From: Sulfurospirillum barnesii SES-3
GTDB lineage: Bacteria > Campylobacterota > Campylobacteria > Campylobacterales > Sulfurospirillaceae
Direction: 5' to 3'
Assembly (NCBI RefSeq): GCF_000265295.1
Contig: NC_018002.1
Location: forward strand, 248,001 to 312,000
Length of the DNA stretch: 64,000 nt
Positions 1-64,000 of this stretch are shown here, one piece after another; the first letter of the stretch is position 1; each line of letters begins with the position of its first letter. Position numbers and translations under genes: made by a program. The notes under the pieces are model-generated. The model did not search any database, was not told where the DNA came from, and was given only the letters and a program-made list of their open reading frames with translations.

Positions 1-573
1 TTAGAGGCGATTAAAGGCAGTTTGAAAAAAATTAGAAATGCTGAAACTAAAGTTAATATCGTAAGTGCAGGTATTGGTGGTATTACAGAAAGTGATGTGG
101 CACTTGCTAGTGCTAGTTCAGATTGTATTATCTTAGGTTTCCATGTTCGCCCAACTGGTACGGTCAAAGAGAGAGCAAAAAGCTCAGGCGTTGAAATTAA
201 AACGTACAATATTATTTATGATTTGATTGATGATGTAACCAATATTGTTACAGGATTGATGGCACCTGTTATTCGTGAAGAAAATATTGGTCAAGCAATG
301 GTTAGAGAAGTGTTTGCCGTGCCAAAACTAGGACATATTGCTGGATGTATCGTAACCGATGGTACGATTAACCGTGGTGTGAAAATCAGGGTTATTCGTG
401 ATGGTGTGATTATTTATGAAGGCAGTGTCTCTTCTTTAAAACGTTTCAAAGACGATGTAAAAGAAGTAGGTAAAGGGTATGAATGTGGTGTAGGCATTGA
501 GGGCTACACGGATATTAAAGTGGGCGATTATATCGAGAGCTTTAAAGAGGTTGAAGAAAAAGCAAAACTATGA
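1..573 (+). CDS. infB: Translation initiation factor IF-2, C-terminal part (cut by window edge)
   Basis: This is the last 190 or so residues of IF-2, the GTPase that positions initiator fMet-tRNA on the 30S ribosomal subunit. The frame is already open at base 1, so the start and the GTPase domain lie outside the window. What remains is the C-terminal part, including the conserved stretch [16 protein letters not shown] typical of the last beta-barrel that binds fMet-tRNA. The stop codon overlaps the next start (ATGA), so rbfA is probably translationally coupled. The order infB-rbfA-rimP is the usual one in Campylobacterota. Confidence 0.95.
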
Positions 574-947
574 TGGATAAAAGTATTAAAATCCAACGTA
601 CACAGAGTGTTTTAAAAGAGCTCATCCCAGAAGCGATAAGCACCCTTGAAGATGAGATGCTTCGGGGGGTTTGTGTCATTGATGTGGAGTGTAGCCGTGG
701 AAAATACGATGCAATTGTCTATTTGGATGGTTCTGTCTATGATGAAGCGGAAAAACGTTATATTCTTTCACATTTAGACCGTGTGCAACGTCATATTCAA
801 ACACATTGCATGCAAGTTGAGGGATGGTTTAGATGTCCTCATTTTCGTTTCCGCTTTGATGATAGCTTAGAGCGTCAAAATAAGATGGATGCATTGTTTG
901 CCAAAGTAGCAGAAGAGTTAGAAAAAGGGAAAAAAAGCGATGATTGA
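570..947 (+). CDS. rbfA: 30S ribosome-binding factor RbfA
   Basis: RbfA is a small KH-type RNA-binding protein that helps late maturation of the 30S subunit and 16S rRNA 5' end, and is needed for growth in the cold. The 125-residue length fits the family. The assignment rests on size, on the typical pattern of an amino-terminal helix ([14 protein letters not shown]) followed by alternating strands and helices, and on its position between infB and rimP. The start overlaps the infB stop (ATGA) and its end overlaps the rimP start by 8 bases, so the three genes form one transcript. Confidence 0.9.
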
Positions 948-1368
948 TACAGAACAACTTATTAAAATTGTAGAGAGCTGTGGTGTGAGCCTTTATGATA
1001 CAGAAGTCGCTAGCGAATTTGATAAAAAAATTTTTCGTATTTACATTACTTCTAAAGAGGGAATTAATTTAGATAAATGTGCGGAAGTCAGTCGTATTTT
1101 ATCACCTATTTTTGACGTTGAGCCTCCATTGGAGGGTGAATATCTTTTTGAAGTAAGCTCTCCTGGTATTGAGCGAAAGCTTCTTAAACCTGAGCATTTT
1201 AGTGCTTCTGTGGGTGAAAAAGTGAAGATTAAGCTTAAAAATAAAGAGAAATTTATTGGTATTTTAGAAAGCTTTGAAAACAATACTCTTCAGGTGCGTA
1301 TTGAAAAAGAGTTAAAAGAGATTGCACTTGAAGAGATTGAAAAAGCCCGTACTTATTTTGAATGGTAA
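940..1368 (+). CDS. rimP: Ribosome maturation factor RimP
   Basis: RimP (formerly YhbC) acts early in 30S subunit assembly. The 142-residue protein shows the conserved core EVSSPGIERKL around residues 70-80, the family signature between the N-terminal alpha/beta domain and the C-terminal SH3-like domain (KVKIKLKNKEKFIGIL). It overlaps rbfA upstream and ribD downstream by 7 bases, so the group is read as one operon. No unusual features are seen. Confidence 0.93.
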   Translation: MIDTEQLIKIVESCGVSLYDTEVASEFDKKIFRIYITSKEGINLDKCAEVSRILSPIFDVEPPLEGEYLFEVSSPGIERKLLKPEHFSASVGEKVKIKLKNKEKFIGILESFENNTLQVRIEKELKEIALEEIEKARTYFEW

Positions 1369-2375
1369 TGCCATTTGGTGCATCGTTGATGCAAAAAGCA
1401 TTGGATGCGGCGTGGCCGTATCAGGTGCTGACGTTTCCTAATCCTGCAGTGGGCGCAGTTGTGAGTAATGATGCTGGAGAGATTTTAGGCATTGGCGCAC
1501 ACCATAAGGCAGGATTGCCACATGCTGAGGTTTTAGCGCTTAAAGAAGCGTATCTTGCGTTAACCCACGATAAACGCATTGAAGCACTGAGTGATTCAAT
1601 GGCGCTGCATCTTTTTTTAAAAGAAAATCATCAAGACCTCTTTTTAAATCTTTCTTTACATGTAACGCTTGAACCATGTAACCATTTTGGAAAAACTCCT
1701 CCGTGTTCCTCTTTAATCGAAGCTTTAGGCATTAAACGTGTAGTCATTGGCTCTTTTGATGAGAGTGCAAATGCCAAGGGGGGTGGAGTATATTTGCAAA
1801 GCAGAGGTGTTAATGTCAGCTTTGGATGCCTTAAAGAGGCGTGTGATACTCTTTTAACTCCTTTTACATGTAAAGAAAAACAAGAGCCTTTCATTTTTTT
1901 TAAATTGGCTTTGAGTGCTAACAATGTTGCGACAGGTGGGATGATTACTTCGCTTGATTCTCGCACGATGGTACATCGTCTGAGGGATTGTTGTGATTTG
2001 ATGGTGATAGGTGGCAATACTGTAAGGGTAGACCGCCCAACGCTTGATGCACGCTTGTGTGAAGGCAAAGCGCCTGATATTTTAATTTATTCACATAGCC
2101 CTCAATTTGATAAAAGTATCCCTCTTTTTCATATTCCTAATCGTAAAGTTTTTGTAGATTCAACGCTAGAAAGCATCAAGAGCTATTCGATGGTGATGAT
2201 TGAAGGTGGAGCAGGCATGCTTAAAGCAATGGAAGATAAAGTAGAGTGGTATTTAATTTTTCAATCGACTCATGAAAAAGAAGGCGAAGCAATAGCTTTA
2301 CCAAAAGGGCTTAAAAAAGTTTTCTCTCAAGCGGTTGGTGAAGATACGATGAGTTGGTATCAACGTGTTTGGTAA
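1362..2375 (+). CDS. ribD: Bifunctional riboflavin biosynthesis deaminase/reductase RibD
   Basis: RibD deaminates and then reduces the pyrimidine intermediate of riboflavin synthesis. Residues 1-150 form a cytidine-deaminase-like domain with the zinc site HAE and the PC-x-HFGKTPPC motif; the rest is the NADPH-dependent reductase domain (SLDSRTMVHRLRDCCDLMVIGGNTVRVDRP). At 337 residues it is slightly shorter than E. coli RibD. Two copies of the window-wide palindrome lie in it, at 1656-1665 (read as LHV) and 1863-1874 (read as FTCK). It starts inside the rimP end and overlaps the following transporter gene by 11 bases. The other riboflavin gene here, ribB, is at 35.3 kb. Confidence 0.92.
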   Translation: MVMPFGASLMQKALDAAWPYQVLTFPNPAVGAVVSNDAGEILGIGAHHKAGLPHAEVLALKEAYLALTHDKRIEALSDSMALHLFLKENHQDLFLNLSLHVTLEPCNHFGKTPPCSSLIEALGIKRVVIGSFDESANAKGGGVYLQSRGVNVSFGCLKEACDTLLTPFTCKEKQEPFIFFKLALSANNVATGGMITSLDSRTMVHRLRDCCDLMVIGGNTVRVDRPTLDARLCEGKAPDILIYSHSPQFDKSIPLFHIPNRKVFVDSTLESIKSYSMVMIEGGAGMLKAMEDKVEWYLIFQSTHEKEGEAIALPKGLKKVFSQAVGEDTMSWYQRVW

Positions 2376-3114
2376 TGATTTTTTTTGGTATGAAGCACTG
2401 ATTGTTTTGTTTGCAGGGATTGTTCATGGAACATTAGGATTTGGTTTTCCTATGATGGCAACACCGCTTTTTGCACTTTTTTTAGACCTAAAAAAAGCGG
2501 TTCTTTTTACACTTTTCCCCACCATTGCGGTTAATTTTTTAAGCCTTAAGAGAGATAACTCATTTGGAGAAATCTGGGGAGCGTATCGGTTATTAATTGC
2601 GAGCGTTATTGTGGGGAGTATTGTAGGAACAAACTTACTGGTACTTTATGACAATGCGTATTATAAATTGTTCTTAGCAGGTGTTATTTTGCTCTATTTA
2701 AATAAAGAGAGGTTGCATATTTCTCTTACACACAGTGTGGCGAAGCATCCACAACTGATGACCATGCTGATTGGATTTTTAAGTGGATTTGTGGGTGGCA
2801 TTGCCAATATTATGATTCCTGTTTTAATTATTTTGATTTTAGAGCTAAAGTTAGAGAAAAAACGTGCTATTGGCGTGATGAGCTTTTGTTTTATCACCAA
2901 TAAAATGTTGCAAGTACTTATCTTTGGGTACCATGGTAATTTAAATTTTGAAAACTTTAGTATGATTCTTCCATTGATTTTTATAGCCATGGTTGGATTT
3001 TTTATAGGAAGTCGCCTGCAAGATCGTATTGATGAAGTTTTATACAAAAAGATTTTAAATTTCATTTTGTGGATATTATCGTCTTATTTAATCGTCTCTA
3101 CCTTTTACATGTAA
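2365..3114 (+). CDS. TauE/SafE-family membrane transporter
   Basis: A 249-residue, very hydrophobic protein with about seven or eight predicted membrane segments and the glycine-rich start GIVHGTLGFGFPMMATP typical of the TauE/SafE (DUF81) family. Family members are linked to export of sulfite, sulfonates or other sulfur anions, but the substrate is often unknown; here the sulfur-rich surroundings make a sulfur anion plausible, which is inference. The gene overlaps ribD. Its last codons TAC ATG TAA are supplied by the palindrome at 3104-3115, which also ends the convergent DUF309 gene. Confidence 0.82.
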   Translation: MFGNDFFWYEALIVLFAGIVHGTLGFGFPMMATPLFALFLDLKKAVLFTLFPTIAVNFLSLKRDNSFGEIWGAYRLLIASVIVGSIVGTNLLVLYDNAYYKLFLAGVILLYLNKERLHISLTHSVAKHPQLMTMLIGFLSGFVGGIANIMIPVLIILILELKLEKKRAIGVMSFCFITNKMLQVLIFGYHGNLNFENFSMILPLIFIAMVGFFIGSRLQDRIDEVLYKKILNFILWILSSYLIVSTFYM

Positions 3115-3115
3115 A
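3104..3115. repeat. Palindrome TTTACATGTAAA giving both stop codons of two convergent genes
   Basis: This copy of the dispersed palindrome spans the ends of the TauE-type gene (+) and the DUF309 gene (-). Because it is self-complementary, it reads TAC ATG TAA on both strands, so both proteins end in Tyr-Met and the coding ends overlap by 10 bases. Flanking bases extend the inverted repeat (tacc...gggta), so a stem-loop acting as a bidirectional terminator is possible. Confidence 0.85.
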
Positions 3116-3443
3116 GGGTATATTTACGCTGTAAAAGGCGTTGTGCCTCTTTGTAGGAAGGTGTGTGCTCCGTTTGCGTGCTCATGATTAAGGGGGCGTA
3201 TTTTTCATAGGTTTGCCACACACGCATTGCACCCTCTTTTTTACCTTTAGAGGCAAGGGCAAGGGCTGTGGAAGCATTAATAAGGCCTTTTAAGATTTTC
3301 GCCTCATTTTCGTGTTCAGGTAGCGTTTTAAGTCGCTTCCATTCGTCTTCCAAAACTTCATGACCTTCAACAAATTGGTTGTTCTCAACCACCCTCAAAA
3401 AGAGTTCTATAGCTTCAAAAAGTGTATTTTTTAAGGTTTCCAT
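3105..3443 (-). CDS. DUF309-family protein
   Basis: A 112-residue helical protein with the DUF309 signature: an N-terminal helix with a G-H-E-x-L-E-D-E-W-K motif (residues about 29-37), then a helix rich in Ala/Leu (ILKGLINASTALALASKG). The biochemical function of the family is not known. A good ribosome-binding site (GAGGAG) precedes the ATG. It is convergent with the TauE-type gene and shares its stop region through the palindrome. Confidence 0.8.
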   Translation of the reverse strand: METLKNTLFEAIELFLRVVENNQFVEGHEVLEDEWKRLKTLPEHENEAKILKGLINASTALALASKGKKEGAMRVWQTYEKYAPLIMSTQTEHTPSYKEAQRLLQRKYTLYM

Positions 3444-3513
3444 CTCCTCAGTATAAATGAATCCAAATTTATATTTGCTTTATTTTTAAAAATAAGATAA
3501 ACTATTTACCTAG

Positions 3514-3538
3514 AAAGATGAGGTTCGAGTTCATCTTT
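3514..3538 (+). promoter_or_regulatory. Stem-loop in the leader of the cold-shock gene
   Basis: A perfect 8-bp inverted repeat, AAAGATGA and TCATCTTT, closes a 9-base loop about 95 bases before the cold-shock ATG. The region between 3480 and 3631 is otherwise non-coding and would make a long leader, a usual property of cold-shock mRNAs whose structure changes with temperature. A regulatory role is inference from position and shape only. Confidence 0.45.
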
Positions 3539-3631
3539 GGTAGTTTTGTGATACGTGACCTTTAGTTAGCATCCTAAATACTCCAAAAATACTCAATTTT
3601 CTACTTTTCGATCTTATAACAGGAGCATAGA

Positions 3632-3847
3632 ATGGCTTTATTAGAGGGAACCGTTAAATGGTTTAACAATGAAAAAGGTTTTGGTTTTATCCAACCAAAT
3701 GATGGCGGAAAAGATGTATTCGTACACTTTCGTCAAGTGAACAGAACAGGTTACGGCCGTGTTTCTTTAGCAGAAGGTCAAAAAGTGACTTATGAACTAG
3801 GCGAAGGTCCAAAAGGTCCTCAAGCTGAGAACGTAACAGGTCTATAA
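3632..3847 (+). CDS. Cold-shock protein (CspA family)
   Basis: A 71-residue single cold-shock domain: it has the RNA-binding motifs KGFGFI (RNP1) and VFVHF (RNP2) on a five-strand OB barrel, starting with the typical GTVKWFN. Such proteins bind single-stranded RNA and DNA and melt mRNA structure in the cold or in stationary phase. The ATG follows the site AGGAG. It stands alone, with a long structured leader and a strong terminator after it. Confidence 0.95.
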
Positions 3848-3853
3848 GACTTT

Positions 3854-3880
3854 AGGAGGAGAATTTCTCCTCCTTTTTTT
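3854..3880. terminator. Rho-independent terminator after the cold-shock gene
   Basis: AGGAGGAGAA faces TTCTCCTCCT and is followed directly by eight T residues. It can serve the cold-shock gene on the plus strand; the convergent histidine kinase gene ends right beside it. Confidence 0.85.
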
Positions 3881-5019
3881 TACTTCAATTTATAAATAAA
3901 CTCCGTTCCTTTTTTTTCTTCTGATTTTACTTCAATCTCGATTTTATACTTATCACAAATACTTTTAACAATACTAAGACCTATTCCAAATCCACCTTTG
4001 TAAATATCTCCCCTGTAGTGGCGTTCAAAAATTTTATCAATCTCTTTAATGCCCATACCCTCATCTCTAACAGAAAAATAAACTCCTTGAACATTTTGAA
4101 ACAAAGCAATAAAAAGTGTTGTTTTGGCAGGAGAGTATTTAATAGCATTGGTAATGGTGTTATCAACAATACGCTGAAATTCAATACGATTAATGTAAAG
4201 CATGTGCTGAGGCTCAATGGCTGAGAGTATACAAATCTCTTTAGCGGAGCTAAGTGCCTCAAAATATGCGATACGCTCTTCTAAAAAGTCGGAGATAGGC
4301 AGATTCTCTTTGGTGTAAGTAATGGTTTTGTATTTAATGAGGTACTCCAAATCATCGTACAGTGTAGAGAGGGTAGAGAGTGCTGCTAATGAGCGATTGA
4401 GGCGTTTATCTTTGTACTTTTTCACCAATCCTTCAAGGTTGAGTTGCATAATACCCAGAGGTGTTTTTAGCTCGTGCATGACATCGGTAAAAAAGTGATT
4501 CATGCGTGATGAAGTCTCAATGTAAGGTTTCAAAAGTAGTTTTAGCAGTAAAAATGTAAGCAAAAACATTCCAATAATCACCACCCCAATGACAATCAAA
4601 CTGTCAAAAAAAACTTTTGAATGGCTTATCTCTTTTTGAATAATTAAATGCTTTACATGTAAAACATTAGGGGGTAAGGTATGGCGGTAAAAAAGGCTTT
4701 TTCCACTGCGTACAAAGGCGTCATTAATAGGTGGAATAGCTTCGTTAATCAGTGAAAAAATAATATGATTGTTTGCATCTAAAAGCGCAACTTTATAGAG
4801 AATAGAGCGAGGAAACAAAAAGGTCTTTTGCACAGGCATAATATTTTGAATTGTTACCTCAAGCTCTTTGGCATAGGCTTTGAGTTGATTTTCTTGTGTG
4901 AGTTGATTGAGACGTAAGGAAACAGAGAGGTAATTTAGCAGTGGAAAAGAGACAAGAAGGAGGGTTGAAAAAGTTAAAATCATTGCAAATGCAAAAACAC
5001 TTTTTGTCTCATTTTTCAA
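3880..5019 (-). CDS. Sensor histidine kinase of cassette 1
   Basis: A 379-residue membrane histidine kinase. Two membrane segments (about residues 9-31 and 139-163) enclose a periplasmic part of roughly 105 residues; then follow the phospho-acceptor site MHELKTPLG (His182) and an HATPase domain with N-box DNTITNAIKYSP, G1 DEGMGI and G2 GGFGIGLSIV. All catalytic motifs are intact. It is read last in the order sensor-regulator-kinase, its start overlapping the end of the regulator gene by 11 bases. Its closest relative in the window is the kinase at 21.9 kb. The cassette is divergent from tsdA, so control of thiosulfate/tetrathionate metabolism is likely but inferred. Confidence 0.9.
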   Translation of the reverse strand: MKNETKSVFAFAMILTFSTLLLVSFPLLNYLSVSLRLNQLTQENQLKAYAKELEVTIQNIMPVQKTFLFPRSILYKVALLDANNHIIFSLINEAIPPINDAFVRSGKSLFYRHTLPPNVLHVKHLIIQKEISHSKVFFDSLIVIGVVIIGMFLLTFLLLKLLLKPYIETSSRMNHFFTDVMHELKTPLGIMQLNLEGLVKKYKDKRLNRSLAALSTLSTLYDDLEYLIKYKTITYTKENLPISDFLEERIAYFEALSSAKEICILSAIEPQHMLYINRIEFQRIVDNTITNAIKYSPAKTTLFIALFQNVQGVYFSVRDEGMGIKEIDKIFERHYRGDIYKGGFGIGLSIVKSICDKYKIEIEVKSEEKKGTEFIYKLK

Positions 5020-5668
5020 TTTTATATCCTATGCCTTTAGCAGTTATAATAAAATCTTTATCGGTTTTATCTCTTAGTTTTTTAATCAGCATCCGAATAT
5101 CATTCTCCCCAATCTCTTTGCCTTCCCATACCGCATCGTGAATCAGTTCAGCGGAGATAAAATATCCTCTATTTTTAACAAGAACAAAAAGAAGTTTTCG
5201 TTCATGATTACTTAAAGGAACTTGCACCGTATCGAACCAGAGGCTTTGGTCATGATTGTGATAGGAAAAGCCATGGGAGAGAGGAATCACATCAAGATTG
5301 GTATGAAAATGGTAACTTTTAAGGGTTTGGTTGACACGGTACTGTAATTCTTTGAGGGAAAAAGGCTTACGCAAATAGTCATTACAGCCTAGCTCATACC
5401 CTAAAGAGAGATTATTAATGTCTGTAAGTGACGTGATAAAAATAATGGGCACATCCAGTTTCGCTTTGCGAATCTCTTTTAAAATCTCATAGCCATCCAT
5501 GCCAGGAACCCGAATATCCAAAAGCGCTAAATGGTAGTGTTTTTCAAATAGAGCATCGAGTGCTTTTTCACCATCATCGTATGCATCAACGCTGTAGCCC
5601 ATCTCTTCTAGGGAGTCTTGAATACTCTCTTTATAGGTAAAATCATCTTCAAGAAGTAAAATTTTCAT
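5009..5668 (-). CDS. OmpR/PhoB-type response regulator of cassette 1
   Basis: A 219-residue regulator: a receiver domain with the acidic pocket LLLEDD, phospho-acceptor Asp51 (LLDIRVPGMDG), Ser80 and Lys101 (RKPFSL), followed by a winged-helix DNA-binding domain ending IITAKGIGYKIEK. It overlaps the kinase gene downstream and the sensor gene upstream by 4 bases, so the three are one transcript. The 11-bp spaced direct repeat before tsdA (6662-6678) is the sort of site this family binds; that pairing is inferred. Confidence 0.92.
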   Translation of the reverse strand: MKILLLEDDFTYKESIQDSLEEMGYSVDAYDDGEKALDALFEKHYHLALLDIRVPGMDGYEILKEIRKAKLDVPIIFITSLTDINNLSLGYELGCNDYLRKPFSLKELQYRVNQTLKSYHFHTNLDVIPLSHGFSYHNHDQSLWFDTVQVPLSNHERKLLFVLVKNRGYFISAELIHDAVWEGKEIGENDIRMLIKKLRDKTDKDFIITAKGIGYKIEK

Positions 5669-6603
5669 CGGATTTCTATCTCATGGTTTTTTGGAATTTC
5701 TGGGTGTAAACGGGTTACATGTAACGATTCAAGCGTTGGGGTCAGTGAAGCTTTTAGTAAAAGAGACTCTTTTAGTAAAGATTCATCAAACCAGACCCCA
5801 ATGTAACCTACCTGTTTGTTTTCAATATCAAAAAGAGGCGTAAAGCCAAAAAGAGTGGTATTTGAGCGAGCAAATCCTTCTTCGAGCGTTTGTTTGTTGA
5901 TAAGTGTTTCAAGGGTTGGAATACAATAAGCACAATCATCATTAAGAAGGATAAATTCGTTAATAGATGTTTTATCTTTCATTCACTCTCCAATATCGAG
6001 AAATTTTTTATCCATTAAAATGACAAAGTGAATTTTTTTATCACTCAGTTTACGGGCAATTGTATTAAAATTAAGAATAACTTCTAAAGAGCCAATGCGT
6101 TCACTCTGTTCGAAAACAGGGGCAAGTGCTTTAATGTTGAGGCGTTTTCCAAGTTCTATAGAAACCAAAGGGGTTTGATGCTCGTGCACGAGGTTAATCC
6201 CTTTACGAAAAGAGAGTAGCTCATCACCGTAACTTTGAAAGTTCCAACTTCGAACCAGCGCTTTGCCTTCTTTGGAGTGTAATTGGACTTCAAGGTTATC
6301 CATATGCAAATAATTTTTAATTCTAGGAAGTTCATTTTGGAGGGTTTGAAAAAGGAGTGTACGGTTGTTTTGAAGGTAACCTTGTTTCAGTGTTTCGTTA
6401 TTACTCAGAATAAGCGCAATACTAAGGGCTAATTGCTTTTCATGTTCCAAAAGCTCTTGGGTAAGTCCTAGAACGCTCTCAACACTGTTTTTTGCATCTT
6501 CAATGTAGAGATTATGGTTGACTTTATAGATGAAAATTCCCAATGTCAGCATTGAGAGTAGACACAAAATAAGCAAAAGTACGTAAATACGAACTGTTTT
6601 AAT
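5665..6603 (-). pseudogene. Stand-alone dCache-type membrane sensor, broken by an in-frame TGA
   Basis: Read as one frame, this matches the intact 282-residue sensor at 23134-23982: one N-terminal membrane segment, then an extracytoplasmic double-Cache-like domain (shared pattern D-x-L-S/L-x-F-R, T-x-x-x-P, I-E-x-G, A-x-x-P-V, G-S-x-E). Two defects are visible. An in-frame TGA at 5983-5985 divides it into 197- and 105-residue pieces. The usual ATG is also missing: a clear ribosome site (AAAGGAGA, 6608-6615) is followed at normal distance by ATT (6601-6603), with TTG at 6574-6576 the first ordinary alternative. ATG comes directly after the TGA and has GGAGAG before it, so restart is possible, but that fragment would lack a membrane anchor. 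Selenocysteine at the TGA was considered and is not favoured. Confidence 0.7.
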
Positions 6604-6632
6604 TTGTTCTCCTTTGTGAGGCTTGCTTTCAA

Positions 6633-6638
6633 ATTATA
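6633..6638 (-). promoter_or_regulatory. Minus-strand -10 box of cassette 1
   Basis: On the minus strand the sequence TATAAT lies about 30 bases before the candidate ATT start and about 18 bases before the ribosome site of the sensor gene. It is the only good -10 hexamer in the divergent gap shared with tsdA. Confidence 0.5.
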
Positions 6639-6661
6639 CCTTAAATGCAGCCGTATAAAAT

Positions 6662-6692
6662 TGACGAAAAAGTGACGATGAAAGCTTATGAT
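6662..6692 (+). promoter_or_regulatory. Direct repeat and -10 box before tsdA
   Basis: TGACGA occurs twice with an 11-base period (6662-6667 and 6673-6678) just upstream of a possible -10 hexamer TATGAT (6687-6692). One helical turn between repeats, overlapping the -35 position, is the usual layout of activator sites for OmpR-type regulators. The regulator encoded divergently at 5.0-5.7 kb is the obvious candidate, by inference. Confidence 0.45.
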
Positions 6693-6725
6693 TAAGCCAT
6701 GAGAATAATTTAAAGGAGGCATTTT

Positions 6726-7721
6726 ATGAAACATATTTCTCTTATTTCTATGGCAGTGTTGCTTGTGGGCACAAGTACACTTTTAGCACTGGATGTAGCA
6801 ACGCTCAATCAGCGCGCCAATAAAGGATTTACCCCTGTGGTGGTTAAAGATTGGAAGGCTCCTGATGAGAGCACGATTCCTAATAACCTTTTTGGTGATA
6901 CCGTGCGTTATGGAAAAGCATTGGTGCATGAAACCTACAAATATATAGGTCCAGAAGTAGAAGACCCAAAAATGCGTTATGCAGGCAACAATCTTGCCTG
7001 TTCTTCGTGCCATCAAGAAGCAGGTACCAAACGATGGTCAGCGCCGTTTATGGCAACCTTTGCCAATTTTCCGCAATACCGAAACCGTGATGAAACGATT
7101 GGAAGCATTGAAGAGCGTGTCAATGGCTGTATGGGACGCAGTATGAACGGTAAGCCTTTGCCTGAAAATGGTAAAGAGATGCGAGCGATTGTGACCTATA
7201 TGTATTGGTTAGGGCAAGGCATTCCTTTGGGGGCAACGGTAGAGGGAGCTGAGTTTCCTCAGGTCAATCGTAAAATGGTCATGAGTCAAGCGGCTGATCC
7301 TATTAAAGGGGAGCAGGTTTATAAAGAGCACTGTGCCTCATGCCATGGCGAAAACGGTGAGGGCGTGAAGCGAGAGGGTAAAGCCAATGGCTATGAATTT
7401 CCTCCGCTTTGGGGAAAAGATACCTACAACACAGGTGCGGGTATGTACCGAGTACTTCGTGCGGCGGATTGGATTGTAGCAAATATGCCTTTAGGTGCGG
7501 ACAATCACAACAGAATCTTGACCGATGAACAAGCCTATAATGTTGCAGCGTATATCAACAATTACGATAAACCACGTGATGTTAAAGCCAATCGTGAAAA
7601 AGATTTTCCTGATTTGAAAGTGAAAGTACCTGATAGCGATGTTGGACCTTATGATGATGGTAAAACCCGTCACCAACACAAATTTGGTCCTTATAAAGGC
7701 ATTATTATCCCTGCAAAATAG
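6726..7721 (+). CDS. tsdA: TsdA-type dihaem cytochrome c (thiosulfate dehydrogenase/tetrathionate reductase)
   Basis: A 331-residue exported protein with a signal peptide (about residues 1-21) and two c-type haem sites, CSSCH (Cys92-His96) and CASCH (Cys203-His207). Between them lies RVNGCMGRSMNGKPLP; in TsdA proteins the Cys of this motif (here Cys135) is the unusual axial ligand of haem 1, which marks the family rather than an ordinary cytochrome. TsdA enzymes join two thiosulfates into tetrathionate or run the reverse in the periplasm; the Campylobacter jejuni enzyme works well as a reductase, so direction here is open. The ribosome site AAAGGAGG is strong. A divergent signalling cassette lies upstream. 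Confidence 0.88.
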   Translation: MKHISLISMAVLLVGTSTLLALDVATLNQRANKGFTPVVVKDWKAPDESTIPNNLFGDTVRYGKALVHETYKYIGPEVEDPKMRYAGNNLACSSCHQEAGTKRWSAPFMATFANFPQYRNRDETIGSIEERVNGCMGRSMNGKPLPENGKEMRAIVTYMYWLGQGIPLGATVEGAEFPQVNRKMVMSQAADPIKGEQVYKEHCASCHGENGEGVKREGKANGYEFPPLWGKDTYNTGAGMYRVLRAADWIVANMPLGADNHNRILTDEQAYNVAAYINNYDKPRDVKANREKDFPDLKVKVPDSDVGPYDDGKTRHQHKFGPYKGIIIPAK

Positions 7722-7735
7722 AGTATAAATTTTCT

Positions 7736-7780
7736 GTACGGTGTCAAAGGAAAACAGACACCGTACTCTTTACATGTAAA
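7736..7780 (+). terminator. Terminator stem-loop after tsdA, followed by a palindrome copy
   Basis: GTACGGTGTC pairs perfectly with GACACCGTAC (7736-7745 and 7757-7766), followed by TCTTT. A copy of the dispersed palindrome (7769-7780) begins in that T-rich tail. This is the likely end of the tsdA transcript. Confidence 0.7.
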
Positions 7781-7802
7781 GGTTGTTTTTACTCTTTTTC
7801 TC

Positions 7803-7808
7803 TATAAT
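7803..7808 (+). promoter_or_regulatory. -10 box before the YgbA-like gene
   Basis: TATAAT sits 22 bases before the ATG at 7830. No convincing -35 box is seen, which is usual for main-sigma promoters in Campylobacterota. Confidence 0.5.
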
Positions 7809-7829
7809 AAAATCAAAAAAGAGTAAAAC

Positions 7830-8177
7830 ATGACTTCTGAGAAACTGCAAAGCGATAGTCAAACATTACACCGCTTTATTCAACTTAATTGCGATAAAAA
7901 GCACCATGATGTACCCAAAAAAAAGGGTGTGTTGGAGGTTAGTTTTCAAGACAAGTGTTTATGCGAACTTCCCTATCATCTTTGTGAAGAGTGTGAAACA
8001 CTTTTTGTGTATGCCTATGGAAGATTGAAAAATTGTCCGCATGAGCATAAACCCAGTTGTCGTAAATGCCCCAATCCTTGTTATGAAAAGTCGATGTGGA
8101 AAAAGATGTCAAAGGTGATGAGCTTTAGTGGCATGCAGCTAGGTTTAACCAAAATACGCAAACTCTTTTCCAAATAA
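7830..8177 (+). CDS. YgbA-like cysteine-rich protein (nitrous-oxide-stimulated promoter family)
   Basis: A 115-residue cytoplasmic protein rich in cysteine. The pattern CEECETLFVYAYGRLKNCP followed by SCRKCPNPCYEKSMWKKM matches the E. coli YgbA family, whose gene is controlled by the nitric-oxide sensor NsrR. The spacing of the cysteines suggests a bound metal or Fe-S cluster, but the reaction is unknown to me. Its stop overlaps the next start (TAATG), so it is co-expressed with the radical-SAM fusion. Confidence 0.75.
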   Translation: MTSEKLQSDSQTLHRFIQLNCDKKHHDVPKKKGVLEVSFQDKCLCELPYHLCEECETLFVYAYGRLKNCPHEHKPSCRKCPNPCYEKSMWKKMSKVMSFSGMQLGLTKIRKLFSK

Positions 8178-9853
8178 TGTTTTCCTACCTTAGCCACAAA
8201 GAAGCGATGAAGTGCCGTTATGGCGAAGCGCTTTATAGTATCCCTGTTAATTTAGACTTTGGCTGTCCTAACCGTGAAAAAGATGGCACGGGTGGATGCA
8301 GTTTTTGCCCAGAACACGGTGCTCGTGCTGCCCAAATTGCCGATGCTAAGAGTGTGGAAGAGCAGATAGAAAAGGCGATTTTATTTGCTAAAAAACGCTA
8401 CAAAGCCACCTCCTTTGCGCTTTACATTCAAGCCTATACAGGCACGTTTGCCTCATTGTTGAAACAAAAAGAGGCGTACGAGAGGCTTTTGAGTCTTTAC
8501 CCTTTTAAAGCGTTGCACATTGGCACACGACCCGATTGTTTGAGTGATGCGACACTAGAGTATTTAGCAGAACTTAACAGCCGTTTGGATGTGGTGGTGG
8601 AACTTGGCGTACAGAGTTTGCACGATGCAAGTTTAAAGCGCATCAACCGTGGGCATAGTGCACACGCTTCGCTTGAAGCGATTAGGCGTTTACATGTAAA
8701 GGGTTTAAAGGTGTATGCGCATCTTATTATTGGTTTTCCTAATGAGAACTTTTTGATGTGGGAAGCCAGTGTGAGAGGGTTGGTGGAAGCGGGCATTGAT
8801 GGGATAAAATTTCATCATTTGCATGTTATCGCTGGTACGCAGTTGGCTCGTGAGTACGAGGCAGAAGCGTTTAAGGTTTTGAGTGAATACGAATACGCCG
8901 AAGCCTTGATGGCACTTTTGCGCATCATTCCTTTGCATATTCCTATCATTCGTCTTGCCACGGACACGCCTCAAAAAGAGCTTATCGCTCCGCTGTGGCA
9001 GATGGAAAAAGGGCACTTTGGTGAATACGTCGCTCAAAGTATGCGCTACCGTGGCATTAGGCAAGGTGATTTGGTGGAGAGTCAATCTCTCCTGCGGTAT
9101 GAAATACCTCACACCGTACACTTAAATGATGGAAGTACGACGTTTTACAGTGTTTGCTACAAAGATTATTATCATCCCAAAGCAGGAGCATACACGCAAG
9201 CACGCAGACTTTTTGTCGAGGGTTCTCATCTTAAAGAGCGTCTTTTGCAAGGCGATGTTGCCCTTTTGGATATTGGTTTTGGAATGGGATACAACACGCT
9301 TGAAGCGTTGCGTGTTGCCCAACAATGCTCCACGTTTTCTTTACATGTAAAGGCGATGGAACAGGATAGAATGCTTCTAAAACAAAGTGCCACGGTCGTT
9401 TCAGAAGCGTTACATGTAAAGATGCTTGAAACGCTTTTTACATGTAAGACGTATGAGGAAGCGTTTGTAAAGATAGACTTTCAAAACGTGGAAGCACGCT
9501 ATGGTGTGCAGGAGTTAGAAGAGCAGTTTGATGTGATTTTTCTTGACCCGTTTGTGGAGAGCAATAATGCTTCGTTGGTCAGTTTAGAGTTTCTAACGCT
9601 TTTAAAAATGCATCTCAAACCCACAGGCGTTTTGGTGGCGTCTACTTCTCTTCAAGCCGTACACGATGCGCTCATCTTAGCAGGGTTTGAGGTTGAAATT
9701 GTCCACTGCGTGGGAAATGACATAAAAGGGGTTATCGCCACGCCTTTGGTTACGCCAACGTTTTTACATGTAAGTCATCCTTATAGTGACCCGTATCTGG
9801 TTTGGAGCGATAAAAAGATAGAGAGCGAGCATCAAAAGCGAAGTTTGGTATAA
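8177..9853 (+). CDS. Radical SAM (YhcC/YtqA type) fused to an MnmC-like methyltransferase domain
   Basis: A 558-residue two-domain protein. Residues 1-310 are a radical-SAM enzyme of the TIGR01212 (YhcC/YtqA) type, with Cys30, Cys41 and Cys44 in CPNREKDGTGGCSFC as the cluster ligands. From about residue 318 it changes to a Rossmann methyltransferase like the MnmC methylating domain: HLNDGSTTFYSVCYKDYYHP, the SAM loop LLDIGFGMGYNT near residue 363, and the acidic LDPFVESNN near residue 456. MnmC makes mnm5U at tRNA position 34, and the YtqA family has been linked to the same pathway, so the fusion may do two successive wobble-uridine steps; that is inference. Five copies of the palindrome lie inside the gene. 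Confidence 0.8.
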   Translation: MFSYLSHKEAMKCRYGEALYSIPVNLDFGCPNREKDGTGGCSFCPEHGARAAQIADAKSVEEQIEKAILFAKKRYKATSFALYIQAYTGTFASLLKQKEAYERLLSLYPFKALHIGTRPDCLSDATLEYLAELNSRLDVVVELGVQSLHDASLKRINRGHSAHASLEAIRRLHVKGLKVYAHLIIGFPNENFLMWEASVRGLVEAGIDGIKFHHLHVIAGTQLAREYEAEAFKVLSEYEYAEALMALLRIIPLHIPIIRLATDTPQKELIAPLWQMEKGHFGEYVAQSMRYRGIRQGDLVESQSLLRYEIPHTVHLNDGSTTFYSVCYKDYYHPKAGAYTQARRLFVEGSHLKERLLQGDVALLDIGFGMGYNTLEALRVAQQCSTFSLHVKAMEQDRMLLKQSATVVSEALHVKMLETLFTCKTYEEAFVKIDFQNVEARYGVQELEEQFDVIFLDPFVESNNASLVSLEFLTLLKMHLKPTGVLVASTSLQAVHDALILAGFEVEIVHCVGNDIKGVIATPLVTPTFLHVSHPYSDPYLVWSDKKIESEHQKRSLV

Positions 9854-9880
9854 TAATTTTATGAAGTTAAAGGAGCAAAA

Positions 9881-10117
9881 ATGCAAATTGTCATCGATGT
9901 CAAAGAGGGCTATGCTACTCAGTTTTTGAGTATTTTACAGTCTTTGGATGGACGATTTTTCAATCACGTAAAAATTGAAAAAAATAGCCAGTTTATGCAC
10001 GATAAAACCTACCTTGAAAAAGAGCTTGAAGAGCTTAAAAGTGGTAAGGCAACGATGGTATCGCTTGAAGAGTTTGAAGCGCACATGAACAAGGTGCTTG
10101 ATGAATATGCACATTGA
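9881..10117 (+). CDS. Antitoxin of a type II toxin-antitoxin pair
   Basis: A 78-residue acidic protein directly before, and overlapping, a ParE/RelE-like toxin gene, with the ribosome site AAAGGAG. The N-terminal part (MQIVIDVKEGYATQFLSILQ) looks like a beta-strand plus helix, and the C-terminal part contains SLEEFEAHMNKVLDEY, as in Phd/RelB-like antitoxins that wrap the toxin. The family assignment depends largely on the partner. Confidence 0.7.
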   Translation: MQIVIDVKEGYATQFLSILQSLDGRFFNHVKIEKNSQFMHDKTYLEKELEELKSGKATMVSLEEFEAHMNKVLDEYAH

Positions 10118-10388
10118 ATTTAAAGAGAGTTTTCTTAAACGCTTTGAGAGTCAGCTTCGTTTTATAGCAAACGATAGTCCAAAAAATGCTCTAAAATTTA
10201 AAAATGAACTTCTAGCCCAAATTCGCTTGCTTGTCTCTCATCCCTTGAAATGCCGAAAATCTATCTATTTTGAAGATGAATCTATTCGTGATTTGGTGCA
10301 CAAGGGGTATACGATTGTGTATCGCATCCATGAAAATAAAATTGAGATTTTTGGTTTAACGAAATACCAAGAACACATTGCAGATTAA
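10101..10388 (+). CDS. ParE/RelE-family toxin
   Basis: A 95-residue basic protein of the RelE/ParE fold: a first helix pair (FLKRFESQLRFIANDSPKNALKF), then the strands RDLVHKGYTIVYRIHENKIEIFGL, where the VYRI strand and late residues are typical. RelE-like members cut mRNA on the ribosome and ParE-like ones poison gyrase; the sequence does not decide which. ATG codons at 10101 and 10107 both overlap the antitoxin end, so the pair is translationally coupled. No palindrome copy lies in either gene. Confidence 0.75.
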   Translation: MNMHIEFKESFLKRFESQLRFIANDSPKNALKFKNELLAQIRLLVSHPLKCRKSIYFEDESIRDLVHKGYTIVYRIHENKIEIFGLTKYQEHIAD

Positions 10389-10514
10389 AGAATGAGGGTA
10401 ACTAGTATATTAAGAATCTACTATATCTGTTACCTGTAATGATAAGTGTCAGGCTCTTATTTTGAACTATTAGTACTTTTATTAAAACATAACTACACCT
10501 TTCAGAAAAAACTC

Positions 10515-10526
10515 TTTACATGTAAA
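10515..10526. repeat. Palindrome TTTACATGTAAA in the psrA upstream region
   Basis: An exact 12-bp copy of the dispersed palindrome, about 190 bases before the psrA start. Because the motif is scattered everywhere in the window, it should not be taken as a psr-specific operator. Confidence 0.8.
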
Positions 10527-10641
10527 ACGTAAAAACATAAAATTTTAATATGTTTTTACGTCACAAATCTACCTCAATTCCCACAAAAAGCCTTTTAGTT
10601 TAAAATAAAACAAAAAAATATAAATTAAAGTTCGTCTTTCA

Positions 10642-10675
10642 AATTTACATAAAATTTACATAGCTTTCCTAAGAT
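10642..10675 (+). promoter_or_regulatory. 11-base-period direct repeat and -10 box before psrA
   Basis: AATTTACATA occurs twice (10642-10651 and 10653-10662), one helical turn apart, just before a possible -10 hexamer TAAGAT (10670-10675). The layout is the same as before tsdA but the repeat sequence differs, as expected if the two paralogous OmpR-type regulators recognise different sites. The pairing is inferred. Confidence 0.45.
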
Positions 10676-10707
10676 AACACTATCAAATCTTATGAAAAGG
10701 ATGAAAG

Positions 10708-13002
10708 ATGACTCAAATGCTTAGCCGAAGAAGTTTTCTAAAGCTCTCTTCAACAGCTGCTGCAGTTGCAGGTTTTTCGAGCATTCCTGGAACCCTAGGT
10801 GCCATGGATGACATCAAAAAACAGTACAAAGGCAACACAAAGTTTACCCCTAGCATTTGCGAAATGTGTACGAGTTCCTGTACCATTGAAGCACGGGTAG
10901 AAGATGGCAAAGGAATGTTTATTCGAGGAAATCCAAAGGATAAAAGCCGTGGTGGAAAAGTATGTGCGAGAGGAAGTGCAGGGTTTAATCAACTTTATGA
11001 CCCACAGCGTTTGGTAAAGCCTATTATGCGTGTAGGTGAGAGAGGTGAAGGAAAGTGGAAAGAGGTCAGTTGGGACGAAGCATACACTTTCATTGCCAAA
11101 AAACTTGAAGAGATTAAACAAAAACACGGTGCACATACGGTGGCATTTACCGCACGTAGCGGTTGGACGAAAACATGGTTTCACCATTTAGCCCAAGCCT
11201 ATGGTTCACACAACCTTTTTGGTCACGAAGCGACCTGTCCCTTAGCGTATGGTATGGCAGGGCAAGATGTTTTCAGTGCTAGCAGTGTCGGACGTGATTT
11301 TGCAAAAGCAAAATACATTATCAATATGGGACACAATGTTTTTGAGGGAATTGTTATCTCTTACGCACGTCAATACATGGACGCTCTCTCTCATGGTGCT
11401 AAAGTGGTTACCCTCGAGCCTAGGCTTTCAGCGATGGCAGCAAAATCGAGCGAGTGGCATGCCATTAAACCTGGGCATGATTTACCGTTTGTTTTAGCAT
11501 TTATGCATGTGTTAATTAACGAGAATCTTTACGATAAAAAATTTGTTGAGAAGTATTGTGAAGGGTTTGATGAACTCAAAGCGTCTATTGAGCCTTATAC
11601 TCCTGAAAAAATGGCAGTGGAGTGTGATATTCCAGCCGATACCATTAAACGCTTAGCCAGAGAGTTTGCCAAAGCAGCTCCAAAAGCGATTTTTGATTAC
11701 GGTCACCGTGTGACCTTTACACCACAAGAGTTAGAACTTCGTCGTGCAATGATGATGGTAAATGCACTTGTGGGTGCAGTAGAGCGAGATGGTGGTTATT
11801 ATTTAGGTAAAAATGCTGATTTTTACAACCAATTTATTGGTGAAGGCGAGCCTAAAGCACCGAAACTTAAAAAACCAAAAACACCTGCTTATCCTAAAGT
11901 AGATGTTCCTAGAATAGATAGAATTGGTGAAAAGGACAGTGAGTTTTTCCTTGCCAGTAAAGGTGCTGGAATTGTGACCTTAGTTCCACATGCAGCGCTC
12001 AATGAACTCCCAGGCGTGGGCTATAAATTGCATGGTTGGTTTATCGCTCGTAACAATCCTGTCATGACACAATCCAATATGGAAAATGTCATTCAAGCAC
12101 TTAAAGCGATGGATTTAGTTGTGGTTTATGACATTCAAGTCTCTGATACAGCATGGTTTGCCGATGTCGTGCTTCCAGATACAACTTATTTAGAGCGAGA
12201 TGAAGAGTTTACCGCCAGTGGAAGTAAAAACCCAAGCTATGGCGTTGGTCGTCAAAAAGTCGTTGAGCCTATTGGGGAGAGCAGACCGCCATGGAGAGTC
12301 GCCAAAGAATTGGGTGAAAAAATGGGTTTAGGGGCGTACTTCCCGTACAAAGATATTGAAGATTATCGTTTGCAACAAGTGGGAGATAATATTGATTTAC
12401 TCGCAAAATTAAAAGCAAATGGAAGTGCGAGTTTTGGTGTACCTTTGATGTTGCAAGAGAAAAAAAGCGTGGCTGAGTTTGTAAAAAAATTCCCAAGCGC
12501 TGCAGTGCATGTCAATGCTGAGGGAACCATTGATTTTCCAAAGAAAATTAAACTCTTTAGCCCAAAACTTGAAGAAGTTTCCAAAAAAGGAGCGCTGAGC
12601 TACGAGCCTCACAAATACAAAGAGAATGATGAGCTCTATTTTATCAATGGAAAATCAGCGGTAAGAAGTAACTCACACAATGGAAACAACCTTTGGTTAA
12701 ACAACCTTTTAGATGATGCAGCGGTGTGGATTCACCCCAAAACAGCAGGGCGTTTAGGCATTAAAGATGGTGATAAAATTGAAGTATATAATAAATACTC
12801 CTCTCAAAAAGGCAAGGCACTTATCACCAAAGGTGTACGTGAAGATACCGTATTTGCTTACTTTGGTTTTGGGCATGTGAGTAAAGAGTTAAAACGTGCG
12901 TATGGAAAAGGTGTGAATAGCAATGCGCTTTATTCGCCATTGGTTTCGCCAAATTCTGGTATGAATTTACATATCGCTGGCGTTAAAGTCAAAAAAGCGT
13001 AA
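10708..13002 (+). CDS. psrA: Molybdopterin oxidoreductase, PsrA/PhsA-type catalytic subunit (copy 1)
   Basis: A 764-residue exported molybdoenzyme with a twin-arginine signal ([10 protein letters not shown]). An N-terminal [4Fe-4S] site is formed by Cys51, Cys54, Cys58 and Cys86. Cys177 in [10 protein letters not shown] is at the position that ligates molybdenum in the polysulfide/thiosulfate reductase branch, where nitrate reductase has Asp and formate dehydrogenase has Cys or Sec. The C-terminal part is the dinucleotide-binding domain ([18 protein letters not shown]). With the next two genes it makes a PsrABC-type complex that reduces polysulfide, thiosulfate or a related compound on the outer face of the membrane. 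The exact substrate cannot be read from sequence alone. It contains no palindrome copy. Confidence 0.88.
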
Positions 13003-13017
13003 GGGGAGGATAAGACA

Positions 13018-13590
13018 ATGGCAAAAAAATATGCAATGATTCACGACAACAATCTCTGCATCGGCTGTCAAGCGTGCAATGTAGCGTGTCGGTCTGAAAA
13101 TCAAATACCAGAATCGGTCTATCGTTTACAAGTATGGATTAAACCTGAGGAGTATCCTAATGGAACCCTAGGCTATGAATACCACCGCCAATCGTGTGTG
13201 CATTGTGAAAACACACCCTGTGTAAGTGTCTATCCAACCCATGCTTCGTTTAAAAATGAAGATGGCATCGTCCTTGTGGATGTGGATTTGTGTGTGGGAT
13301 GTTTGTACTGTGTGGCAGCATGTCCCTACCAAGCACGTTACGTAGACCCAGTAACCAAAGCCCCCAACAAATGTACGTTCTGTCATGAGTCTCGCTTAAG
13401 CAGGGGCGAGGAGCCAGCGTGTGTGACAGTATGTCCTACGGATGCTTTAGTCTTTGGCGATTTAAATGATCCTAAGAGCAAAATCAATACGGTACTTTCA
13501 GAACGTGTGACGTACCGACAAAAAGAGCGACTTGGAACAAAGCCAAAAATGTTTATTGTACCAAACCATAAAGGAGGGATTAAATCATGA
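13018..13590 (+). CDS. psrB: PsrB-type ferredoxin-like electron-transfer subunit (copy 1), with one cluster Cys replaced by Tyr
   Basis: A 190-residue iron-sulfur subunit that passes electrons from the membrane subunit to PsrA. The cysteine sets CIGCQACNVAC, CVHCENTPC, CVGCLYCVAAC, CTFC and CVTVC fit four [4Fe-4S] clusters. In the second set the fourth cysteine is missing: CVSVYPTHAS has Tyr72 (TAT) where the paralogue at 19.8 kb and the family have Cys (TGT). One cluster is therefore expected to be incomplete, altered or differently ligated, or the base is a sequence error. It has no signal of its own and probably travels with PsrA by the twin-arginine route. It follows psrA by 15 bases and overlaps psrC by 4. 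Confidence 0.88.
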   Translation: MAKKYAMIHDNNLCIGCQACNVACRSENQIPESVYRLQVWIKPEEYPNGTLGYEYHRQSCVHCENTPCVSVYPTHASFKNEDGIVLVDVDLCVGCLYCVAACPYQARYVDPVTKAPNKCTFCHESRLSRGEEPACVTVCPTDALVFGDLNDPKSKINTVLSERVTYRQKERLGTKPKMFIVPNHKGGIKS

Positions 13591-14552
13591 ATCACATTGC
13601 AGGCTCTTTAGAGCAATATTCAACACTTATATGGCATTGGCCTATTGCGGTTTATCTTTTCCTAGCAGGACTCTCAGCAGGAGCTGCTATGACCTCTTTA
13701 ATGGTAAAATGGATGGAGGGCAATAACAAAGCGCCATGGGATGGTTTAATTAAAGCAGGTGCGCTTTTAGCGCCACTCACCATTTGTTTGGGTCTGTTTT
13801 TATTAATTTTTGATTTAACAAGACCCCTTCATTTTTGGAAATTATTGATTCATTATAACTTTAGTTCCGTCATGACACTGGGTGTTTTAGGGCTTTTCAT
13901 CTATACACCGCTGAGTTTTCTTTACGCAGCCATAAAATTTAAACCGTGGTTGTTTGAAACAGGTCCTTTTGCAGGACTTTTAAAACCGTTTAAAGGCATC
14001 ATTGACGGTATTGGTGACAATCCAGCATGGTTGGAGAGAACTCTCTTTTTGTTTGCGGTCATCATTGGTATCTATACAGGCTTTTTACTCTCAGCCATGT
14101 ACAGCTATCCGCTTTTTAACACACCATTGTTACCGATTTTGTTCCTAGCCTCTGGGCTTTCATCAGGGGTTGCGGCTTCTATTTTGTTTGGGCTTCTCTT
14201 TTTCAAATCAGAGGTTAATCAAAAAAATGCCAAATACCTTTTAGAGCTTGATTTAAGAGTTGTTCCTATGGAGTTGTTACTTTTATTTGCACTTTTTGTA
14301 GGCATGTACTTTCAAGGTGGCGATAAAACACTGGTTGCTATTCAAGCCTTAACCACAGGTGTGTGGGCGTATGTGTTCTGGATAGGTGTCATTGGCATAG
14401 GTATTGCTACACCACTTTTAATTGCCGTGACGGCTTTAAAACATCATGCGTACCGTGTCGGTTACATTTTGCTCAATTCTGTGGTGGTACTTGTGGGTGT
14501 TGTTTTTTTAAGACTTTACATTCTCTACGCAGGTCAAACGTTTGTAGGATGA
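13587..14552 (+). CDS. psrC: NrfD/PsrC-type membrane subunit (copy 1)
   Basis: A 321-residue integral membrane protein with about eight or nine segments, of the NrfD/PsrC family. It anchors PsrAB and oxidises menaquinol. The start WHWPIAVYLFLAGLSAGAAM is the family's typical first segment, and the paralogue at 20.3 kb is alike along its whole length. Its start overlaps the psrB stop by 4 bases. A stem-loop follows it. Confidence 0.88.
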   Translation: MNHIAGSLEQYSTLIWHWPIAVYLFLAGLSAGAAMTSLMVKWMEGNNKAPWDGLIKAGALLAPLTICLGLFLLIFDLTRPLHFWKLLIHYNFSSVMTLGVLGLFIYTPLSFLYAAIKFKPWLFETGPFAGLLKPFKGIIDGIGDNPAWLERTLFLFAVIIGIYTGFLLSAMYSYPLFNTPLLPILFLASGLSSGVAASILFGLLFFKSEVNQKNAKYLLELDLRVVPMELLLLFALFVGMYFQGGDKTLVAIQALTTGVWAYVFWIGVIGIGIATPLLIAVTALKHHAYRVGYILLNSVVVLVGVVFLRLYILYAGQTFVG

Positions 14553-14563
14553 TTGTACGATAC

Positions 14564-14587
14564 AAAGCTCCCTTTTTTGGGAGCTTT
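14564..14587 (+). terminator. Stem-loop after the first psr operon
   Basis: AAAGCTCCC and GGGAGCTTT pair perfectly around six T residues. No T-run follows on the plus strand, so it may be a weak terminator or an RNA-stabilising hairpin that lets some reading through into the FIST gene. Confidence 0.5.
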
Positions 14588-14668
14588 GAGAGACTTGTTC
14601 ATTCCCAGTAGATTGTGATAAAATGCTAATGTCAAAGGCCATTGAATATCTATGAACAAGGTGTAATT

Positions 14669-17479
14669 GTGAAACTAACCACTTACAGGTATGAAAGCCT
14701 TGAAGCCTTAGAGGCATTTCTTACAAAGACGTTTCCTCCCGATGCTCATCTTTTTATTCAACTTTTTTGCGGTAATACAAATCATCAAATCCTTCAGCCC
14801 CTTTTAGAGTGTTTAAAATCACAGCTTAGCAACAGTGTGATTATTGGTACAAGTACCACAGGAGAAATTAGCTCAGGGTGCATTCATACTTCTTCCATAC
14901 AGATTAGTTTTTGTCATCTTCAAAAGAGTCGTGCTAAAGCCTATTATTTTGCAAAGGCAGATTTTGAAAGTGGGCAAAAAGCAGCACAAAAACTCATTGA
15001 GAAAGAGACACGAGTGTGTATCTCTTTTGCGTATCCTTTTGGAGAGGATAATAGTGAAAATTTTTTAGAAGGCTTTAATAGCGTATGTTCGCATGTTCCC
15101 ATAGCTGGGGGGAATGCTTCAGATGAGTTTTTATTTTCGGATGCGTTTATTATTTGCGAAAATCACATTTACACGCAAGGGATTGTGCTGGTGGGATTGA
15201 GTGGAAAATCCTTACATGTAAACCATAAGTATTCACTGGGATGGATTCCTATTGGCAAAGAAATGTGTATTACCAAAGCCCATCATAACAGTGTGTATGA
15301 AATAGATCATCAACCCGTACAAGCGATTTATCAGCACTATTTAGGAGCGAAAAGCGTTCAAAATCTTCCCTTTAGTGCGATGGAATTTCCTTTTATGAAA
15401 ATTTGTGATGGCATGGAAGTGTACCGCTCTTTGATTGGCGTTAATCCTGATGGTTCTTTACTGTATGCAGGGCATCTTCACGAGGGTGATAGGGTGCGTT
15501 TTGCTATTGGCAATATCGAGGAGATTATGCATAAAGCATTGCTCCTTCAGCAAGCTATTGATAAAAAACCAACTGAAGCTTTGTTTATCTATTCGTGCAG
15601 TGCACGAAAGGTTTTTTTACAAGAGCATTTAGCGTATGAGTGTGAGCTTTTGGAGCAAATTGCCCCCACCGCAGGGTTTTTTAGTTACGGTGAGTTTTTT
15701 CACACCGCACATCACCACCAGCTTTTAAATCTTACCACCACAGTGTTAGGACTAAGCGAGTCTGATTTTATTGTCTCACACACGGCTACTAGTAAACCCG
15801 AAGTGGTATGTTCAACACTCAAATCCTTAACCCATCTGGTGAATGTTACCCAACATGAATTAGACCTCAATACAAATTTTCTGAGCCAATATAAAAATGT
15901 TTTGGATGCGTGTTGTATTGTTTCAAAAATGGATTGTAAGGGTGTTATTACCTACGTGAATGAGGCATTTCGTGAAATGTCAGGGTATTCGTATGAGGAA
16001 ATTATTGGACAAACGCATCGCATTTTTAGACCCAGTGATGCGGATCTTGTGGTGTATGAAAATTTATGGAATACCATTCGTCAGAAAAAGATTTGGAAAG
16101 GGATTACCAGAGGCATTGATAAAAAAGGAGCCGTGCACTACTTACAAAATACTGTGATGCCTATTTTGGATGCAAAAGGGGAGATTTTAGAATATATTTG
16201 TGCGCATTTTAGTATTACTGAATTGGTTTTAAAAGACCAAATCATTGAAAAACATTTTAAAGATGAACTGACAGGTTTTGGAAACCGTGAAGCCTTGTTT
16301 TATCGTTTGAGCTTACATGAGAAAAAGCAACTCTTAATTCTATTTAATGTAGTAGGCTTCTCAGAAATTAATGATTATTTAGGGTATGACGTAGGCGATG
16401 CGCTTTTAAAAAATATTGCACAGTTCTTAATGCACTCTTTTCAAGAACATTTGGATGTTGTTTTTCGAACCAATGGGGATGAATTTGCGGTATTGCTGAG
16501 TCATTATGATTTTGAAGAGAGTCTTTTGATGAAAGAGCGCATAAAAAAAATTGTGCATGAATTAGAAAAAAAAGTTTTCACGCTGTACGGTTATGATGTT
16601 TTAATACGCTTAAATGTAGGTGTGGCGCAAGAGCTTGGAAGTAAAGTGTATCGGTGTGCGCATATTGCACTCAAAGAGGCGAAAAGAGAAAATCAGCTCA
16701 TTGTGTTTTACAATACCAACCATGCTCTCAAAAAAAGAACCACCCATAATCTTCAAATTATCCAAAAGATAAAACGTGCGATAGAACACGATCGAATTGT
16801 TCCTTTTTATCAAGGAATTTACGATAATGCACAGCAGAAAATTACCAAATATGAAGTATTGATGCGGCTAATGGAAGAAGATGGAACCTACTTAAGCCCT
16901 TATTTCTTTTTGGAACAAGCAAAAAAGACACGGCTTTATGAGAAGCTTACAAAAATCATGATTCAAAAAGCATTTGCGTATTTGAAAGATTTTGATGTGG
17001 ATTTTTCGATTAATTTTACCAAAGGCGATATTCTCTCATCATCGGTAAAAGAGTGCTTGTACGAAACGATCAAAAAATATCAGTGTGGGCATCGGGTGAT
17101 TTTAGAAATTGTGGAGTCTGAGGGCATTGAAAATTTTAGTGAAATTATCCATTTCATCCACGAAGTCAAAAAATTAGGCTGTCGTATTGCCATTGATGAT
17201 TTTGGTACGGGGTACTCAAATTTTACCTATTTGGTTAAGTTGGATGTTGATTTTATTAAAATTGATGGTTCTATTATTAAAGCCATTGCTACCAATGAGG
17301 TGAACCGTATGATGACGCAAACCATTGTCTCTTTTGCACATAAAATGGGCTATGAAGTGGTGGCAGAATTTGTGGATAATCCGCAAGTACAAGCCATACT
17401 GGAAGAGTTACATGTAAACTTTTCTCAAGGCTATTTGTTTAGTAAGCCTAGTGCACTGATTCATCAAGCGAGTGTGTAA
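14669..17479 (+). CDS. FIST-PAS-GGDEF-EAL cyclic-di-GMP signalling protein
   Basis: A soluble protein of about 936 residues with four parts: FIST_N and FIST_C (about residues 10-380; GTSTTGEISSG near 65), a PAS domain (about 405-525; VNEAFREMSGYSYEEIIGQT), a GGDEF domain (about 535-690) and an EAL domain (about 695-930). FIST domains are thought to bind small ligands. The GGDEF signature is degenerate (NGDEF), so cyclase activity is doubtful. The EAL domain has EVLMRL for EAL but keeps the metal and catalytic residues (IDDFGTGYSNF, IKIDGS, QGYLFSKP), so phosphodiesterase activity is likely. GTG at 14669 is preferred because AAGG lies before it; a TTG at 14642 is in frame. It runs directly into the second psr operon. 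Confidence 0.85.
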   Translation: MKLTTYRYESLEALEAFLTKTFPPDAHLFIQLFCGNTNHQILQPLLECLKSQLSNSVIIGTSTTGEISSGCIHTSSIQISFCHLQKSRAKAYYFAKADFESGQKAAQKLIEKETRVCISFAYPFGEDNSENFLEGFNSVCSHVPIAGGNASDEFLFSDAFIICENHIYTQGIVLVGLSGKSLHVNHKYSLGWIPIGKEMCITKAHHNSVYEIDHQPVQAIYQHYLGAKSVQNLPFSAMEFPFMKICDGMEVYRSLIGVNPDGSLLYAGHLHEGDRVRFAIGNIEEIMHKALLLQQAIDKKPTEALFIYSCSARKVFLQEHLAYECELLEQIAPTAGFFSYGEFFHTAHHHQLLNLTTTVLGLSESDFIVSHTATSKPEVVCSTLKSLTHLVNVTQHELDLNTNFLSQYKNVLDACCIVSKMDCKGVITYVNEAFREMSGYSYEEIIGQTHRIFRPSDADLVVYENLWNTIRQKKIWKGITRGIDKKGAVHYLQNTVMPILDAKGEILEYICAHFSITELVLKDQIIEKHFKDELTGFGNREALFYRLSLHEKKQLLILFNVVGFSEINDYLGYDVGDALLKNIAQFLMHSFQEHLDVVFRTNGDEFAVLLSHYDFEESLLMKERIKKIVHELEKKVFTLYGYDVLIRLNVGVAQELGSKVYRCAHIALKEAKRENQLIVFYNTNHALKKRTTHNLQIIQKIKRAIEHDRIVPFYQGIYDNAQQKITKYEVLMRLMEEDGTYLSPYFFLEQAKKTRLYEKLTKIMIQKAFAYLKDFDVDFSINFTKGDILSSSVKECLYETIKKYQCGHRVILEIVESEGIENFSEIIHFIHEVKKLGCRIAIDDFGTGYSNFTYLVKLDVDFIKIDGSIIKAIATNEVNRMMTQTIVSFAHKMGYEVVAEFVDNPQVQAILEELHVNFSQGYLFSKPSALIHQASV

Positions 17480-19753
17480 ATGCTAATGAATGAACCCCGA
17501 AGAAATTTTTTAAAATGCGCAAGTGTGAGTGCCTTGATTCCTGGAAGTTTGGGAGCTGTGGGTACAAATTTTTTAAAAGGCGAAGATACCTCTATTCGCT
17601 CGGTGTGTGAAATGTGTAGCAGTCGCTGTGCGATGGAGGCTCGTGTGATTAATGGTAAAGTGGTCTCTTTGCAAGGCAATGCGTATGACAAAGCCATGGG
17701 AACCTCTTTGTGTGCGCGAGGCGTTGCTGGTATTTCACAACTTTATGATGAACAACGGCTTACGCAACCTCTGATTCGAGTGGGAAAAAGGGGTGAAAAT
17801 AAGTGGCGTGTGGCAACGTGGGAAGAAGCCCTTGATTATATTGCTACGAAATTAAAGGATTTGAAAAAAAACTATGGAGCTAAAAGCGTTATTTTTTCTT
17901 CTAAAACAGGTGAGTCTTATGCGATGTTACGCTCGTTTGCCTATACGTTTGGCTCTCCCAACGTCTTTTCGCATTGGAGTTCGTGTCCCATTGCCATTCA
18001 TACCGCTTTTGAGCATACTTTTGGAGAGACACTGGAGCGTGACTTTGAAAATGCACACTACATCCTCAATTTTGGGCATAACCTTTTTGAGGGCTTGGAT
18101 ATTCCGTTAACCAAAGCAATGGCACGGTTTGCTTCCAACCCCTCTAAAAAGTTGGTAGTGTTTGATCCTCGTTTTTCACTGATAGCCTCTAAGGCGAATG
18201 AGTGGTATCCCATTAAAGCAGGGAGCGATTTAGCCTTTGTACTTGCTCTTTTACATGTATGGATTCGTGATGGAAAATACGATAAAAACTTTGTGCAAGA
18301 GTATACCCTCGGATTTGAACAATTGGCAAAAGCACTCAAAGAGAGCACCCCTCAGTGGCAAGAGAGTTTAACAGGTATTGGTGCTCACGTGGTAGAGCGC
18401 ATCGCAGATGAAATGTATCAAGCGGCACCTCGGTGCATTATTGATTGGGGGCACAAAGCAACAACCTCTCCTGCGGAGTACCAACGAAGCAGAGCCATTG
18501 TCATTGCCAATATTTTAATGGGCAATGTGGAAAGAAGAGGTGGCATTTATTTTGTCAAAGATGCAAAACGCATCAATGCTTTAGCAAAAGAGTCTTTGGT
18601 TCCAACGCTGGATGAAGCGTATCCTAGAGTATTTCCACACGAAGAGCGTTTAGAGGGTGCAGGACAAGGTGGAAAATACCGTTTTGTTTCAAAAGAACAT
18701 GGGGTATTGCAAGCTATTCCAGAAGCCATTTTAGCGCAAAATCCCTACCCCATCAAAGGATGGTTTTTAACCCGTCACAATCCTTTAATTACCCTAGCCC
18801 ATCCTCAAAAAACAAAAGAGGCGATGGAGGCGTTAGAGTTGATTGTTGTGAATGATATTTATTTGAGTGATACTGCTATGATGGCAGATGTGGTACTTCC
18901 AGAAGCGACGTATTTGGAGAGGGACGAGGGTATTCGTGAGCGAAGCGATAAAGTACCTTCTTATACCATGCGTAATCGTGCGATTCCTGCTATGCATGGT
19001 GCGAAAACACTTTTAGAATGTTTGCAGTATTTATCCCAAAAAATGGCTTTACAGACACCTTCTTTCTGGGAGACAATCGCAAAGCTTCGTGTGCATCAAG
19101 CCAAAGGAAATGAAGCGCTTTTAGCACTCTTGCTCAAAAGAGGTGTCGCAACATTTGGGATTCCTGAACTTTTTATGCGAGAGCCATTGGATGTGGAGAA
19201 TTTTGTAGAGCGTTATCCTAAAAGCAAAGTATTTTTAACACAACGTGGATGTTTAAGCCATTTTTTTCATGCGCTTGAGACGCCATCGGGTAAAATAGAA
19301 ATTTTCTCCGAAGCGATAGAGAAAATCTTTGAAGGGTATGGTCTGCCTCGTGGGGTAGATATGGATGTCACACAAGGGTATCCGTATGTCTTAATCAGCG
19401 GGAAAAGTGCGATTCATACCAATGGGCATACCCATAATATTCCCTATTTACATCAGCTTATGCCCGATAATCCTGTGTGGATGCACCCCAAAACAGCAAA
19501 AGCACATGGACTCAAAGCAGGGGATAGGTTTTACGTGGAAAATGGCATTTCTAAAGAGAAGGCAACGGCGTTTATTACCGAGGGGATTCGACCTGACACG
19601 CTTTTTGCCTACATGGGATTTGGAAGAGATGCTCCTGCTTTAAAGCGAACCCATGGTAAAGGCTTAAATCCTTCCAAATTGCTCTCTTTACAGAGTGCCC
19701 CTGTGTGCGGGGCGATGATCACCAATGTGGGTGTGAAAATTACAAAAGCATAG
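17480..19753 (+). CDS. Molybdopterin oxidoreductase, PsrA/PhsA-type catalytic subunit (copy 2)
   Basis: A 757-residue paralogue of the protein at 10.7 kb, with a shorter twin-arginine signal (PRRNFLKCAS), an N-terminal [4Fe-4S] site (Cys43, Cys46, Cys50, Cys78) and Cys169 (SHWSSCP) as likely molybdenum ligand. Around that ligand [15 protein letters not shown] of copy 1 becomes FSHWSSCPIAIHTAF, so the substrate pocket differs and a different sulfur substrate is plausible. The ATG at 17480 follows the FIST gene stop with no gap; ATG at 17486 is an alternative. One core palindrome copy (18252-18259) lies in the gene. Confidence 0.85.
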   Translation: MLMNEPRRNFLKCASVSALIPGSLGAVGTNFLKGEDTSIRSVCEMCSSRCAMEARVINGKVVSLQGNAYDKAMGTSLCARGVAGISQLYDEQRLTQPLIRVGKRGENKWRVATWEEALDYIATKLKDLKKNYGAKSVIFSSKTGESYAMLRSFAYTFGSPNVFSHWSSCPIAIHTAFEHTFGETLERDFENAHYILNFGHNLFEGLDIPLTKAMARFASNPSKKLVVFDPRFSLIASKANEWYPIKAGSDLAFVLALLHVWIRDGKYDKNFVQEYTLGFEQLAKALKESTPQWQESLTGIGAHVVERIADEMYQAAPRCIIDWGHKATTSPAEYQRSRAIVIANILMGNVERRGGIYFVKDAKRINALAKESLVPTLDEAYPRVFPHEERLEGAGQGGKYRFVSKEHGVLQAIPEAILAQNPYPIKGWFLTRHNPLITLAHPQKTKEAMEALELIVVNDIYLSDTAMMADVVLPEATYLERDEGIRERSDKVPSYTMRNRAIPAMHGAKTLLECLQYLSQKMALQTPSFWETIAKLRVHQAKGNEALLALLLKRGVATFGIPELFMREPLDVENFVERYPKSKVFLTQRGCLSHFFHALETPSGKIEIFSEAIEKIFEGYGLPRGVDMDVTQGYPYVLISGKSAIHTNGHTHNIPYLHQLMPDNPVWMHPKTAKAHGLKAGDRFYVENGISKEKATAFITEGIRPDTLFAYMGFGRDAPALKRTHGKGLNPSKLLSLQSAPVCGAMITNVGVKITKA

Positions 19754-19759
19754 GGAAAC

Positions 19760-20329
19760 ATGATGCCAAAACACTACCGATTGCTCTATGATGAAAATGC
19801 CTGTATTGGCTGTCAAGCGTGCAGTGTAGCCTGTCGTGTGGAACACGGTGTGCCCGAAGACTTTTTTAGGCTTCAAGTGCGCATGGAATTGCATGGTGTT
19901 TTTCCTCATTTAGGGATGAGTTATGAACGCATGGCCTGTGTGATGTGTGAAGATGCCCCGTGTGTGAGTGTGTGCCCTACGTTTGCTTCCTTTCAAGATA
20001 AAGAGGGTTTGGTGCATATTGATGAGCGGGTATGCATTACATGTAAATATTGTATTTTAGCCTGCCCGTATCATGCTCGTTTTATCAATCCTTTAAAAAA
20101 TGTGGTTGAGAAGTGTGATTTTTGTTATGAAAGTAGGGTTTCAAAAGCGTTATTGCCTGTATGTGTGAGCATTTGTCCCACCGAAGCACTTATATTTGGA
20201 GATATGAGTCAAACCGATTCTTTGGTCTGTAAAACCTCACAAAAAGAAACACTCATTTTCCCTAAAGCACATCTTAAAACAAAACCAAAAGTCGCATGTA
20301 TTCCCAGACGTAAAGGGGCGAAGTCATGA
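19760..20329 (+). CDS. PsrB-type ferredoxin-like subunit (copy 2)
   Basis: A 189-residue four-cluster iron-sulfur subunit, paralogue of the one at 13.0 kb. All expected cysteines are present: CIGCQACSVAC, CVMCEDAPCVSVC, CITCKYCILAC, CDFC and CVSIC. It serves as a complete reference for the copy that carries Tyr72. It overlaps the membrane subunit gene by 4 bases. A palindrome copy at 20037-20046 reads as Thr-Cys-Lys inside one of the cluster motifs, so the motif even supplies a ligand cysteine here. Confidence 0.88.
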   Translation: MMPKHYRLLYDENACIGCQACSVACRVEHGVPEDFFRLQVRMELHGVFPHLGMSYERMACVMCEDAPCVSVCPTFASFQDKEGLVHIDERVCITCKYCILACPYHARFINPLKNVVEKCDFCYESRVSKALLPVCVSICPTEALIFGDMSQTDSLVCKTSQKETLIFPKAHLKTKPKVACIPRRKGAKS

Positions 20330-21294
20330 GTTCTGTATGGGGAAATGTGGCGCAATATGGGATGGTGCATTGGTCATGGGCGATTGCGGTTTACCTTTTT
20401 TTAGCGGGGCTTAGTTCAGGTTCTATCATGGTAGCTCTTTTGGTGAAATGGAACCGTCATGAGCGTAGCAACTCTTCGATTTGGGATGCGATGATTAAAT
20501 CGGGTGCGGTGGTAGCCCCTCTTTCCATTTTGCTAGGCTTGTTGCTTTTGGTGGTTGATTTGGGGCGTCCTTTGTCCTTTTATTGGTTATTGATTCGCTA
20601 TAATGTCACATCAGTCATGAGTTTGGGTGTGCTGTTTTTATTGCTCTACACACCCATTGTTCTTGTGTTTATGCTCTTGGTTTTTGAGCGAAGTGTGATG
20701 AAATACACTTTTTTTGCACCTCTGGTTTCTTTGATTCAAAGTGTCAAAGAACTGCATTCTTATGCCAAAGTGATTGAGTATTTTTTATTTGTTACTGCCT
20801 TGTGTATCAGTTCGTACACGGGATTTTTACTCTCTGCTTTGTATGCGATTCCTTTGTGGAACAGTCCCATTTTACCTATTTTATTTGTAACCTCTAGTAT
20901 CTCTTTAGGGATTGCTGTGAATATTTTAATAGGGTTGCTTTTTTTTAAAAGCACCATCAATGAAGAGAGTATTAAGTACCTTTTAGTCCTTGATTTACGG
21001 GTTATTTTAACGGAGCTTCCTTTATTGGCGCTTCTTTTTATTGGAATGTTTTACGCAGGAGCAGAATCGGCACAAGCGGCAAAAGATGCACTGAGTGTTG
21101 GATTTTGGGCGGGTCTTTTTTGGTTTGGAGTTATTGGCGTAGGGCTTTGTTTGCCTTTGTTAACGGTCATGATTGCATTGAAGAGTCATGTATACCGCAT
21201 CAGTTATGTGGTGATTAACTCTATGGTGGTAATTGTGGGTGTGTTGATTTTACGTTATTACATTGTCTATGCAGGGCAAATTTATTTAGGATGA
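20326..21294 (+). CDS. NrfD/PsrC-type membrane subunit (copy 2)
   Basis: A 322-residue membrane protein with about eight or nine segments, matching the copy at 13.6 kb from the first segment (VHWSWAIAVYLFLAGLSSGS) to the last (RYYIVYAGQIYLG). It is expected to take electrons from menaquinol and pass them to the iron-sulfur subunit. Only three bases separate it from the regulator gene, so the enzyme and the following signalling cassette share a transcript. Confidence 0.88.
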   Translation: MSSVWGNVAQYGMVHWSWAIAVYLFLAGLSSGSIMVALLVKWNRHERSNSSIWDAMIKSGAVVAPLSILLGLLLLVVDLGRPLSFYWLLIRYNVTSVMSLGVLFLLLYTPIVLVFMLLVFERSVMKYTFFAPLVSLIQSVKELHSYAKVIEYFLFVTALCISSYTGFLLSALYAIPLWNSPILPILFVTSSISLGIAVNILIGLLFFKSTINEESIKYLLVLDLRVILTELPLLALLFIGMFYAGAESAQAAKDALSVGFWAGLFWFGVIGVGLCLPLLTVMIALKSHVYRISYVVINSMVVIVGVLILRYYIVYAGQIYLG

Positions 21295-21297
21295 GAC

Positions 21298-21969
21298 ATG
21301 AAAATTTTACTCTTAGAAGATGATTATAACTGCAACGAAAGTATCAAAGAGTATTTGGAACTTTTAGGCTACGAAGTAGATGCTTTTTTTGACGGGGAAA
21401 GTGCCTTAGATGCTATTATGCAAAAGACCTATTATCTCTTTTTGCTCGATGTTAAAGTACCAAAACTCAATGGTCATGAGTTGATTAAATATATCAAAGA
21501 AGCGAATATTAGTACCCCTATTATCATCATCACCTCTTTGGTGGATATTGATAATATCGCTATTGGGTATGAGCTTGGATGCAATGATTATCTCAAAAAA
21601 CCCTTTGAGCTTAAAGAGTTAGAGCTTCGCGTCAAAGAGCTGATTAAGAAGCATTATCAAACCAGTTCTCAAAGTGAGTTTAAGCTGGCGTGTGGGTATG
21701 TGTTTAACTTTGAAACGGGAGAACTTAAAAAAGAGGACAAAACCATTGTTGCTTTTACTTTAAAAGAGCAAGATTTGGTGCGATTTTTGATTTCTCGAAA
21801 AAACACCTTTTGCGATATTGAACTTATTCGTGAAAATGTGTGGGAGGGTAAAGAGATAAGCTATGCGGATATACGCATGTACATTCGTAAAATCAGACTT
21901 AAAGTGGGTGATGAGCATTTTATTAAATCTTCTAGGGGCTTAGGGTATAAAATTGATGTTATCGTATAA
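21298..21969 (+). CDS. OmpR/PhoB-type response regulator of cassette 2
   Basis: A 223-residue regulator, clearly a paralogue of the one at 5.0-5.7 kb (both begin MKILLLEDD and share YELGCNDYL before the conserved lysine). The receiver domain has Asp51 (LLDVKVPKLNG), Ser80 and Lys101; the winged-helix domain ends FIKSSRGLGYKIDVIV. It is placed directly after a psr operon, so feedback control of that operon, or control of psrA at 10.7 kb, is likely by context. It overlaps the kinase gene. Confidence 0.92.
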   Translation: MKILLLEDDYNCNESIKEYLELLGYEVDAFFDGESALDAIMQKTYYLFLLDVKVPKLNGHELIKYIKEANISTPIIIITSLVDIDNIAIGYELGCNDYLKKPFELKELELRVKELIKKHYQTSSQSEFKLACGYVFNFETGELKKEDKTIVAFTLKEQDLVRFLISRKNTFCDIELIRENVWEGKEISYADIRMYIRKIRLKVGDEHFIKSSRGLGYKIDVIV

Positions 21970-23137
21970 TCCACTACGTTTGGTTTTTGTTTATACCCTC
22001 ATTGTTATGGGGCTTTTTTGTGTACCCAGTTACTTTGCGATTCAAAGTAGCATTATGGAGGAAAAATACAAAGCCACACATGAATTAGTTGAGTGGATAG
22101 AAACCCATGAACACGCCATTTTTGCATCCCAATCGTTTGAAATTCCACGTAGTGTTCGTTTTCGCATCAATATTTACGATGCTAAACACACCATGCTTTA
22201 CCATGATATTAAAGAGCCATTGAGCGATTTAAATTTTAGGGTGCGTTTTATTTACCCTTTTTTATACTATCAAAAAGAGCTAAGAGCGCATGAGAAGCTC
22301 TATTATTTGGTAGTGCAATTGCAACTCAATTATGCACGTATTATTTTTTTAAGTACCATGCTTTTTTTTATAGTGCTTTTTTTAATTTATTTAATGAGCC
22401 ATATTTTTATCAATTCAAGCATTTATCCTTACCGCAAAACACAACAGTATATGAATGATTTTTTTAACGATTCGATGCATGAACTTAAAACGCCTTTGGG
22501 TGTTATTAACATCAATGTTGAATTGCTCTCTCACTATGCAACACCCTCAAAGCACCTTCAACGCATTAAAGCAGCCACCAAACAGATGCAAATGACGTAT
22601 GAAGATGTGGAGTATTATATTAAGCATAAAAAAGTGACCTACAACAAAGAGGCGATTAATCTTTCTGAATACTTAAGTTTACGTATTGCTTTTTTTGAAG
22701 ATATTGCCCTATCAAAGTCTATTGTTTTAACGCACAGCATTGGGCCTAATATGATGATTTATATGAGCAAAGTGGAGTTGCAACGCATTTTGGATAATAC
22801 ACTTTCTAATGCGATTAAATACTCCTTTTATCAAGGTAAAGTAGAGATTTCTTTAGTGCAAAAAGATGAAACACATTGTGTGTTAAGTGTACAAGATTAT
22901 GGGCAGGGCATTAAAGATTTGTACAAAGTCTTTCAGCGTTTTGAGCGAGAAGACTCCGTGCAAGGCGGTTTTGGTTTGGGGTTAAATATTGTGCATAATA
23001 TTTGCAATAAAAATGACATTGATATTGAAATAGAATCGTATGAAAACAGAGGTTCACGCTTTACCTACATTTTTCAAAGAGATAAAAAGAAATTGTTAGA
23101 TTCTGTTGAAACAGACGAAAAAAAAGGGTTTAAATGA
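21956..23137 (+). CDS. Sensor histidine kinase of cassette 2
   Basis: A 393-residue kinase, starting at the ATG inside the regulator's end. Two membrane segments (about residues 8-29 and 129-151) flank a periplasmic part of about 100 residues. The phospho-acceptor is in MHELKTPLGV (His175), and the ATPase part has DNTLSNAIKYS, DYGQGI and GGFGLGLNIV. It resembles the kinase of cassette 1 in size and layout. The small extracytoplasmic part lacks an obvious Cache domain, which may be why a separate Cache protein accompanies it. It overlaps the sensor gene by 4 bases. Confidence 0.9.
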   Translation: MLSYNPLRLVFVYTLIVMGLFCVPSYFAIQSSIMEEKYKATHELVEWIETHEHAIFASQSFEIPRSVRFRINIYDAKHTMLYHDIKEPLSDLNFRVRFIYPFLYYQKELRAHEKLYYLVVQLQLNYARIIFLSTMLFFIVLFLIYLMSHIFINSSIYPYRKTQQYMNDFFNDSMHELKTPLGVININVELLSHYATPSKHLQRIKAATKQMQMTYEDVEYYIKHKKVTYNKEAINLSEYLSLRIAFFEDIALSKSIVLTHSIGPNMMIYMSKVELQRILDNTLSNAIKYSFYQGKVEISLVQKDETHCVLSVQDYGQGIKDLYKVFQRFEREDSVQGGFGLGLNIVHNICNKNDIDIEIESYENRGSRFTYIFQRDKKKLLDSVETDEKKGFK

Positions 23138-23982
23138 GAGAGAAAAAGTTTTTTTTAAGTGCAGCAGTGATGCTGTTTTTTGGACTTGTGTTGCTTTTTT
23201 TGTACCAAAAATCTATGGCATATGAAGAGGAAGAGGCATTAAAAAAACAGATGGATTCACTTTTGTTAACCCTGCACAATAAAATTAAAGAGACCACAAC
23301 CATCTCTTTGGCAAGTTCCGTGGTTTTGGCCAAAAACCCCTACATCATTGCCTGTTTGAAAGAGCAAAAAAAAGAGCCGTGTTTGGGCTATTTAATTGAG
23401 ATTAAAAATACATTAGCCCTTGCCAATGTTTTTGACAATGCACGTTTTCATTTGCATACGAAAACCTTTAAAAGTTTTATGCGCCTTTGGGATTATGATA
23501 ACCAACACAATGATGACTTAAGTGCGTTTCGCCACACCTTAGAGAAGATTAAAACCACAAGAACACCAATGGATGGGATTGAAATTGGAAGACACGGCAT
23601 ATTTTTACGTGCGATTGTGCCTGTGATGGATAAAAATGAGTATCTAGGAAGCTTTGAAACGGTGGTTGATTTTAAAGCACTAAATAATTATTTTAACAAA
23701 GATGGTGTGATGTTTTATGTCTTAATGAAGAAGGAGTATTGTGCTATTGCCAATGCCGTAGTCTACGATGAAACACTGATGCTGGATAACTATGCCATTG
23801 TCAATCAATCCATTAATGGGCTTCATTTTATCAAAGAGGTCAATCTTCAAGGCACAGGGTATATTAAAAAAGGGGATAATTACGTGCTTTACACACCCAT
23901 TACGGATATTAATGGCGAAAATGTTGGCTTTTTTGTTTTAACATGGAAAGAGAGTCTCTCCTTAGCCTCCTTTAAAGGCTAA
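23134..23982 (+). CDS. Stand-alone dCache-type membrane sensor of cassette 2
   Basis: A 282-residue protein with one N-terminal membrane segment (about residues 7-24) and an extracytoplasmic ligand-binding domain like double-Cache type 3: HLHTKTFKSFMRLWDYD, then DDLSAFRHTLEKIKTTRTP, then GIEIGRHGIFLRAIVPV and YLGSFETVVDF. In chemoreceptors such domains are joined to signalling domains; here nothing follows, so it presumably acts through the neighbouring kinase. The partner protein in cassette 1 is its broken paralogue. It ends 11 bases inside the convergent HemN-like gene. Confidence 0.75.
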   Translation: MREKKFFLSAAVMLFFGLVLLFLYQKSMAYEEEEALKKQMDSLLLTLHNKIKETTTISLASSVVLAKNPYIIACLKEQKKEPCLGYLIEIKNTLALANVFDNARFHLHTKTFKSFMRLWDYDNQHNDDLSAFRHTLEKIKTTRTPMDGIEIGRHGIFLRAIVPVMDKNEYLGSFETVVDFKALNNYFNKDGVMFYVLMKKEYCAIANAVVYDETLMLDNYAIVNQSINGLHFIKEVNLQGTGYIKKGDNYVLYTPITDINGENVGFFVLTWKESLSLASFKG

Positions 23983-25237
23983 GGTGTTTTCTCGCTTCGT
24001 TGCGAATTCTATCCATGCCCATGTAAAACTCTTTCATCAACACTAAAAAGAGGTAATCACCGTATTCTGTGGTAAGAATATTCTCTTTATTTTCTTTAAT
24101 GGCTTTGGCAAATTTAAGTGCCATCAACTCTTTTTTAAGTGCATCGTTTACGCTTACGCCAAACATCGCTTCAAATTTTTTCTTTGAGAGTTTGCCATTA
24201 AAAAGATCGACCATCAAACGGTAATACATACGAGAAGTAAGTCCAAATGTGCGCTCTTTAACCACCGCACTTTTTCTTTGAGCAATACACTCTGCGTATT
24301 TATCCAGTGCGAATTCGTTATGATAAAGCGTGTTATTTAAAAAACTAAACGAACCAGACCCCACGCCCACATACTCTTCATTGTCAATTACATACTCATC
24401 AATCATCGATTCACTCTCTTTGGAAAATGACCAACCATGACGGGAAGGATAGCTCTCTTTGAGTGACTCTTTGATGAGGTTGAAGAAGGTATATTCATTG
24501 GCAAGGCTGAACGTTCCTAGCGTTTTTTTGACACTGTTTTTCACCATGGATGAGGTCATTAGAGGGTAGAAGCTGCTCTGTTCTGGGGAGAGTTTTTGAA
24601 GTAATTCTAAATCTTTTAAAAGAGTTTCATTGCTTTGGTTAGGAAAATTAAAAATTAAATCCACACTGGTAATGGGCAAAATACCAAGCATTGCGCTAAT
24701 TTTATCATACACTTCTTCGCCTGAGCCAAATTTTTCATAGCGCCCCAATTTTTGCAACAGGGCATTGTCAAACGTTTGTACACCTACAGAGAGACGATCC
24801 ACCAAGCCATCCAAACGAAGAACGGTTTTAGGTTTGATATGATTAGGGTCGGTTTCACAGGAGACATGTTGAATATTAAAGAGGGTTCGTACCAATTCAA
24901 TGGTTTTAATCAGCTCATCCTCATCAATTAAAGGGGTACCTCCACCCAAGACCAAATAATTAAAACGGTAGCCTAAATCTTTTACATGTAAAAGTTCTTT
25001 TCTCAGATGTTTAAAATAATGCGCTGCTGCTTCTTTGGTATAAGTGAATTTATTGAACGAACAATAGGGGCAAAACATGGTACAAAAGGGAATATGGATG
25101 TATAAAAGATACTCTTTATCTTCAGGTGGGGGCGGTAAGGTGTCTGTGGGTTTGTTAACATGTAAATAGTGTTTGGTGTACTGATGCATAAAATAGCTGG
25201 TGGCATTGGTAACAATCTTGACGTGGCTCTCTCTCAT
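23972..25237 (-). CDS. HemN-like radical SAM protein (coproporphyrinogen oxidase/HemW/HutW group)
   Basis: A 421-residue radical-SAM enzyme. HIPFCTMFCPYCSF gives the cluster ligands Cys52, Cys56 and Cys59, followed by LVLGGGTPLIDEDEL and VDRLSVGVQTFD, as in HemN-related proteins. Family members act in haem synthesis, haem insertion or anaerobic haem breakdown; I cannot place this one more exactly. A palindrome copy at 24981-24992 is read as LHVK. The ends of this gene and the cassette 2 sensor gene overlap by 11 bases. Confidence 0.75.
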   Translation of the reverse strand: MRESHVKIVTNATSYFMHQYTKHYLHVNKPTDTLPPPPEDKEYLLYIHIPFCTMFCPYCSFNKFTYTKEAAAHYFKHLRKELLHVKDLGYRFNYLVLGGGTPLIDEDELIKTIELVRTLFNIQHVSCETDPNHIKPKTVLRLDGLVDRLSVGVQTFDNALLQKLGRYEKFGSGEEVYDKISAMLGILPITSVDLIFNFPNQSNETLLKDLELLQKLSPEQSSFYPLMTSSMVKNSVKKTLGTFSLANEYTFFNLIKESLKESYPSRHGWSFSKESESMIDEYVIDNEEYVGVGSGSFSFLNNTLYHNEFALDKYAECIAQRKSAVVKERTFGLTSRMYYRLMVDLFNGKLSKKKFEAMFGVSVNDALKKELMALKFAKAIKENKENILTTEYGDYLFLVLMKEFYMGMDRIRNEARKHLSL

Positions 25238-25530
25238 AATCTTTTTCCTCTTTTACTCTTGCTTCGTGCATTATAATGCGTTTACGTGATATTTCGAAGG
25301 TGATGAATCTCACAGTTGCTTCGCATATTCCTTACAATGCCTCTTTAATTCTATTTTTTAAGAAATTTTTTTAATTTCTCTTTGCGTATTATAAAGGGTC
25401 AGTGTAATTTTTATGTAAATAAATGGTAACAGAGAAAAAAAGGAAAAACGGGGGAAACGTTTTTCATAACACTAGGACTTTACATTTCACCTTTTAACCC
25501 TTACATGTAAACGTTATGATTTTACATTTT
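25238..25530. other. 293-base gap before the HemN-like gene
   Basis: No gene is seen. On the minus strand TATAAT (plus-strand 25270-25275) about 35 bases before the HemN-like start is a likely -10 box. A palindrome copy is at 25501-25510, near the end of the DUF3817 gene. Confidence 0.5.
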
Positions 25531-25842
25531 TTACACAACAGCACTCTTTTCATTTCTTAGATGTTTCAATTTCGTATCGAGCCAAAAAGGAGCAAAAGGA
25601 ATCAATGAACAGGCAAAACAGAAGAGGGAAAATTTTAACGCCCATTGGTAGCGCACGGAAGCGTGAAACAAAGAAGCAACAAATAAAACAAATAAAACAC
25701 CATGCGTCATACCGATATACCTTACAAAGGTTGGGTCTCCTGCTATGTATTTTAGGGGCATTGCAATGCCAATTAAAAGCAAAAAGGAAAGACCATCCAT
25801 GGCACTAAAAAGGCGTAACCTTGTCAAACTGTTTCCTAGCAT
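25531..25842 (-). CDS. DUF3817-family small membrane protein
   Basis: A 103-residue membrane protein with three segments and the DUF3817 pattern: LRLFSAMDGLSFLLLIGIAM followed by PLKYIAGDP, and then IGMTHGVLFVLFV. The family's role is unknown. The ATG at 25842 is preferred over GTG at 25848 because the site GGAG lies at the right distance only for the former. It stands alone, divergent from ppaC. Confidence 0.8.
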   Translation of the reverse strand: MLGNSLTRLRLFSAMDGLSFLLLIGIAMPLKYIAGDPTFVRYIGMTHGVLFVLFVASLFHASVRYQWALKFSLFCFACSLIPFAPFWLDTKLKHLRNEKSAVV

Positions 25843-25944
25843 ACTCACTCCAACATAAAGAAATATGAAACATCATAACCAAAGATTTTAAACTAAGATT
25901 AAATCTATTGGATAAAAGTGATAGTAAATTTTAAGCATATACGC

Positions 25945-25958
25945 TTTTACATGTAAAA
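25945..25958. repeat. Palindrome copy extended to 14 bp upstream of ppaC
   Basis: TTTTACATGTAAAA, an extended exact copy of the dispersed palindrome, in the 222-base divergent gap between the DUF3817 gene and ppaC, about 75 bases before the ppaC -10 box. Confidence 0.8.
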
Positions 25959-26032
25959 GATTTGGAGAAAATAAAAATACAAAGAGGGTTTGCATTGCCA
26001 TAATTTAGCATGTGAAAATTAGCATAATTGGC

Positions 26033-26038
26033 TATAAT
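26033..26038 (+). promoter_or_regulatory. -10 box of ppaC
   Basis: GGCTATAAT with TATAAT at 26033-26038, 26 bases before the ATG. The same GGCTATAAT surrounds the aroQ promoter. Confidence 0.55.
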
Positions 26039-26064
26039 TTTGAAAAAACTTAAAGGAAGCCGTA

Positions 26065-26982
26065 ATGCAAACCTACGCATGTGGACACATTAACCCCGAT
26101 TCAGATTCTGTTGTATCGGCGATTTCTCTCTCCTATCTTAAAACACAGCTTGGTGAAACATGTACGCCTGCACGTCAAGGAGAATTAAGCCCTGAGACGA
26201 AATTTATTTTAAGTACGTTCAAACTAGAAGCACCGATGCTTAAAAATGATTTCTCAGGCGATAATCTTTACATTACCGATTATTCAGATTTAGCGCAAGC
26301 ACCACACAATCTCAAAGAGACCAACATTTTGGGCATTGTGGATCATCATAAGCTCGGTGACATTACCACCACGACACCTTTAGAGTGTTGGATTCGCCCT
26401 GTTGGCTGTACCAATACCATTGTCAAAGAGATGTTTGACCACTATAAAATTAGCATTCCAAAAGATATTGCAGGGGCGATGATGCTCGCCATTTTAAGTG
26501 ACACAGTACTCTTTAAATCCCCAACATGCACCAAAGACGATACCAAAGCGGTGAAAGAGTTGGCGCAAATTGCGGGCGTGGAAAATTTTAAAGCGCTGGG
26601 TATGGAGATGTTTTTAGTCAAATCCGCGGTTAAAGGTGCAAGCCCACGTTCCCTCTTGCTACGTGATTATAAAGATTTTGAGATGGGTGGCAATAAAATT
26701 GGCATCGGTCAGCTTGAAGTAGTAGACCTCAAAGTTTTTGATGCGATGAAAGAAGCACTTTTTGCTGACATGAAAGCCTATAAAGAAGAGGGCAATCGCC
26801 ATAGCGTGATACTTTTATTGACAGACATTATGGTGGAGGGCTCTCAATTTTTAGTGGTGAGTGATGATGAGAGTAAAATTGAAAACGCATTTAACACAAA
26901 ATTGCTCAACCATGAAATGTGGGTCGATAAAATTTTAAGCCGTAAAAAACAGGTCATTCCTGTCATGGAAAAGCAGTTTTAA
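26065..26982 (+). CDS. ppaC: Manganese-dependent inorganic pyrophosphatase
   Basis: A 305-residue DHH-family (family II) pyrophosphatase that splits PPi into two phosphates and so pulls biosynthesis forward. The metal ligands are visible: CGHINPDSDS (His8, Asp12, Asp14), then LGIVDHHKLGD, the DHH motif. The C-terminal DHHA2 domain includes the basic RHSVILLLTD and the ending SRKKQVIP, which bind the substrate. The length is normal. Confidence 0.93.
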   Translation: MQTYACGHINPDSDSVVSAISLSYLKTQLGETCTPARQGELSPETKFILSTFKLEAPMLKNDFSGDNLYITDYSDLAQAPHNLKETNILGIVDHHKLGDITTTTPLECWIRPVGCTNTIVKEMFDHYKISIPKDIAGAMMLAILSDTVLFKSPTCTKDDTKAVKELAQIAGVENFKALGMEMFLVKSAVKGASPRSLLLRDYKDFEMGGNKIGIGQLEVVDLKVFDAMKEALFADMKAYKEEGNRHSVILLLTDIMVEGSQFLVVSDDESKIENAFNTKLLNHEMWVDKILSRKKQVIPVMEKQF

Positions 26983-26992
26983 AAGCACTTTT

Positions 26993-27772
26993 GTGAAAAA
27001 GAGTCCGCTGAAAAAACGCTATCTCATTCAAAACCCTAAAGAAGCAGTGCGCACCTTTGCCACTGCTTTCCCCTCCTATTTAAAACTCTTCTTAGGGCTT
27101 TACCTTGAAACAGATGTATCTAAAAAAGAACCTCTGGGTGTGTTAAGCCTTCGGTTTGACGTGCCTGAGACATTGCTTTTATTTGAACGTGTATGTACTT
27201 CGTATATTCTTGAAGAGGTTAGCCATAAAAAAGAGTATAAAAATCGTTTTTTAGCCCTCTTTGGTTTACCGTGCAGTTATGATTTTTCTCTCTTAGACGT
27301 TTTTAAACGCTGCGATACCTTAGGTGCAACACCGTTTGAATTCTCTTTTTTGGGAGGAATGAGTTCGCAAAAAGTTTTAAGAGTGTTACTCTATCGCCAG
27401 ATGCAGTTTCTAGAACATACCGTAGCATTGTTATTAGACGATGATGCCAAAGCACCTAAAAAACTGTTTCACATAGCCAATGAAATACAAGAAATTTTAG
27501 CCCTAGGTGAAGCTTTTTTTGATGCTTGCTTGCTTCAACGATTTAAAGAGGCTTGTGTGCCTTTTTTAAGTAAGCAAAGAGAGCAATTACTGCTATGCGT
27601 ACAACAAGAGGCGTATCAAACCTTTTGTATGGACATGGACTTTTTCTTGCGTGAACAAAGCGGATTTTATTGTTTAGAAAGAGGCGATACACCCTTGCTT
27701 TTTTTACTTAAGAAAAAGCCGAAAAAAGAGAATCGTGCCATCATAAAAAGGCTCAGAAAAGCCCTTTCTTAA
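26993..27772 (+). CDS. Hypothetical protein of 259 residues
   Basis: I do not recognise this protein. It starts at GTG, 10 bases after ppaC, without a clear ribosome site. It is helical and Leu/Phe/Lys-rich, has no signal peptide or evident membrane segment, and both ends are strongly basic (MKKSPLKKRY; KKKPKKENRAIIKRLRKALS). It contains seven cysteines without a CxxC pair. Its place between ppaC and ubiE suggests it is read with ppaC. Confidence 0.6.
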   Translation: MKKSPLKKRYLIQNPKEAVRTFATAFPSYLKLFLGLYLETDVSKKEPLGVLSLRFDVPETLLLFERVCTSYILEEVSHKKEYKNRFLALFGLPCSYDFSLLDVFKRCDTLGATPFEFSFLGGMSSQKVLRVLLYRQMQFLEHTVALLLDDDAKAPKKLFHIANEIQEILALGEAFFDACLLQRFKEACVPFLSKQREQLLLCVQQEAYQTFCMDMDFFLREQSGFYCLERGDTPLLFLLKKKPKKENRAIIKRLRKALS

Positions 27773-27796
27773 AAGAAGTAATCCTTTGGCTACGTA

Positions 27797-27836
27797 GCGA
27801 AAAATTAAATGTTCATTCGCTACAATAATAGACAAT
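27797..27836 (+). promoter_or_regulatory. Inverted repeat and -10 box before ubiE
   Basis: GTAGCGAA and TTCGCTAC form an 8-bp inverted repeat ending right at TACAAT (27831-27836), a possible -10 box 17 bases before the ATG. The repeat may be a small terminator for the preceding gene or an operator. Confidence 0.4.
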
Positions 27837-27853
27837 TAGATGTATAAGGGATT

Positions 27854-28576
27854 ATGGTGGAGACAAACGAAAACAAACAGCAAAAAATTGTTCAAATGTT
27901 CGATGATATTGCAGGAACCTATGACACGGCTAACCGAGTGCTGAGTATGGGCATTGACATTCAATGGCGTAAAAGAGCGTGCGATGAGACCTTTAAGCGC
28001 TATGAAAAACCCATTGAGCTTATTGTGGATGTGGCGTGTGGTACGGGCGATATGATGGGCTATTGGGCGAAGCAGGCAAAAAAAGCAGGACGAAAGATAG
28101 GAAAAATTTTAGGGGTTGATCCATCCGTTGGCATGACCGATGTGGGTAAGCAAAAATTTCCAGAATTCGAGTTTGTGATTTCTGAGGCAACAGCGCTTCC
28201 TTTGGACAATGCGTCTGCCGATGTTGTGAGCATTAGTTATGGTATTCGCAATGTGGTAAAGCGTCAAGATGCGTTTAGAGAATTTGCTCGTGTGCTCAAG
28301 TCTGGTGGTTATGTGGTGATTTTGGAATTTACCAAAGATGATAAAAAAGGCTTTTTCTTTGCCTTGAAAGACATGTATCTAAATAAAATTCTTCCTATTT
28401 TAGGTGGATTCATCTCTAAAAATAAAGAAGCGTATGAGTACCTTCCAAACTCCATCGAGGGTTTTTTAACCGCACCCATGCTTCAAAAAGAGTTGGATGA
28501 GGCTGGATTTGAGATTGAATTTTCTAAAAGTTTCTCCATGGATATTTCAACCCTTGTGATTGCTAAAAAACGCTAA
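27854..28576 (+). CDS. ubiE: Demethylmenaquinone methyltransferase (UbiE/MenG)
   Basis: A 240-residue SAM-dependent methyltransferase that makes the last step of menaquinone synthesis. The family signs are FDDIAGTYDTANRVLSMGID at the start, the SAM loop VVDVACGTGDM, and SISYGIRNVVKR. Menaquinone is the quinone that the Psr-type complexes would use. Its stop overlaps the xseA start (TAATG). Confidence 0.93.
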   Translation: MVETNENKQQKIVQMFDDIAGTYDTANRVLSMGIDIQWRKRACDETFKRYEKPIELIVDVACGTGDMMGYWAKQAKKAGRKIGKILGVDPSVGMTDVGKQKFPEFEFVISEATALPLDNASADVVSISYGIRNVVKRQDAFREFARVLKSGGYVVILEFTKDDKKGFFFALKDMYLNKILPILGGFISKNKEAYEYLPNSIEGFLTAPMLQKELDEAGFEIEFSKSFSMDISTLVIAKKR

Positions 28577-29835
28577 TGAGCCACACCCTTAGTGTTTCTA
28601 CTTTAAACACACAAATTAAGTCTTTAATGGAGGCAACCTTTTTACATGTAAGTGTTGAAGGGGAGGTTTCAAGACCCACCTACCATAGCTCAGGACATCT
28701 CTACTTTACCCTTAAAGATGCGGATGCTTCCATTTCGTGTGTGATGTTTAAAGGCAATACAAAGAGCCTAAAATTTCAAGTTGAAGAGGGTTTAGCCGTT
28801 GTGGTACATGGAGCTATTTCGGTTTTCTCACCCCGTGGAACGTATCAGATCAATTGTACTTCCATGGAGCCAGCAGGCAGTGGGGCATTAGCGCTTGCGT
28901 ATGAACAGCTCAAAGCAAAACTCGGGGCAAAAGGCTATTTTGAAGCAGCACGTAAAAAAGCGTTACCTCGCTTTGTCAATCACATAGCCCTTGTCACCTC
29001 AGGAACAGGAGCTGCCTTACAGGACATGCTCAGGGTGGCTACAAAACGCTGGCCATTGGTCAAGATTACTTTGATTGATACTTTGGTTCAAGGAGAAGGT
29101 GCGAAGTTTTCTCTTGCCTCCAACATTGCCCGTGCGGATGCTTTGGGCGTGGATGTGATTGTTCTTAGTAGGGGTGGGGGAAGTGTGGAAGATTTGTGGG
29201 TATTTAATGAAGAAATGGTTGCAGACGCACTCTTTACATGTAAAACCCCTGTGGTCTCTGCGGTGGGTCATGAAATCGACTATGTGATCAGTGATTTTGT
29301 TGCCGATGTGAGAGCGCCAACCCCATCGGCTGCCATGGAGATGATACTGCCTGATAGCGCAGAGATGCTTCAACGTCTTGATAGCATGATGGAACATTTT
29401 AACCTTCTTTTTGGGCGCATACTTCATGCAAAAGAGGAGCAAGTAGAACAACTCAAACGCCTGTTTGCCAAACGCTCCATGGATGAAAAACTTTCCTTGT
29501 GGAAGAGTGAAATGGCAATCTTAGAGCGCCAATACAACGATAAAATTGCACTCTTACACCGTGAAAAATCACGTCAGGTACATTTACTTTTAGAGCAACT
29601 TTCCTTTCAAACCAGACAAAATTTAGCTAAAAAAGAGCAAATCCTCTCTTCTTACACCCTTGCGCTAACCTCAAAAGAGCCTAGCCGTGAGCTTAAAGCG
29701 TGCTATGCGCAGGTGGTAAAAGAGGGTAAAAAAGTTACGTTGGAAAGTCTTGAAGAGGGAGAGGCGTTTGAACTCCAAAACTCCTCCGTGATCCTTAAAG
29801 CACACGTTCTTACAAAACGGGTGCTCAAAGTATAA
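28576..29835 (+). CDS. xseA: Exodeoxyribonuclease VII large subunit
   Basis: A 419-residue XseA: an N-terminal OB fold (SVEGEVSRPTYHSSGHLYFTL), the catalytic domain with SRGGGSVEDLWVFN and AVGHEIDYVISDFVAD, and a long coiled-coil C-terminal part. With XseB it degrades single-stranded DNA. No xseB is seen beside it. Two palindrome copies lie inside: 28642-28651 (read as LHV) and 29233-29244 (read as FTCK). Confidence 0.93.
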   Translation: MSHTLSVSTLNTQIKSLMEATFLHVSVEGEVSRPTYHSSGHLYFTLKDADASISCVMFKGNTKSLKFQVEEGLAVVVHGAISVFSPRGTYQINCTSMEPAGSGALALAYEQLKAKLGAKGYFEAARKKALPRFVNHIALVTSGTGAALQDMLRVATKRWPLVKITLIDTLVQGEGAKFSLASNIARADALGVDVIVLSRGGGSVEDLWVFNEEMVADALFTCKTPVVSAVGHEIDYVISDFVADVRAPTPSAAMEMILPDSAEMLQRLDSMMEHFNLLFGRILHAKEEQVEQLKRLFAKRSMDEKLSLWKSEMAILERQYNDKIALLHREKSRQVHLLLEQLSFQTRQNLAKKEQILSSYTLALTSKEPSRELKACYAQVVKEGKKVTLESLEEGEAFELQNSSVILKAHVLTKRVLKV

Positions 29836-29906
29836 TAATAAAAATTTAACTTTCTTTTGCATATGATTAGGAAAATGAGTAATAGATTAACATAAAAAGG
29901 ATTGCT

Positions 29907-31244
29907 ATGAATCGTTCTTGGGCATTGAGTGTGAGTAGTGTGATTGCATTTTTCTTCTTAACAGGGTGTGTGCCAGCTGTGTCCACGCAACAGTTACAAA
30001 CGGGGGCTGAGCATAAAGAGACGGTTGCTCAAACCATTCAAGCAATGGAAAAAGATACTTCTGCGCAAAGTGAAATGTGGTATTGGCTCAATTTAGCACG
30101 TTTATACCAAAGCACGAAAGAGTATGAAAAATCAACACAAGCCTTTCAAAAAGCCGAAGCCATTTTGGATGAATACGAAGCCAGAGCAGAGGTAAGTATG
30201 CGCAATGTGGGCTCAAGCATGGGCTCATTGCTCTTCTCTAAAGGGGCTGAGACCTATTATGGAAAAGGGTATGAGCGAACATTGATGCACACACTCAATG
30301 GTTTAAACTATGCCATGATGGGTAATTTTGAGGGTGCAACGGTTGAAATGCGTAAGATGGAAAAACGTCAAGAGTTTTGGCTAAAAGAGTCTGAGGAAAA
30401 AATTACAGAAGCGCAACAAAAAAAGAAAGACGTTCAGGGCAATCCTAATACAGAGCAAATTCCAGCAGGCTATTCTATGGGTGAAATGCTGCAAGACCCT
30501 GATGTGAAAGCGATGGCAAATAACTATCAAGATGCCTTTTCTTATGCGTTAAGTGCGGTGGTAAGTCGTATTTCCAATGATATGCAGTATTCACAAATCA
30601 GCCAAAAAAGAGCTTTAGCGCTTTCTCCTGAAGCTTCCATTGTTTTTGCGCCGTTTAAAGCAAGCCCTGATACGGTTGAGGTGTATGTTGTTGCTTTTAC
30701 AGGACAAGCCCCTGTTCAAAGTATTGATAAGATTCGTTTTCCTTTACCGAGTTTAAATTATTATACGGTTCTTGATTTACCTGCATTAAAGCATCCAAAA
30801 GATGATATTTCTTATGTTAATATCTATTCACCCTTGATGGGTGAGAGTGCAGCTCCTCGATTACTTAAAACGGATAAAATGGCGTATAAAACGCTCAAAG
30901 ATGAGCTTCCATTGGAAATTATGAAATCAGTGGTACGTGCTACCAGTAAAGGGGTTGTCGCTAAACAAGCATCCGATCAAGGTGGCTTATTGGGTGGTTT
31001 GGCTGCGTCTATTTTAATGGACGTTACCTCCAGTGTAATGGAGAAGAGCTATCGCAACTGGGAGATGTTACCTAATTCTGGGTATTTATCAAAAGTCTCA
31101 GCGAAAAAAGGCGATACAGTTGTTGTAAAATTAGGAGGACAAGATATACGTGTGTATGTTCCGCAAGAGACAAAACATGGCACTTTAATTCTTGTTTCGT
31201 ATCTTTCTAGTCAAAATGTGGAGGTGGATCATGTTGAATTTTAA
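29907..31244 (+). CDS. COG3014-like lipoprotein
   Basis: A 445-residue lipoprotein with a signal peptide and lipobox FLTGC (Cys21), then a helical TPR-like region (WLNLARLYQSTKEYEKSTQAFQKAEAIL). It resembles the uncharacterised COG3014 family that is often next to YcfL and LpoB genes, as it is here. Near the C terminus is a glycine/alanine segment (GLLGGLAASILM) that may touch the membrane. Function unknown; a role at the outer membrane with the other three products is inferred from context. Confidence 0.7.
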   Translation: MNRSWALSVSSVIAFFFLTGCVPAVSTQQLQTGAEHKETVAQTIQAMEKDTSAQSEMWYWLNLARLYQSTKEYEKSTQAFQKAEAILDEYEARAEVSMRNVGSSMGSLLFSKGAETYYGKGYERTLMHTLNGLNYAMMGNFEGATVEMRKMEKRQEFWLKESEEKITEAQQKKKDVQGNPNTEQIPAGYSMGEMLQDPDVKAMANNYQDAFSYALSAVVSRISNDMQYSQISQKRALALSPEASIVFAPFKASPDTVEVYVVAFTGQAPVQSIDKIRFPLPSLNYYTVLDLPALKHPKDDISYVNIYSPLMGESAAPRLLKTDKMAYKTLKDELPLEIMKSVVRATSKGVVAKQASDQGGLLGGLAASILMDVTSSVMEKSYRNWEMLPNSGYLSKVSAKKGDTVVVKLGGQDIRVYVPQETKHGTLILVSYLSSQNVEVDHVEF

Positions 31245-31638
31245 ATCGTTAGTTTTGAGTGCGTCAGCACTTTTACTCCTTAGTGGATGTGCCAATCAAA
31301 ATCAGCAAATGCAACGAGAGGCTGTGATGGAGCGCAATCAAGCGTTTAGTGTCGATAAAGTCAATTTTGTTGATGATATGGATGTTTTGGTGAGCGATAT
31401 AAAACTCTTTAGCGAAAATGGTTTTTTGAAGGTGATGGTAGAGTTTATGAATGCGGATGATGGCAAAAAACGTGATTTTGTCTATCAAATAGAGTGGTAC
31501 GATGCAAACGGTCAGCTCAAAGAGAGTACCAGTTGGAGACCTAAGAGCGTTATTGGCAATCAAAAAGTGAAAATCATGGAAGCAGCAACCATGCCTTCTA
31601 TTGTTGATTATAAATTAATTATTTCTACTAAAAAATAA
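31231..31638 (+). CDS. YcfL-like lipoprotein (DUF1425)
   Basis: A 135-residue lipoprotein: signal peptide, lipobox LLSGC and then a beta-sandwich domain with QIEWYDANGQLKESTSWRPK, as in YcfL (DUF1425). The ATG at 31231 is chosen because GGAGGTGGATC precedes it; it overlaps the end of the previous gene by 14 bases. In enterobacteria ycfL is next to lpoB as here. Function unknown. Confidence 0.8.
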   Translation: MLNFKSLVLSASALLLLSGCANQNQQMQREAVMERNQAFSVDKVNFVDDMDVLVSDIKLFSENGFLKVMVEFMNADDGKKRDFVYQIEWYDANGQLKESTSWRPKSVIGNQKVKIMEAATMPSIVDYKLIISTKK

Positions 31639-31650
31639 GGAGTATACATT

Positions 31651-32265
31651 ATGGGTTCAATGTCAAAAATAATAGGTAGCGTTGCAGTAGCGACATTTTT
31701 ATTTACAGGATGTGCCACAACAGGCGGTGCTGGAAGGGTTGATGGGGATAGTAATGTCGCATATGGCGATGCGAAAGCCGTTGAGACAGTCACAGCAGAC
31801 TTTGGCTCGACTGATCTGCAAGCAACAGCAGAGATGATGACCCAATCTCTTTTAGAGAGTCGTTACATTATGAAGGCACAACAACCTCCTAAAATTAGAC
31901 TTCGAGATGTTAAAAATCAGACCTATGAGCATATTGATACCAAAGCCATTACCGATAAAATTCGTATTAAACTTTTAAAATCAGGCTCAGTACGCTTTTT
32001 AGCGGATAAAAGCAATCTCTCACAAGTCAACGATGAGCGTGATCTAACCGAAACAGCAACGAAGAAAAAAACGCTTAAAGCGATGACAGATTCAGATTAT
32101 ATCGTGACAGGTACGGTTCGTTCTATTAAAAAAGCCAATGCCAATGTTCAAGATGTTTATTACAATATCTCTTTAGAATTGGTTGATCCTCAAAGCGGTG
32201 AGATTTTGTGGGCAGATGAAAAAGAGATTCGTAAAGTGAGTAAAAAATCTTCCCTAGGGTGGTAA
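31651..32265 (+). CDS. lpoB: LpoB-like penicillin-binding-protein activator lipoprotein
   Basis: A 204-residue lipoprotein with lipobox LFTGC and the LpoB fold: DLQATAEMMTQSLLESRYI, IRLRDVKNQTYEHIDTKAI, SDYIVTGTVRSIKK and ending YNISLELVDPQSGEILWADE. In E. coli LpoB stimulates the peptidoglycan synthase PBP1B from the outer membrane. The matching synthase is not in this window, so the partner is open. It is the third gene in the lipoprotein operon, one base before the next gene. Confidence 0.8.
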   Translation: MGSMSKIIGSVAVATFLFTGCATTGGAGRVDGDSNVAYGDAKAVETVTADFGSTDLQATAEMMTQSLLESRYIMKAQQPPKIRLRDVKNQTYEHIDTKAITDKIRIKLLKSGSVRFLADKSNLSQVNDERDLTETATKKKTLKAMTDSDYIVTGTVRSIKKANANVQDVYYNISLELVDPQSGEILWADEKEIRKVSKKSSLGW

Positions 32266-32266
32266 T

Positions 32267-33094
32267 ATGAAAGTGTTAATCTCAAAAGTATTGGTGGGTT
32301 TTTTGGTGATGCAAGGCTTACTGCATGCTCAGGTCATTCCTTTGGATAAAAGCGTTGTAGTGATGCCCTTGCGCTATACCTATCAAGTTAGCCGTGAGTT
32401 TTACGATGAGTATTCCAGAGCCGAATCTTCACTCAAAGGCTATGCGCATGAAAAAGGTTCTGTATCACACAATGCGCAGTACCGTGAGGGTTACAGTGGT
32501 GGAAGTGCGAGTGCCTCATCGAAGGGGAGTTTTGATGGCAAATATGATCTAAAAGCCAAAGACGAGAGAGAATTTCATGCAAGCACCGATAAGGTTATTG
32601 TTGAAAAGAGTTTTGATTCTGAAAAATTAACAGGCATTATTGAATCTGCTTTGAGCGAGGGTGGGGTAAAACTAGGCATGCGAAATCCAGAGTATGCCAA
32701 GGCTAAAACCTCAGAAGAAGCGGCAAAAAAGGCCATCTCAAAACGTGCAGGTGATTATGTTTTAACGGGGGATATTGTCAGAATGCAACTAGGGGGTATT
32801 CGACGAGTACCCGATGGTACAGAGCGACGCTATGCCATTAATGCTACATGTAAAATTAGTATTAAAATTACACGGGCAAGTGATAGCACTTCTACCTTTG
32901 CTCGAACCTTTACAGGCAAAGGCTCTAAAACCTTTGATGCAAGTGAGTATATTCCAACCGATGAAGTCATTGATATGGCCGTCGAAGATGTTGCCTTGCA
33001 AATAACAGCGGCGCTTTTGGGAAAACGTATTGCAAATCCGAGCGAATCAGATGATGAGTATCAAGACTCTCCTGGTAAGCGTTTGGTTCAATAA
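32267..33094 (+). CDS. Exported protein of unknown function at the end of the lpoB operon
   Basis: A 275-residue protein with a signal peptide cleaved near Ala21 and no lipobox cysteine. A Gly/Ser/Tyr-rich stretch (about residues 60-90, including SGGSASASSKG) precedes a part reminiscent of LpoB/CsgG-type domains (GDYVLTGDIVRMQLGG, ISIKITRASDSTSTFARTF). I do not know a function; being fourth in the operon suggests it works with the LpoB-like and COG3014-like lipoproteins. A core palindrome copy is at 32845-32852. Confidence 0.7.
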   Translation: MKVLISKVLVGFLVMQGLLHAQVIPLDKSVVVMPLRYTYQVSREFYDEYSRAESSLKGYAHEKGSVSHNAQYREGYSGGSASASSKGSFDGKYDLKAKDEREFHASTDKVIVEKSFDSEKLTGIIESALSEGGVKLGMRNPEYAKAKTSEEAAKKAISKRAGDYVLTGDIVRMQLGGIRRVPDGTERRYAINATCKISIKITRASDSTSTFARTFTGKGSKTFDASEYIPTDEVIDMAVEDVALQITAALLGKRIANPSESDDEYQDSPGKRLVQ

Positions 33095-33101
33095 GTTTTA
33101 T

Positions 33102-33132
33102 ACGGATAGGTTTTACATGTAAACCTATCCGT
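33102..33132. terminator. Bidirectional stem-loop built around a palindrome copy
   Basis: ACGGATAGG and CCTATCCGT flank the palindrome at 33112-33123, giving an almost perfect 31-base inverted repeat between the convergent lpoB operon and the deaminase gene. A short T-run (TTGTTT) follows on the plus strand. This shows the palindrome serving as the tip of a terminator. Confidence 0.65.
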
Positions 33133-33140
33133 CTTGTTTA

Positions 33141-35081
<1,941 letters not shown>

Positions 35082-35106
35082 AATGTATAATTTTGGCGAA
35101 ACTTAT

Positions 35107-35254
35107 TTCTCAGGGCAGGGTGTGATTCCCTACTGGCGGTAATCTTTTATAAAGAGAGTCCGCGAGCGCTTTTGTCTTTACATGTAAAGCTAAAAGGTCA
35201 GCAGATTTGGTGTGATTCCAAAACCAACGGTTAAAGTCCGGATGAGAGAGAATG
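35107..35254 (+). promoter_or_regulatory. FMN riboswitch before ribB, carrying a palindrome copy
   Basis: The conserved FMN-aptamer blocks appear in order: TCAGGGCAGGGTG, CTGGCGGTAATC, CGCGAGCGC, GGTCAGCAGATTTGGTG, ACCAACGGTTAAAGTCC and GGATGAGAGAGAATG. It should bind FMN and repress ribB when flavin is plentiful. Between CGCGAGCGC and GGTCAGCAG, the position of the variable arm, lies a 14-bp palindrome copy (35176-35189), flanked by CTTTT and AAAG, which would form that arm. About 90 bases, the expected expression platform, separate it from the ribB start. Confidence 0.93.
35176..35189. repeat. Palindrome copy inside the FMN riboswitch variable arm
   Basis: CTTTACATGTAAAG, a 14-bp perfect palindrome matching the dispersed motif, located in the part of the aptamer that varies in length between species. 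Confidence 0.85.
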
Positions 35255-35343
35255 TAGTCTATGATTGCCATTGTTTGTGACAAGTTCAGTGCTATATTTA
35301 AAAATGCCCTGATTCAAGTTTACTCTAAACCAAAGGGTTTACC

Positions 35344-35988
35344 ATGAATCAAATGTGTGCGAATTTCTCGTTAGAACACTCCGTTTCGCTTGCTCTAAAA
35401 GCGCTTCAAAACAAAAAAGGTGTCATTGTCATGGATCGTTATGATCGTGAAAATGAAGCCGATATTATCTTTCATGCCGAGTCTTTAACCCCTGAGCAAA
35501 TGGCACTGCTTATTCGTGAGTGCAGTGGCATTGTCTGTTTGTGTTTACCGCCACAAAAGGTCGATGAACTAGGGCTTCCCATGATGGTCTCTCACAACGA
35601 GTCCAAATTTCAAACAGGTTTTACCGTCACCATCGAAGCCAAAGAGGGTGTTAGCACAGGCGTGAGTGCGAAAGACAGAGTCACCACTATTCAAGCCGCC
35701 ATTCATGCGGATGGCAAAGCAAAAATCGTCTCCCCTGGGCATGTTTTTCCTTTGCGTGCACGAGAAAATGGAGTTTTAGAGCGTGAGGGTCACACCGAAG
35801 CGTCCGTGGACTTAATGAAATTAGCAGGGCTTTCACCCTACGCCGTGTTGTGTGAAATGACCAACGCCGATGGAACCATGAGTGTGGGAGAAGAAATTCT
35901 TAGTTTTGCACAAAAACACGATTTTCCTATAGTGAGTATTGATGAGATTATTGCCTATCGGAAGATGCTTCAAGCACAAAACGCTTAA
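35344..35988 (+). CDS. ribB: 3,4-dihydroxy-2-butanone 4-phosphate synthase
   Basis: A 214-residue RibB, which makes the four-carbon unit of riboflavin from ribulose 5-phosphate. Motifs: [43 protein letters not shown], and [21 protein letters not shown]. There is no fused GTP cyclohydrolase domain, so this is the single-function form. It is controlled by the FMN riboswitch upstream. Its last 41 bases overlap the convergent LysR-type gene. Confidence 0.93.
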
Positions 35989-36832
35989 ACTCGCTAAAGA
36001 GCTTACTGGCGTATTTGTCTTTATGATAGATAAGGTAAAAAGGGCGTTTGAGGCTGATATTTTTTAGGTTGACCTCAAACAGCTCGTTTCGTTTTAGCTC
36101 CTTTTCAACCACCACACGAGAGAGACAGGTGATGGCGTTTTGATAACGAAGCAACAAGGTTTTTGCCTCTTCAAATTCGCTAAATTCTAAAAAGAGGGGA
36201 AGCGCTTTGGCACTTTCTCCTAAAGCTTCTAAAAAAACCTCCCGTGTGCCTGAGCCTTTTTCCCGCAAAATCCACTTTTTATCAAAGAGCTCATCAATGT
36301 AGCACCGTGCATTGTGAAGCGCTTTGTCGCTACTCACCACGATAAGCTCATCATAAGCAATCACCTCTTTGTGTATCTCTTTAACCTCACACGAGGATTC
36401 AATGAACCCTATATCTATCTCTCCATTTTTCACCATCGCAATAATGGACGCTGAGTTTTGAATGGTTTTACAAATCTCCACATCAGGATGAGAGAGACGA
36501 AAATCATACACAATGCTCGGCATAAGATACTCACCAATGGTTTTACTCGATGCGATTTTGAGGTTTCCAGCAAGGGCGTTGTGGGAGAAAAAAAGTTGGG
36601 CTTCTTTGAGTGCTTCAAAGTGCGGATAGGTTTTTTCGTAAAAAAGCCTTCCCTTTTCACTTAAGACTAACTTTTTACCGATGCGGTCAAACAGAGGCTC
36701 TCCTATTTTTTTCTCTAAAGATTGGATGGCAAGGGAGATGGCAGACTGAGTGATGCCTAGCTTTTTTGAGAGATTGCACAGATGGGTCTCTTCGCAGAGA
36801 TGGTAAAAAAGGCTCAATTCTTTGAGTGTCAT
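35948..36832 (-). CDS. LysR-type regulator next to yeiH
   Basis: A 294-residue LysR-type regulator: winged-helix region ([20 protein letters not shown]), then a ligand-binding domain. It is divergent from the yeiH-like gene, the same arrangement as E. coli yeiE-yeiH, where YeiE responds to sulfite. By context it probably controls yeiH in answer to a sulfur compound. Its C-terminal end overlaps the end of ribB on the other strand. Confidence 0.85.
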
Positions 36833-36947
36833 GATGGCTTCTTATTAAAAATATTCATGATTATAACAAATATAATTTATTTTACTTATGGTAAAAAAGG
36901 GTTTATAATTCAAAATTCTTGCCAAACTTAGTTTGCAAGAAGAAAAA

Positions 36948-37036
36948 GCACCAAAGGTGCGTGGGCATTCTGCCGAAGAAAACTCAGTGTTAACGTAGTC
37001 TTGAAAGCTTTGCTTTAAAGACGTGTCAAGAGTTCT
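36948..37036 (+). ncRNA. Structured intergenic element, copy A
   Basis: An 89-base element that is about 87% identical to 53192-53281 (78 of 90 aligned positions by eye). It begins with the hairpin GCACC-AAA-GGTGC, then GGCA-TTC-TGCC, then an outer stem AACTC...GAGTT enclosing a GT-GTTA-AC mini-hairpin, the tetranucleotide GTAG and an 11-position hairpin (GTCTTGAAAGC facing GCTTTAAAGAC). Differences from copy B keep the pairs (T-A to C-G, A-T to G-C). It ends 38 bases before the yeiH-like GTG. It could be a leader RNA, a small RNA or a mobile repeat; strand is set by the downstream gene only. Confidence 0.55.
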
Positions 37037-37074
37037 GTAAGAGCTCTGGTGAAAACAAGCTAAGGATTTTAAAG

Positions 37075-38097
37075 GTGTTTCAAAAAGCAAATCGTTCCAA
37101 TACCCTAAGCGGTCTTTTATTTGTCGCTTTATTTGCCATGAGTGCAAGCTACATTGCCCAGTTTGAATGGATGAAGCGTTTGGGTATGAGCCCTCTAATT
37201 GTGGGGATTCTTCTAGGAATGTTTTATGCCAATACCTTGCGTCATAAACTCCCCAAAGAGTGGGAAGCAGGTCTCTTTTTTTCGACCAAAACGCTTTTAA
37301 GAGCAGGCATTGTGCTCTATGGTTTTCGGGTGAGTTTTCAAGAGATAGCCCATGTGGGAATGATGGGCATTGTGGTGAGTGTTGGTGTGGTGGCTTCAAC
37401 CTTTCTTATTGGCTATGTTGTAGGAACCAAGCTTTTAAAACTTGATAGAGACACGACCATTTTAACCAGTGTGGGCAGTTCCATTTGTGGGGCGGCGGCG
37501 GTGTTGGCAACCGAGCCTGTGGTCAAAGGTGAAGCCTATAAAAGCACCGTGGCGGTTTCAACGGTGGTGCTTTTTGGCAGTATTGCGATGTTTTTGTACC
37601 CGTTTATCTATCAGTTAGGATTAGTACCTCTCTCCCCTGAAATGATGGGCATTTACATCGGAGGCACAGTGCATGAGGTAGCTCATGTCGTGGCTGCGGG
37701 TAATGCCATTAGCGAAGAGGTGGCGCAAAGTGCGGTCATTGTGAAGATGATACGGGTGATGATGATAGCTCCTTTTCTCATCTTACTCGGTCTTTGGTTA
37801 GCCAAAACAAGCACCAAAAGCAGGGGAAAAACAGCGGTGGCGATTCCGTGGTTTGCGCTCTATTTTATTGGGGTGGCAGGGTTTAACTCTTTGCATTGGG
37901 TGCCATCGGAGATTGTTGCAAACATCAATGCTCTGGATACCTTTTTACTGACCATGGCAATGAGCGCACTAGGCATGGAGACGCATGTTCAAAAATTTAA
38001 AAATGTGGGAATGAAGCCTCTGTATCTGGCAGGAATTTTATTTGCATGGCTCATTTTTGGAGGATTTTACATCGTAAAATTGTCGTTGATGGTGTAA
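37075..38097 (+). CDS. yeiH: YeiH/UPF0324-family membrane protein (putative sulfur-anion exporter)
   Basis: A 340-residue membrane protein with about ten segments of the YeiH (UPF0324) family, often annotated as a putative sulfate or sulfite exporter. Family motifs: LGMSPLIVGILLGMFYAN, VGSSICGAAAVLATEPVVKG, and GGTVHEVAHVVAAGNAIS. The start is GTG, with AAGG upstream. The divergent LysR-type gene supports control by a sulfur compound. The antisense frame at 36845-37399 is a shadow of this gene. Confidence 0.85.
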   Translation: MFQKANRSNTLSGLLFVALFAMSASYIAQFEWMKRLGMSPLIVGILLGMFYANTLRHKLPKEWEAGLFFSTKTLLRAGIVLYGFRVSFQEIAHVGMMGIVVSVGVVASTFLIGYVVGTKLLKLDRDTTILTSVGSSICGAAAVLATEPVVKGEAYKSTVAVSTVVLFGSIAMFLYPFIYQLGLVPLSPEMMGIYIGGTVHEVAHVVAAGNAISEEVAQSAVIVKMIRVMMIAPFLILLGLWLAKTSTKSRGKTAVAIPWFALYFIGVAGFNSLHWVPSEIVANINALDTFLLTMAMSALGMETHVQKFKNVGMKPLYLAGILFAWLIFGGFYIVKLSLMV

Positions 38098-38115
38098 GTG
38101 GATAACGTTTAAAAT

Positions 38116-38152
38116 GAGCCAATAAATTAGCCACAGGGTAATTTATTGGCTC
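38116..38152. terminator. Bidirectional terminator between yeiH and the orphan gene
   Basis: GAGCCAATAAATTA and TAATTTATTGGCTC form a perfect 14-bp stem around a 9-base loop, between two convergent genes. Confidence 0.75.
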
Positions 38153-38199
38153 CTCTGATTTGTTATGTTTATTTCGCTGGCTAATATATTTTAATAGTA

Positions 38200-38856
38200 T
38201 TAACAAGCAGTTATATCTATTTTTAATTTTGTTATCAAAGTAATGATTTGTTTTATCTGGTCTAAAATAATAAGTTGTTTTTCTTTTAAAATTTGTTTGT
38301 TTATTTCTTGATTTTCATTAGAAACTTCACTACTAAATGTTAGTTGATAGTGAAATTTAGATTCTTCAACTTCTGAATTAAATAAATTTAGTTTAAAATT
38401 TAATTGAAGTAAATTACTTTGTACATTTTCATCGAGCAAAGAAATGTCATTTATTTTTGACCTTAAATATGGTAAATCATACTTTTTGAATGATAAAAAT
38501 TTATCCATATTTTCATATAGTTGTATTTCTGTTATTGTCTCTAATTCTTCTTTTGGTGTTTTTTTCAACTTTTTTAATCTTACTAATTTATCATTGTAAT
38601 CATTTATTCCATTGTAGTTTTCATAAATGTTAATTAAATCATCAAATAACTTATGATTAATTGCAACATATTTTGATTCAATTAAATATGCAACATTTGC
38701 CATAATAATTTGACATTCTTCCATTTCAGACAAAAGACTTTTTTTAATTTTTATTGCTTTCTTTTTGTCTTGAATGTAATTTATGATTGATGGAGATAGT
38801 AGTCCTAGAAGCCAACCTAATATTAACATTAATACAGCTTGTATTTCAGTACTCAT
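38200..38856 (-). CDS. A+T-rich orphan gene: membrane-anchored helical protein
   Basis: A 218-residue protein I do not recognise. One N-terminal membrane segment (VLMLILGWLLGLLSPSII) is followed by a cytoplasmic, largely helical part rich in Lys, Ile, Asn, Leu and Glu with possible coiled coil. The DNA of the gene and its flanks (about 38150-38900) is far richer in A+T than its neighbours, with codons to match, which points to recent acquisition. No palindrome copy lies in it. Small membrane-anchored proteins of this kind occur in phage-defence and other accessory regions, but there is no motif here to support a function. Confidence 0.7.
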   Translation of the reverse strand: MSTEIQAVLMLILGWLLGLLSPSIINYIQDKKKAIKIKKSLLSEMEECQIIMANVAYLIESKYVAINHKLFDDLINIYENYNGINDYNDKLVRLKKLKKTPKEELETITEIQLYENMDKFLSFKKYDLPYLRSKINDISLLDENVQSNLLQLNFKLNLFNSEVEESKFHYQLTFSSEVSNENQEINKQILKEKQLIILDQIKQIITLITKLKIDITAC

Positions 38857-38994
38857 AATTTTCCTTTTTGTTCATTTGTAAACATAACTATATATTCAAC
38901 ATACATTATAGTGTCAAACAGCCTAAAAAATAAAAAACCATACCTATATGACGCCATACCGTCAATCATAAAAAACACTTTCAATAAAGAGAAC

Positions 38995-39846
38995 TTAGTC
39001 TCTTCCAAAAAACTCCGAGGCTTCCGAGATAATGAGAAACGCTTCAGGGTCGTACTCTCGGATGATGTCTTTTAGCAGTTGGATTTTCGAACTCTCTACG
39101 GTCACCAAAATCACCGTTTTTACTTGCTTTTGGTGGTGAAGCCCCACACCTGTAAAAATTGTTCCATGCTCTTCGATGCGCTCTCTAATCTGCTCGGTCA
39201 ACGTTTCAACATTGTTGGAGACGATTTGCACTACTTTGCGAGGGGGACGACCTATTAAAATCACATCAATCATCTTTGCGGTCACATAGACACCTAGCAT
39301 ACTGTAAAGCGCTTTTTTGATGTCACCGTGCGTGAGAATAAACGCAAACATAATGCTAATATCAATCGCAAAGAGCACTTCGGAGGCTTTAAATTTACTC
39401 TTCATCGCCACGATTTCACCCACCACGGAAGTGCTTCCTGTGGAGGAGCGCCCTTTGATGACCAATCCCACGCCCAGTCCTATAAACATACCCCCAAAAA
39501 TAGCCGCTAAAAGAATGTCATCGGTAATGGGTTTTAGGCGTAAAAATTCACGAAAGAAGTCTGTAAAAAAGGAGGTTCCAAGCATGGCAAGGAGGGTTTT
39601 AAAGGTGTACTGTTTTCCAAAATAGATAAAGCCCAAAACAATAAAGGGAATACTCACCAAAATGATAAGTGTTCCAAGGGTGAGCGAGTCAATGAGGTAG
39701 TGCAAAATGAGCGCAATGCCAATGCCTCCTCCCGTGACCATATTGTTCGGGGAGAGGAAGCAGACAACGGCAAACGCCATCGAAACCGTACCGAGCAACA
39801 CATACACGTATTGCAAAAGGGCAAGGGAGGCGGAGGGTTTTTTCAT
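38995..39846 (-). CDS. YitT-family membrane protein (DUF161 + DUF2179)
   Basis: A 283-residue protein: five to six membrane segments in the first 190 residues, with the family pattern LSPNNMVTGGGIGIALIL and GRSSTGSTSVVGEIVAM, then a soluble C-terminal domain (TIFTGVGLHHQKQVKTVILV and IREYDPEAFLIISEASEFFG). Transport is suspected for the family but no substrate is established. The ATG at 39846 overlaps the sppA stop by one base; a longer frame to 39912 would run into sppA and is not preferred. Confidence 0.85.
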   Translation of the reverse strand: MKKPSASLALLQYVYVLLGTVSMAFAVVCFLSPNNMVTGGGIGIALILHYLIDSLTLGTLIILVSIPFIVLGFIYFGKQYTFKTLLAMLGTSFFTDFFREFLRLKPITDDILLAAIFGGMFIGLGVGLVIKGRSSTGSTSVVGEIVAMKSKFKASEVLFAIDISIMFAFILTHGDIKKALYSMLGVYVTAKMIDVILIGRPPRKVVQIVSNNVETLTEQIRERIEEHGTIFTGVGLHHQKQVKTVILVTVESSKIQLLKDIIREYDPEAFLIISEASEFFGRD

Positions 39847-40706
39847 TATTTTAAGTAACCCATGGTGTTTAAAAGAGGAAGCTTCGCACTGCTTTGTAAT
39901 TTTTTCATCCATTTATCCATCGCATCTGGTTTTTGCCATACAGGATGGGTGACATTGGCGAGTTCTTCGACTTTGGTTTTGGCACTTGCTAAAGAGCCAA
40001 TCTCATCAATGAGATGGACATTGAGCGCTTTACTAGCGATAAAAACTTGTGCGTTGGCAAACTCATCGGGTTTGGCAAGGTTGAGTCCTCGTGCTGTTGC
40101 AACATCTTTGACAAACAAATCATACGCATCGTCAATTAAACTCTTGAGTGCCCCTCTCTCTTTGGGTGTCCATTCACGAGTAAAAGTGCCCATTTGTTTA
40201 TATTCACCTGCACTTAAGACCTGCTCAGAGATGCCCAGTTTTTTTGCTAACTCTGCCACATTGGGTGCTTGAAACAAAACCCCAATCGAGCCAATGAATG
40301 CCCCTGGGTTGGCGATAATGTAGTTCGACCAAATGGAAGCGTAGTAACTGCCACTGGTCATACTACCACCTGCGTATGCCACAACAGGTTTTTTCTCTGC
40401 AAGGCGTTTGACCGCCATGGAAAGTTCAATAGAAGGAGCCAGTGCACCCCCTGGGGAGTCTACATGTAAAAGCACACCTTTGATATTTTCATCGCTTTGT
40501 ACTTTTTCGATGTTTTCTAAAATCTCTTCAATATTTAAGATTTCTCCCTCAATCTTGATGATAGCAAGATTGGGCGTTTTAAGCTCATCTTGTGAGCCAA
40601 AAATCAGTACTAAAAGCAGTAAAAAAAGCATCGCTTTAAAGTGGTTTTGGATGTAGTTAAAAATGGCACCTATCCAAAGAAAAGGTTTTTTAAGGGTTTC
40701 TAGCAT
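39846..40706 (-). CDS. sppA: Signal peptide peptidase SppA (short form)
   Basis: A 286-residue membrane-bound serine protease that removes leftover signal peptides. One membrane segment near residues 21-38 is followed by the protease domain: GVLLHVDSPGGALAPS, KKPVVAYAGGSMTSGSYYAS with the nucleophilic serine, and GAFIGSIGVL. The size is that of the single-domain form. It overlaps the amidohydrolase gene by 7 bases. A core palindrome copy lies at 40461-40468. Confidence 0.9.
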   Translation of the reverse strand: MLETLKKPFLWIGAIFNYIQNHFKAMLFLLLLVLIFGSQDELKTPNLAIIKIEGEILNIEEILENIEKVQSDENIKGVLLHVDSPGGALAPSIELSMAVKRLAEKKPVVAYAGGSMTSGSYYASIWSNYIIANPGAFIGSIGVLFQAPNVAELAKKLGISEQVLSAGEYKQMGTFTREWTPKERGALKSLIDDAYDLFVKDVATARGLNLAKPDEFANAQVFIASKALNVHLIDEIGSLASAKTKVEELANVTHPVWQKPDAMDKWMKKLQSSAKLPLLNTMGYLK

Positions 40707-41926
40707 GGTTGTTTTCCGTCAATAAAGGTTAAATGGGTTGTGTGGGTGTGTAAAATAAGGTGTAAAGGCAGGGTGGAAAGCTCACATGATTGGGGTAGGG
40801 TTACGACAATCATATCCGAAGCTAAGCCCTCTTTTAAAGCACCGCAGGGAAGTTTTAACGCATGTGCGGCGTTACATGTAACGCTTTGAAGCAGGGTTCT
40901 TGCTAAGGCATTCAGTTCCATATTGGTGTGCATCATCAACGCACTGCGCATCTCATCCCAGAGGCTTAGGGAAATGTTGGAACTCAGTCCATCGGTTCCA
41001 AGTGTTAGTTTAATCTTTTCATTTTCGACACGCTCTACATCCAGTTTCCCCACGCCTAAGAGTCGGTTGGAAACAGGGCAATGGGTCAGGGTTGCGTTTT
41101 GTTTGGAGATAGTTTCTAACTCTTCCTTACTCGCTTGAACACCATGCGTAAACAAGGTAGCATTGTTTTCAAAAAGAGCAAGATATTCTAGGCTTGTGCA
41201 CATTGGTTTGGCGTGAGGGTTAAAGGCAGTAAAAAAGGTTTGAAAATCCCCACTTCCCTCATCTATCCATGCGCGCTCTGCTTGAGACTCCATAAAATGG
41301 GTAGAGACCACACAGTCCTCATCTTCGGCTAATTTGAGAGCTTTTTTCGCCAAAATTGGATGGGTGGAGTAGGGCGAATGCACTGAAATAGCAGGGATAA
41401 AGTGTTTACATGTAAACTCCTTGCTCGCTTCCAAGCGCCCTCTAAAATCGTTGTACATCACATCGACGGCACTAGGGACTGAGCCTAGCACTTCATTAAA
41501 ATAAACCACCCGTTGAGGGGCGTTGACACACGCTTCCAAATCAGCGCCAAAACTGCTAATCGCACCAAGGCTGGTTGTACCACTTTTAAGCATTTCAGTG
41601 AGTTTACATGTAATGAGCTCTGTGGTTGCAAGTGCGCTCAGCTCATCCCTGTGGGCGATGACCGATTGAAGCCATGGTATAAAATCGCCATAATGTAGCA
41701 TACTTTGGTTTGCGCTAAATTCTAAATGCACGTGGCTGTTAATGAGTCCTGGTAAAAGAACACTGTTTTTTGGGGTTTCGATGCATGTTACGGTGGGGTG
41801 TTTTTCTTTGAGGATGGAGGCTTTTCCTACCTCTAAAATCTGTGCATCAAACAGCACCGCACCCTCTTCAATGATTTCGAAATGTTCATTACATGTAAGA
41901 ATAAAATCGGCGGTTATAAGTGTCAC
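40700..41926 (-). CDS. Amidohydrolase, aminofutalosine-deaminase-like
   Basis: A 408-residue metal-dependent hydrolase of the cytosine-deaminase/TRZ type. Motifs: LLPGLINSHVHLEF, VVSTHFMESQAE, THCPVSNRLLGVGK and LTLGTDGLSSN. Related Campylobacterota proteins are commonly named aminofutalosine deaminase-like; that would place it in the futalosine route to menaquinone, but I cannot confirm it from motifs. Four palindrome copies lie in this one gene (40871, 41404, 41614 and 41889), an unusually high number. Confidence 0.75.
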   Translation of the reverse strand: MTLITADFILTCNEHFEIIEEGAVLFDAQILEVGKASILKEKHPTVTCIETPKNSVLLPGLINSHVHLEFSANQSMLHYGDFIPWLQSVIAHRDELSALATTELITCKLTEMLKSGTTSLGAISSFGADLEACVNAPQRVVYFNEVLGSVPSAVDVMYNDFRGRLEASKEFTCKHFIPAISVHSPYSTHPILAKKALKLAEDEDCVVSTHFMESQAERAWIDEGSGDFQTFFTAFNPHAKPMCTSLEYLALFENNATLFTHGVQASKEELETISKQNATLTHCPVSNRLLGVGKLDVERVENEKIKLTLGTDGLSSNISLSLWDEMRSALMMHTNMELNALARTLLQSVTCNAAHALKLPCGALKEGLASDMIVVTLPQSCELSTLPLHLILHTHTTHLTFIDGKQPC

Positions 41927-41943
41927 ATTTTTCCTTTGTTTAG

Positions 41944-41989
41944 ACGATACATTCGTGTAATTGTATCGTAAAGTAAGTGTGGCTATAAT
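41944..41989 (+). promoter_or_regulatory. Inverted repeat and -10 box before the aroQ-flagellar operon
   Basis: ACGATACA and TGTATCGT form an 8-bp inverted repeat (41944-41969), followed by GGCTATAATAGAACA with TATAAT at 41984-41989, 29 bases before the aroQ ATG. This is the probable main promoter of the nine-gene operon; the repeat may be an operator or the leader terminator of the divergent gene. Confidence 0.5.
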
Positions 41990-42018
41990 AGAACAAAATT
42001 TTTAACAAAAGGTAATCC

Positions 42019-42504
42019 ATGAAAATTGTTGTGATTCAAGGTCCAAATTTAAATATGCTCGGTCATCGTGAACAAAATGTTTATGGTGCGATGAAACTAG
42101 AGGAAATCCATTCTCAAATGGAAGCGGTTGCAAAGCAAAATAACTTTGAAATTGAGTTCTTTCAATCCAATTTAGAGGGTGAAATTGTCGATAAAATTCA
42201 AGAGTGTTTGGGCGATGCCGATGGTATTATTATCAATCCAGCGGCGTACACACATAGCTCTATTGCCATTCGTGATGCCATTAGTGCGGTTGCTTTGCCA
42301 GCGATTGAGGTGCACATTAGCAATATTTACCGACGTGAAGAGTTCCGTCAAAAAAGCATGACCGCAGCGGTATGTACAGGTCAAATCAGTGGTTTTGGAC
42401 CTTTTGGTTACCACCTTGCGATGATTTCCATGATGCAAATGCTAGGCGAACTTGATGCGCTTCGTAAAGCACAAATCGCACAACAACAAGTAGCACAAGC
42501 CTAA
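42019..42504 (+). CDS. aroQ: Type II 3-dehydroquinate dehydratase
   Basis: A 161-residue AroQ of the shikimate pathway. Key motifs: [32 protein letters not shown] and [17 protein letters not shown], which hold the catalytic Tyr, His and Arg residues of the family. It opens the operon that leads on to flagellar genes, an order shared by Campylobacter. Confidence 0.94.
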
Positions 42505-42505
42505 C

Positions 42506-43537
42506 GTGAACAACTACATTCTCCAAAATGAAAACGCACTCTATTATGAGTGCGGTTTTTCATGCGATCATGCTATTTTTTTAAAGCTCGGCAGTGAAGC
42601 TTTTTTTATTACAGATGCTCGCTATACCACAGAAGCTTCTGAAGCCATTGCAAATGCGACGGTTTTAGAGGGGGCTAGAGGCGATTTACTCAAAACCGCA
42701 CGCCTTTTAATTCGAAAAAGTGGAATCAAATCGCTTTGTTACAATCCTGCTGAATGGGACGTTGAGGCCTATGCCAAACTCTCTGAGACCTTGCGTATCA
42801 CCTTTTGTAAACGACCCAATTTTTCGCAGCAAAAACGTATGATTAAAACAAAGGGTGAGCTTGAGCTTTTAAAAAAAGCAGCACACTTTGGAAAAGAAGC
42901 GTTTGAGCATTTTGGAGTATTTTTAAAGCAACACGGCAAGGGGATGGATGAAAAAAGGGCTTTTTTTGAAGCTGAAGCGATTTTAAAACATCATGGAGCA
43001 TTGGGGATTAGTTTTGAGCCCATTGTCGCCTTTGGTGAAAATGCGGCAAAACCACACGCACTGCCTACATGTAAAACGCTTCAAGAAGACGAATTGATCC
43101 TTTTTGATGCAGGGGTGAAGTATGAGCGTTACTGTTCTGATAGAACACGAACCACATGTTTTAATGAGAGGCTTTGTTTTGAAAAAGAGCAACACTTTAG
43201 CGATGCACTCAAACAAAAAGTCTATGACACGGTCTTGCGTGCGCAAGAAGCTGCCCTTAAAGCGGTGCGGGTGGGAGTAAAAACCAATGAAATTGACAAA
43301 GCAGCACGTGAGGTGATTGACAAAGCGGGATTTGGAAGCTATTTTGTGCACTCAACAGGGCATGGCGTTGGATTGGATATTCATGAATTACCAATTATTA
43401 GTGCACGCTCTAAAACGGTGATTGAAGAAAATATGGTCTTTACCATCGAACCTGGTATTTATCTGCCCAAACAGTTTGGGGTGCGCATTGAAGATACGAT
43501 TATTGTACGAAACAATGGTGCGGAGATTATGGGGTGA
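42506..43537 (+). CDS. M24-family aminopeptidase P/prolidase-like protein
   Basis: A 343-residue metallopeptidase of the Xaa-Pro type: an N-terminal creatinase-like domain (1-120) and a pita-bread domain with the five metal ligands in FDAGVKYERYCSDRTRT, STGHGVGLDIHE, FTIEPGIYLP and RIEDTIIV. It starts at GTG, just after aroQ, and its stop overlaps the folK start (GTGA). A core palindrome copy is at 43076-43083. Confidence 0.88.
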   Translation: MNNYILQNENALYYECGFSCDHAIFLKLGSEAFFITDARYTTEASEAIANATVLEGARGDLLKTARLLIRKSGIKSLCYNPAEWDVEAYAKLSETLRITFCKRPNFSQQKRMIKTKGELELLKKAAHFGKEAFEHFGVFLKQHGKGMDEKRAFFEAEAILKHHGALGISFEPIVAFGENAAKPHALPTCKTLQEDELILFDAGVKYERYCSDRTRTTCFNERLCFEKEQHFSDALKQKVYDTVLRAQEAALKAVRVGVKTNEIDKAAREVIDKAGFGSYFVHSTGHGVGLDIHELPIISARSKTVIEENMVFTIEPGIYLPKQFGVRIEDTIIVRNNGAEIMG

Positions 43538-44001
43538 AATTAGAGAAAATTCGTTTTTTCCCTACATGTAAAACAACCGTGGCACCTTATCGTTATGAGG
43601 CATTCATTGGAATAGGTGGTAATGAGGGGAATGTTAAAAAACGTTTTGTGGCGTTATACCGTTTGCTACAAGACGATCCTCGAATCTTTGTGCAAAAGAG
43701 TTCATCTGTTTTTCAAAACCCACCCTTTGGTTATGCCAACCAAAATGATTTTTACAATGCAGTGATGGTGATACGAACCTCTTTACATGTAAATGCATTG
43801 CTAAAAATACTTTTACATGTAGAGAATAAATTTAGACGGATTCGTCTTTTTGAAAATGGTCCAAGAACCCTTGATTTAGATATAATATTTTTCAATAATT
43901 ACAAGCGTCATCAAAAACATGTCATCGTTCCTCACCCTAAATGGCAGGAGCGTTTATCGGTGCGTGTACCGCTTTTAGTATTAAAACGTTTTAAAGGATA
44001 G
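43534..44001 (+). CDS. folK: HPPK, folate biosynthesis pyrophosphokinase
   Basis: A 155-residue 6-hydroxymethyl-7,8-dihydropterin pyrophosphokinase, the step before dihydropteroate synthase in folate synthesis. Motifs: FIGIGGNEGNVKKRF, PPFGYANQNDFYNAV and RLFENGPRTLDLDIIFF with the two metal-binding aspartates. An N-terminal extension of about 25 residues precedes the usual start. Three palindrome copies are found (43563, 43782, 43814), giving the twin phrases SLHVNALLKILLHVENK. Confidence 0.9.
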   Translation: MKLEKIRFFPTCKTTVAPYRYEAFIGIGGNEGNVKKRFVALYRLLQDDPRIFVQKSSSVFQNPPFGYANQNDFYNAVMVIRTSLHVNALLKILLHVENKFRRIRLFENGPRTLDLDIIFFNNYKRHQKHVIVPHPKWQERLSVRVPLLVLKRFKG

Positions 44002-44005
44002 AAGG

Positions 44006-45274
44006 GTGAAATTTCATACGTTTAGTGGTGAAACTCCAGCAGAAGCACTCAAGCGCGCGCAAAATGAGTGTGGTGAAAATGCTCTGGTGATTAGTACTAA
44101 GCAAATTCGCAAAAAGACGATTAGCTCTTCTGCCCTCTATGAGGTCGTTGTAGCCATTGAAGATATGCCCACACAGAGTGTACAAAAAGTAGAGCCTAAA
44201 CAGATAAAAAGTGGTGAAGATGTTCTCTTTAGCCTCTCAGAAGCTGCCAAACAAATTTCACAAATTGCTCAAGCAACCAGTGACTCAAGCTTTTCAGGGA
44301 GTACGAAAGCCACTGAAAAAGCTCTCCCTAATGAAGATTTGGGTGACATAAAAAATGAAATCAATAAACTTGCCGATAAAATTAAACTCATTCAAGAGAT
44401 GTTTTGGGAAGAAAAAGCACCCCATCGCAACCATTTAGCCATTCCCTCAGAATTTTCTGAGATTTATAAATTGGCAAAAACCAGTGGTATGGGTAAAGAT
44501 CATTTAGAAAATATTATGAATTTAACCCTAGAACATATGCCCTCACGTATGAAAAATAGCTCTGAAACCATTAAGCGTTATTTTCAAGTTTTACTGCGTA
44601 AGCTGATTCCTGTGCGTGTTGAATCAGAAGCTTCCAAGGGAAATAAACGGGTGATGATGTTTGTAGGTCCCACGGGTGTGGGAAAAACGACGACGATTGC
44701 CAAACTGGCGGCTCGTTACTCTTATATTCAAGAAAAACGCTCAAAAGTTGGCATCATTACACTTGATACATATCGTATCGGTGCGGTTGAACAACTTTTT
44801 GCTTATGCAAAAATGATGCGTTTACCCATTGAAGATGTGGTAGACCCCAATGATTTTAACAGTGCGCTTAGTTCATTAGGGCATTGTGATATTATTTTAA
44901 TTGATACCATGGGAAGTTCTCAGTACGATAAAGAAAAATTGGTTAAACTCAATAAATTTTTACAAAATTCGCAGATGCAAATTGATGTCAATTTAGTCCT
45001 CTCCGCAGGATGCAAACTCGAAGATTTAAAAGAAATTTATAAAAATTTCTCATTTTTAGAGATTGATACCTTGATTTTTACGAAGTTTGATGAAACAAAA
45101 GTATTTGGAACAATTTTTTCTTTGATTTATGACACGGATAAACCTGTGAGTTATTTCTCCATTGGACAAGAAGTTCCTGATGATCTTGTGCCAGCATCCA
45201 GTGATTTTCTAGTAGAGTGTATTTTAGATGGCTTTGAGAAAAAAAGAGGTAAAGATGGAAACACAGGCAAATAA
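44006..45274 (+). CDS. flhF: Flagellar GTPase FlhF
   Basis: A 422-residue SRP-like GTPase that fixes the place of polar flagella and, in Campylobacter, is needed for expression of sigma-54-dependent flagellar genes. The G domain begins near residue 215 with VGPTGVGKTTTIAKLAARY and contains ITLDTYRIGAVEQL and TKFDETKVFG. The start is GTG, after AGAAGG. The following flhG gene starts inside its end. Confidence 0.95.
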   Translation: MKFHTFSGETPAEALKRAQNECGENALVISTKQIRKKTISSSALYEVVVAIEDMPTQSVQKVEPKQIKSGEDVLFSLSEAAKQISQIAQATSDSSFSGSTKATEKALPNEDLGDIKNEINKLADKIKLIQEMFWEEKAPHRNHLAIPSEFSEIYKLAKTSGMGKDHLENIMNLTLEHMPSRMKNSSETIKRYFQVLLRKLIPVRVESEASKGNKRVMMFVGPTGVGKTTTIAKLAARYSYIQEKRSKVGIITLDTYRIGAVEQLFAYAKMMRLPIEDVVDPNDFNSALSSLGHCDIILIDTMGSSQYDKEKLVKLNKFLQNSQMQIDVNLVLSAGCKLEDLKEIYKNFSFLEIDTLIFTKFDETKVFGTIFSLIYDTDKPVSYFSIGQEVPDDLVPASSDFLVECILDGFEKKRGKDGNTGK

Positions 45275-46127
45275 ACTTCAAGAACTCGTCGGTTCTGTTT
45301 CATCCAAAACGCACAGCCGTACAAAATTTATTGCCATTACCAGTGGTAAAGGTGGGGTGGGTAAAAGCACGGTAAGTGCAAATATGGCCAATGTACTCTC
45401 CAACAATGGTTATAAAGTGGCACTTTTTGATGCGGATATTGGGTTAGCTAACTTAGATGTTATCTTAAATGTGCGTATTGATAAAAATATTTTACATGTT
45501 TTAAAAGGTGATTGTTCTCTAAGTGATATTATTGTTCCTATCAAAAAAAATCTTCTGCTGATTCCTGGAGAGAGTGGTGATGAAATTTTAAAATACTCTG
45601 AACAGTTTGTCTATGAGCGCTTTTTAGAAGAGACAAAAGTGTTGGATGATGTTGATTTTATGATTATTGATACAGGTGCTGGTATTGGAGAACATATTCA
45701 ACTCTTTTTAGAGGCCGCCGATGAAGTTGTTGTTGTCACGGTGCCTGATCCTGCAGCGATTACCGATGCCTATGCAACGATTAAAATTACCAGTAAAACA
45801 CAGTCGTATATTCATGTGCTTTTAAATATGACGAAAAATGAAAAAGAGGCGCAACTTATTTTTGACAAGATCAATAAAGTTGCAGAAGCCAATATTGGCA
45901 ATGGACTCAAACTAAATTTGATTGGTAAATTACCCGAAGATAAGCTCATTTCTAAAAGTATTAAACAACGCACACTCTTTACCAATGACGCCCCAAATTC
46001 TTTAGCATCCCTTGATATGAAACGTATTGTCAATAATTTAGTCTATAAGTTGGAACGAAAAGTGCTTAAAACAGATACATCAAAGGGGTTTGGTAGCTTC
46101 TTTAAGCGTATTATTGAGCAATTTTAG
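45255..46127 (+). CDS. flhG: MinD-like ATPase FlhG
   Basis: A 290-residue ParA/MinD-type ATPase that limits flagellar number and partners FlhF. The deviant Walker A TSGKGGVGKSTVSANMANV, the DADIGLANLDVIL segment and VVTVPDPAAITDAYA are clear. The ATG at 45255 is chosen because AAGAGGTAAAG precedes it; an earlier in-frame start would lie deeper in flhF. Confidence 0.94.
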   Translation: METQANKLQELVGSVSSKTHSRTKFIAITSGKGGVGKSTVSANMANVLSNNGYKVALFDADIGLANLDVILNVRIDKNILHVLKGDCSLSDIIVPIKKNLLLIPGESGDEILKYSEQFVYERFLEETKVLDDVDFMIIDTGAGIGEHIQLFLEAADEVVVVTVPDPAAITDAYATIKITSKTQSYIHVLLNMTKNEKEAQLIFDKINKVAEANIGNGLKLNLIGKLPEDKLISKSIKQRTLFTNDAPNSLASLDMKRIVNNLVYKLERKVLKTDTSKGFGSFFKRIIEQF

Positions 46128-46149
46128 ATACATTTTGTAAAGGCAATAC

Positions 46150-46518
46150 ATGGTCAAATCAGATAATTTCATCTATTTTTTTACAACATGCGGGTTTTTC
46201 ATAGGTTTAATGTTTTCTATACTTAATTTTTCAGAACCTGAGGAGGTTTTGTTTTATACCCTAGAGATAACATTGGTATTTTATCTTATCATTCACGTAG
46301 CGGTTATTAGTTTCTTTGATTTTGATAAAATTGCACCGTTTGTTTTTAATAAAAAAGATCATGAAAATATTGGAGATTATTTTATTCAAGAGCTCGAGAG
46401 CAGAGAGCGAGTCATGGATAATCTTTTAGTAAGTCTTGATCATATGAACCAACAATATGAAAAGTTTATGAAAGGCTCAACTGATAGTAATGAATCCTAT
46501 GGTCAAAAAGCAGCCTAA
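46150..46518 (+). CDS. Small membrane protein between flhG and fliA
   Basis: A 122-residue protein with two membrane segments (about residues 8-25 and 34-55) and a polar C-terminal tail (ENIGDYFIQELESRERVMDNLL). A gene of this kind stands at the same place in Campylobacter; its function is not known to me. Its end overlaps the start of fliA by 29 bases, so it is coupled to the flagellar genes. Confidence 0.75.
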   Translation: MVKSDNFIYFFTTCGFFIGLMFSILNFSEPEEVLFYTLEITLVFYLIIHVAVISFFDFDKIAPFVFNKKDHENIGDYFIQELESRERVMDNLLVSLDHMNQQYEKFMKGSTDSNESYGQKAA

Positions 46519-47203
46519 CCCATATAGCCAAAATCTTAAAAAAGAGCAAGATGAGTTGGTCTTGCAGTACCTCCCAGCGGTTCGTGCGATGGCATATCGT
46601 TTGCGTGAGCGTTTGCCTGCCTCTGTGGATGTGAATGATTTAATTTCCATTGGCACAGAAGAGATGATTAAACTATCCCGTCGTTACGATAAAGACCAAA
46701 ATGACTCTTTTTGGGGCTATGGCAAAAAACGTGTCTATGGTTCCATGCTTGATTTTTTGCGCTCTTTGGATACGATGAGCAGAGCGAATAGGCGTTTGAT
46801 CAAGTTGGTTGATCATGAAATTACAGCCTATTTGGGTGAGCATGGGAGTGAACCTGATGATGCTTATTTGGCGAAGCTTTTAGAGGAAGATGTTGAAAAA
46901 ATAGCCGAAGCAAGAAACAGCTCTATGATTGTCTCTGTGATGTCACTCAATGAACAAATCACCATTCTCTCCGAAGAAGATACGGCACAAAAAGTGGAAA
47001 AAGATGAACTCATGGAGATGGTTCAAGGAATTCTTTCAAGCTTTAGTGAGCGTGAACAGATGATTATTCAACTCTACTACTTCGAAGAGCTGAATTTAAA
47101 AGAAATTAGCGATATTTTAGAGATTAGTGAGTCAAGAATCTCACAAATTCATAAAAAATTGTTAGCAAAAATCAAAGAAGAGTTAGGAATAGCTCATGGC
47201 TGA
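46490..47203 (+). CDS. fliA: Flagellar sigma factor FliA (sigma-28)
   Basis: A 237-residue sigma factor for late flagellar and chemotaxis genes. Region 2 (YLPAVRAMAYRLRERLPASVDVNDLISIG), region 3 and region 4 with a helix-turn-helix (LNLKEISDILEISESRISQIHKKL) are all present. ATG at 46490 is taken; ATG at 46499 would shorten it by three residues. Confidence 0.94.
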   Translation: MNPMVKKQPNPYSQNLKKEQDELVLQYLPAVRAMAYRLRERLPASVDVNDLISIGTEEMIKLSRRYDKDQNDSFWGYGKKRVYGSMLDFLRSLDTMSRANRRLIKLVDHEITAYLGEHGSEPDDAYLAKLLEEDVEKIAEARNSSMIVSVMSLNEQITILSEEDTAQKVEKDELMEMVQGILSSFSEREQMIIQLYYFEELNLKEISDILEISESRISQIHKKLLAKIKEELGIAHG

Positions 47204-48257
47204 TATATTAAGTCAAGAAGAGATAGATGCTCTTTTAGAAGTGGTTGAAGAAGAAGGCGATACGCTCTCTAGTGAAATAGATAATACGGAGAGCAAACAG
47301 GTTATCCTCTATGATTTTAAACGTCCTAACCGTGTCTCTAAAGAGCAGTTGCGTGCCGTTAAAGGCATTCACGATAAGATGGCACGTAACTTAGCCTCTC
47401 AAATCTCTTCTATTATGCGAAGTATCGTTGAGATTCAACTGCATTCAGTAGATCAGATGACCTATGGTGAGTTTTTGATGTCACTTCCTAGCCCTACCAG
47501 TTTTAACGTTTTTTCTATTAAGCCATTGGATGGTAACTGCATTATAGAAATCAATCCTTCCATTGCGTTTCCAATGATAGATAGGCTCTTAGGGGGTCTT
47601 GGCGAATCTTATGAGTCAACACGAGAATTAACCGATATTGAGCTTAATTTACTCGATGCCATTTTACGTATTATTATGCAGCGGCTCAAAGAGGGATGGG
47701 CACCCATTACCGATATGTACCCTGCTATTGAAACCAAAGAATCCAGTCCAAATGTTGTGCAAATTGTCTCTCAAAATGAGATTGTTATCATGGTGGTGAT
47801 GGAGATTATTATTGGCAATTCCAGTGGGATGATTAATTTGTGTTATCCTGTTATTTATCTAGAGCCCATTCTCTCCCGCCTTGCCAATCGTGATATTATG
47901 TTAGGGGAAACCAGTGCGAAAAAGAGCCGTAATAAAGAGCTCAATACCCTTATCTCACGAGCAGAAGTTTTTAATGAAGCCATTATTGGACAAGCGGATT
48001 TAAGCGTAGGTCAACTTTTGGAGTTAAAAAAAGGGGATATTATCAGATTGGATCGAGCAGCTGATGATAAAGCCATTGTTATGATTGATAAAAAAGAGCT
48101 TTTTTTAGCGGAGATTGGTTTGCACCGTTTTCATAAATCAATCAAGATAGAGCGTCTCGTTAAAACGGACAAAGATGAAGTTAAAGATGAACTTGAAGAG
48201 CTAGAGCAAATTCGAAAATCTAAAATTTTATCGTTTGATATACCACAGCAGGGGTAA
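47196..48257 (+). CDS. fliM: Flagellar motor switch protein FliM
   Basis: A 353-residue FliM: the N-terminal CheY-P-binding peptide LSQEEIDALLE, the CheC-like middle domain (SLPSPTSFNVFSIKPL) and the C-terminal SpoA domain. It overlaps the fliA stop by 8 bases and precedes fliY. It sits in the C-ring, which turns chemotaxis signals into changes of rotation. Confidence 0.95.
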   Translation: MADILSQEEIDALLEVVEEEGDTLSSEIDNTESKQVILYDFKRPNRVSKEQLRAVKGIHDKMARNLASQISSIMRSIVEIQLHSVDQMTYGEFLMSLPSPTSFNVFSIKPLDGNCIIEINPSIAFPMIDRLLGGLGESYESTRELTDIELNLLDAILRIIMQRLKEGWAPITDMYPAIETKESSPNVVQIVSQNEIVIMVVMEIIIGNSSGMINLCYPVIYLEPILSRLANRDIMLGETSAKKSRNKELNTLISRAEVFNEAIIGQADLSVGQLLELKKGDIIRLDRAADDKAIVMIDKKELFLAEIGLHRFHKSIKIERLVKTDKDEVKDELEELEQIRKSKILSFDIPQQG

Positions 48258-48260
48258 GGT

Positions 48261-49121
48261 GTGAATACATTTGTACAATTATTGCGACAAGAAGTCATTT
48301 CGACGATTGAAGGCTTAACAGGAGTTGCGCCTACTGTAGAACTGAGTAAAGAAGAAAATGGTGAGAGCAAATTAAAACTCAGTCCACCACTTGCTAAGCT
48401 CGATATTCGTGTGGGTGGAGATATGCAAGGTCATATGCGTGTGACGTTAGCAGCTTCTCTTGCCACAGCCATTGGCGATATGATGTTAGGTGGGGACGGA
48501 ACTGAAAAAGAGGAGATGGATGCAGAGGATTTAGATGCAACCAAAGAAATTATCTCCAATATTTTAAGTTCCTTTTCACGCTCACTTGGCAGTCAGAAGA
48601 ATATGCCAAAACTTGAGTTTGAGATTGAAAGTGTTGATTTTATTGAAGCAACCAGTCAAATTGATTTTAAAGGCTATGAGAAGCTTTTTATTTATAATTT
48701 AGCCATTCAAAACTCACACGATATGATTGCATTTGCTATTTCTCATGAGCTTATTCCTCTTGTTGAAGAGATGCCTCAAGCATCTGTTCCTAAAGAAGTA
48801 GTACCAGAATCTGCCCCAATAGAACCTAAAAAAGTAGCCCCTAATATGAGCCCTGAAGAGATAAGTAATATTGAATTAATCAAAGATGTTAGATTGCCCA
48901 TTCGTGTACGCATTGGGTCTAAAAAAATGCTTTTAAAAGATGTATTGAGTATGGATATAGGATCGGTTATCGAATTAGACCAGTTGGCTAATGATCCTTT
49001 AGAAATTTTGGTGGGTGATAAAGTCATTGCCATGGGTGAAGTCGTCATTGTAGATGGTAACTTTGGTGTACAAATTGGTGATATTGGAACCAAGCGAGAA
49101 CGTTTAGAAAAATTACGCTAA
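48261..49121 (+). CDS. fliY: Flagellar motor switch protein FliY
   Basis: A 286-residue switch protein with an N-terminal CheC-like part (to about residue 165), a proline-rich linker (PESAPIEPKKVAP) and a C-terminal SpoA/FliN domain (about 200-285; IRVRIGSKKMLLKDVLSM). Campylobacterota usually have FliY beside FliN and FliM. It starts at GTG three bases after fliM. Confidence 0.92.
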   Translation: MNTFVQLLRQEVISTIEGLTGVAPTVELSKEENGESKLKLSPPLAKLDIRVGGDMQGHMRVTLAASLATAIGDMMLGGDGTEKEEMDAEDLDATKEIISNILSSFSRSLGSQKNMPKLEFEIESVDFIEATSQIDFKGYEKLFIYNLAIQNSHDMIAFAISHELIPLVEEMPQASVPKEVVPESAPIEPKKVAPNMSPEEISNIELIKDVRLPIRVRIGSKKMLLKDVLSMDIGSVIELDQLANDPLEILVGDKVIAMGEVVIVDGNFGVQIGDIGTKRERLEKLR

Positions 49122-49130
49122 AGAAGTAGC

Positions 49131-49865
49131 ATGAAAGACCATAAATGTATTAAAGATATTGAGCGCTCAAACGAATGGAGCGTGCTTCGCATTATGTCTG
49201 ATTTTGTTAAGGGATTTGATGAACTGCAAGAGTTAGGACCTTCTGTGACCTTCTTTGGAAGTGCAAGATTTCATCCTAACAATCACTACTATAAAGATGC
49301 TTATACGCTTGCCAATAGGCTTGGGAATAAAGGGTATGCCATTGTAACAGGTGGTTCAAAAGGCATTATGGAAGCCGCCAATAAAGGTGGTTTTGATTCA
49401 GGAAAATGTGAATCGGTTGGGCTCAATATTAATTTACCTCAAGAGCAATCGGGCAATGATTTTACAACCATTGATTTAACCTTTGACTACTTTTTTGTTC
49501 GTAAAGTGATGCTCATAAAATACTCTCTCGCCTATGTTATTTTTCCAGGAGGCTTTGGTACACTTGATGAGCTTTTTGAAGCCCTAACACTCACCCAAAC
49601 AAAAAAAATAACCAAAATTAGCATTTTTCTGTACGGAAAATCGTATTGGGAAAAGCTTTATGATTTTATAGCGACAACCCTTGTAGAGCACCATGCCATT
49701 TCGCAAGAAGATGTGGAGTTAATCATTTTGAGCGATGACATGGACGAAATTGTCGAAAAAATTGATGAGCGATTAATTTCTTATGTCAATGAGCTAAAAG
49801 CAGAGGGTTTGGAGCAGAGTCACTATTATAAACGTGCTATCGAATTTTTATCCAATAAAGATTAA
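49131..49865 (+). CDS. LOG-family nucleotide phosphoribohydrolase-like protein
   Basis: A 244-residue protein of the LOG/TIGR00730 family: VTFFGSARF, TGGSKGIMEAANKGG and the PGGFGTLDELFEALTL motif with its catalytic residues. Some members release bases from nucleoside 5'-monophosphates (cytokinin type), others act in purine turnover, so the substrate is open. It is placed at the end of the flagellar operon with a 9-base gap. Confidence 0.87.
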   Translation: MKDHKCIKDIERSNEWSVLRIMSDFVKGFDELQELGPSVTFFGSARFHPNNHYYKDAYTLANRLGNKGYAIVTGGSKGIMEAANKGGFDSGKCESVGLNINLPQEQSGNDFTTIDLTFDYFFVRKVMLIKYSLAYVIFPGGFGTLDELFEALTLTQTKKITKISIFLYGKSYWEKLYDFIATTLVEHHAISQEDVELIILSDDMDEIVEKIDERLISYVNELKAEGLEQSHYYKRAIEFLSNKD

Positions 49866-49867
49866 AA

Positions 49868-51541
49868 GTGCGTTCAAAAAAGCAGTTTTTCAAAAAAACA
49901 GCGCCCCTCTTTGGTGCACTCTTCCTTCTTGCTTGCGTTATTTATGAAGTAAGCTTTTATATTTTTAAAACCTACCGTGCCTATTTTAATTCTGATGCGG
50001 CAATTGCCAATATTTTAGCCGAAGAAATTGTCCATGCCAGATCTTTTTTCCCAACGCATTGGTGGTATGTCAATAATGATTTATGGGTATTTTATAAACA
50101 ACTTTTAGTGATACCTTGGGTTTATCTAGGCAAAAATGGCTATTTTGCACATGCCTTTACTGTCTTTTTCGTAACGCTTTTTATGGTAGTTTTTATCTAT
50201 GCTTTTTTACGCTCTTTAATGTTTTCACGTACGGCTTCTTTGATGGGTGGTGTCGTTGTATGTGTAGGATATTCTCCGATGTATTTACGAGAGTTATACG
50301 GCGAAGCAGCCTATACATGGTACTTTTTATTTATGATTGCTTTTATGTTTATTTTTCGAAAACTGAGTCCTCATGTTTTAAGCCGATGGACACAAATGAA
50401 AGCTTTTGTCTTTTTTATGCTACTGCTCTATTTGCTCGTACTTGCCAATCCTGTACGCTTTTTTGTTTATTATGTTATTCCTTTTTTTGGCGCTTTAGCC
50501 CTTTCACTCTATTTTGCAAAAGACTCCTTAAAAACATTTCAAGGAGCATTGAAACGGCTGCGTTCTACCAAACGTATTATCATTATTTGTTTTGCTATTG
50601 GTGTCATTGCTATTGGAATTATGGCACATCAAAATCTGTTAGAGGGTTTAAAAGTTTCAGGCGGGGCAAACAACGCTGCACTCATTTCGCTTGAACGCTT
50701 GCCTGTTCATATTGCCCATGCTTTTTTGGGACTCTATAATTTTATAGGGGCAGAATGGGGAGAAAATGTTTGTGCAGCTTCGCTAGAGGGTGGCTTAGCT
50801 TTAATGAAATTTTTTCTCTACCCTTTTGTTTTAATCGTTCCTCTTTTACATGTAAAGCAATCTTTTTTTCAAATGAGTGCGACAGAGCGTTTTTTTGTCT
50901 TTTTTTCTTATGTTGGTTTTGCGCTTATCTTTGTGCTTTACGCCACAACAGGTTTGCATGAACATGCTTGGGCAGCACGCAATAACATTCGTTACATCTC
51001 TCCTTTTTTAATGATGATTTTAATCTGTAATGTCATGATGTGGCGTTTTTTCTCTTTGTTTATGAAGTTGATTGTATCGCTTAGTTTTGTACTTGCTCTT
51101 CTTACATCATGGCAGTATGTTTCACCTAAAGAGTGGCGAGGCATTGTGGATGAACGCATTGCTTTTGTGGAAGAGTTACGTAACCGTGGGCTTCATTTTG
51201 GATATGCCACCTATTGGGATTCACATATTTACACTGTTTTTAGCGATAGTGAGGTGGATATTCGTCCCATCGTTATCAGTAAAGAGGGAATACAACTCGA
51301 ACATTGGTTATCCAATGATCGGTGGTATCAAAAAGATGCAAGTGATGGTAAGGTCTTTTTTGTAACAGATGAAAAGAATATTAAGCTATTTCATGAAGGA
51401 CTATTAGCGTCTAATATGCCTGATTTTATTGATTCGTTTCAGTATGGAAAATACACGATTTTTATTTTTGAGAAAAATCCACTCTATGAAAAGAAAACAG
51501 CAAAACCAGCAAAGAAAAAGCGTATAATAACGGCTCCATAA
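49868..51541 (+). CDS. Polytopic GT-C-type membrane protein (ArnT/PMT-like candidate)
   Basis: A 557-residue protein with about ten to twelve membrane segments and a soluble C-terminal part from about residue 410. After the first segment comes YRAYFNSDAAIANILAEEIV, an acidic first loop as in GT-C glycosyltransferases that use polyprenyl-phosphate sugars. The following ArnC/GtrB-like enzyme and the small EamA protein at 54.4 kb would make and flip such a donor, so an ArnT-like role is a reasonable guess. The start is GTG. A palindrome copy (50845-50856) is read as LHVK. Confidence 0.65.
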   Translation: MRSKKQFFKKTAPLFGALFLLACVIYEVSFYIFKTYRAYFNSDAAIANILAEEIVHARSFFPTHWWYVNNDLWVFYKQLLVIPWVYLGKNGYFAHAFTVFFVTLFMVVFIYAFLRSLMFSRTASLMGGVVVCVGYSPMYLRELYGEAAYTWYFLFMIAFMFIFRKLSPHVLSRWTQMKAFVFFMLLLYLLVLANPVRFFVYYVIPFFGALALSLYFAKDSLKTFQGALKRLRSTKRIIIICFAIGVIAIGIMAHQNLLEGLKVSGGANNAALISLERLPVHIAHAFLGLYNFIGAEWGENVCAASLEGGLALMKFFLYPFVLIVPLLHVKQSFFQMSATERFFVFFSYVGFALIFVLYATTGLHEHAWAARNNIRYISPFLMMILICNVMMWRFFSLFMKLIVSLSFVLALLTSWQYVSPKEWRGIVDERIAFVEELRNRGLHFGYATYWDSHIYTVFSDSEVDIRPIVISKEGIQLEHWLSNDRWYQKDASDGKVFFVTDEKNIKLFHEGLLASNMPDFIDSFQYGKYTIFIFEKNPLYEKKTAKPAKKKRIITAP

Positions 51542-51553
51542 TTTACATGTAAA
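51542..51553. repeat. Palindrome copy directly after the GT-C gene
   Basis: TTTACATGTAAA lies between the stop at 51541 and the ribosome site (AAAGG) of the next gene; the last bases of the palindrome form part of that ribosome site. Confidence 0.75.
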
Positions 51554-51562
51554 GGTCTTTGC

Positions 51563-52492
51563 TTGGAGTCTATCAAGATAAGTGTGGTTTCTCCTGTGTA
51601 TGGGTGTAAAGAGTCTCTGTTTGAGTTGTATGAGCGTTTAGTGGCATCACTCTCTCAAATTAGCAATCAATTTGAAATTATTTTTGTCAATGATGCCTGT
51701 CCACAAGGTTCATGGGAGCGCATTGTGATGCTCTGTGCACGGGATGAGCGGGTCAAAGGGATTAATCTCTCTCGAAACTTTGGTCAGCACTATGCTATCA
51801 CCGCAGGTCTTGATCATGCCAAAGGAGAGTGGGTGGTGGTGATGGATTGTGATTTGCAAGACAGACCTGAAGAAATTATCAAGCTTTACAACACCGCACG
51901 TGATGGGTATGACATTGTTTTTGGCAGGCGTGTAGAGCGGCAGGATAGTTTTTTCAAACGTTTAGGCTCTCGAGCATTTAATAAAGTGCTAGAATATTTC
52001 ACCGATAGCAAACATGATAATTCCATTGCGAATTTTGGTATTTATTCCCAAAAAGTGGTTCAAACAATCAATCGTTACCGTGAACACAGCCGTGATTTTC
52101 TCCTTTTTGCTCAAATGGTTGGTTTTAAAAAAATTGAAATTGACATAGAACATGCCTCTAGGACTTATGGAAGTTCATCCTATAACCTTTCAAAACTTTT
52201 TAAATTGGCCATTGACTCGATTGTTTCACACTCCAATAAACCGCTTCGTCTTTCAATTCAATTGGGATTTTTCATTGCTTTAGGCAGTTTGATGTATGCG
52301 AGTTGGTTGGTGCTTCGTTATTTTTTTTATGGAACGACTACAGAGGGATGGACGAGCTTGATGGTTTCCATGTTCTTTATGTTTGGACTGCTGTTTGCTA
52401 TCATAGGAATTGTTGGACTCTACATTGGCAAAATTTTCGATGAGGTGAAACGACGACCACTTTATATTATTGAAGAGACCATTAATTTATGA
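51563..52492 (+). CDS. ArnC/GtrB-like GT2 glycosyltransferase
   Basis: A 309-residue family 2 glycosyltransferase: SVVSPVYGCKESL at the start, GEWVVVMDCDLQDRPEEI with the metal-binding DCD-type motif, and QMVGFKKIEI. The C-terminal part has two membrane segments (IALGSLMYASWLVLRYFF and LLFAIIGIVGLYIGKI) and ends DEVKRRPLYIIEE, typical of enzymes that join a sugar to undecaprenyl phosphate. A TTG start after AAAGG is used. It overlaps the WbqC-type gene by 4 bases. Confidence 0.87.
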   Translation: MESIKISVVSPVYGCKESLFELYERLVASLSQISNQFEIIFVNDACPQGSWERIVMLCARDERVKGINLSRNFGQHYAITAGLDHAKGEWVVVMDCDLQDRPEEIIKLYNTARDGYDIVFGRRVERQDSFFKRLGSRAFNKVLEYFTDSKHDNSIANFGIYSQKVVQTINRYREHSRDFLLFAQMVGFKKIEIDIEHASRTYGSSSYNLSKLFKLAIDSIVSHSNKPLRLSIQLGFFIALGSLMYASWLVLRYFFYGTTTEGWTSLMVSMFFMFGLLFAIIGIVGLYIGKIFDEVKRRPLYIIEETINL

Positions 52493-53184
52493 AAAAAGTA
52501 GCAATTTTACAGTCTAATTATATCCCGTGGAAGGGGTATTTTGACATTATTGGCAGTGTGGATGAGTTTGTGTTGTACGATGATATGCAATACACCAAAA
52601 ATGATTGGCGCAACCGCAATAAAATTAAAACCCAAAATGGTTTACAGTGGTTAAGCATTCCTGTGCGTCAAGAGAGTTTGCATCAAAAAATCAATGAAAC
52701 AATGATTACCGATGCCAAATGGCATGTCAATCATTGGAAAAGCATTGCACAAAGTTATGCCAAAGCTCCTTATTTTAAAGTCTATAAAGAGCAGTTTGAA
52801 GCGTTGTACGCAGGAGCGACACAGGCGTATATAAGTGAGATTAATCGTTATTTTATTGAGGCGTTGTGTGGGATGCTTGGCATTCAAACGAAGATTCGAG
52901 ACTCCAGAGAGTTTGTTTTAGCAGAGGGTAAAAGTGAGAGATTGTTAGCGTTGTGTCAGGAGTTGGGGGCGACGACGTATCTTAGTGGTCCAGCAGCTCG
53001 GGATTATTTGGATGAGTCTATTTTTGAAGCAGCGGGTATTGGCGTGGAGTGGATGGATTATAGTGGGTATAAAGAGTATCACCAACTTTTCCCTCCTTTT
53101 GAGCATGGGGTGAGTGTGATTGATGTGATTTTTAATGAGGGCGAAAATGCCAAAAATTTTCTTAAAAGTAGTCAGCTTCATTAA
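52489..53184 (+). CDS. WbqC-family protein
   Basis: A 231-residue protein of the WbqC family: AILQSNYIPWKGYFDIIGSV at the start, then YTKNDWRNRNKIKT and QWLSIPV. The family occurs in O-antigen and glycan gene clusters; its reaction is not established as far as I know. Starting inside the glycosyltransferase's stop (ATGA), it is co-expressed with it. Structured element copy B follows 7 bases after it. Confidence 0.85.
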   Translation: MKKVAILQSNYIPWKGYFDIIGSVDEFVLYDDMQYTKNDWRNRNKIKTQNGLQWLSIPVRQESLHQKINETMITDAKWHVNHWKSIAQSYAKAPYFKVYKEQFEALYAGATQAYISEINRYFIEALCGMLGIQTKIRDSREFVLAEGKSERLLALCQELGATTYLSGPAARDYLDESIFEAAGIGVEWMDYSGYKEYHQLFPPFEHGVSVIDVIFNEGENAKNFLKSSQLH

Positions 53185-53191
53185 TAAAAAA

Positions 53192-53281
53192 GCACCAAAG
53201 GTGCGCTGGGCACTCTGCCGAAGAGAACTCAGCGTTAGCGTAGCTTTTAGAGCTTAGCTCTAAAGGCGTGTCAAGAGTTCT
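53192..53281 (+). ncRNA. Structured intergenic element, copy B
   Basis: A 90-base element, the relative of 36948-37036. Hairpins: GCACC-AAA-GGTGC; GGCA-CTC-TGCC; an outer 8-bp stem GAGAACTC...GAGTTCTC (reaching one base beyond the aligned element); inside it GC-GTTA-GC, GTAG and an 11-bp hairpin GCTTTTAGAGC-TTA-GCTCTAAAGGC. Compared with copy A the paired positions change together. It lies 33 bases before the aminotransferase ATG. The two downstream genes are unrelated, which argues rather for a repeat or a small RNA than for a shared riboswitch. Confidence 0.55.
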
Positions 53282-53314
53282 CACAACTCTATAAAATTTA
53301 TTGAAGAGTAAAGA

Positions 53315-54448
53315 ATGATACATTTTAATAAACCGCCTCGAACAGGCAATGAAGATGCATACGTTTTAGAAGCAATGAACAGTTTAAAAATCTCAGGTGA
53401 TGGTGCGTTTGGTAAAGCGTGTCAAGCATGGTTTGAGAAGCGTTACAATTGTCATAAAACTTTGTTAACACCTTCTTGCACCCATGCCCTTGAGATGGCA
53501 GCCCTGCTTTTAGACATTAAAGAGGGTGATGAGGTGATAATGCCGAGTTACACCTTTGTGAGTACTGCCGATGCCTTTGCCCTTCGCGGAGCAAAAATTG
53601 TTTTTGTAGACGTTAGACCAGAGACAATGAATATGGATGAGCGTTTGATTGAAGCGGCCATCACCCCCAAAACAAGGGCAATTGTACCTGTGCATTATGC
53701 AGGGGTTGGGTGTGAGATGGATGTCATTATGGAAATTGCTTCACGGCACAATCTCTTTGTGGTTGAAGATGCTGCACAAGGCTTTGAAGCAACCTACAAA
53801 GGGAAACCTTTAGGGACGATTGGTCATTTGGGGGCATTTAGTTTCCACGAGACAAAAAATGTAACCAGTGGCGGTGAGGGTGGATTATTGCTGATAAACG
53901 ATGAGCAGTTTGCACACAGGGCGGAGATTATTCGTGAAAAAGGTACCAATCGTAGCCAGTTTTTTAGAGGTATGGTCGATAAATACGGTTGGATGGATAT
54001 AGGAAGCAGTTATCTGCCCAGTGAGCTTCAAGCGGCTTATCTTTGGGGTCAACTTGAAAAAGTAGACGTCATTCAAAATCATCGTTTAGAGGCGTGGAAA
54101 GCGTACAAACAAAGGCTTGAGCCTTTGGCTAAAAAAGGTGTGATTGAGCTTGCATTCATTCCTGATGGATGTCTTCATAATGCGCATATGTTCTATTTTA
54201 AAGTCAAGGATTTAGAGGAGAGAACAGCACTTTTAGGGCGTTTTAAAGAGGCAAGTATTGGCGCTGTATTTCATTATCTGCCTTTGCATAGTGCTCCTGC
54301 AGGATTGAAATACGGTCGTATGTTTGGTGAAGATAGTTACACCACAAAAGAGAGCGAACGACTGGTGCGTTTGCCTTTGTATTATGGTATTAGCCTTGAA
54401 GAGATTGATGCCGTGTGTGAGATTTTAAGGCAATGGAGCGAGTGTTAA
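53315..54448 (+). CDS. wecE: Sugar 4-aminotransferase of the DegT/WecE type
   Basis: A 377-residue PLP-dependent aminotransferase: TPSCTHALEMAALLLDI, EVIMPSYTFVSTADAFALRG, VVEDAAQGFEATYKG, and SFHETKNVTSGGEGG with the PLP lysine. It is most like RffA/WecE, which makes dTDP-4-amino-4,6-dideoxygalactose. A 4-amino sugar fits the neighbouring lipid-linked sugar enzymes. Its stop overlaps the next start (TAATG). Confidence 0.85.
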   Translation: MIHFNKPPRTGNEDAYVLEAMNSLKISGDGAFGKACQAWFEKRYNCHKTLLTPSCTHALEMAALLLDIKEGDEVIMPSYTFVSTADAFALRGAKIVFVDVRPETMNMDERLIEAAITPKTRAIVPVHYAGVGCEMDVIMEIASRHNLFVVEDAAQGFEATYKGKPLGTIGHLGAFSFHETKNVTSGGEGGLLLINDEQFAHRAEIIREKGTNRSQFFRGMVDKYGWMDIGSSYLPSELQAAYLWGQLEKVDVIQNHRLEAWKAYKQRLEPLAKKGVIELAFIPDGCLHNAHMFYFKVKDLEERTALLGRFKEASIGAVFHYLPLHSAPAGLKYGRMFGEDSYTTKESERLVRLPLYYGISLEEIDAVCEILRQWSEC

Positions 54449-54810
54449 TGGCACATTTATACATTTTTGGAACGATTTTTTTTACCGTTTATGGGCAGTT
54501 GGTTATTAAGTGGCGTATTCCAAATTACGGGCATTTGCCTGAAGCAACGCTTGAAAAAATGATTTTTTTATTGAAGCTCTTTTTAGACCCCTTTATTTTG
54601 AGCGGATTTGTCTCCGCTTTTGTGGCATCATTGTGTTGGATGGCGGCGATGACAAAGTTTGAACTAAGCTATGCGTATCCCTTTATGGGACTCACGTTTG
54701 TGGTTGTTTTTGTCTCTTCCGTGTTTCTTTTTTCAGAGAGTGTGACACTCTATAAAGTCCTTGGACTTGCTTTAATTGTCTTAGGAATTTTTATCTCCAG
54801 TCGTGCGTAA
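54448..54810 (+). CDS. Small EamA/SMR-type membrane protein (ArnE/F-like)
   Basis: A 120-residue protein with four membrane segments and an EamA/SMR pattern (SYAYPFMGLTFVVVFVSSVF). Small proteins of this type flip undecaprenyl-phosphate sugars (ArnE/ArnF). With the ArnC-like and GT-C proteins it would complete a donor-synthesis, flipping and transfer set; inferred from context. The start at 54448 overlaps the aminotransferase stop. Confidence 0.75.
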   Translation: MAHLYIFGTIFFTVYGQLVIKWRIPNYGHLPEATLEKMIFLLKLFLDPFILSGFVSAFVASLCWMAAMTKFELSYAYPFMGLTFVVVFVSSVFLFSESVTLYKVLGLALIVLGIFISSRA

Positions 54811-54838
54811 AAAAGGCGAAAATCAATTCGCCTTTTTT
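54809..54838. terminator. Bidirectional terminator, followed by a palindrome copy
   Basis: AAAAAAGGCGAA and TTCGCCTTTTTT give a perfect 12-bp stem with a 6-base loop and T-runs on both strands, between the convergent EamA-type and EF-hand genes. The palindrome copy 54836-54847 overlaps its right end. Confidence 0.85.
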
Positions 54839-54849
54839 ACATGTAAAGA

Positions 54850-55158
54850 TTATTGTCTGCCTTTACCACGTCTGTCTTGCATACGATCTAACTGTCCTTT
54901 TTGATACTCTTCTTTGGTGATTCTTCCATCATTATTGGTATCAAAAACACTAAATTCAGGGGTGCTAATGGCATTTTGCATTGGTAGATTGGATTCTGCT
55001 TTGGCACTCATGCGCTCATTTTTAACACGTTGAAATTCCTCTTGTGTAATGATGCCATCTTTGTTTGTGTCATAAGCTTCAAACGCCACAGGACCTCTGC
55101 TAGTATCCACCGCATATAAAAGACCTACAAGGGCTAATAACATACCAATTTTTCTCAT
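54850..55158 (-). CDS. Exported EF-hand protein
   Basis: A 102-residue protein with a signal peptide (about 1-16) and two EF-hand calcium loops, DTNKDGIITQEEF and DTNNDGRITKEEY, both with the expected acidic positions. It ends in a basic tail (RMQDRRGKGRQ). Probably a periplasmic calcium-binding protein; partner unknown. It is followed by the DUF4405-type gene upstream on the same strand, 23 bases apart, so the two are likely co-transcribed. Confidence 0.8.
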   Translation of the reverse strand: MRKIGMLLALVGLLYAVDTSRGPVAFEAYDTNKDGIITQEEFQRVKNERMSAKAESNLPMQNAISTPEFSVFDTNNDGRITKEEYQKGQLDRMQDRRGKGRQ

Positions 55159-55181
55159 TTTGACTCCTTTTGTGAGAGAGG

Positions 55182-55646
55182 TTAAGGCTGAAGTTTCAGT
55201 TTTTGTTTTCCTACTTCATGTGTATCACTCTTTGGATTGGAAGGTATTTGTGGTTTTTCCCATGAAGATTTAAGTTGGTCTTGAAAATCAAACAAGGTCT
55301 CAAACGGCCCCCAATACAAAAGGGTTCCTATGACAAATAAAAGATTAAGACCGAAGGCTAAAAGAAACTCTTTGTTAAGAAGTGAAACTTCTCTGCTTTT
55401 GTTTTTTAAGTAGTTAAAAAGTGCGTTCCAATTGAGGTAGATATGAAAAAGCATGCCTATTAAAAAAAGTACCATAACACTTACATGTAAATTGGAAAAT
55501 TGTGTTTTATCTAACCCAAAAAGTTCCCAGTTTGTAGCGTTTGCCACACGTCCTTTGGGTGCTAAAAAAAGAACAATACCCGTATACGACATGATGAGAA
55601 ATGAGAAGGAAAGCGAGAGGGAAATAAAGCGACGCAAGCTGTTCAT
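55182..55646 (-). CDS. DUF4405-like membrane protein
   Basis: A 154-residue protein with three membrane segments. Histidines within or near segments (NLHVSVMVLFLIGMLFHIYLNW) fit the DUF4405 group, related to cytochrome b561-type membrane proteins, so a haem is possible but unproven. The C-terminal part is polar. The palindrome copy at 55481-55490 supplies LHV in that very segment, including one of the histidines. Confidence 0.65.
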   Translation of the reverse strand: MNSLRRFISLSLSFSFLIMSYTGIVLFLAPKGRVANATNWELFGLDKTQFSNLHVSVMVLFLIGMLFHIYLNWNALFNYLKNKSREVSLLNKEFLLAFGLNLLFVIGTLLYWGPFETLFDFQDQLKSSWEKPQIPSNPKSDTHEVGKQKLKLQP

Positions 55647-55726
55647 GAGAAACCTCCTAAGAACTCTTATAGCATTATGGCACTTTAGGATTAAAAAAGT
55701 ATTAACGCTACCTTAAGTCCCTATTG

Positions 55727-55741
55727 GCTAAAATAGAGCAT
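55727..55741 (+). promoter_or_regulatory. -10 region of prs, identical to that of gyrA
   Basis: GCTAAAATAGAGCAT precedes prs by 25 bases and occurs again, base for base, at 62526-62540 before gyrA. TAAAAT is the probable -10 box. Confidence 0.55.
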
Positions 55742-55766
55742 TATTCAATCTAAAGGAAATATGATT

Positions 55767-56696
55767 ATGAGAGGCTATAAAGTCTTTGCAGGAACAGCAA
55801 ATCCAGAGTTTGCAAAAAGAGTAGCTAAACATCTTTCTTTGCCTCTTTCGGCAGCTGAAATTAAGCGTTTTAGCGATGGAGAAATCAGTGTTCAAGTGAG
55901 TGAAAGTGTACGTGGTAAAGATGTGTTTATTATTCAGTCAACGTGTGCACCTGCTAATATTAACTTGATGGAGTTGTTAATTTTAACAGATGCCCTAAGA
56001 CGAAGTTCCGCCAACAGCATTACCGCTGTTGTCCCTTACTTTGGATACGCAAGACAAGATAGAAAAGCAGCCCCCCGTGTTCCTATTACAGCCAAACTCG
56101 TTGCAAATATGATGCAAACTGCGGGAATTGATCGTGTGGTTACAATTGACTTGCACGCAGGTCAAATTCAAGGCTTTTTTGATATTCCTGTCGATAACCT
56201 CTATGGCTCTATCGTTTTTAATGATTATGTGAAAGCTAAAAATCTTAAAAACCCTATTATCGCAAGTCCAGACATTGGTGGCGTAGCACGTGCTAGAAGT
56301 TTTGCAAAACTGTTAGGTGTGGATATGGTCATTGTTGATAAGCGTCGTGAAAAAGCTAACGAGTCAGAAGTAATGAATATCATCGGTGATGTAGCAGGCA
56401 AAGATGTGATTTTAGTGGACGATATGATTGATACTGCTGGCACCATTGTAAAAGCAGCGGAAGTCTTAAAGAAAAAAGGGGCAACCAGTGTCATGGCATG
56501 TTGTACCCATGCAGTCTTAAGTGGACCTGCGTATGAGCGCATTGCAAAAGGTGAGTTGGATGAATTGGTTGTTACCGATACGATTCCTCTTAAAGAGACC
56601 AGTGAGAAAATTAAAGTGTTAAGTGTCGCTCCTGTGTTTGCAGAAGTGATTCGCCGTGTGTATCACAATGAAAGCGTGAATGGACTCTTCATCTAA
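55767..56696 (+). CDS. prs: Ribose-phosphate pyrophosphokinase
   Basis: A 309-residue PRPP synthetase (from ATG 55767; ATG 55761 would add two residues). Motifs: [50 protein letters not shown] and the PRPP loop [13 protein letters not shown]. It makes PRPP for nucleotide, His and Trp synthesis. The stop overlaps the lepA start by one base. Confidence 0.95.
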
Positions 56697-58489
56697 TGCA
56701 AAAACATATTCGTAACTTCTCAATTATTGCCCATATTGACCATGGTAAAAGTACCTTAGCGGATCGCCTGATTCAAGAGTGTGGGGCGGTGAGTGAGCGT
56801 GAAATGACCACGCAGATGATGGACACCATGGACATCGAAAAAGAGCGTGGTATCACCATTAAAGCACAAAGTGTACGTTTGACGTATGTCAAAGAGGGGC
56901 AGCCTTATATTCTTAACCTTATTGACACCCCAGGTCACGTGGATTTTTCGTATGAAGTGAGTCGCTCTTTAGCGTCGAGTGATGGCGCACTTTTAGTGGT
57001 TGATGCCTCTCAGGGTGTGGAAGCGCAAACCATTGCCAATGTCTACATTGCTCTTGAAAATAATTTAGAAATTATCCCTGTTCTTAACAAAATTGACCTT
57101 CCAGCCGCTGATCCTGAGCGTGTGAAAGATGAGATTGAGCATACCATTGGGCTTGATTGTTCGGAGGCGCTCAGCGTGAGTGCCAAAAGTGGTATTGGTA
57201 TTAGAGAGCTTTTAGATACCCTCGTCGATAAAATCCCTGCTCCAACAGGTGATGAAGATGCCCCTACCAAAGCGCTTATTTACGACAGTTGGTTTGATAA
57301 TTATTTAGGTGCACTTGCGTTGGTTCGAGTCTACGATGGTTCGATTAAAAAAGGGCAAGAAGTCTATGTTATGGGTACAGGCAAAAAGCATGAAGTCTTA
57401 AACCTTATGTACCCGCATCCTTTAGCTATGCAAAAAACCACAGAAATTAAAACAGGTGAAGTGGGTATCGTCGTTTTGGGTCTTAAAAATGTAGGTGATG
57501 TTCGTGTGGGTGATACGATTACGGACAATCGCAACAAAACCGCTGAAGCCGTAGGTGGCTTCAAAGAGGTCAAACAGTTTGTTTTTGCAGGGCTCTATCC
57601 CATTGAAACCGACAAATTTGAAGAACTTCGAGACGCACTTGATAAGCTCAAACTCAATGATTCTAGCATCTCGTATGAGCCTGAAACGTCTGCTGCCTTA
57701 GGTTTTGGTTTTAGGGTTGGATTTTTAGGACTTTTGCATATGGAAGTCATTAAAGAGCGTTTGGAGCGAGAGTTTGACCTTGATTTAATTGCCACAGCAC
57801 CAACGGTTACCTATAAAGTTAAAACGACCAAAGGAGCTGTGCTAGACATCCAAAACCCAAGCCAGCTGCCTCCTGTGAATGAGTTTGAAGAGATTTCTGA
57901 ACCGTATGTGAAAGCCACCGTGTTAACACCAACAGAGTTTTTGGGCAATATCATCATTTTGATGAATAACAAACGGGGTATCCAAAAAAAGATGGACTAC
58001 TTAAGTCCTGAACGTGTGCTTTTGGAGTATGAGATTCCCCTCAATGAAATTGTAATGGACTTTTATGACAAACTCAAATCCGTCTCCAAAGGCTACGCAA
58101 GCTTTGATTATGAGCCTATTGGGTATCAAGTGGGTGATTTGGTGAAGCTTGATTTACTCGTTGCGGGTGAGCCTGTGGACGCACTTTCCATCATTGTACC
58201 ACGCGTAAGTGCGCAAAGTAGAGGTCGTGATTTTGTTAAAGCGATGAAAGAAATCGTTCCACGACAACTGTTTGAAGTGGCGATTCAAGCAAGCATTGGC
58301 ACCAAAGTTATCGCACGTGAAACCGTTAAATCCATGGGTAAAAACGTCACTGCTAAATGCTACGGTGGCGATATTACAAGGAAGCGCAAACTCTTAGAAA
58401 AACAAAAAGAGGGAAAGAAGCGTATGAAATCCATCGGTAAAGTACAGCTCCCGCAAGAAGCCTTTTTAACCATTCTTAAAATCGACTAA
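56696..58489 (+). CDS. lepA: Elongation factor 4 (LepA)
   Basis: A 597-residue translational GTPase, full length. G motifs: [14 protein letters not shown], the switch II region [12 protein letters not shown] and NKIDLPAA; the LepA-specific C-terminal domain ends with [20 protein letters not shown]. It contains no palindrome copy, like the other strongly conserved genes of the window. Confidence 0.96.
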
Positions 58490-58501
58490 TTATTACATGT
58501 A

Positions 58502-59074
58502 ATGCGTTGCCATCTTTGTTCAAATCTAAGTTGGCAACTGCTTTGCAAAAATTGCTTACAGACAATTTTAGCCCCAACGCCTGCTTTTAGAATTTTAGAG
58601 AACGGGCTTAAAGTCTACTCGTTTTATAGCTATAGCGACATAGCACCACTGCTTCATACCAAACACACTTATGTAGGTGCGAAAATCTTCGCTCAATTAG
58701 GAAAGCACACTTTTTTTGAATTTTTAAAAACCTTCTCACTTCCTAAAGGCATTTACGCCATTCCTATTGATGACCATGTACGACACGGCTACTCGCACAG
58801 TGCGATTTTAGCCAAAGCAACCCAGCCTTTTTTAACACCACTGTATGGCAGTTTAAGAGCACAAAATCATGAGAGTTATTCGGGTAAAAGCAAAGCTTAC
58901 CGACAAGCGAATAAACGTGATTTTATCTTTACATGTAACGATAAAATAGATGCCATTTTGATAGATGACATTGTCACCACGGGAAGTACTTTAGAAGAGG
59001 CGTATGAGACACTTAAAGGGCATGGGGTGAATGTACTCTTTGCTTTGGTTTTAGCTGATGCTAAAGAGATATAG
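58502..59074 (+). CDS. ComF-family phosphoribosyltransferase-like protein
   Basis: A 190-residue ComF-type protein: an N-terminal cysteine-pair zinc finger (CHLCSNLSWQLLCKNCL) and a PRTase fold with AILIDDIVTTGSTLEEA. ComF takes part in DNA uptake in naturally competent bacteria, though many homologues are of unknown role. It follows lepA directly; a palindrome copy (58493-58502) includes the A of its ATG. A second copy is at 58929-58938. Confidence 0.87.
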   Translation: MRCHLCSNLSWQLLCKNCLQTILAPTPAFRILENGLKVYSFYSYSDIAPLLHTKHTYVGAKIFAQLGKHTFFEFLKTFSLPKGIYAIPIDDHVRHGYSHSAILAKATQPFLTPLYGSLRAQNHESYSGKSKAYRQANKRDFIFTCNDKIDAILIDDIVTTGSTLEEAYETLKGHGVNVLFALVLADAKEI

Positions 59075-59217
59075 TATCACCTCTCTAATAAGCAATAAAA
59101 TTAAATTTTTCTAAAAAACAGAATTAACTCTCTTTTTATCTAGCATATTAAAGGCATATGGAATAAAGTCTTTTACGGATAAAAATTGTCCGAATTTACT
59201 TACATAAGGTTGTTTTG

Positions 59218-60714
59218 ATGGTATACGCTAAACCAATCTATAAATCACAGTATGAGAATTTTATTGGTGGAGAGTGGCTAGCTCCCCTTAAGGGAGAGTA
59301 TTTTGATAACCTCTCTCCTGTCGATGGTGAACTTTTAACGAAAATTCCACGTTCCTCCACGCAGGATGTTGATTTGGCAGTAGCCGCAGGTAAAAAGGCA
59401 TTTGAGACATTTAAGCATTTTTCGGTTCTTCAGCGTAGCGAACTGCTCAATAAAATTGCCGATAAAATTGAAGCCAATTTAGAATTTCTAGCTATTTCCG
59501 AAACCTTAGATAACGGTAAAGCCATTCGTGAAACCCTAGCAGCGGATTTACCTTTGGTGGTAGATCATTTTCGCTATTTTGCCTCAGTGATTCGCAGTGA
59601 AGCAGGGAGTGTAGCGGATTTGGATGAAAATACCATTTCGCAAGAGGTTTATGAACCACTGGGCGTTGTCGCTCAAATTATTCCGTGGAACTTTCCACTT
59701 CTTATGGCAGCATGGAAAATTGCTCCAGCTTTGGCTGCTGGCAATTGTGTGGTTATTAAGCCCGCAAGTGCAACACCTCTTTCGATTCTCCTTTTGATGG
59801 AGACCATTCAAGAGGTGCTCCCTAAAGGTGTTTTGAATGTAATTAACGGTGCGGGTGGAAAAATTGGAAAACATCTCGCAACGCATCCTGATATTAAAAA
59901 AGTAGGCTTTACAGGTGAGACAACCACGGGTCAGCTTATTATGCAATATGCTACGGAAAATATCATTCCATCCACGCTGGAATTGGGTGGAAAATCACCC
60001 AATGTTTTCTTCCCCTCTGTTATGGCACACGATGATGACTTTTTGGACAAAGCCATTGAGGGTCTTGTTTTGTTTGCGTTTAACAGTGGTGAAGTATGCA
60101 CATGCCCATCACGCGCGCTCATTCATGAGTCTATTTATGAGCCTTTTATGCAACGTGTACTTGAGAGGGTAAAAGCGATTAGTCAAGAAAATCCTCTGGA
60201 TTCAACCACAAAAATGGGAGCACAAGCCTCACTCAATCAAAAAGAGAAAATTTTAGAGTACATTCGTATTGGTAAAGAAGAGGGTGCACAGTGCCTTATT
60301 GGCGGTGAAGCCTATGAAAATAAAACCTTTCCAAAGGGTAATTACATTAAGCCTACTATTTTTAAAGGTCATAATAAAATGCGCATTTTTCAAGAAGAAA
60401 TTTTTGGACCTGTGTTATGTGTGACGACCTTTAAAGATGAGGCAGAAACCCTTTCTATTGCGAATGATACGATTTATGGTTTAGGCTCAGGTGTATGGTC
60501 TAGGGATGTGCATGAAGTACACCGTATGTCACGAGGTATTGAGGCGGGTCGTGTGTGGGTGAATTGTTATCATCTCTATCCATCCCATGCCTCTTTTGGT
60601 GGGTATAAAAAATCAGGTATTGGGCGAGAAACGCATATGATGATGTTAAATGCGTATCGTCATACTAAAAATATTTTGACTTCGTATGCACTTAAGCCGT
60701 TAGGGTTTTTTTAA
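59218..60714 (+). CDS. NAD-dependent aldehyde dehydrogenase (acetaldehyde/ExaC type)
   Basis: A 498-residue aldehyde dehydrogenase: PWNFPLLMAAWKIAPALAAG, the glutamate region TLELGGKSPNVFF, the catalytic cysteine in NSGEVCTCPSRAL and EEIFGPVLCVTTF. The size and the DUF779 neighbour are typical of acetaldehyde dehydrogenases of ethanol or acetoin use. ATG 59218 follows AAGGTTGTTTTG. It has its own promoter region (59075-59217). Confidence 0.9.
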   Translation: MVYAKPIYKSQYENFIGGEWLAPLKGEYFDNLSPVDGELLTKIPRSSTQDVDLAVAAGKKAFETFKHFSVLQRSELLNKIADKIEANLEFLAISETLDNGKAIRETLAADLPLVVDHFRYFASVIRSEAGSVADLDENTISQEVYEPLGVVAQIIPWNFPLLMAAWKIAPALAAGNCVVIKPASATPLSILLLMETIQEVLPKGVLNVINGAGGKIGKHLATHPDIKKVGFTGETTTGQLIMQYATENIIPSTLELGGKSPNVFFPSVMAHDDDFLDKAIEGLVLFAFNSGEVCTCPSRALIHESIYEPFMQRVLERVKAISQENPLDSTTKMGAQASLNQKEKILEYIRIGKEEGAQCLIGGEAYENKTFPKGNYIKPTIFKGHNKMRIFQEEIFGPVLCVTTFKDEAETLSIANDTIYGLGSGVWSRDVHEVHRMSRGIEAGRVWVNCYHLYPSHASFGGYKKSGIGRETHMMMLNAYRHTKNILTSYALKPLGFF

Positions 60715-60724
60715 ACCAAAAAAA

Positions 60725-60745
60725 GCACGGAGTTTTTCTCCGTGC
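60725..60745 (+). terminator. Stem-loop between the aldehyde dehydrogenase and DUF779 genes
   Basis: GCACGGAG and CTCCGTGC pair perfectly around five T residues. No T-run follows, so part of the transcription may pass to the DUF779 gene. Confidence 0.5.
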
Positions 60746-60764
60746 CACCTTAAAAGGAAGTATC

Positions 60765-61115
60765 ATGTCATTTCAAAGAGTTGTTGCTACTCCTGAAGCC
60801 TTAAAGGTTATTGAGATGTTGAAAAAAGAGTATGGGGAGCTTGTTTTTAACCAAAGTGGTGGATGTTGCGATGGCACGGCACCCATGTGTTATGAAAAAA
60901 AAAATTTTCATGTCCCCTCTCGTAACGTGAAAATGGGTGAAGTGGGCGGATGCGAATTTTTTATTGATGCTGAACAGTTTGAATATTTTCGTTATTCACA
61001 ACTTATTTTAGACGTTAAAGAAGAAAAAAGTGCCTTTGGAAACTCTTTTTCATTAGAAATTGACGAAGGCTATCAATTCATTACCCGTTCACGTATTGTA
61101 GATGCGAACGAATAA
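60765..61115 (+). CDS. DUF779-family protein
   Basis: A 116-residue DUF779 protein with the cysteine motif SGGCCDGTAPMC (about residues 31-42) and GGCEFFIDAEQFEYF. The family is regularly found next to aldehyde dehydrogenase genes, as here; the function is unknown. The cysteines could bind a metal. The start ATG follows AAGGAAG. Confidence 0.87.
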   Translation: MSFQRVVATPEALKVIEMLKKEYGELVFNQSGGCCDGTAPMCYEKKNFHVPSRNVKMGEVGGCEFFIDAEQFEYFRYSQLILDVKEEKSAFGNSFSLEIDEGYQFITRSRIVDANE

Positions 61116-61122
61116 ATCAATG

Positions 61123-61641
61123 TTACAGACGCGAACAAGAACTTTGATACACGGGAGATGGATTCTTTTTTTCTACATGTAATTTCATCATCAATAAAAA
61201 TATTTCAAACATATCTTTTTGATTGGCTTTGGCAATGGTTTTTAACGTATCTTCCACACGGTGAATGTGAACATGGTTTTTTAAAAGCTCTGCTTGAAGC
61301 CAAGCACTATCCCACTGAAACCATAAGCAGAGCTCGTGAAACGATTGATTTTTAGTGTTATGAATGAGAAACTCAATGTTGTCTTCATGGCGAATATGTG
61401 TGTTGGTAAGAATAGCAAAAGACTCTTGTAAAAGCCGTTTAATCGTACAGCGTCGCAACCAAGCATGCACACCTAAAAGCCCAATAATCAGAAGTGCGGC
61501 AAGCTTGTGTAAAAGAATAGAAGCGTGCGAAGTGGCATCGAGGACAAAGAGAATACCCGTAAGGTAAAGAATAACAAACATCACAAGAATGGCAATAATC
61601 ACGACAACTTTAAGAAGCGTTTCATTTAAATGAGCAAACAC
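61123..61641 (-). CDS. Hypothetical membrane protein of 172 residues
   Basis: A protein with two N-terminal membrane segments (about residues 10-33 and 44-61) containing His residues (HASILLHKLAALL and GVHAWLRRC), reminiscent of DUF4405/cytochrome-b561-like proteins, and a soluble helical C-terminal part. I do not recognise it further. It is convergent with the DUF779 gene and its upstream side has been reached by the transposase insertion. A core palindrome copy is at 61174-61181. Confidence 0.65.
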   Translation of the reverse strand: MFAHLNETLLKVVVIIAILVMFVILYLTGILFVLDATSHASILLHKLAALLIIGLLGVHAWLRRCTIKRLLQESFAILTNTHIRHEDNIEFLIHNTKNQSFHELCLWFQWDSAWLQAELLKNHVHIHRVEDTLKTIAKANQKDMFEIFLLMMKLHVEKKNPSPVYQSSCSRL

Positions 61642-61696
61642 AAAATTTCCTTAATAGGGGTCAGGGCTAAACTTTTAACTTTTTAACGTACTGTGG

Positions 61697-61702
61697 TATA
61701 AT
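61697..61702 (+). promoter_or_regulatory. -10 box of the transposase gene
   Basis: GTGGTATAAT with TATAAT at 61697-61702, 23 bases before the ATG and just inside the left inverted repeat. Confidence 0.5.
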
Positions 61703-61725
61703 TTTATCTAAAAAAGAGGGTCTTT

Positions 61726-62484
61726 ATGCCACGACGTTTACGTATTGAAAGTTTAGGGTATCATCATATCTATAACAGAGGCGTTGCTAAAGGGAATATT
61801 TTCGAAGATGAAAAAGACAAAGCAAAATTTATTGAACTGATGGCAACTGTGGCTAAGGAGTTTAAGTTTAACATTCACTCCTTTTGTTTGATGGACAATC
61901 ACTACCATATTCTTCTTGAAAATAAACGTGAAAATCTCTCATCAGGCATGCGCCAACTGGGCGCTCAGTATGCCAGTTATTTTAACAAACGCCATAACCG
62001 TGTAGGACATTTGTGGCAAGACCGCTTTAAGTCATGGTTCGTTTTAGACGAGCAATACCTTTTTACACTCTTTAAATACATTGAAAATAATCCTGTAAAA
62101 GCCAAAATGAGTGAAAGAATTGGTGCTTATCCTTATTGTGCAACCTACAGTATTTTTAAAGATGCAATACCTTTGTTTTTAGAAAATAGCTTTGTGTTAC
62201 GAGAATACCATACGCAGGAGCTTTTTGAGGTTTTAAATATCCCTTTAAATGAAACTGAAGTGGAACGTATTGAGGCATTTCATCGCACACGATATAAGCA
62301 GGTAGAGGGTGAAATTACACCTTTACATGTAAAAGAATTGACAGAGTATTTTTTACATGTAAAGGAAAAAGCAGAACGAAACATTGCCATAAAAAATGCT
62401 TATGCAGATAGGTATACAAAAAGTGAAATTTCTCGATTTCTTCATTTAAGCGTTGCAGGCGTAAGTAAAATCTTAAAAAGTTAA
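61726..62484 (+). CDS. REP-associated-type Y1 transposase (IS200-like)
   Basis: A 252-residue HUH transposase. MDNHYHILLE (His59, His61) is the metal-binding HUH motif; GHLWQDRFKSWFV and LFKYIENNPVKAKM are the family signature, with the catalytic Tyr probably in this last region. The C-terminal part has a helix-turn-helix-like segment (TKSEISRFLHLSVAGVSKIL). It matches the RAYT group rather than IS605 TnpA, being longer and without tnpB. Two palindrome copies lie 30 bases apart in it (62322-62333, 62352-62363), both read as LHVK. Confidence 0.88.
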   Translation: MPRRLRIESLGYHHIYNRGVAKGNIFEDEKDKAKFIELMATVAKEFKFNIHSFCLMDNHYHILLENKRENLSSGMRQLGAQYASYFNKRHNRVGHLWQDRFKSWFVLDEQYLFTLFKYIENNPVKAKMSERIGAYPYCATYSIFKDAIPLFLENSFVLREYHTQELFEVLNIPLNETEVERIEAFHRTRYKQVEGEITPLHVKELTEYFLHVKEKAERNIAIKNAYADRYTKSEISRFLHLSVAGVSKILKS

Positions 62485-62525
62485 AAGTTTAGCCCTGACC
62501 CCTATTGAAAAGAAAGGAAAAGAGC

Positions 62526-62540
62526 GCTAAAATAGAGCAT
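62526..62540 (+). promoter_or_regulatory. -10 region of gyrA, identical to that of prs
   Basis: The 15-base sequence GCTAAAATAGAGCAT, the same as before prs, lies 21 bases before the gyrA ATG and 20 bases after the transposase element, so the insertion has spared the promoter core. Confidence 0.55.
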
Positions 62541-62561
62541 ACTACATAATAAGGTTAGTGA

Positions 62562-64000
62562 ATGGACAATATTTTCAATACCAACCAAGATATTAAAACA
62601 ATTAATATCGAAGAATCGATAAAGACCAGTTATCTTGATTATTCGATGAGCGTTATCATCGGGCGTGCGCTTCCTGACGCACGGGATGGTTTAAAACCTG
62701 TGCATCGAAGAATTTTGTATGCAATGAACGACCTTGCCATTTCTTCACGAAGTCCCTATAAAAAATCAGCCCGTATCGTGGGTGATGTTATCGGTAAGTA
62801 CCACCCACACGGTGATACAGCGGTGTATGATGCCCTTGTTCGTATGGCTCAACCCTTTTCCATGCGTATTCCTATGGTGGATGGCCAGGGTAACTTTGGT
62901 TCTATTGATGGCGATAGTGCTGCTGCAATGCGTTATACCGAAGCTCGTATGACCGTGCTTGCTGAGGAGTTATTGCGTGATTTAGACAAAGATACCGTAG
63001 ATTTTGTTCCCAACTACGATGACAGTATGATGGAGCCTGACGTGCTTCCAAGCCGTGTTCCAAACTTACTTTTAAATGGCTCAAGTGGTATTGCGGTTGG
63101 TATGGCGACCAATATTCCTCCGCATTGTTTGGATGAGCTTTTAGACGCACTTTTACTTTTAATTGAGAATCCAGATGCAACGCTTGAAGAGATTATGGAA
63201 TTTATTAAAGGGCCAGATTTCCCAACCAGTGGTATTATCTTTGGTAAAAAAGGTATCCTTGAAGCCTATCGTACAGGACGTGGACGGGTTAGAATCCGCT
63301 CAAAAGTGCATATTGAGAAAAAAGGCAATAAAGACATTATTGTGATTGATGAATTGCCTTATCAAGTGAATAAAGTACGTCTTATCGAGCAAATTGTGGC
63401 ACTTGTCAAAGAGAAGATGATAGAGGGTATTAGTGAAATTCGAGATGAAAGTGATAGAGATGGTATTCGTTTGGTTATTGAGCTCAAACGTGAAGCAATG
63501 AGTGATATTGTTTTAAACAATCTCTATAAATCCACCAATCTTGAAGTCACATTTGGTGTGATTTTACTTGCGATTCAAAATAAAGAGCCGAAAATCTTTA
63601 CTTTAATTGAGTTATTAAAACTCTTTTTACGTCACCGAAAAACGGTTATTATTCGCCGTACCATTTTTGAGCTTGAAAAGGCCAAAGCCAAAGCACATAT
63701 TTTAGAGGGTTTAAAAATCGCTCTGGATAATATTGATGAGATTATTGCGCTCATTAAAGGCAGTGCCGATACGAAGAGCGCAAAAGATGGCTTGATTGAG
63801 CGTTTTAACCTAAGTGAAGTGCAAGCAGGTGCAATTCTTGATATGAGACTCCAACGTCTTACAGGACTTGAGAGAGATAAAATTGAGAATGAATTGGCTG
63901 AGTTGTTACTTGAAATTGCACGATTGAGCGATATATTACGCAGTGAAGAACTTCTTAATAATCTGATTAAAGAAGAGCTTGTTGAACTTAAAGATAAATT
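62562..64000 (+). CDS. gyrA: DNA gyrase subunit A, N-terminal part (cut by window edge)
   Basis: The first 479 codons of GyrA. It shows [20 protein letters not shown], the region where quinolone resistance arises ([11 protein letters not shown], with Thr and Asp at the positions equal to Ser83 and Asp87 of E. coli; Thr is the usual residue in Campylobacter), and the catalytic tyrosine in RYTEARM. The frame stays open to the end of the window. The start ATG at 62562 follows AAGGTTAGTGA. Confidence 0.97.

What the first reader, a model, noticed from the sequence alone, without database searches (positions are those of the whole stretch)
36948..37036. Two conserved, structured ~90-nt intergenic elements with compensatory changes
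Elements at 36948-37036 and 53192-53281 are about 87% identical. At least three pair changes keep the stems (T-A to C-G in the GTTA mini-hairpin, T-A to C-G and A-T to G-C in the large hairpin), so the fold, as RNA or single-stranded DNA, is under selection. The consensus fits none of the riboswitches or ribozymes I could recall. The downstream genes, yeiH-like and wecE-like, are unrelated.
Basis: partly seen in the sequence, partly recalled or inferred. Interest (0 to 1): 0.75.

Follow-up and report, generated by a model that had tools for sequence, protein, structure and literature searches.

The report
Mobile pseudoknotted RNA-like element in Campylobacterales
The two look-alike stretches are copies of a small (~105-letter) non-coding mobile element that folds into a conserved pseudoknotted shape and has spread through many relatives of Campylobacter, leaving long target duplications of variable length, a pattern better known from SINE-type retroposons of animals than from bacteria.

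Summary
The two window elements belong to a multicopy family found in all 24 genomes of the genus (Sulfurospirillum) and, as an 85-nt core, in 62 of 200 Campylobacterales genomes (21 of 70 genera). Covariation is overwhelming: in 108 distinct distant copies 97.6% of pair cells are paired, with 713 double changes. G·U far outnumbers A·C, so the strand as read is the folding one. No Rfam family matches.

The family is mobile. Intact Sulfurospirillum copies sit in a 136-bp IS5-type MITE with 3-bp target duplications; the matching 916-bp IS occurs in sister species. Elsewhere the bare ~105-nt unit inserts with 9-41 bp duplications, and relatives carry empty sites with one copy of the duplicated sequence. 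Both window sites are also empty in sister species.

Orientation to genes is random, so it is not a riboswitch. Most genomes checked, including the one with the freshest insertions, lack a reverse transcriptase; several carriers lack a RAYT gene. The enzyme is unknown. A SINE-like, RNA-mediated route is the most novel reading not excluded.

The parts
36912..37047 (+). Copy 1, full 136-bp MITE form (diverged ends)
   Evidence: site empty in G002, G020, G007, G023
36912..36942 (+). Left terminal inverted repeat, itself a hairpin
36943..37027 (+). Copy 1, 85-nt structured core (model R1)
   Evidence: 104.6 bits
36948..36960 (+). Hairpin GCACC-AAA-GGTGC
   Evidence: covariation
36964..36980 (+). 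H-type pseudoknot: GGC 36964-36966 with GCC 36972-36974, interleaved with TTCT 36968-36971 and AGAA 36977-36980
   Evidence: both helices covary
36987..36994 (+). Mini-hairpin GT-GTTA-AC (GNNA loop)
36995..37022 (+). GTAG followed by the long variable hairpin (36998-37022)
37029..37047 (+). Right terminal inverted repeat, itself a hairpin
53187..53290 (+). Copy 2, unit without the left MITE end; right hairpin 53274-53290 kept
   Evidence: occupied in seven aligned genomes, empty in seven
53187..53272 (+). Copy 2, structured core
   Evidence: 99.3 bits
53209..53225 (+). Pseudoknot of copy 2: GGC/GCC with CTCT/AGAG
   Evidence: sequence

Best explanation
Both elements are copies of a Campylobacterales-wide family of ~105-nt non-coding mobile elements. 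The strand as read folds into a conserved shape: hairpin, H-type pseudoknot, GNNA mini-hairpin, GTAG, long hairpin. SHOWN: structure by covariation; multicopy spread across 20+ genera; insertion as a discrete unit of ~102-112 nt with 9-41 bp target duplications; empty sites in relatives; in Sulfurospirillum, packaging in an IS5-type MITE with 3-bp duplications, and a matching full IS in sister species. INFERRED: the folded single strand (most likely the RNA) is what the unknown insertion enzyme recognises; target strands are cut 9-41 nt apart and filled in, which makes the variable duplications. Copy 1 (36912-37047) most likely arrived by the IS5-type route. Copy 2 (53187-53290) more likely by the bare-unit route, its flanks holding only a decayed, possible duplication.
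For: Copies. Covariation with controls: 13 pairs and 91 cells with double change, score 0.258 vs 0.158 shuffled; 97.6% paired, 713 double-change cells vs 222 shuffled, score 0.751 vs 0.235, slid versions at most 0.17. Strand asymmetry: G·U 188 vs A·C 60, 49 of the A·C from one column pair that is not a real pair, so 188 vs 11. MITE: 42 of 66 full copies have an exact 3-bp duplication, shuffled mean 16.4, most 26 in 500. IS: 916 bp, TIR 17/18 identical, 15 of 16 copies with 3-bp duplication; transposase matches IS5 family models. Long duplications: 10 of 168 non-tandem copies score 12 or more, against 4 of 5000 control pairs; in one genome 6 of 12 copies. Empty sites.
Against: Most copies (158 of 168) show no long duplication, which must be put down to age; one of the ten (L326) looks like a partial tandem copy. 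No dedicated enzyme found: no RVT_1 reverse transcriptase in the genome with the freshest insertions, nor in 25 of 32 checked; several rich carriers lack Y1_Tnp. Transcription of the unit was not tested. The 3' ends are A/T-rich but share no strict tail. The distant alignment was fitted to the model, so its counts lean towards the structure.
Confidence: 0.78

Rival explanations
1. An ordinary IS5-type MITE: the structure is only what palindromic ends and internal repeats give, and the core has no life of its own.
For: TIRs, 3-bp duplications and a matching IS in the genus; random orientation.
Against: The core occurs without these TIRs in 20 other genera, inserts with long duplications and covaries, pseudoknot included.
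Confidence: 0.1
2. A REP/BIME-like repeat moved by a REP-associated tyrosine (Y1/HUH) transposase: GTAG plus hairpin is the REP signature.
For: GTAG directly before a hairpin in almost all copies; two Y1_Tnp genes in the own genome, one in the window; NF047646 match, just under its cut-off.
Against: The genes here are framed by other repeats; genomes with 18, 11 and 69 copies have no Y1_Tnp hit; target duplications are not made by HUH enzymes.
Confidence: 0.07
3. A cis-regulatory leader RNA (riboswitch-like) that has multiplied.
For: Strong RNA-type covariation; both window copies lie upstream of a gene in sense; several sense copies just before rpmJ in two families.
Against: Neighbour orientations are balanced, ++23 -+20 --19 +-19 in the genus and ++33 --33 +-31 -+17 outside; downstream genes unrelated; no Rfam match.
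Confidence: 0.04
4. Bacterial SINE-like retroposon: an RNA of the unit is copied into DNA at a nicked target by a reverse transcriptase acting in trans.
For: Variable 9-41 bp duplications, discrete ~105-nt unit, A/T-rich 3' ends, RNA-type covariation with G·U excess.
Against: No RVT_1 domain in G148, G158, G187, G205; no transcript data; no strict 3' tail.
Confidence: 0.3
5. Paired changes arise by template switching in quasi-palindromes, not by selection on a fold.
For: Most helices are short local hairpins, where such correction is known to happen.
Against: The pseudoknot helices interleave; G·U is kept and A·C is not; template switching would leave perfect pairs without strand bias.
Confidence: 0.04

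Closest known systems
MITEs of the IS5 family (ISL2-like group)
   Same: Full-length Sulfurospirillum copies: TIRs, 3-bp duplication, matching 916-bp two-frame IS in sister species; ISCaa2 of Amoebophilus (ISL2 group) is also 916 bp with two ORFs and a -1 frameshift (PMC3196728)
   Different: The core has its own mobility without TIRs, long variable duplications and a conserved pseudoknot
REP / BIME elements with RAYT
   Same: Small, intergenic, multicopy, GTAG before a hairpin
   Different: Target duplications present; RAYT not needed; further conserved helices
ERIC, RUP, NEMIS/Correia-type bacterial intergenic repeats (from memory)
   Same: ~100-150 bp, palindromic, scattered, random orientation
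   Different: Those have no or short TA-type duplications as far as I recall; no pseudoknot covariation known to me
SINE retroposons of eukaryotes
   Same: Short non-coding structured unit, variable target duplications, A/T-rich 3' end
   Different: No reverse transcriptase partner found; bacterial; no strict tail

Membership tests
IS5-family MITE | TIRs matching an autonomous IS | tested here: met
   17/18 identical to a 916-bp IS5-type element in five sister genomes; holds for full-length Sulfurospirillum copies, not for copy 2 or core-only copies
IS5-family MITE | same target duplication as the IS | tested here: met
   3 bp, mostly ATT/AAT, in both; copy 1 itself has no intact duplication
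REP/RAYT | GTAG-type tetranucleotide plus hairpin | tested here: met
REP/RAYT | RAYT gene in the genome, flanked by the repeat | tested here: not met
   other repeats flank the genes here; no gene in several rich carriers
REP/RAYT | no target duplication | tested here: not met
   9-41 bp duplications
riboswitch / leader RNA | sense orientation upstream of related genes | tested here: not met
any Rfam family | covariance-model match | tested here: not met
   gathering, window; E up to 5, eight distant loci
SINE-like retroposon | variable long target duplications with empty sites | tested here: met
SINE-like retroposon | reverse transcriptase partner in carriers | tested here: not met
   RVT_1 in 7 of 32 genomes, none in G148 with the freshest insertions
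SINE-like retroposon | common 3' tail | tested here: inconclusive
   A/T-rich but not uniform
SINE-like retroposon | discrete transcript of the unit | not testable with these tools
   no RNA data

The most novel reading that the evidence does not exclude
A bacterial SINE-like retroposon: a ~105-nt pseudoknotted RNA that is copied back into DNA at staggered target breaks by an enzyme not of the RVT_1 type, or supplied only transiently, and that has also been captured by at least one, probably two, unrelated TIR elements as a passenger.
Probability: 0.3. Interest if true: 0.93.

Novelty: new variant of a known kind. Interest (0 to 1): 0.74.

Why it matters
Small bacterial intergenic repeats are known, but their movers are mostly DDE or HUH transposases with fixed short or no duplications. 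A pseudoknotted, strongly covarying element with 9-41 bp duplications and no recognised enzyme points to an undescribed insertion mechanism. Fresh insertions with known empty sites make it directly testable. It also gives a ready covariance model for annotating hundreds of unannotated stretches in Campylobacterota genomes.

Tried and rejected
Rfam at gathering and relaxed thresholds: nothing. RAYT/REP: rejected on gene presence and duplications. Riboswitch/leader: rejected on orientation. TIR-like matches outside elements in the own genome: those inspected lay in or beside genes, about as many as the reversed control pattern gives. Autonomous carrier between neighbouring copies: glutaminase-like gene in L318, ribosomal-protein operon in L325, so no. 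RVT_1 partner: not found in most. Viral origin: one match in the viral contigs. Literature: no paper with these sequences or on Sulfurospirillum MITEs in the open-access set. L326's 37-bp repeat looks like a partial tandem copy and is weak support. The four identical pairs before 23S rRNA in G175 are rrn copies, not recent moves.

Full report
1. The observation. The three compensatory changes are real. Single-sequence folding is unremarkable for copy 1 (z -1.2) and strong for copy 2 (z -3.9), so the case rests on comparison.

2. Copies. The own genome (2,510,109 bp, one contig; the window is its 248001-312000) holds 15 BLAST matches and 20 model matches. All 24 genomes of the genus carry the family, 3 to 43 copies each in a search that capped its candidates. 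Contig lengths of G010 and G003 equal those of Sulfurospirillum cavolei UCH003 and S. diekertiae JPD-1, so the genus is Sulfurospirillum. Copies occur singly and in tandem (94-bp period at 2371961-2372208; 92-bp in G010).

3. Full form in this genus. Aligned copies end in AGACTTCTTGCAAAACTC and GAGTTCTGCAAGAACTCT, which are inverted repeats of each other and each palindromic within. Of 66 full copies, 42 are flanked by an exact 3-bp direct repeat. Shuffled partners give 16.4 on average and 26 at most in 500; no copy has 4 bp. Sister genomes G003, G004, G006, G011 and G022 carry a 916-bp IS with TIR AGACATCTTGCAAAACTC (17/18) and 3-bp duplications (ATT, AAT, AGT) in 15 of 16 cases. Its two reading frames match the two halves of the NCBIfam IS5 model NF033581, each below the whole-protein cut-off as expected for a split protein. 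ISCaa2, of the ISL2 group of IS5, has the same length and a -1 frameshift (PMC3196728); placing our IS in that group is a resemblance, not a test. No DDE_Tnp_1 gene is found in the own genome, so copies there now seem to lack a resident mover. This part is an IS5-type MITE.

4. The core is wider. A covariance model of the 85-nt core (R1) finds 62 of 200 Campylobacterales genomes, 21 of 70 genera, many copies each, up to 69 in one. A pattern scan of the GTDB contigs stopped at its limit with 120 stretches. The titles listed are Campylobacterota (Sulfurovum, Sulfurimonas, Sulfuricurvum, Hydrogenimonas, Arcobacter and others) except two stretches of one genome titled only 'Proteobacteria'; absence from other phyla is thus only partly tested. 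One viral contig matches.

5. Structure. In the genus-level alignment 13 of 27 pairs show double changes, 91 cells, with no shuffle reaching the cell count or the covariation score. In 108 distinct distant copies, 97.6% of cells pair, 22 of 24 pairs have double changes, 713 cells, score 0.751 against 0.235 shuffled and 0.17 or less when slid (that alignment was fitted to the model and leans towards it). The central part is an H-type pseudoknot: RGC/GCY (first pair AU 55, GC 50) interleaved with a 4-bp helix whose pairs all covary. The long hairpin after GTAG varies freely in sequence but stays paired. G·U cells exceed A·C cells 188 to 60, or 188 to 11 without one column pair that is not a real pair, so the strand as read is the one that folds. 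That is natural for RNA; single-stranded DNA of this sense is not excluded.

6. Mobility of the bare unit. Among 168 non-tandem, non-MITE copies, 10 have flanking direct repeats scoring 12 or more, against 4 of 5000 control pairs. In G148, 6 of 12 copies show repeats: 9, 26, 27, 30, 31 and 41 bp; in G187, 20 and 26 bp. The DNA between is 102-112 nt. Relatives carry the uninterrupted site with one copy of the repeat: ten genomes for L192, two for L391, three for L396, five for L388. The L192 site is also split in G233 and G168, so that insertion may be older than it looks. The repeats lie mostly at gene ends and restore stop, ribosome site or start, which would explain survival. Orientation to neighbours is random.

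7. The two window copies. Copy 1: occupied in the own genome, G015 and G016, empty in four aligned congeners. Copy 2: occupied in seven aligned genomes (a tandem doublet in G014), empty in seven where the flanking genes almost touch. Orthologous copies differ by compensated pairs (CTCT/AGAG versus TTCC/GGAA), so the fold is kept in place or renewed by conversion. The flanks of copy 2 (TTAAAAGTA.. / TTAAGAGTA..) may be a decayed duplication; this is weak.

8. Mechanism. Shown: discrete unit, variable duplications, empty sites, conserved fold, separate packaging by an IS5-type element; probably also inside another TIR (TGCCATTAAGTT) in G179. Inferred: recognition of the folded strand, staggered cuts 9-41 nt apart. 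From general knowledge, DDE enzymes give fixed short duplications and HUH enzymes none, so neither explains the bare unit well. Retroposition fits the duplications, but RVT_1 is absent from G148, G158, G187 and G205. I therefore hold the enzyme unknown and RNA-mediated insertion at about 0.3.

9. Novelty. Nothing in Rfam and nothing found in the open-access literature searched. As a class (small non-autonomous intergenic repeats) it is of a known kind; its insertion signature and pseudoknot make it a new variant, and possibly a new kind.

Noticed in passing
window, 36 sites, e.g. 1863, 3104, 4652, 24981, 62322: Palindrome TTTACATGTAAA occurs 36 times with up to 1 mismatch against 0.64 expected, in and between genes and beside some MITE insertions; possible uptake, chromosome-organisation or regulator site.
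   Followed up: partly
61653-62506: REP-associated tyrosine transposase-like gene (61726-62484; NF047646 just under cut-off) framed by a perfect 34-bp inverted repeat, AATAGGGGTCAGGGCTAAAC...
   Followed up: partly
35102-35257: FMN riboswitch (RF00050, 113 bits), upstream of the 35344-35988 ORF.
   Followed up: no
L171, L180, L223, L227, L232: Sense copies of the core lie directly before rpmJ in two families; possible co-option as a leader.
   Followed up: no
L195, L213, L214, L215: Overlapping inverted pair of cores just upstream of what reads as 23S rRNA in four places of one genome (G175).
   Followed up: no
L242, L245, L246, L258, L338: Core enclosed by another inverted repeat, TGCCATTAAGTT...AACTTAATGGCA, suggesting a second capture by a different TIR element.
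   Followed up: partly
L325: Core copies between several genes of the tuf-nusG-rplK-rplA-rplJ region of a Sulfurimonas genome.
   Followed up: no
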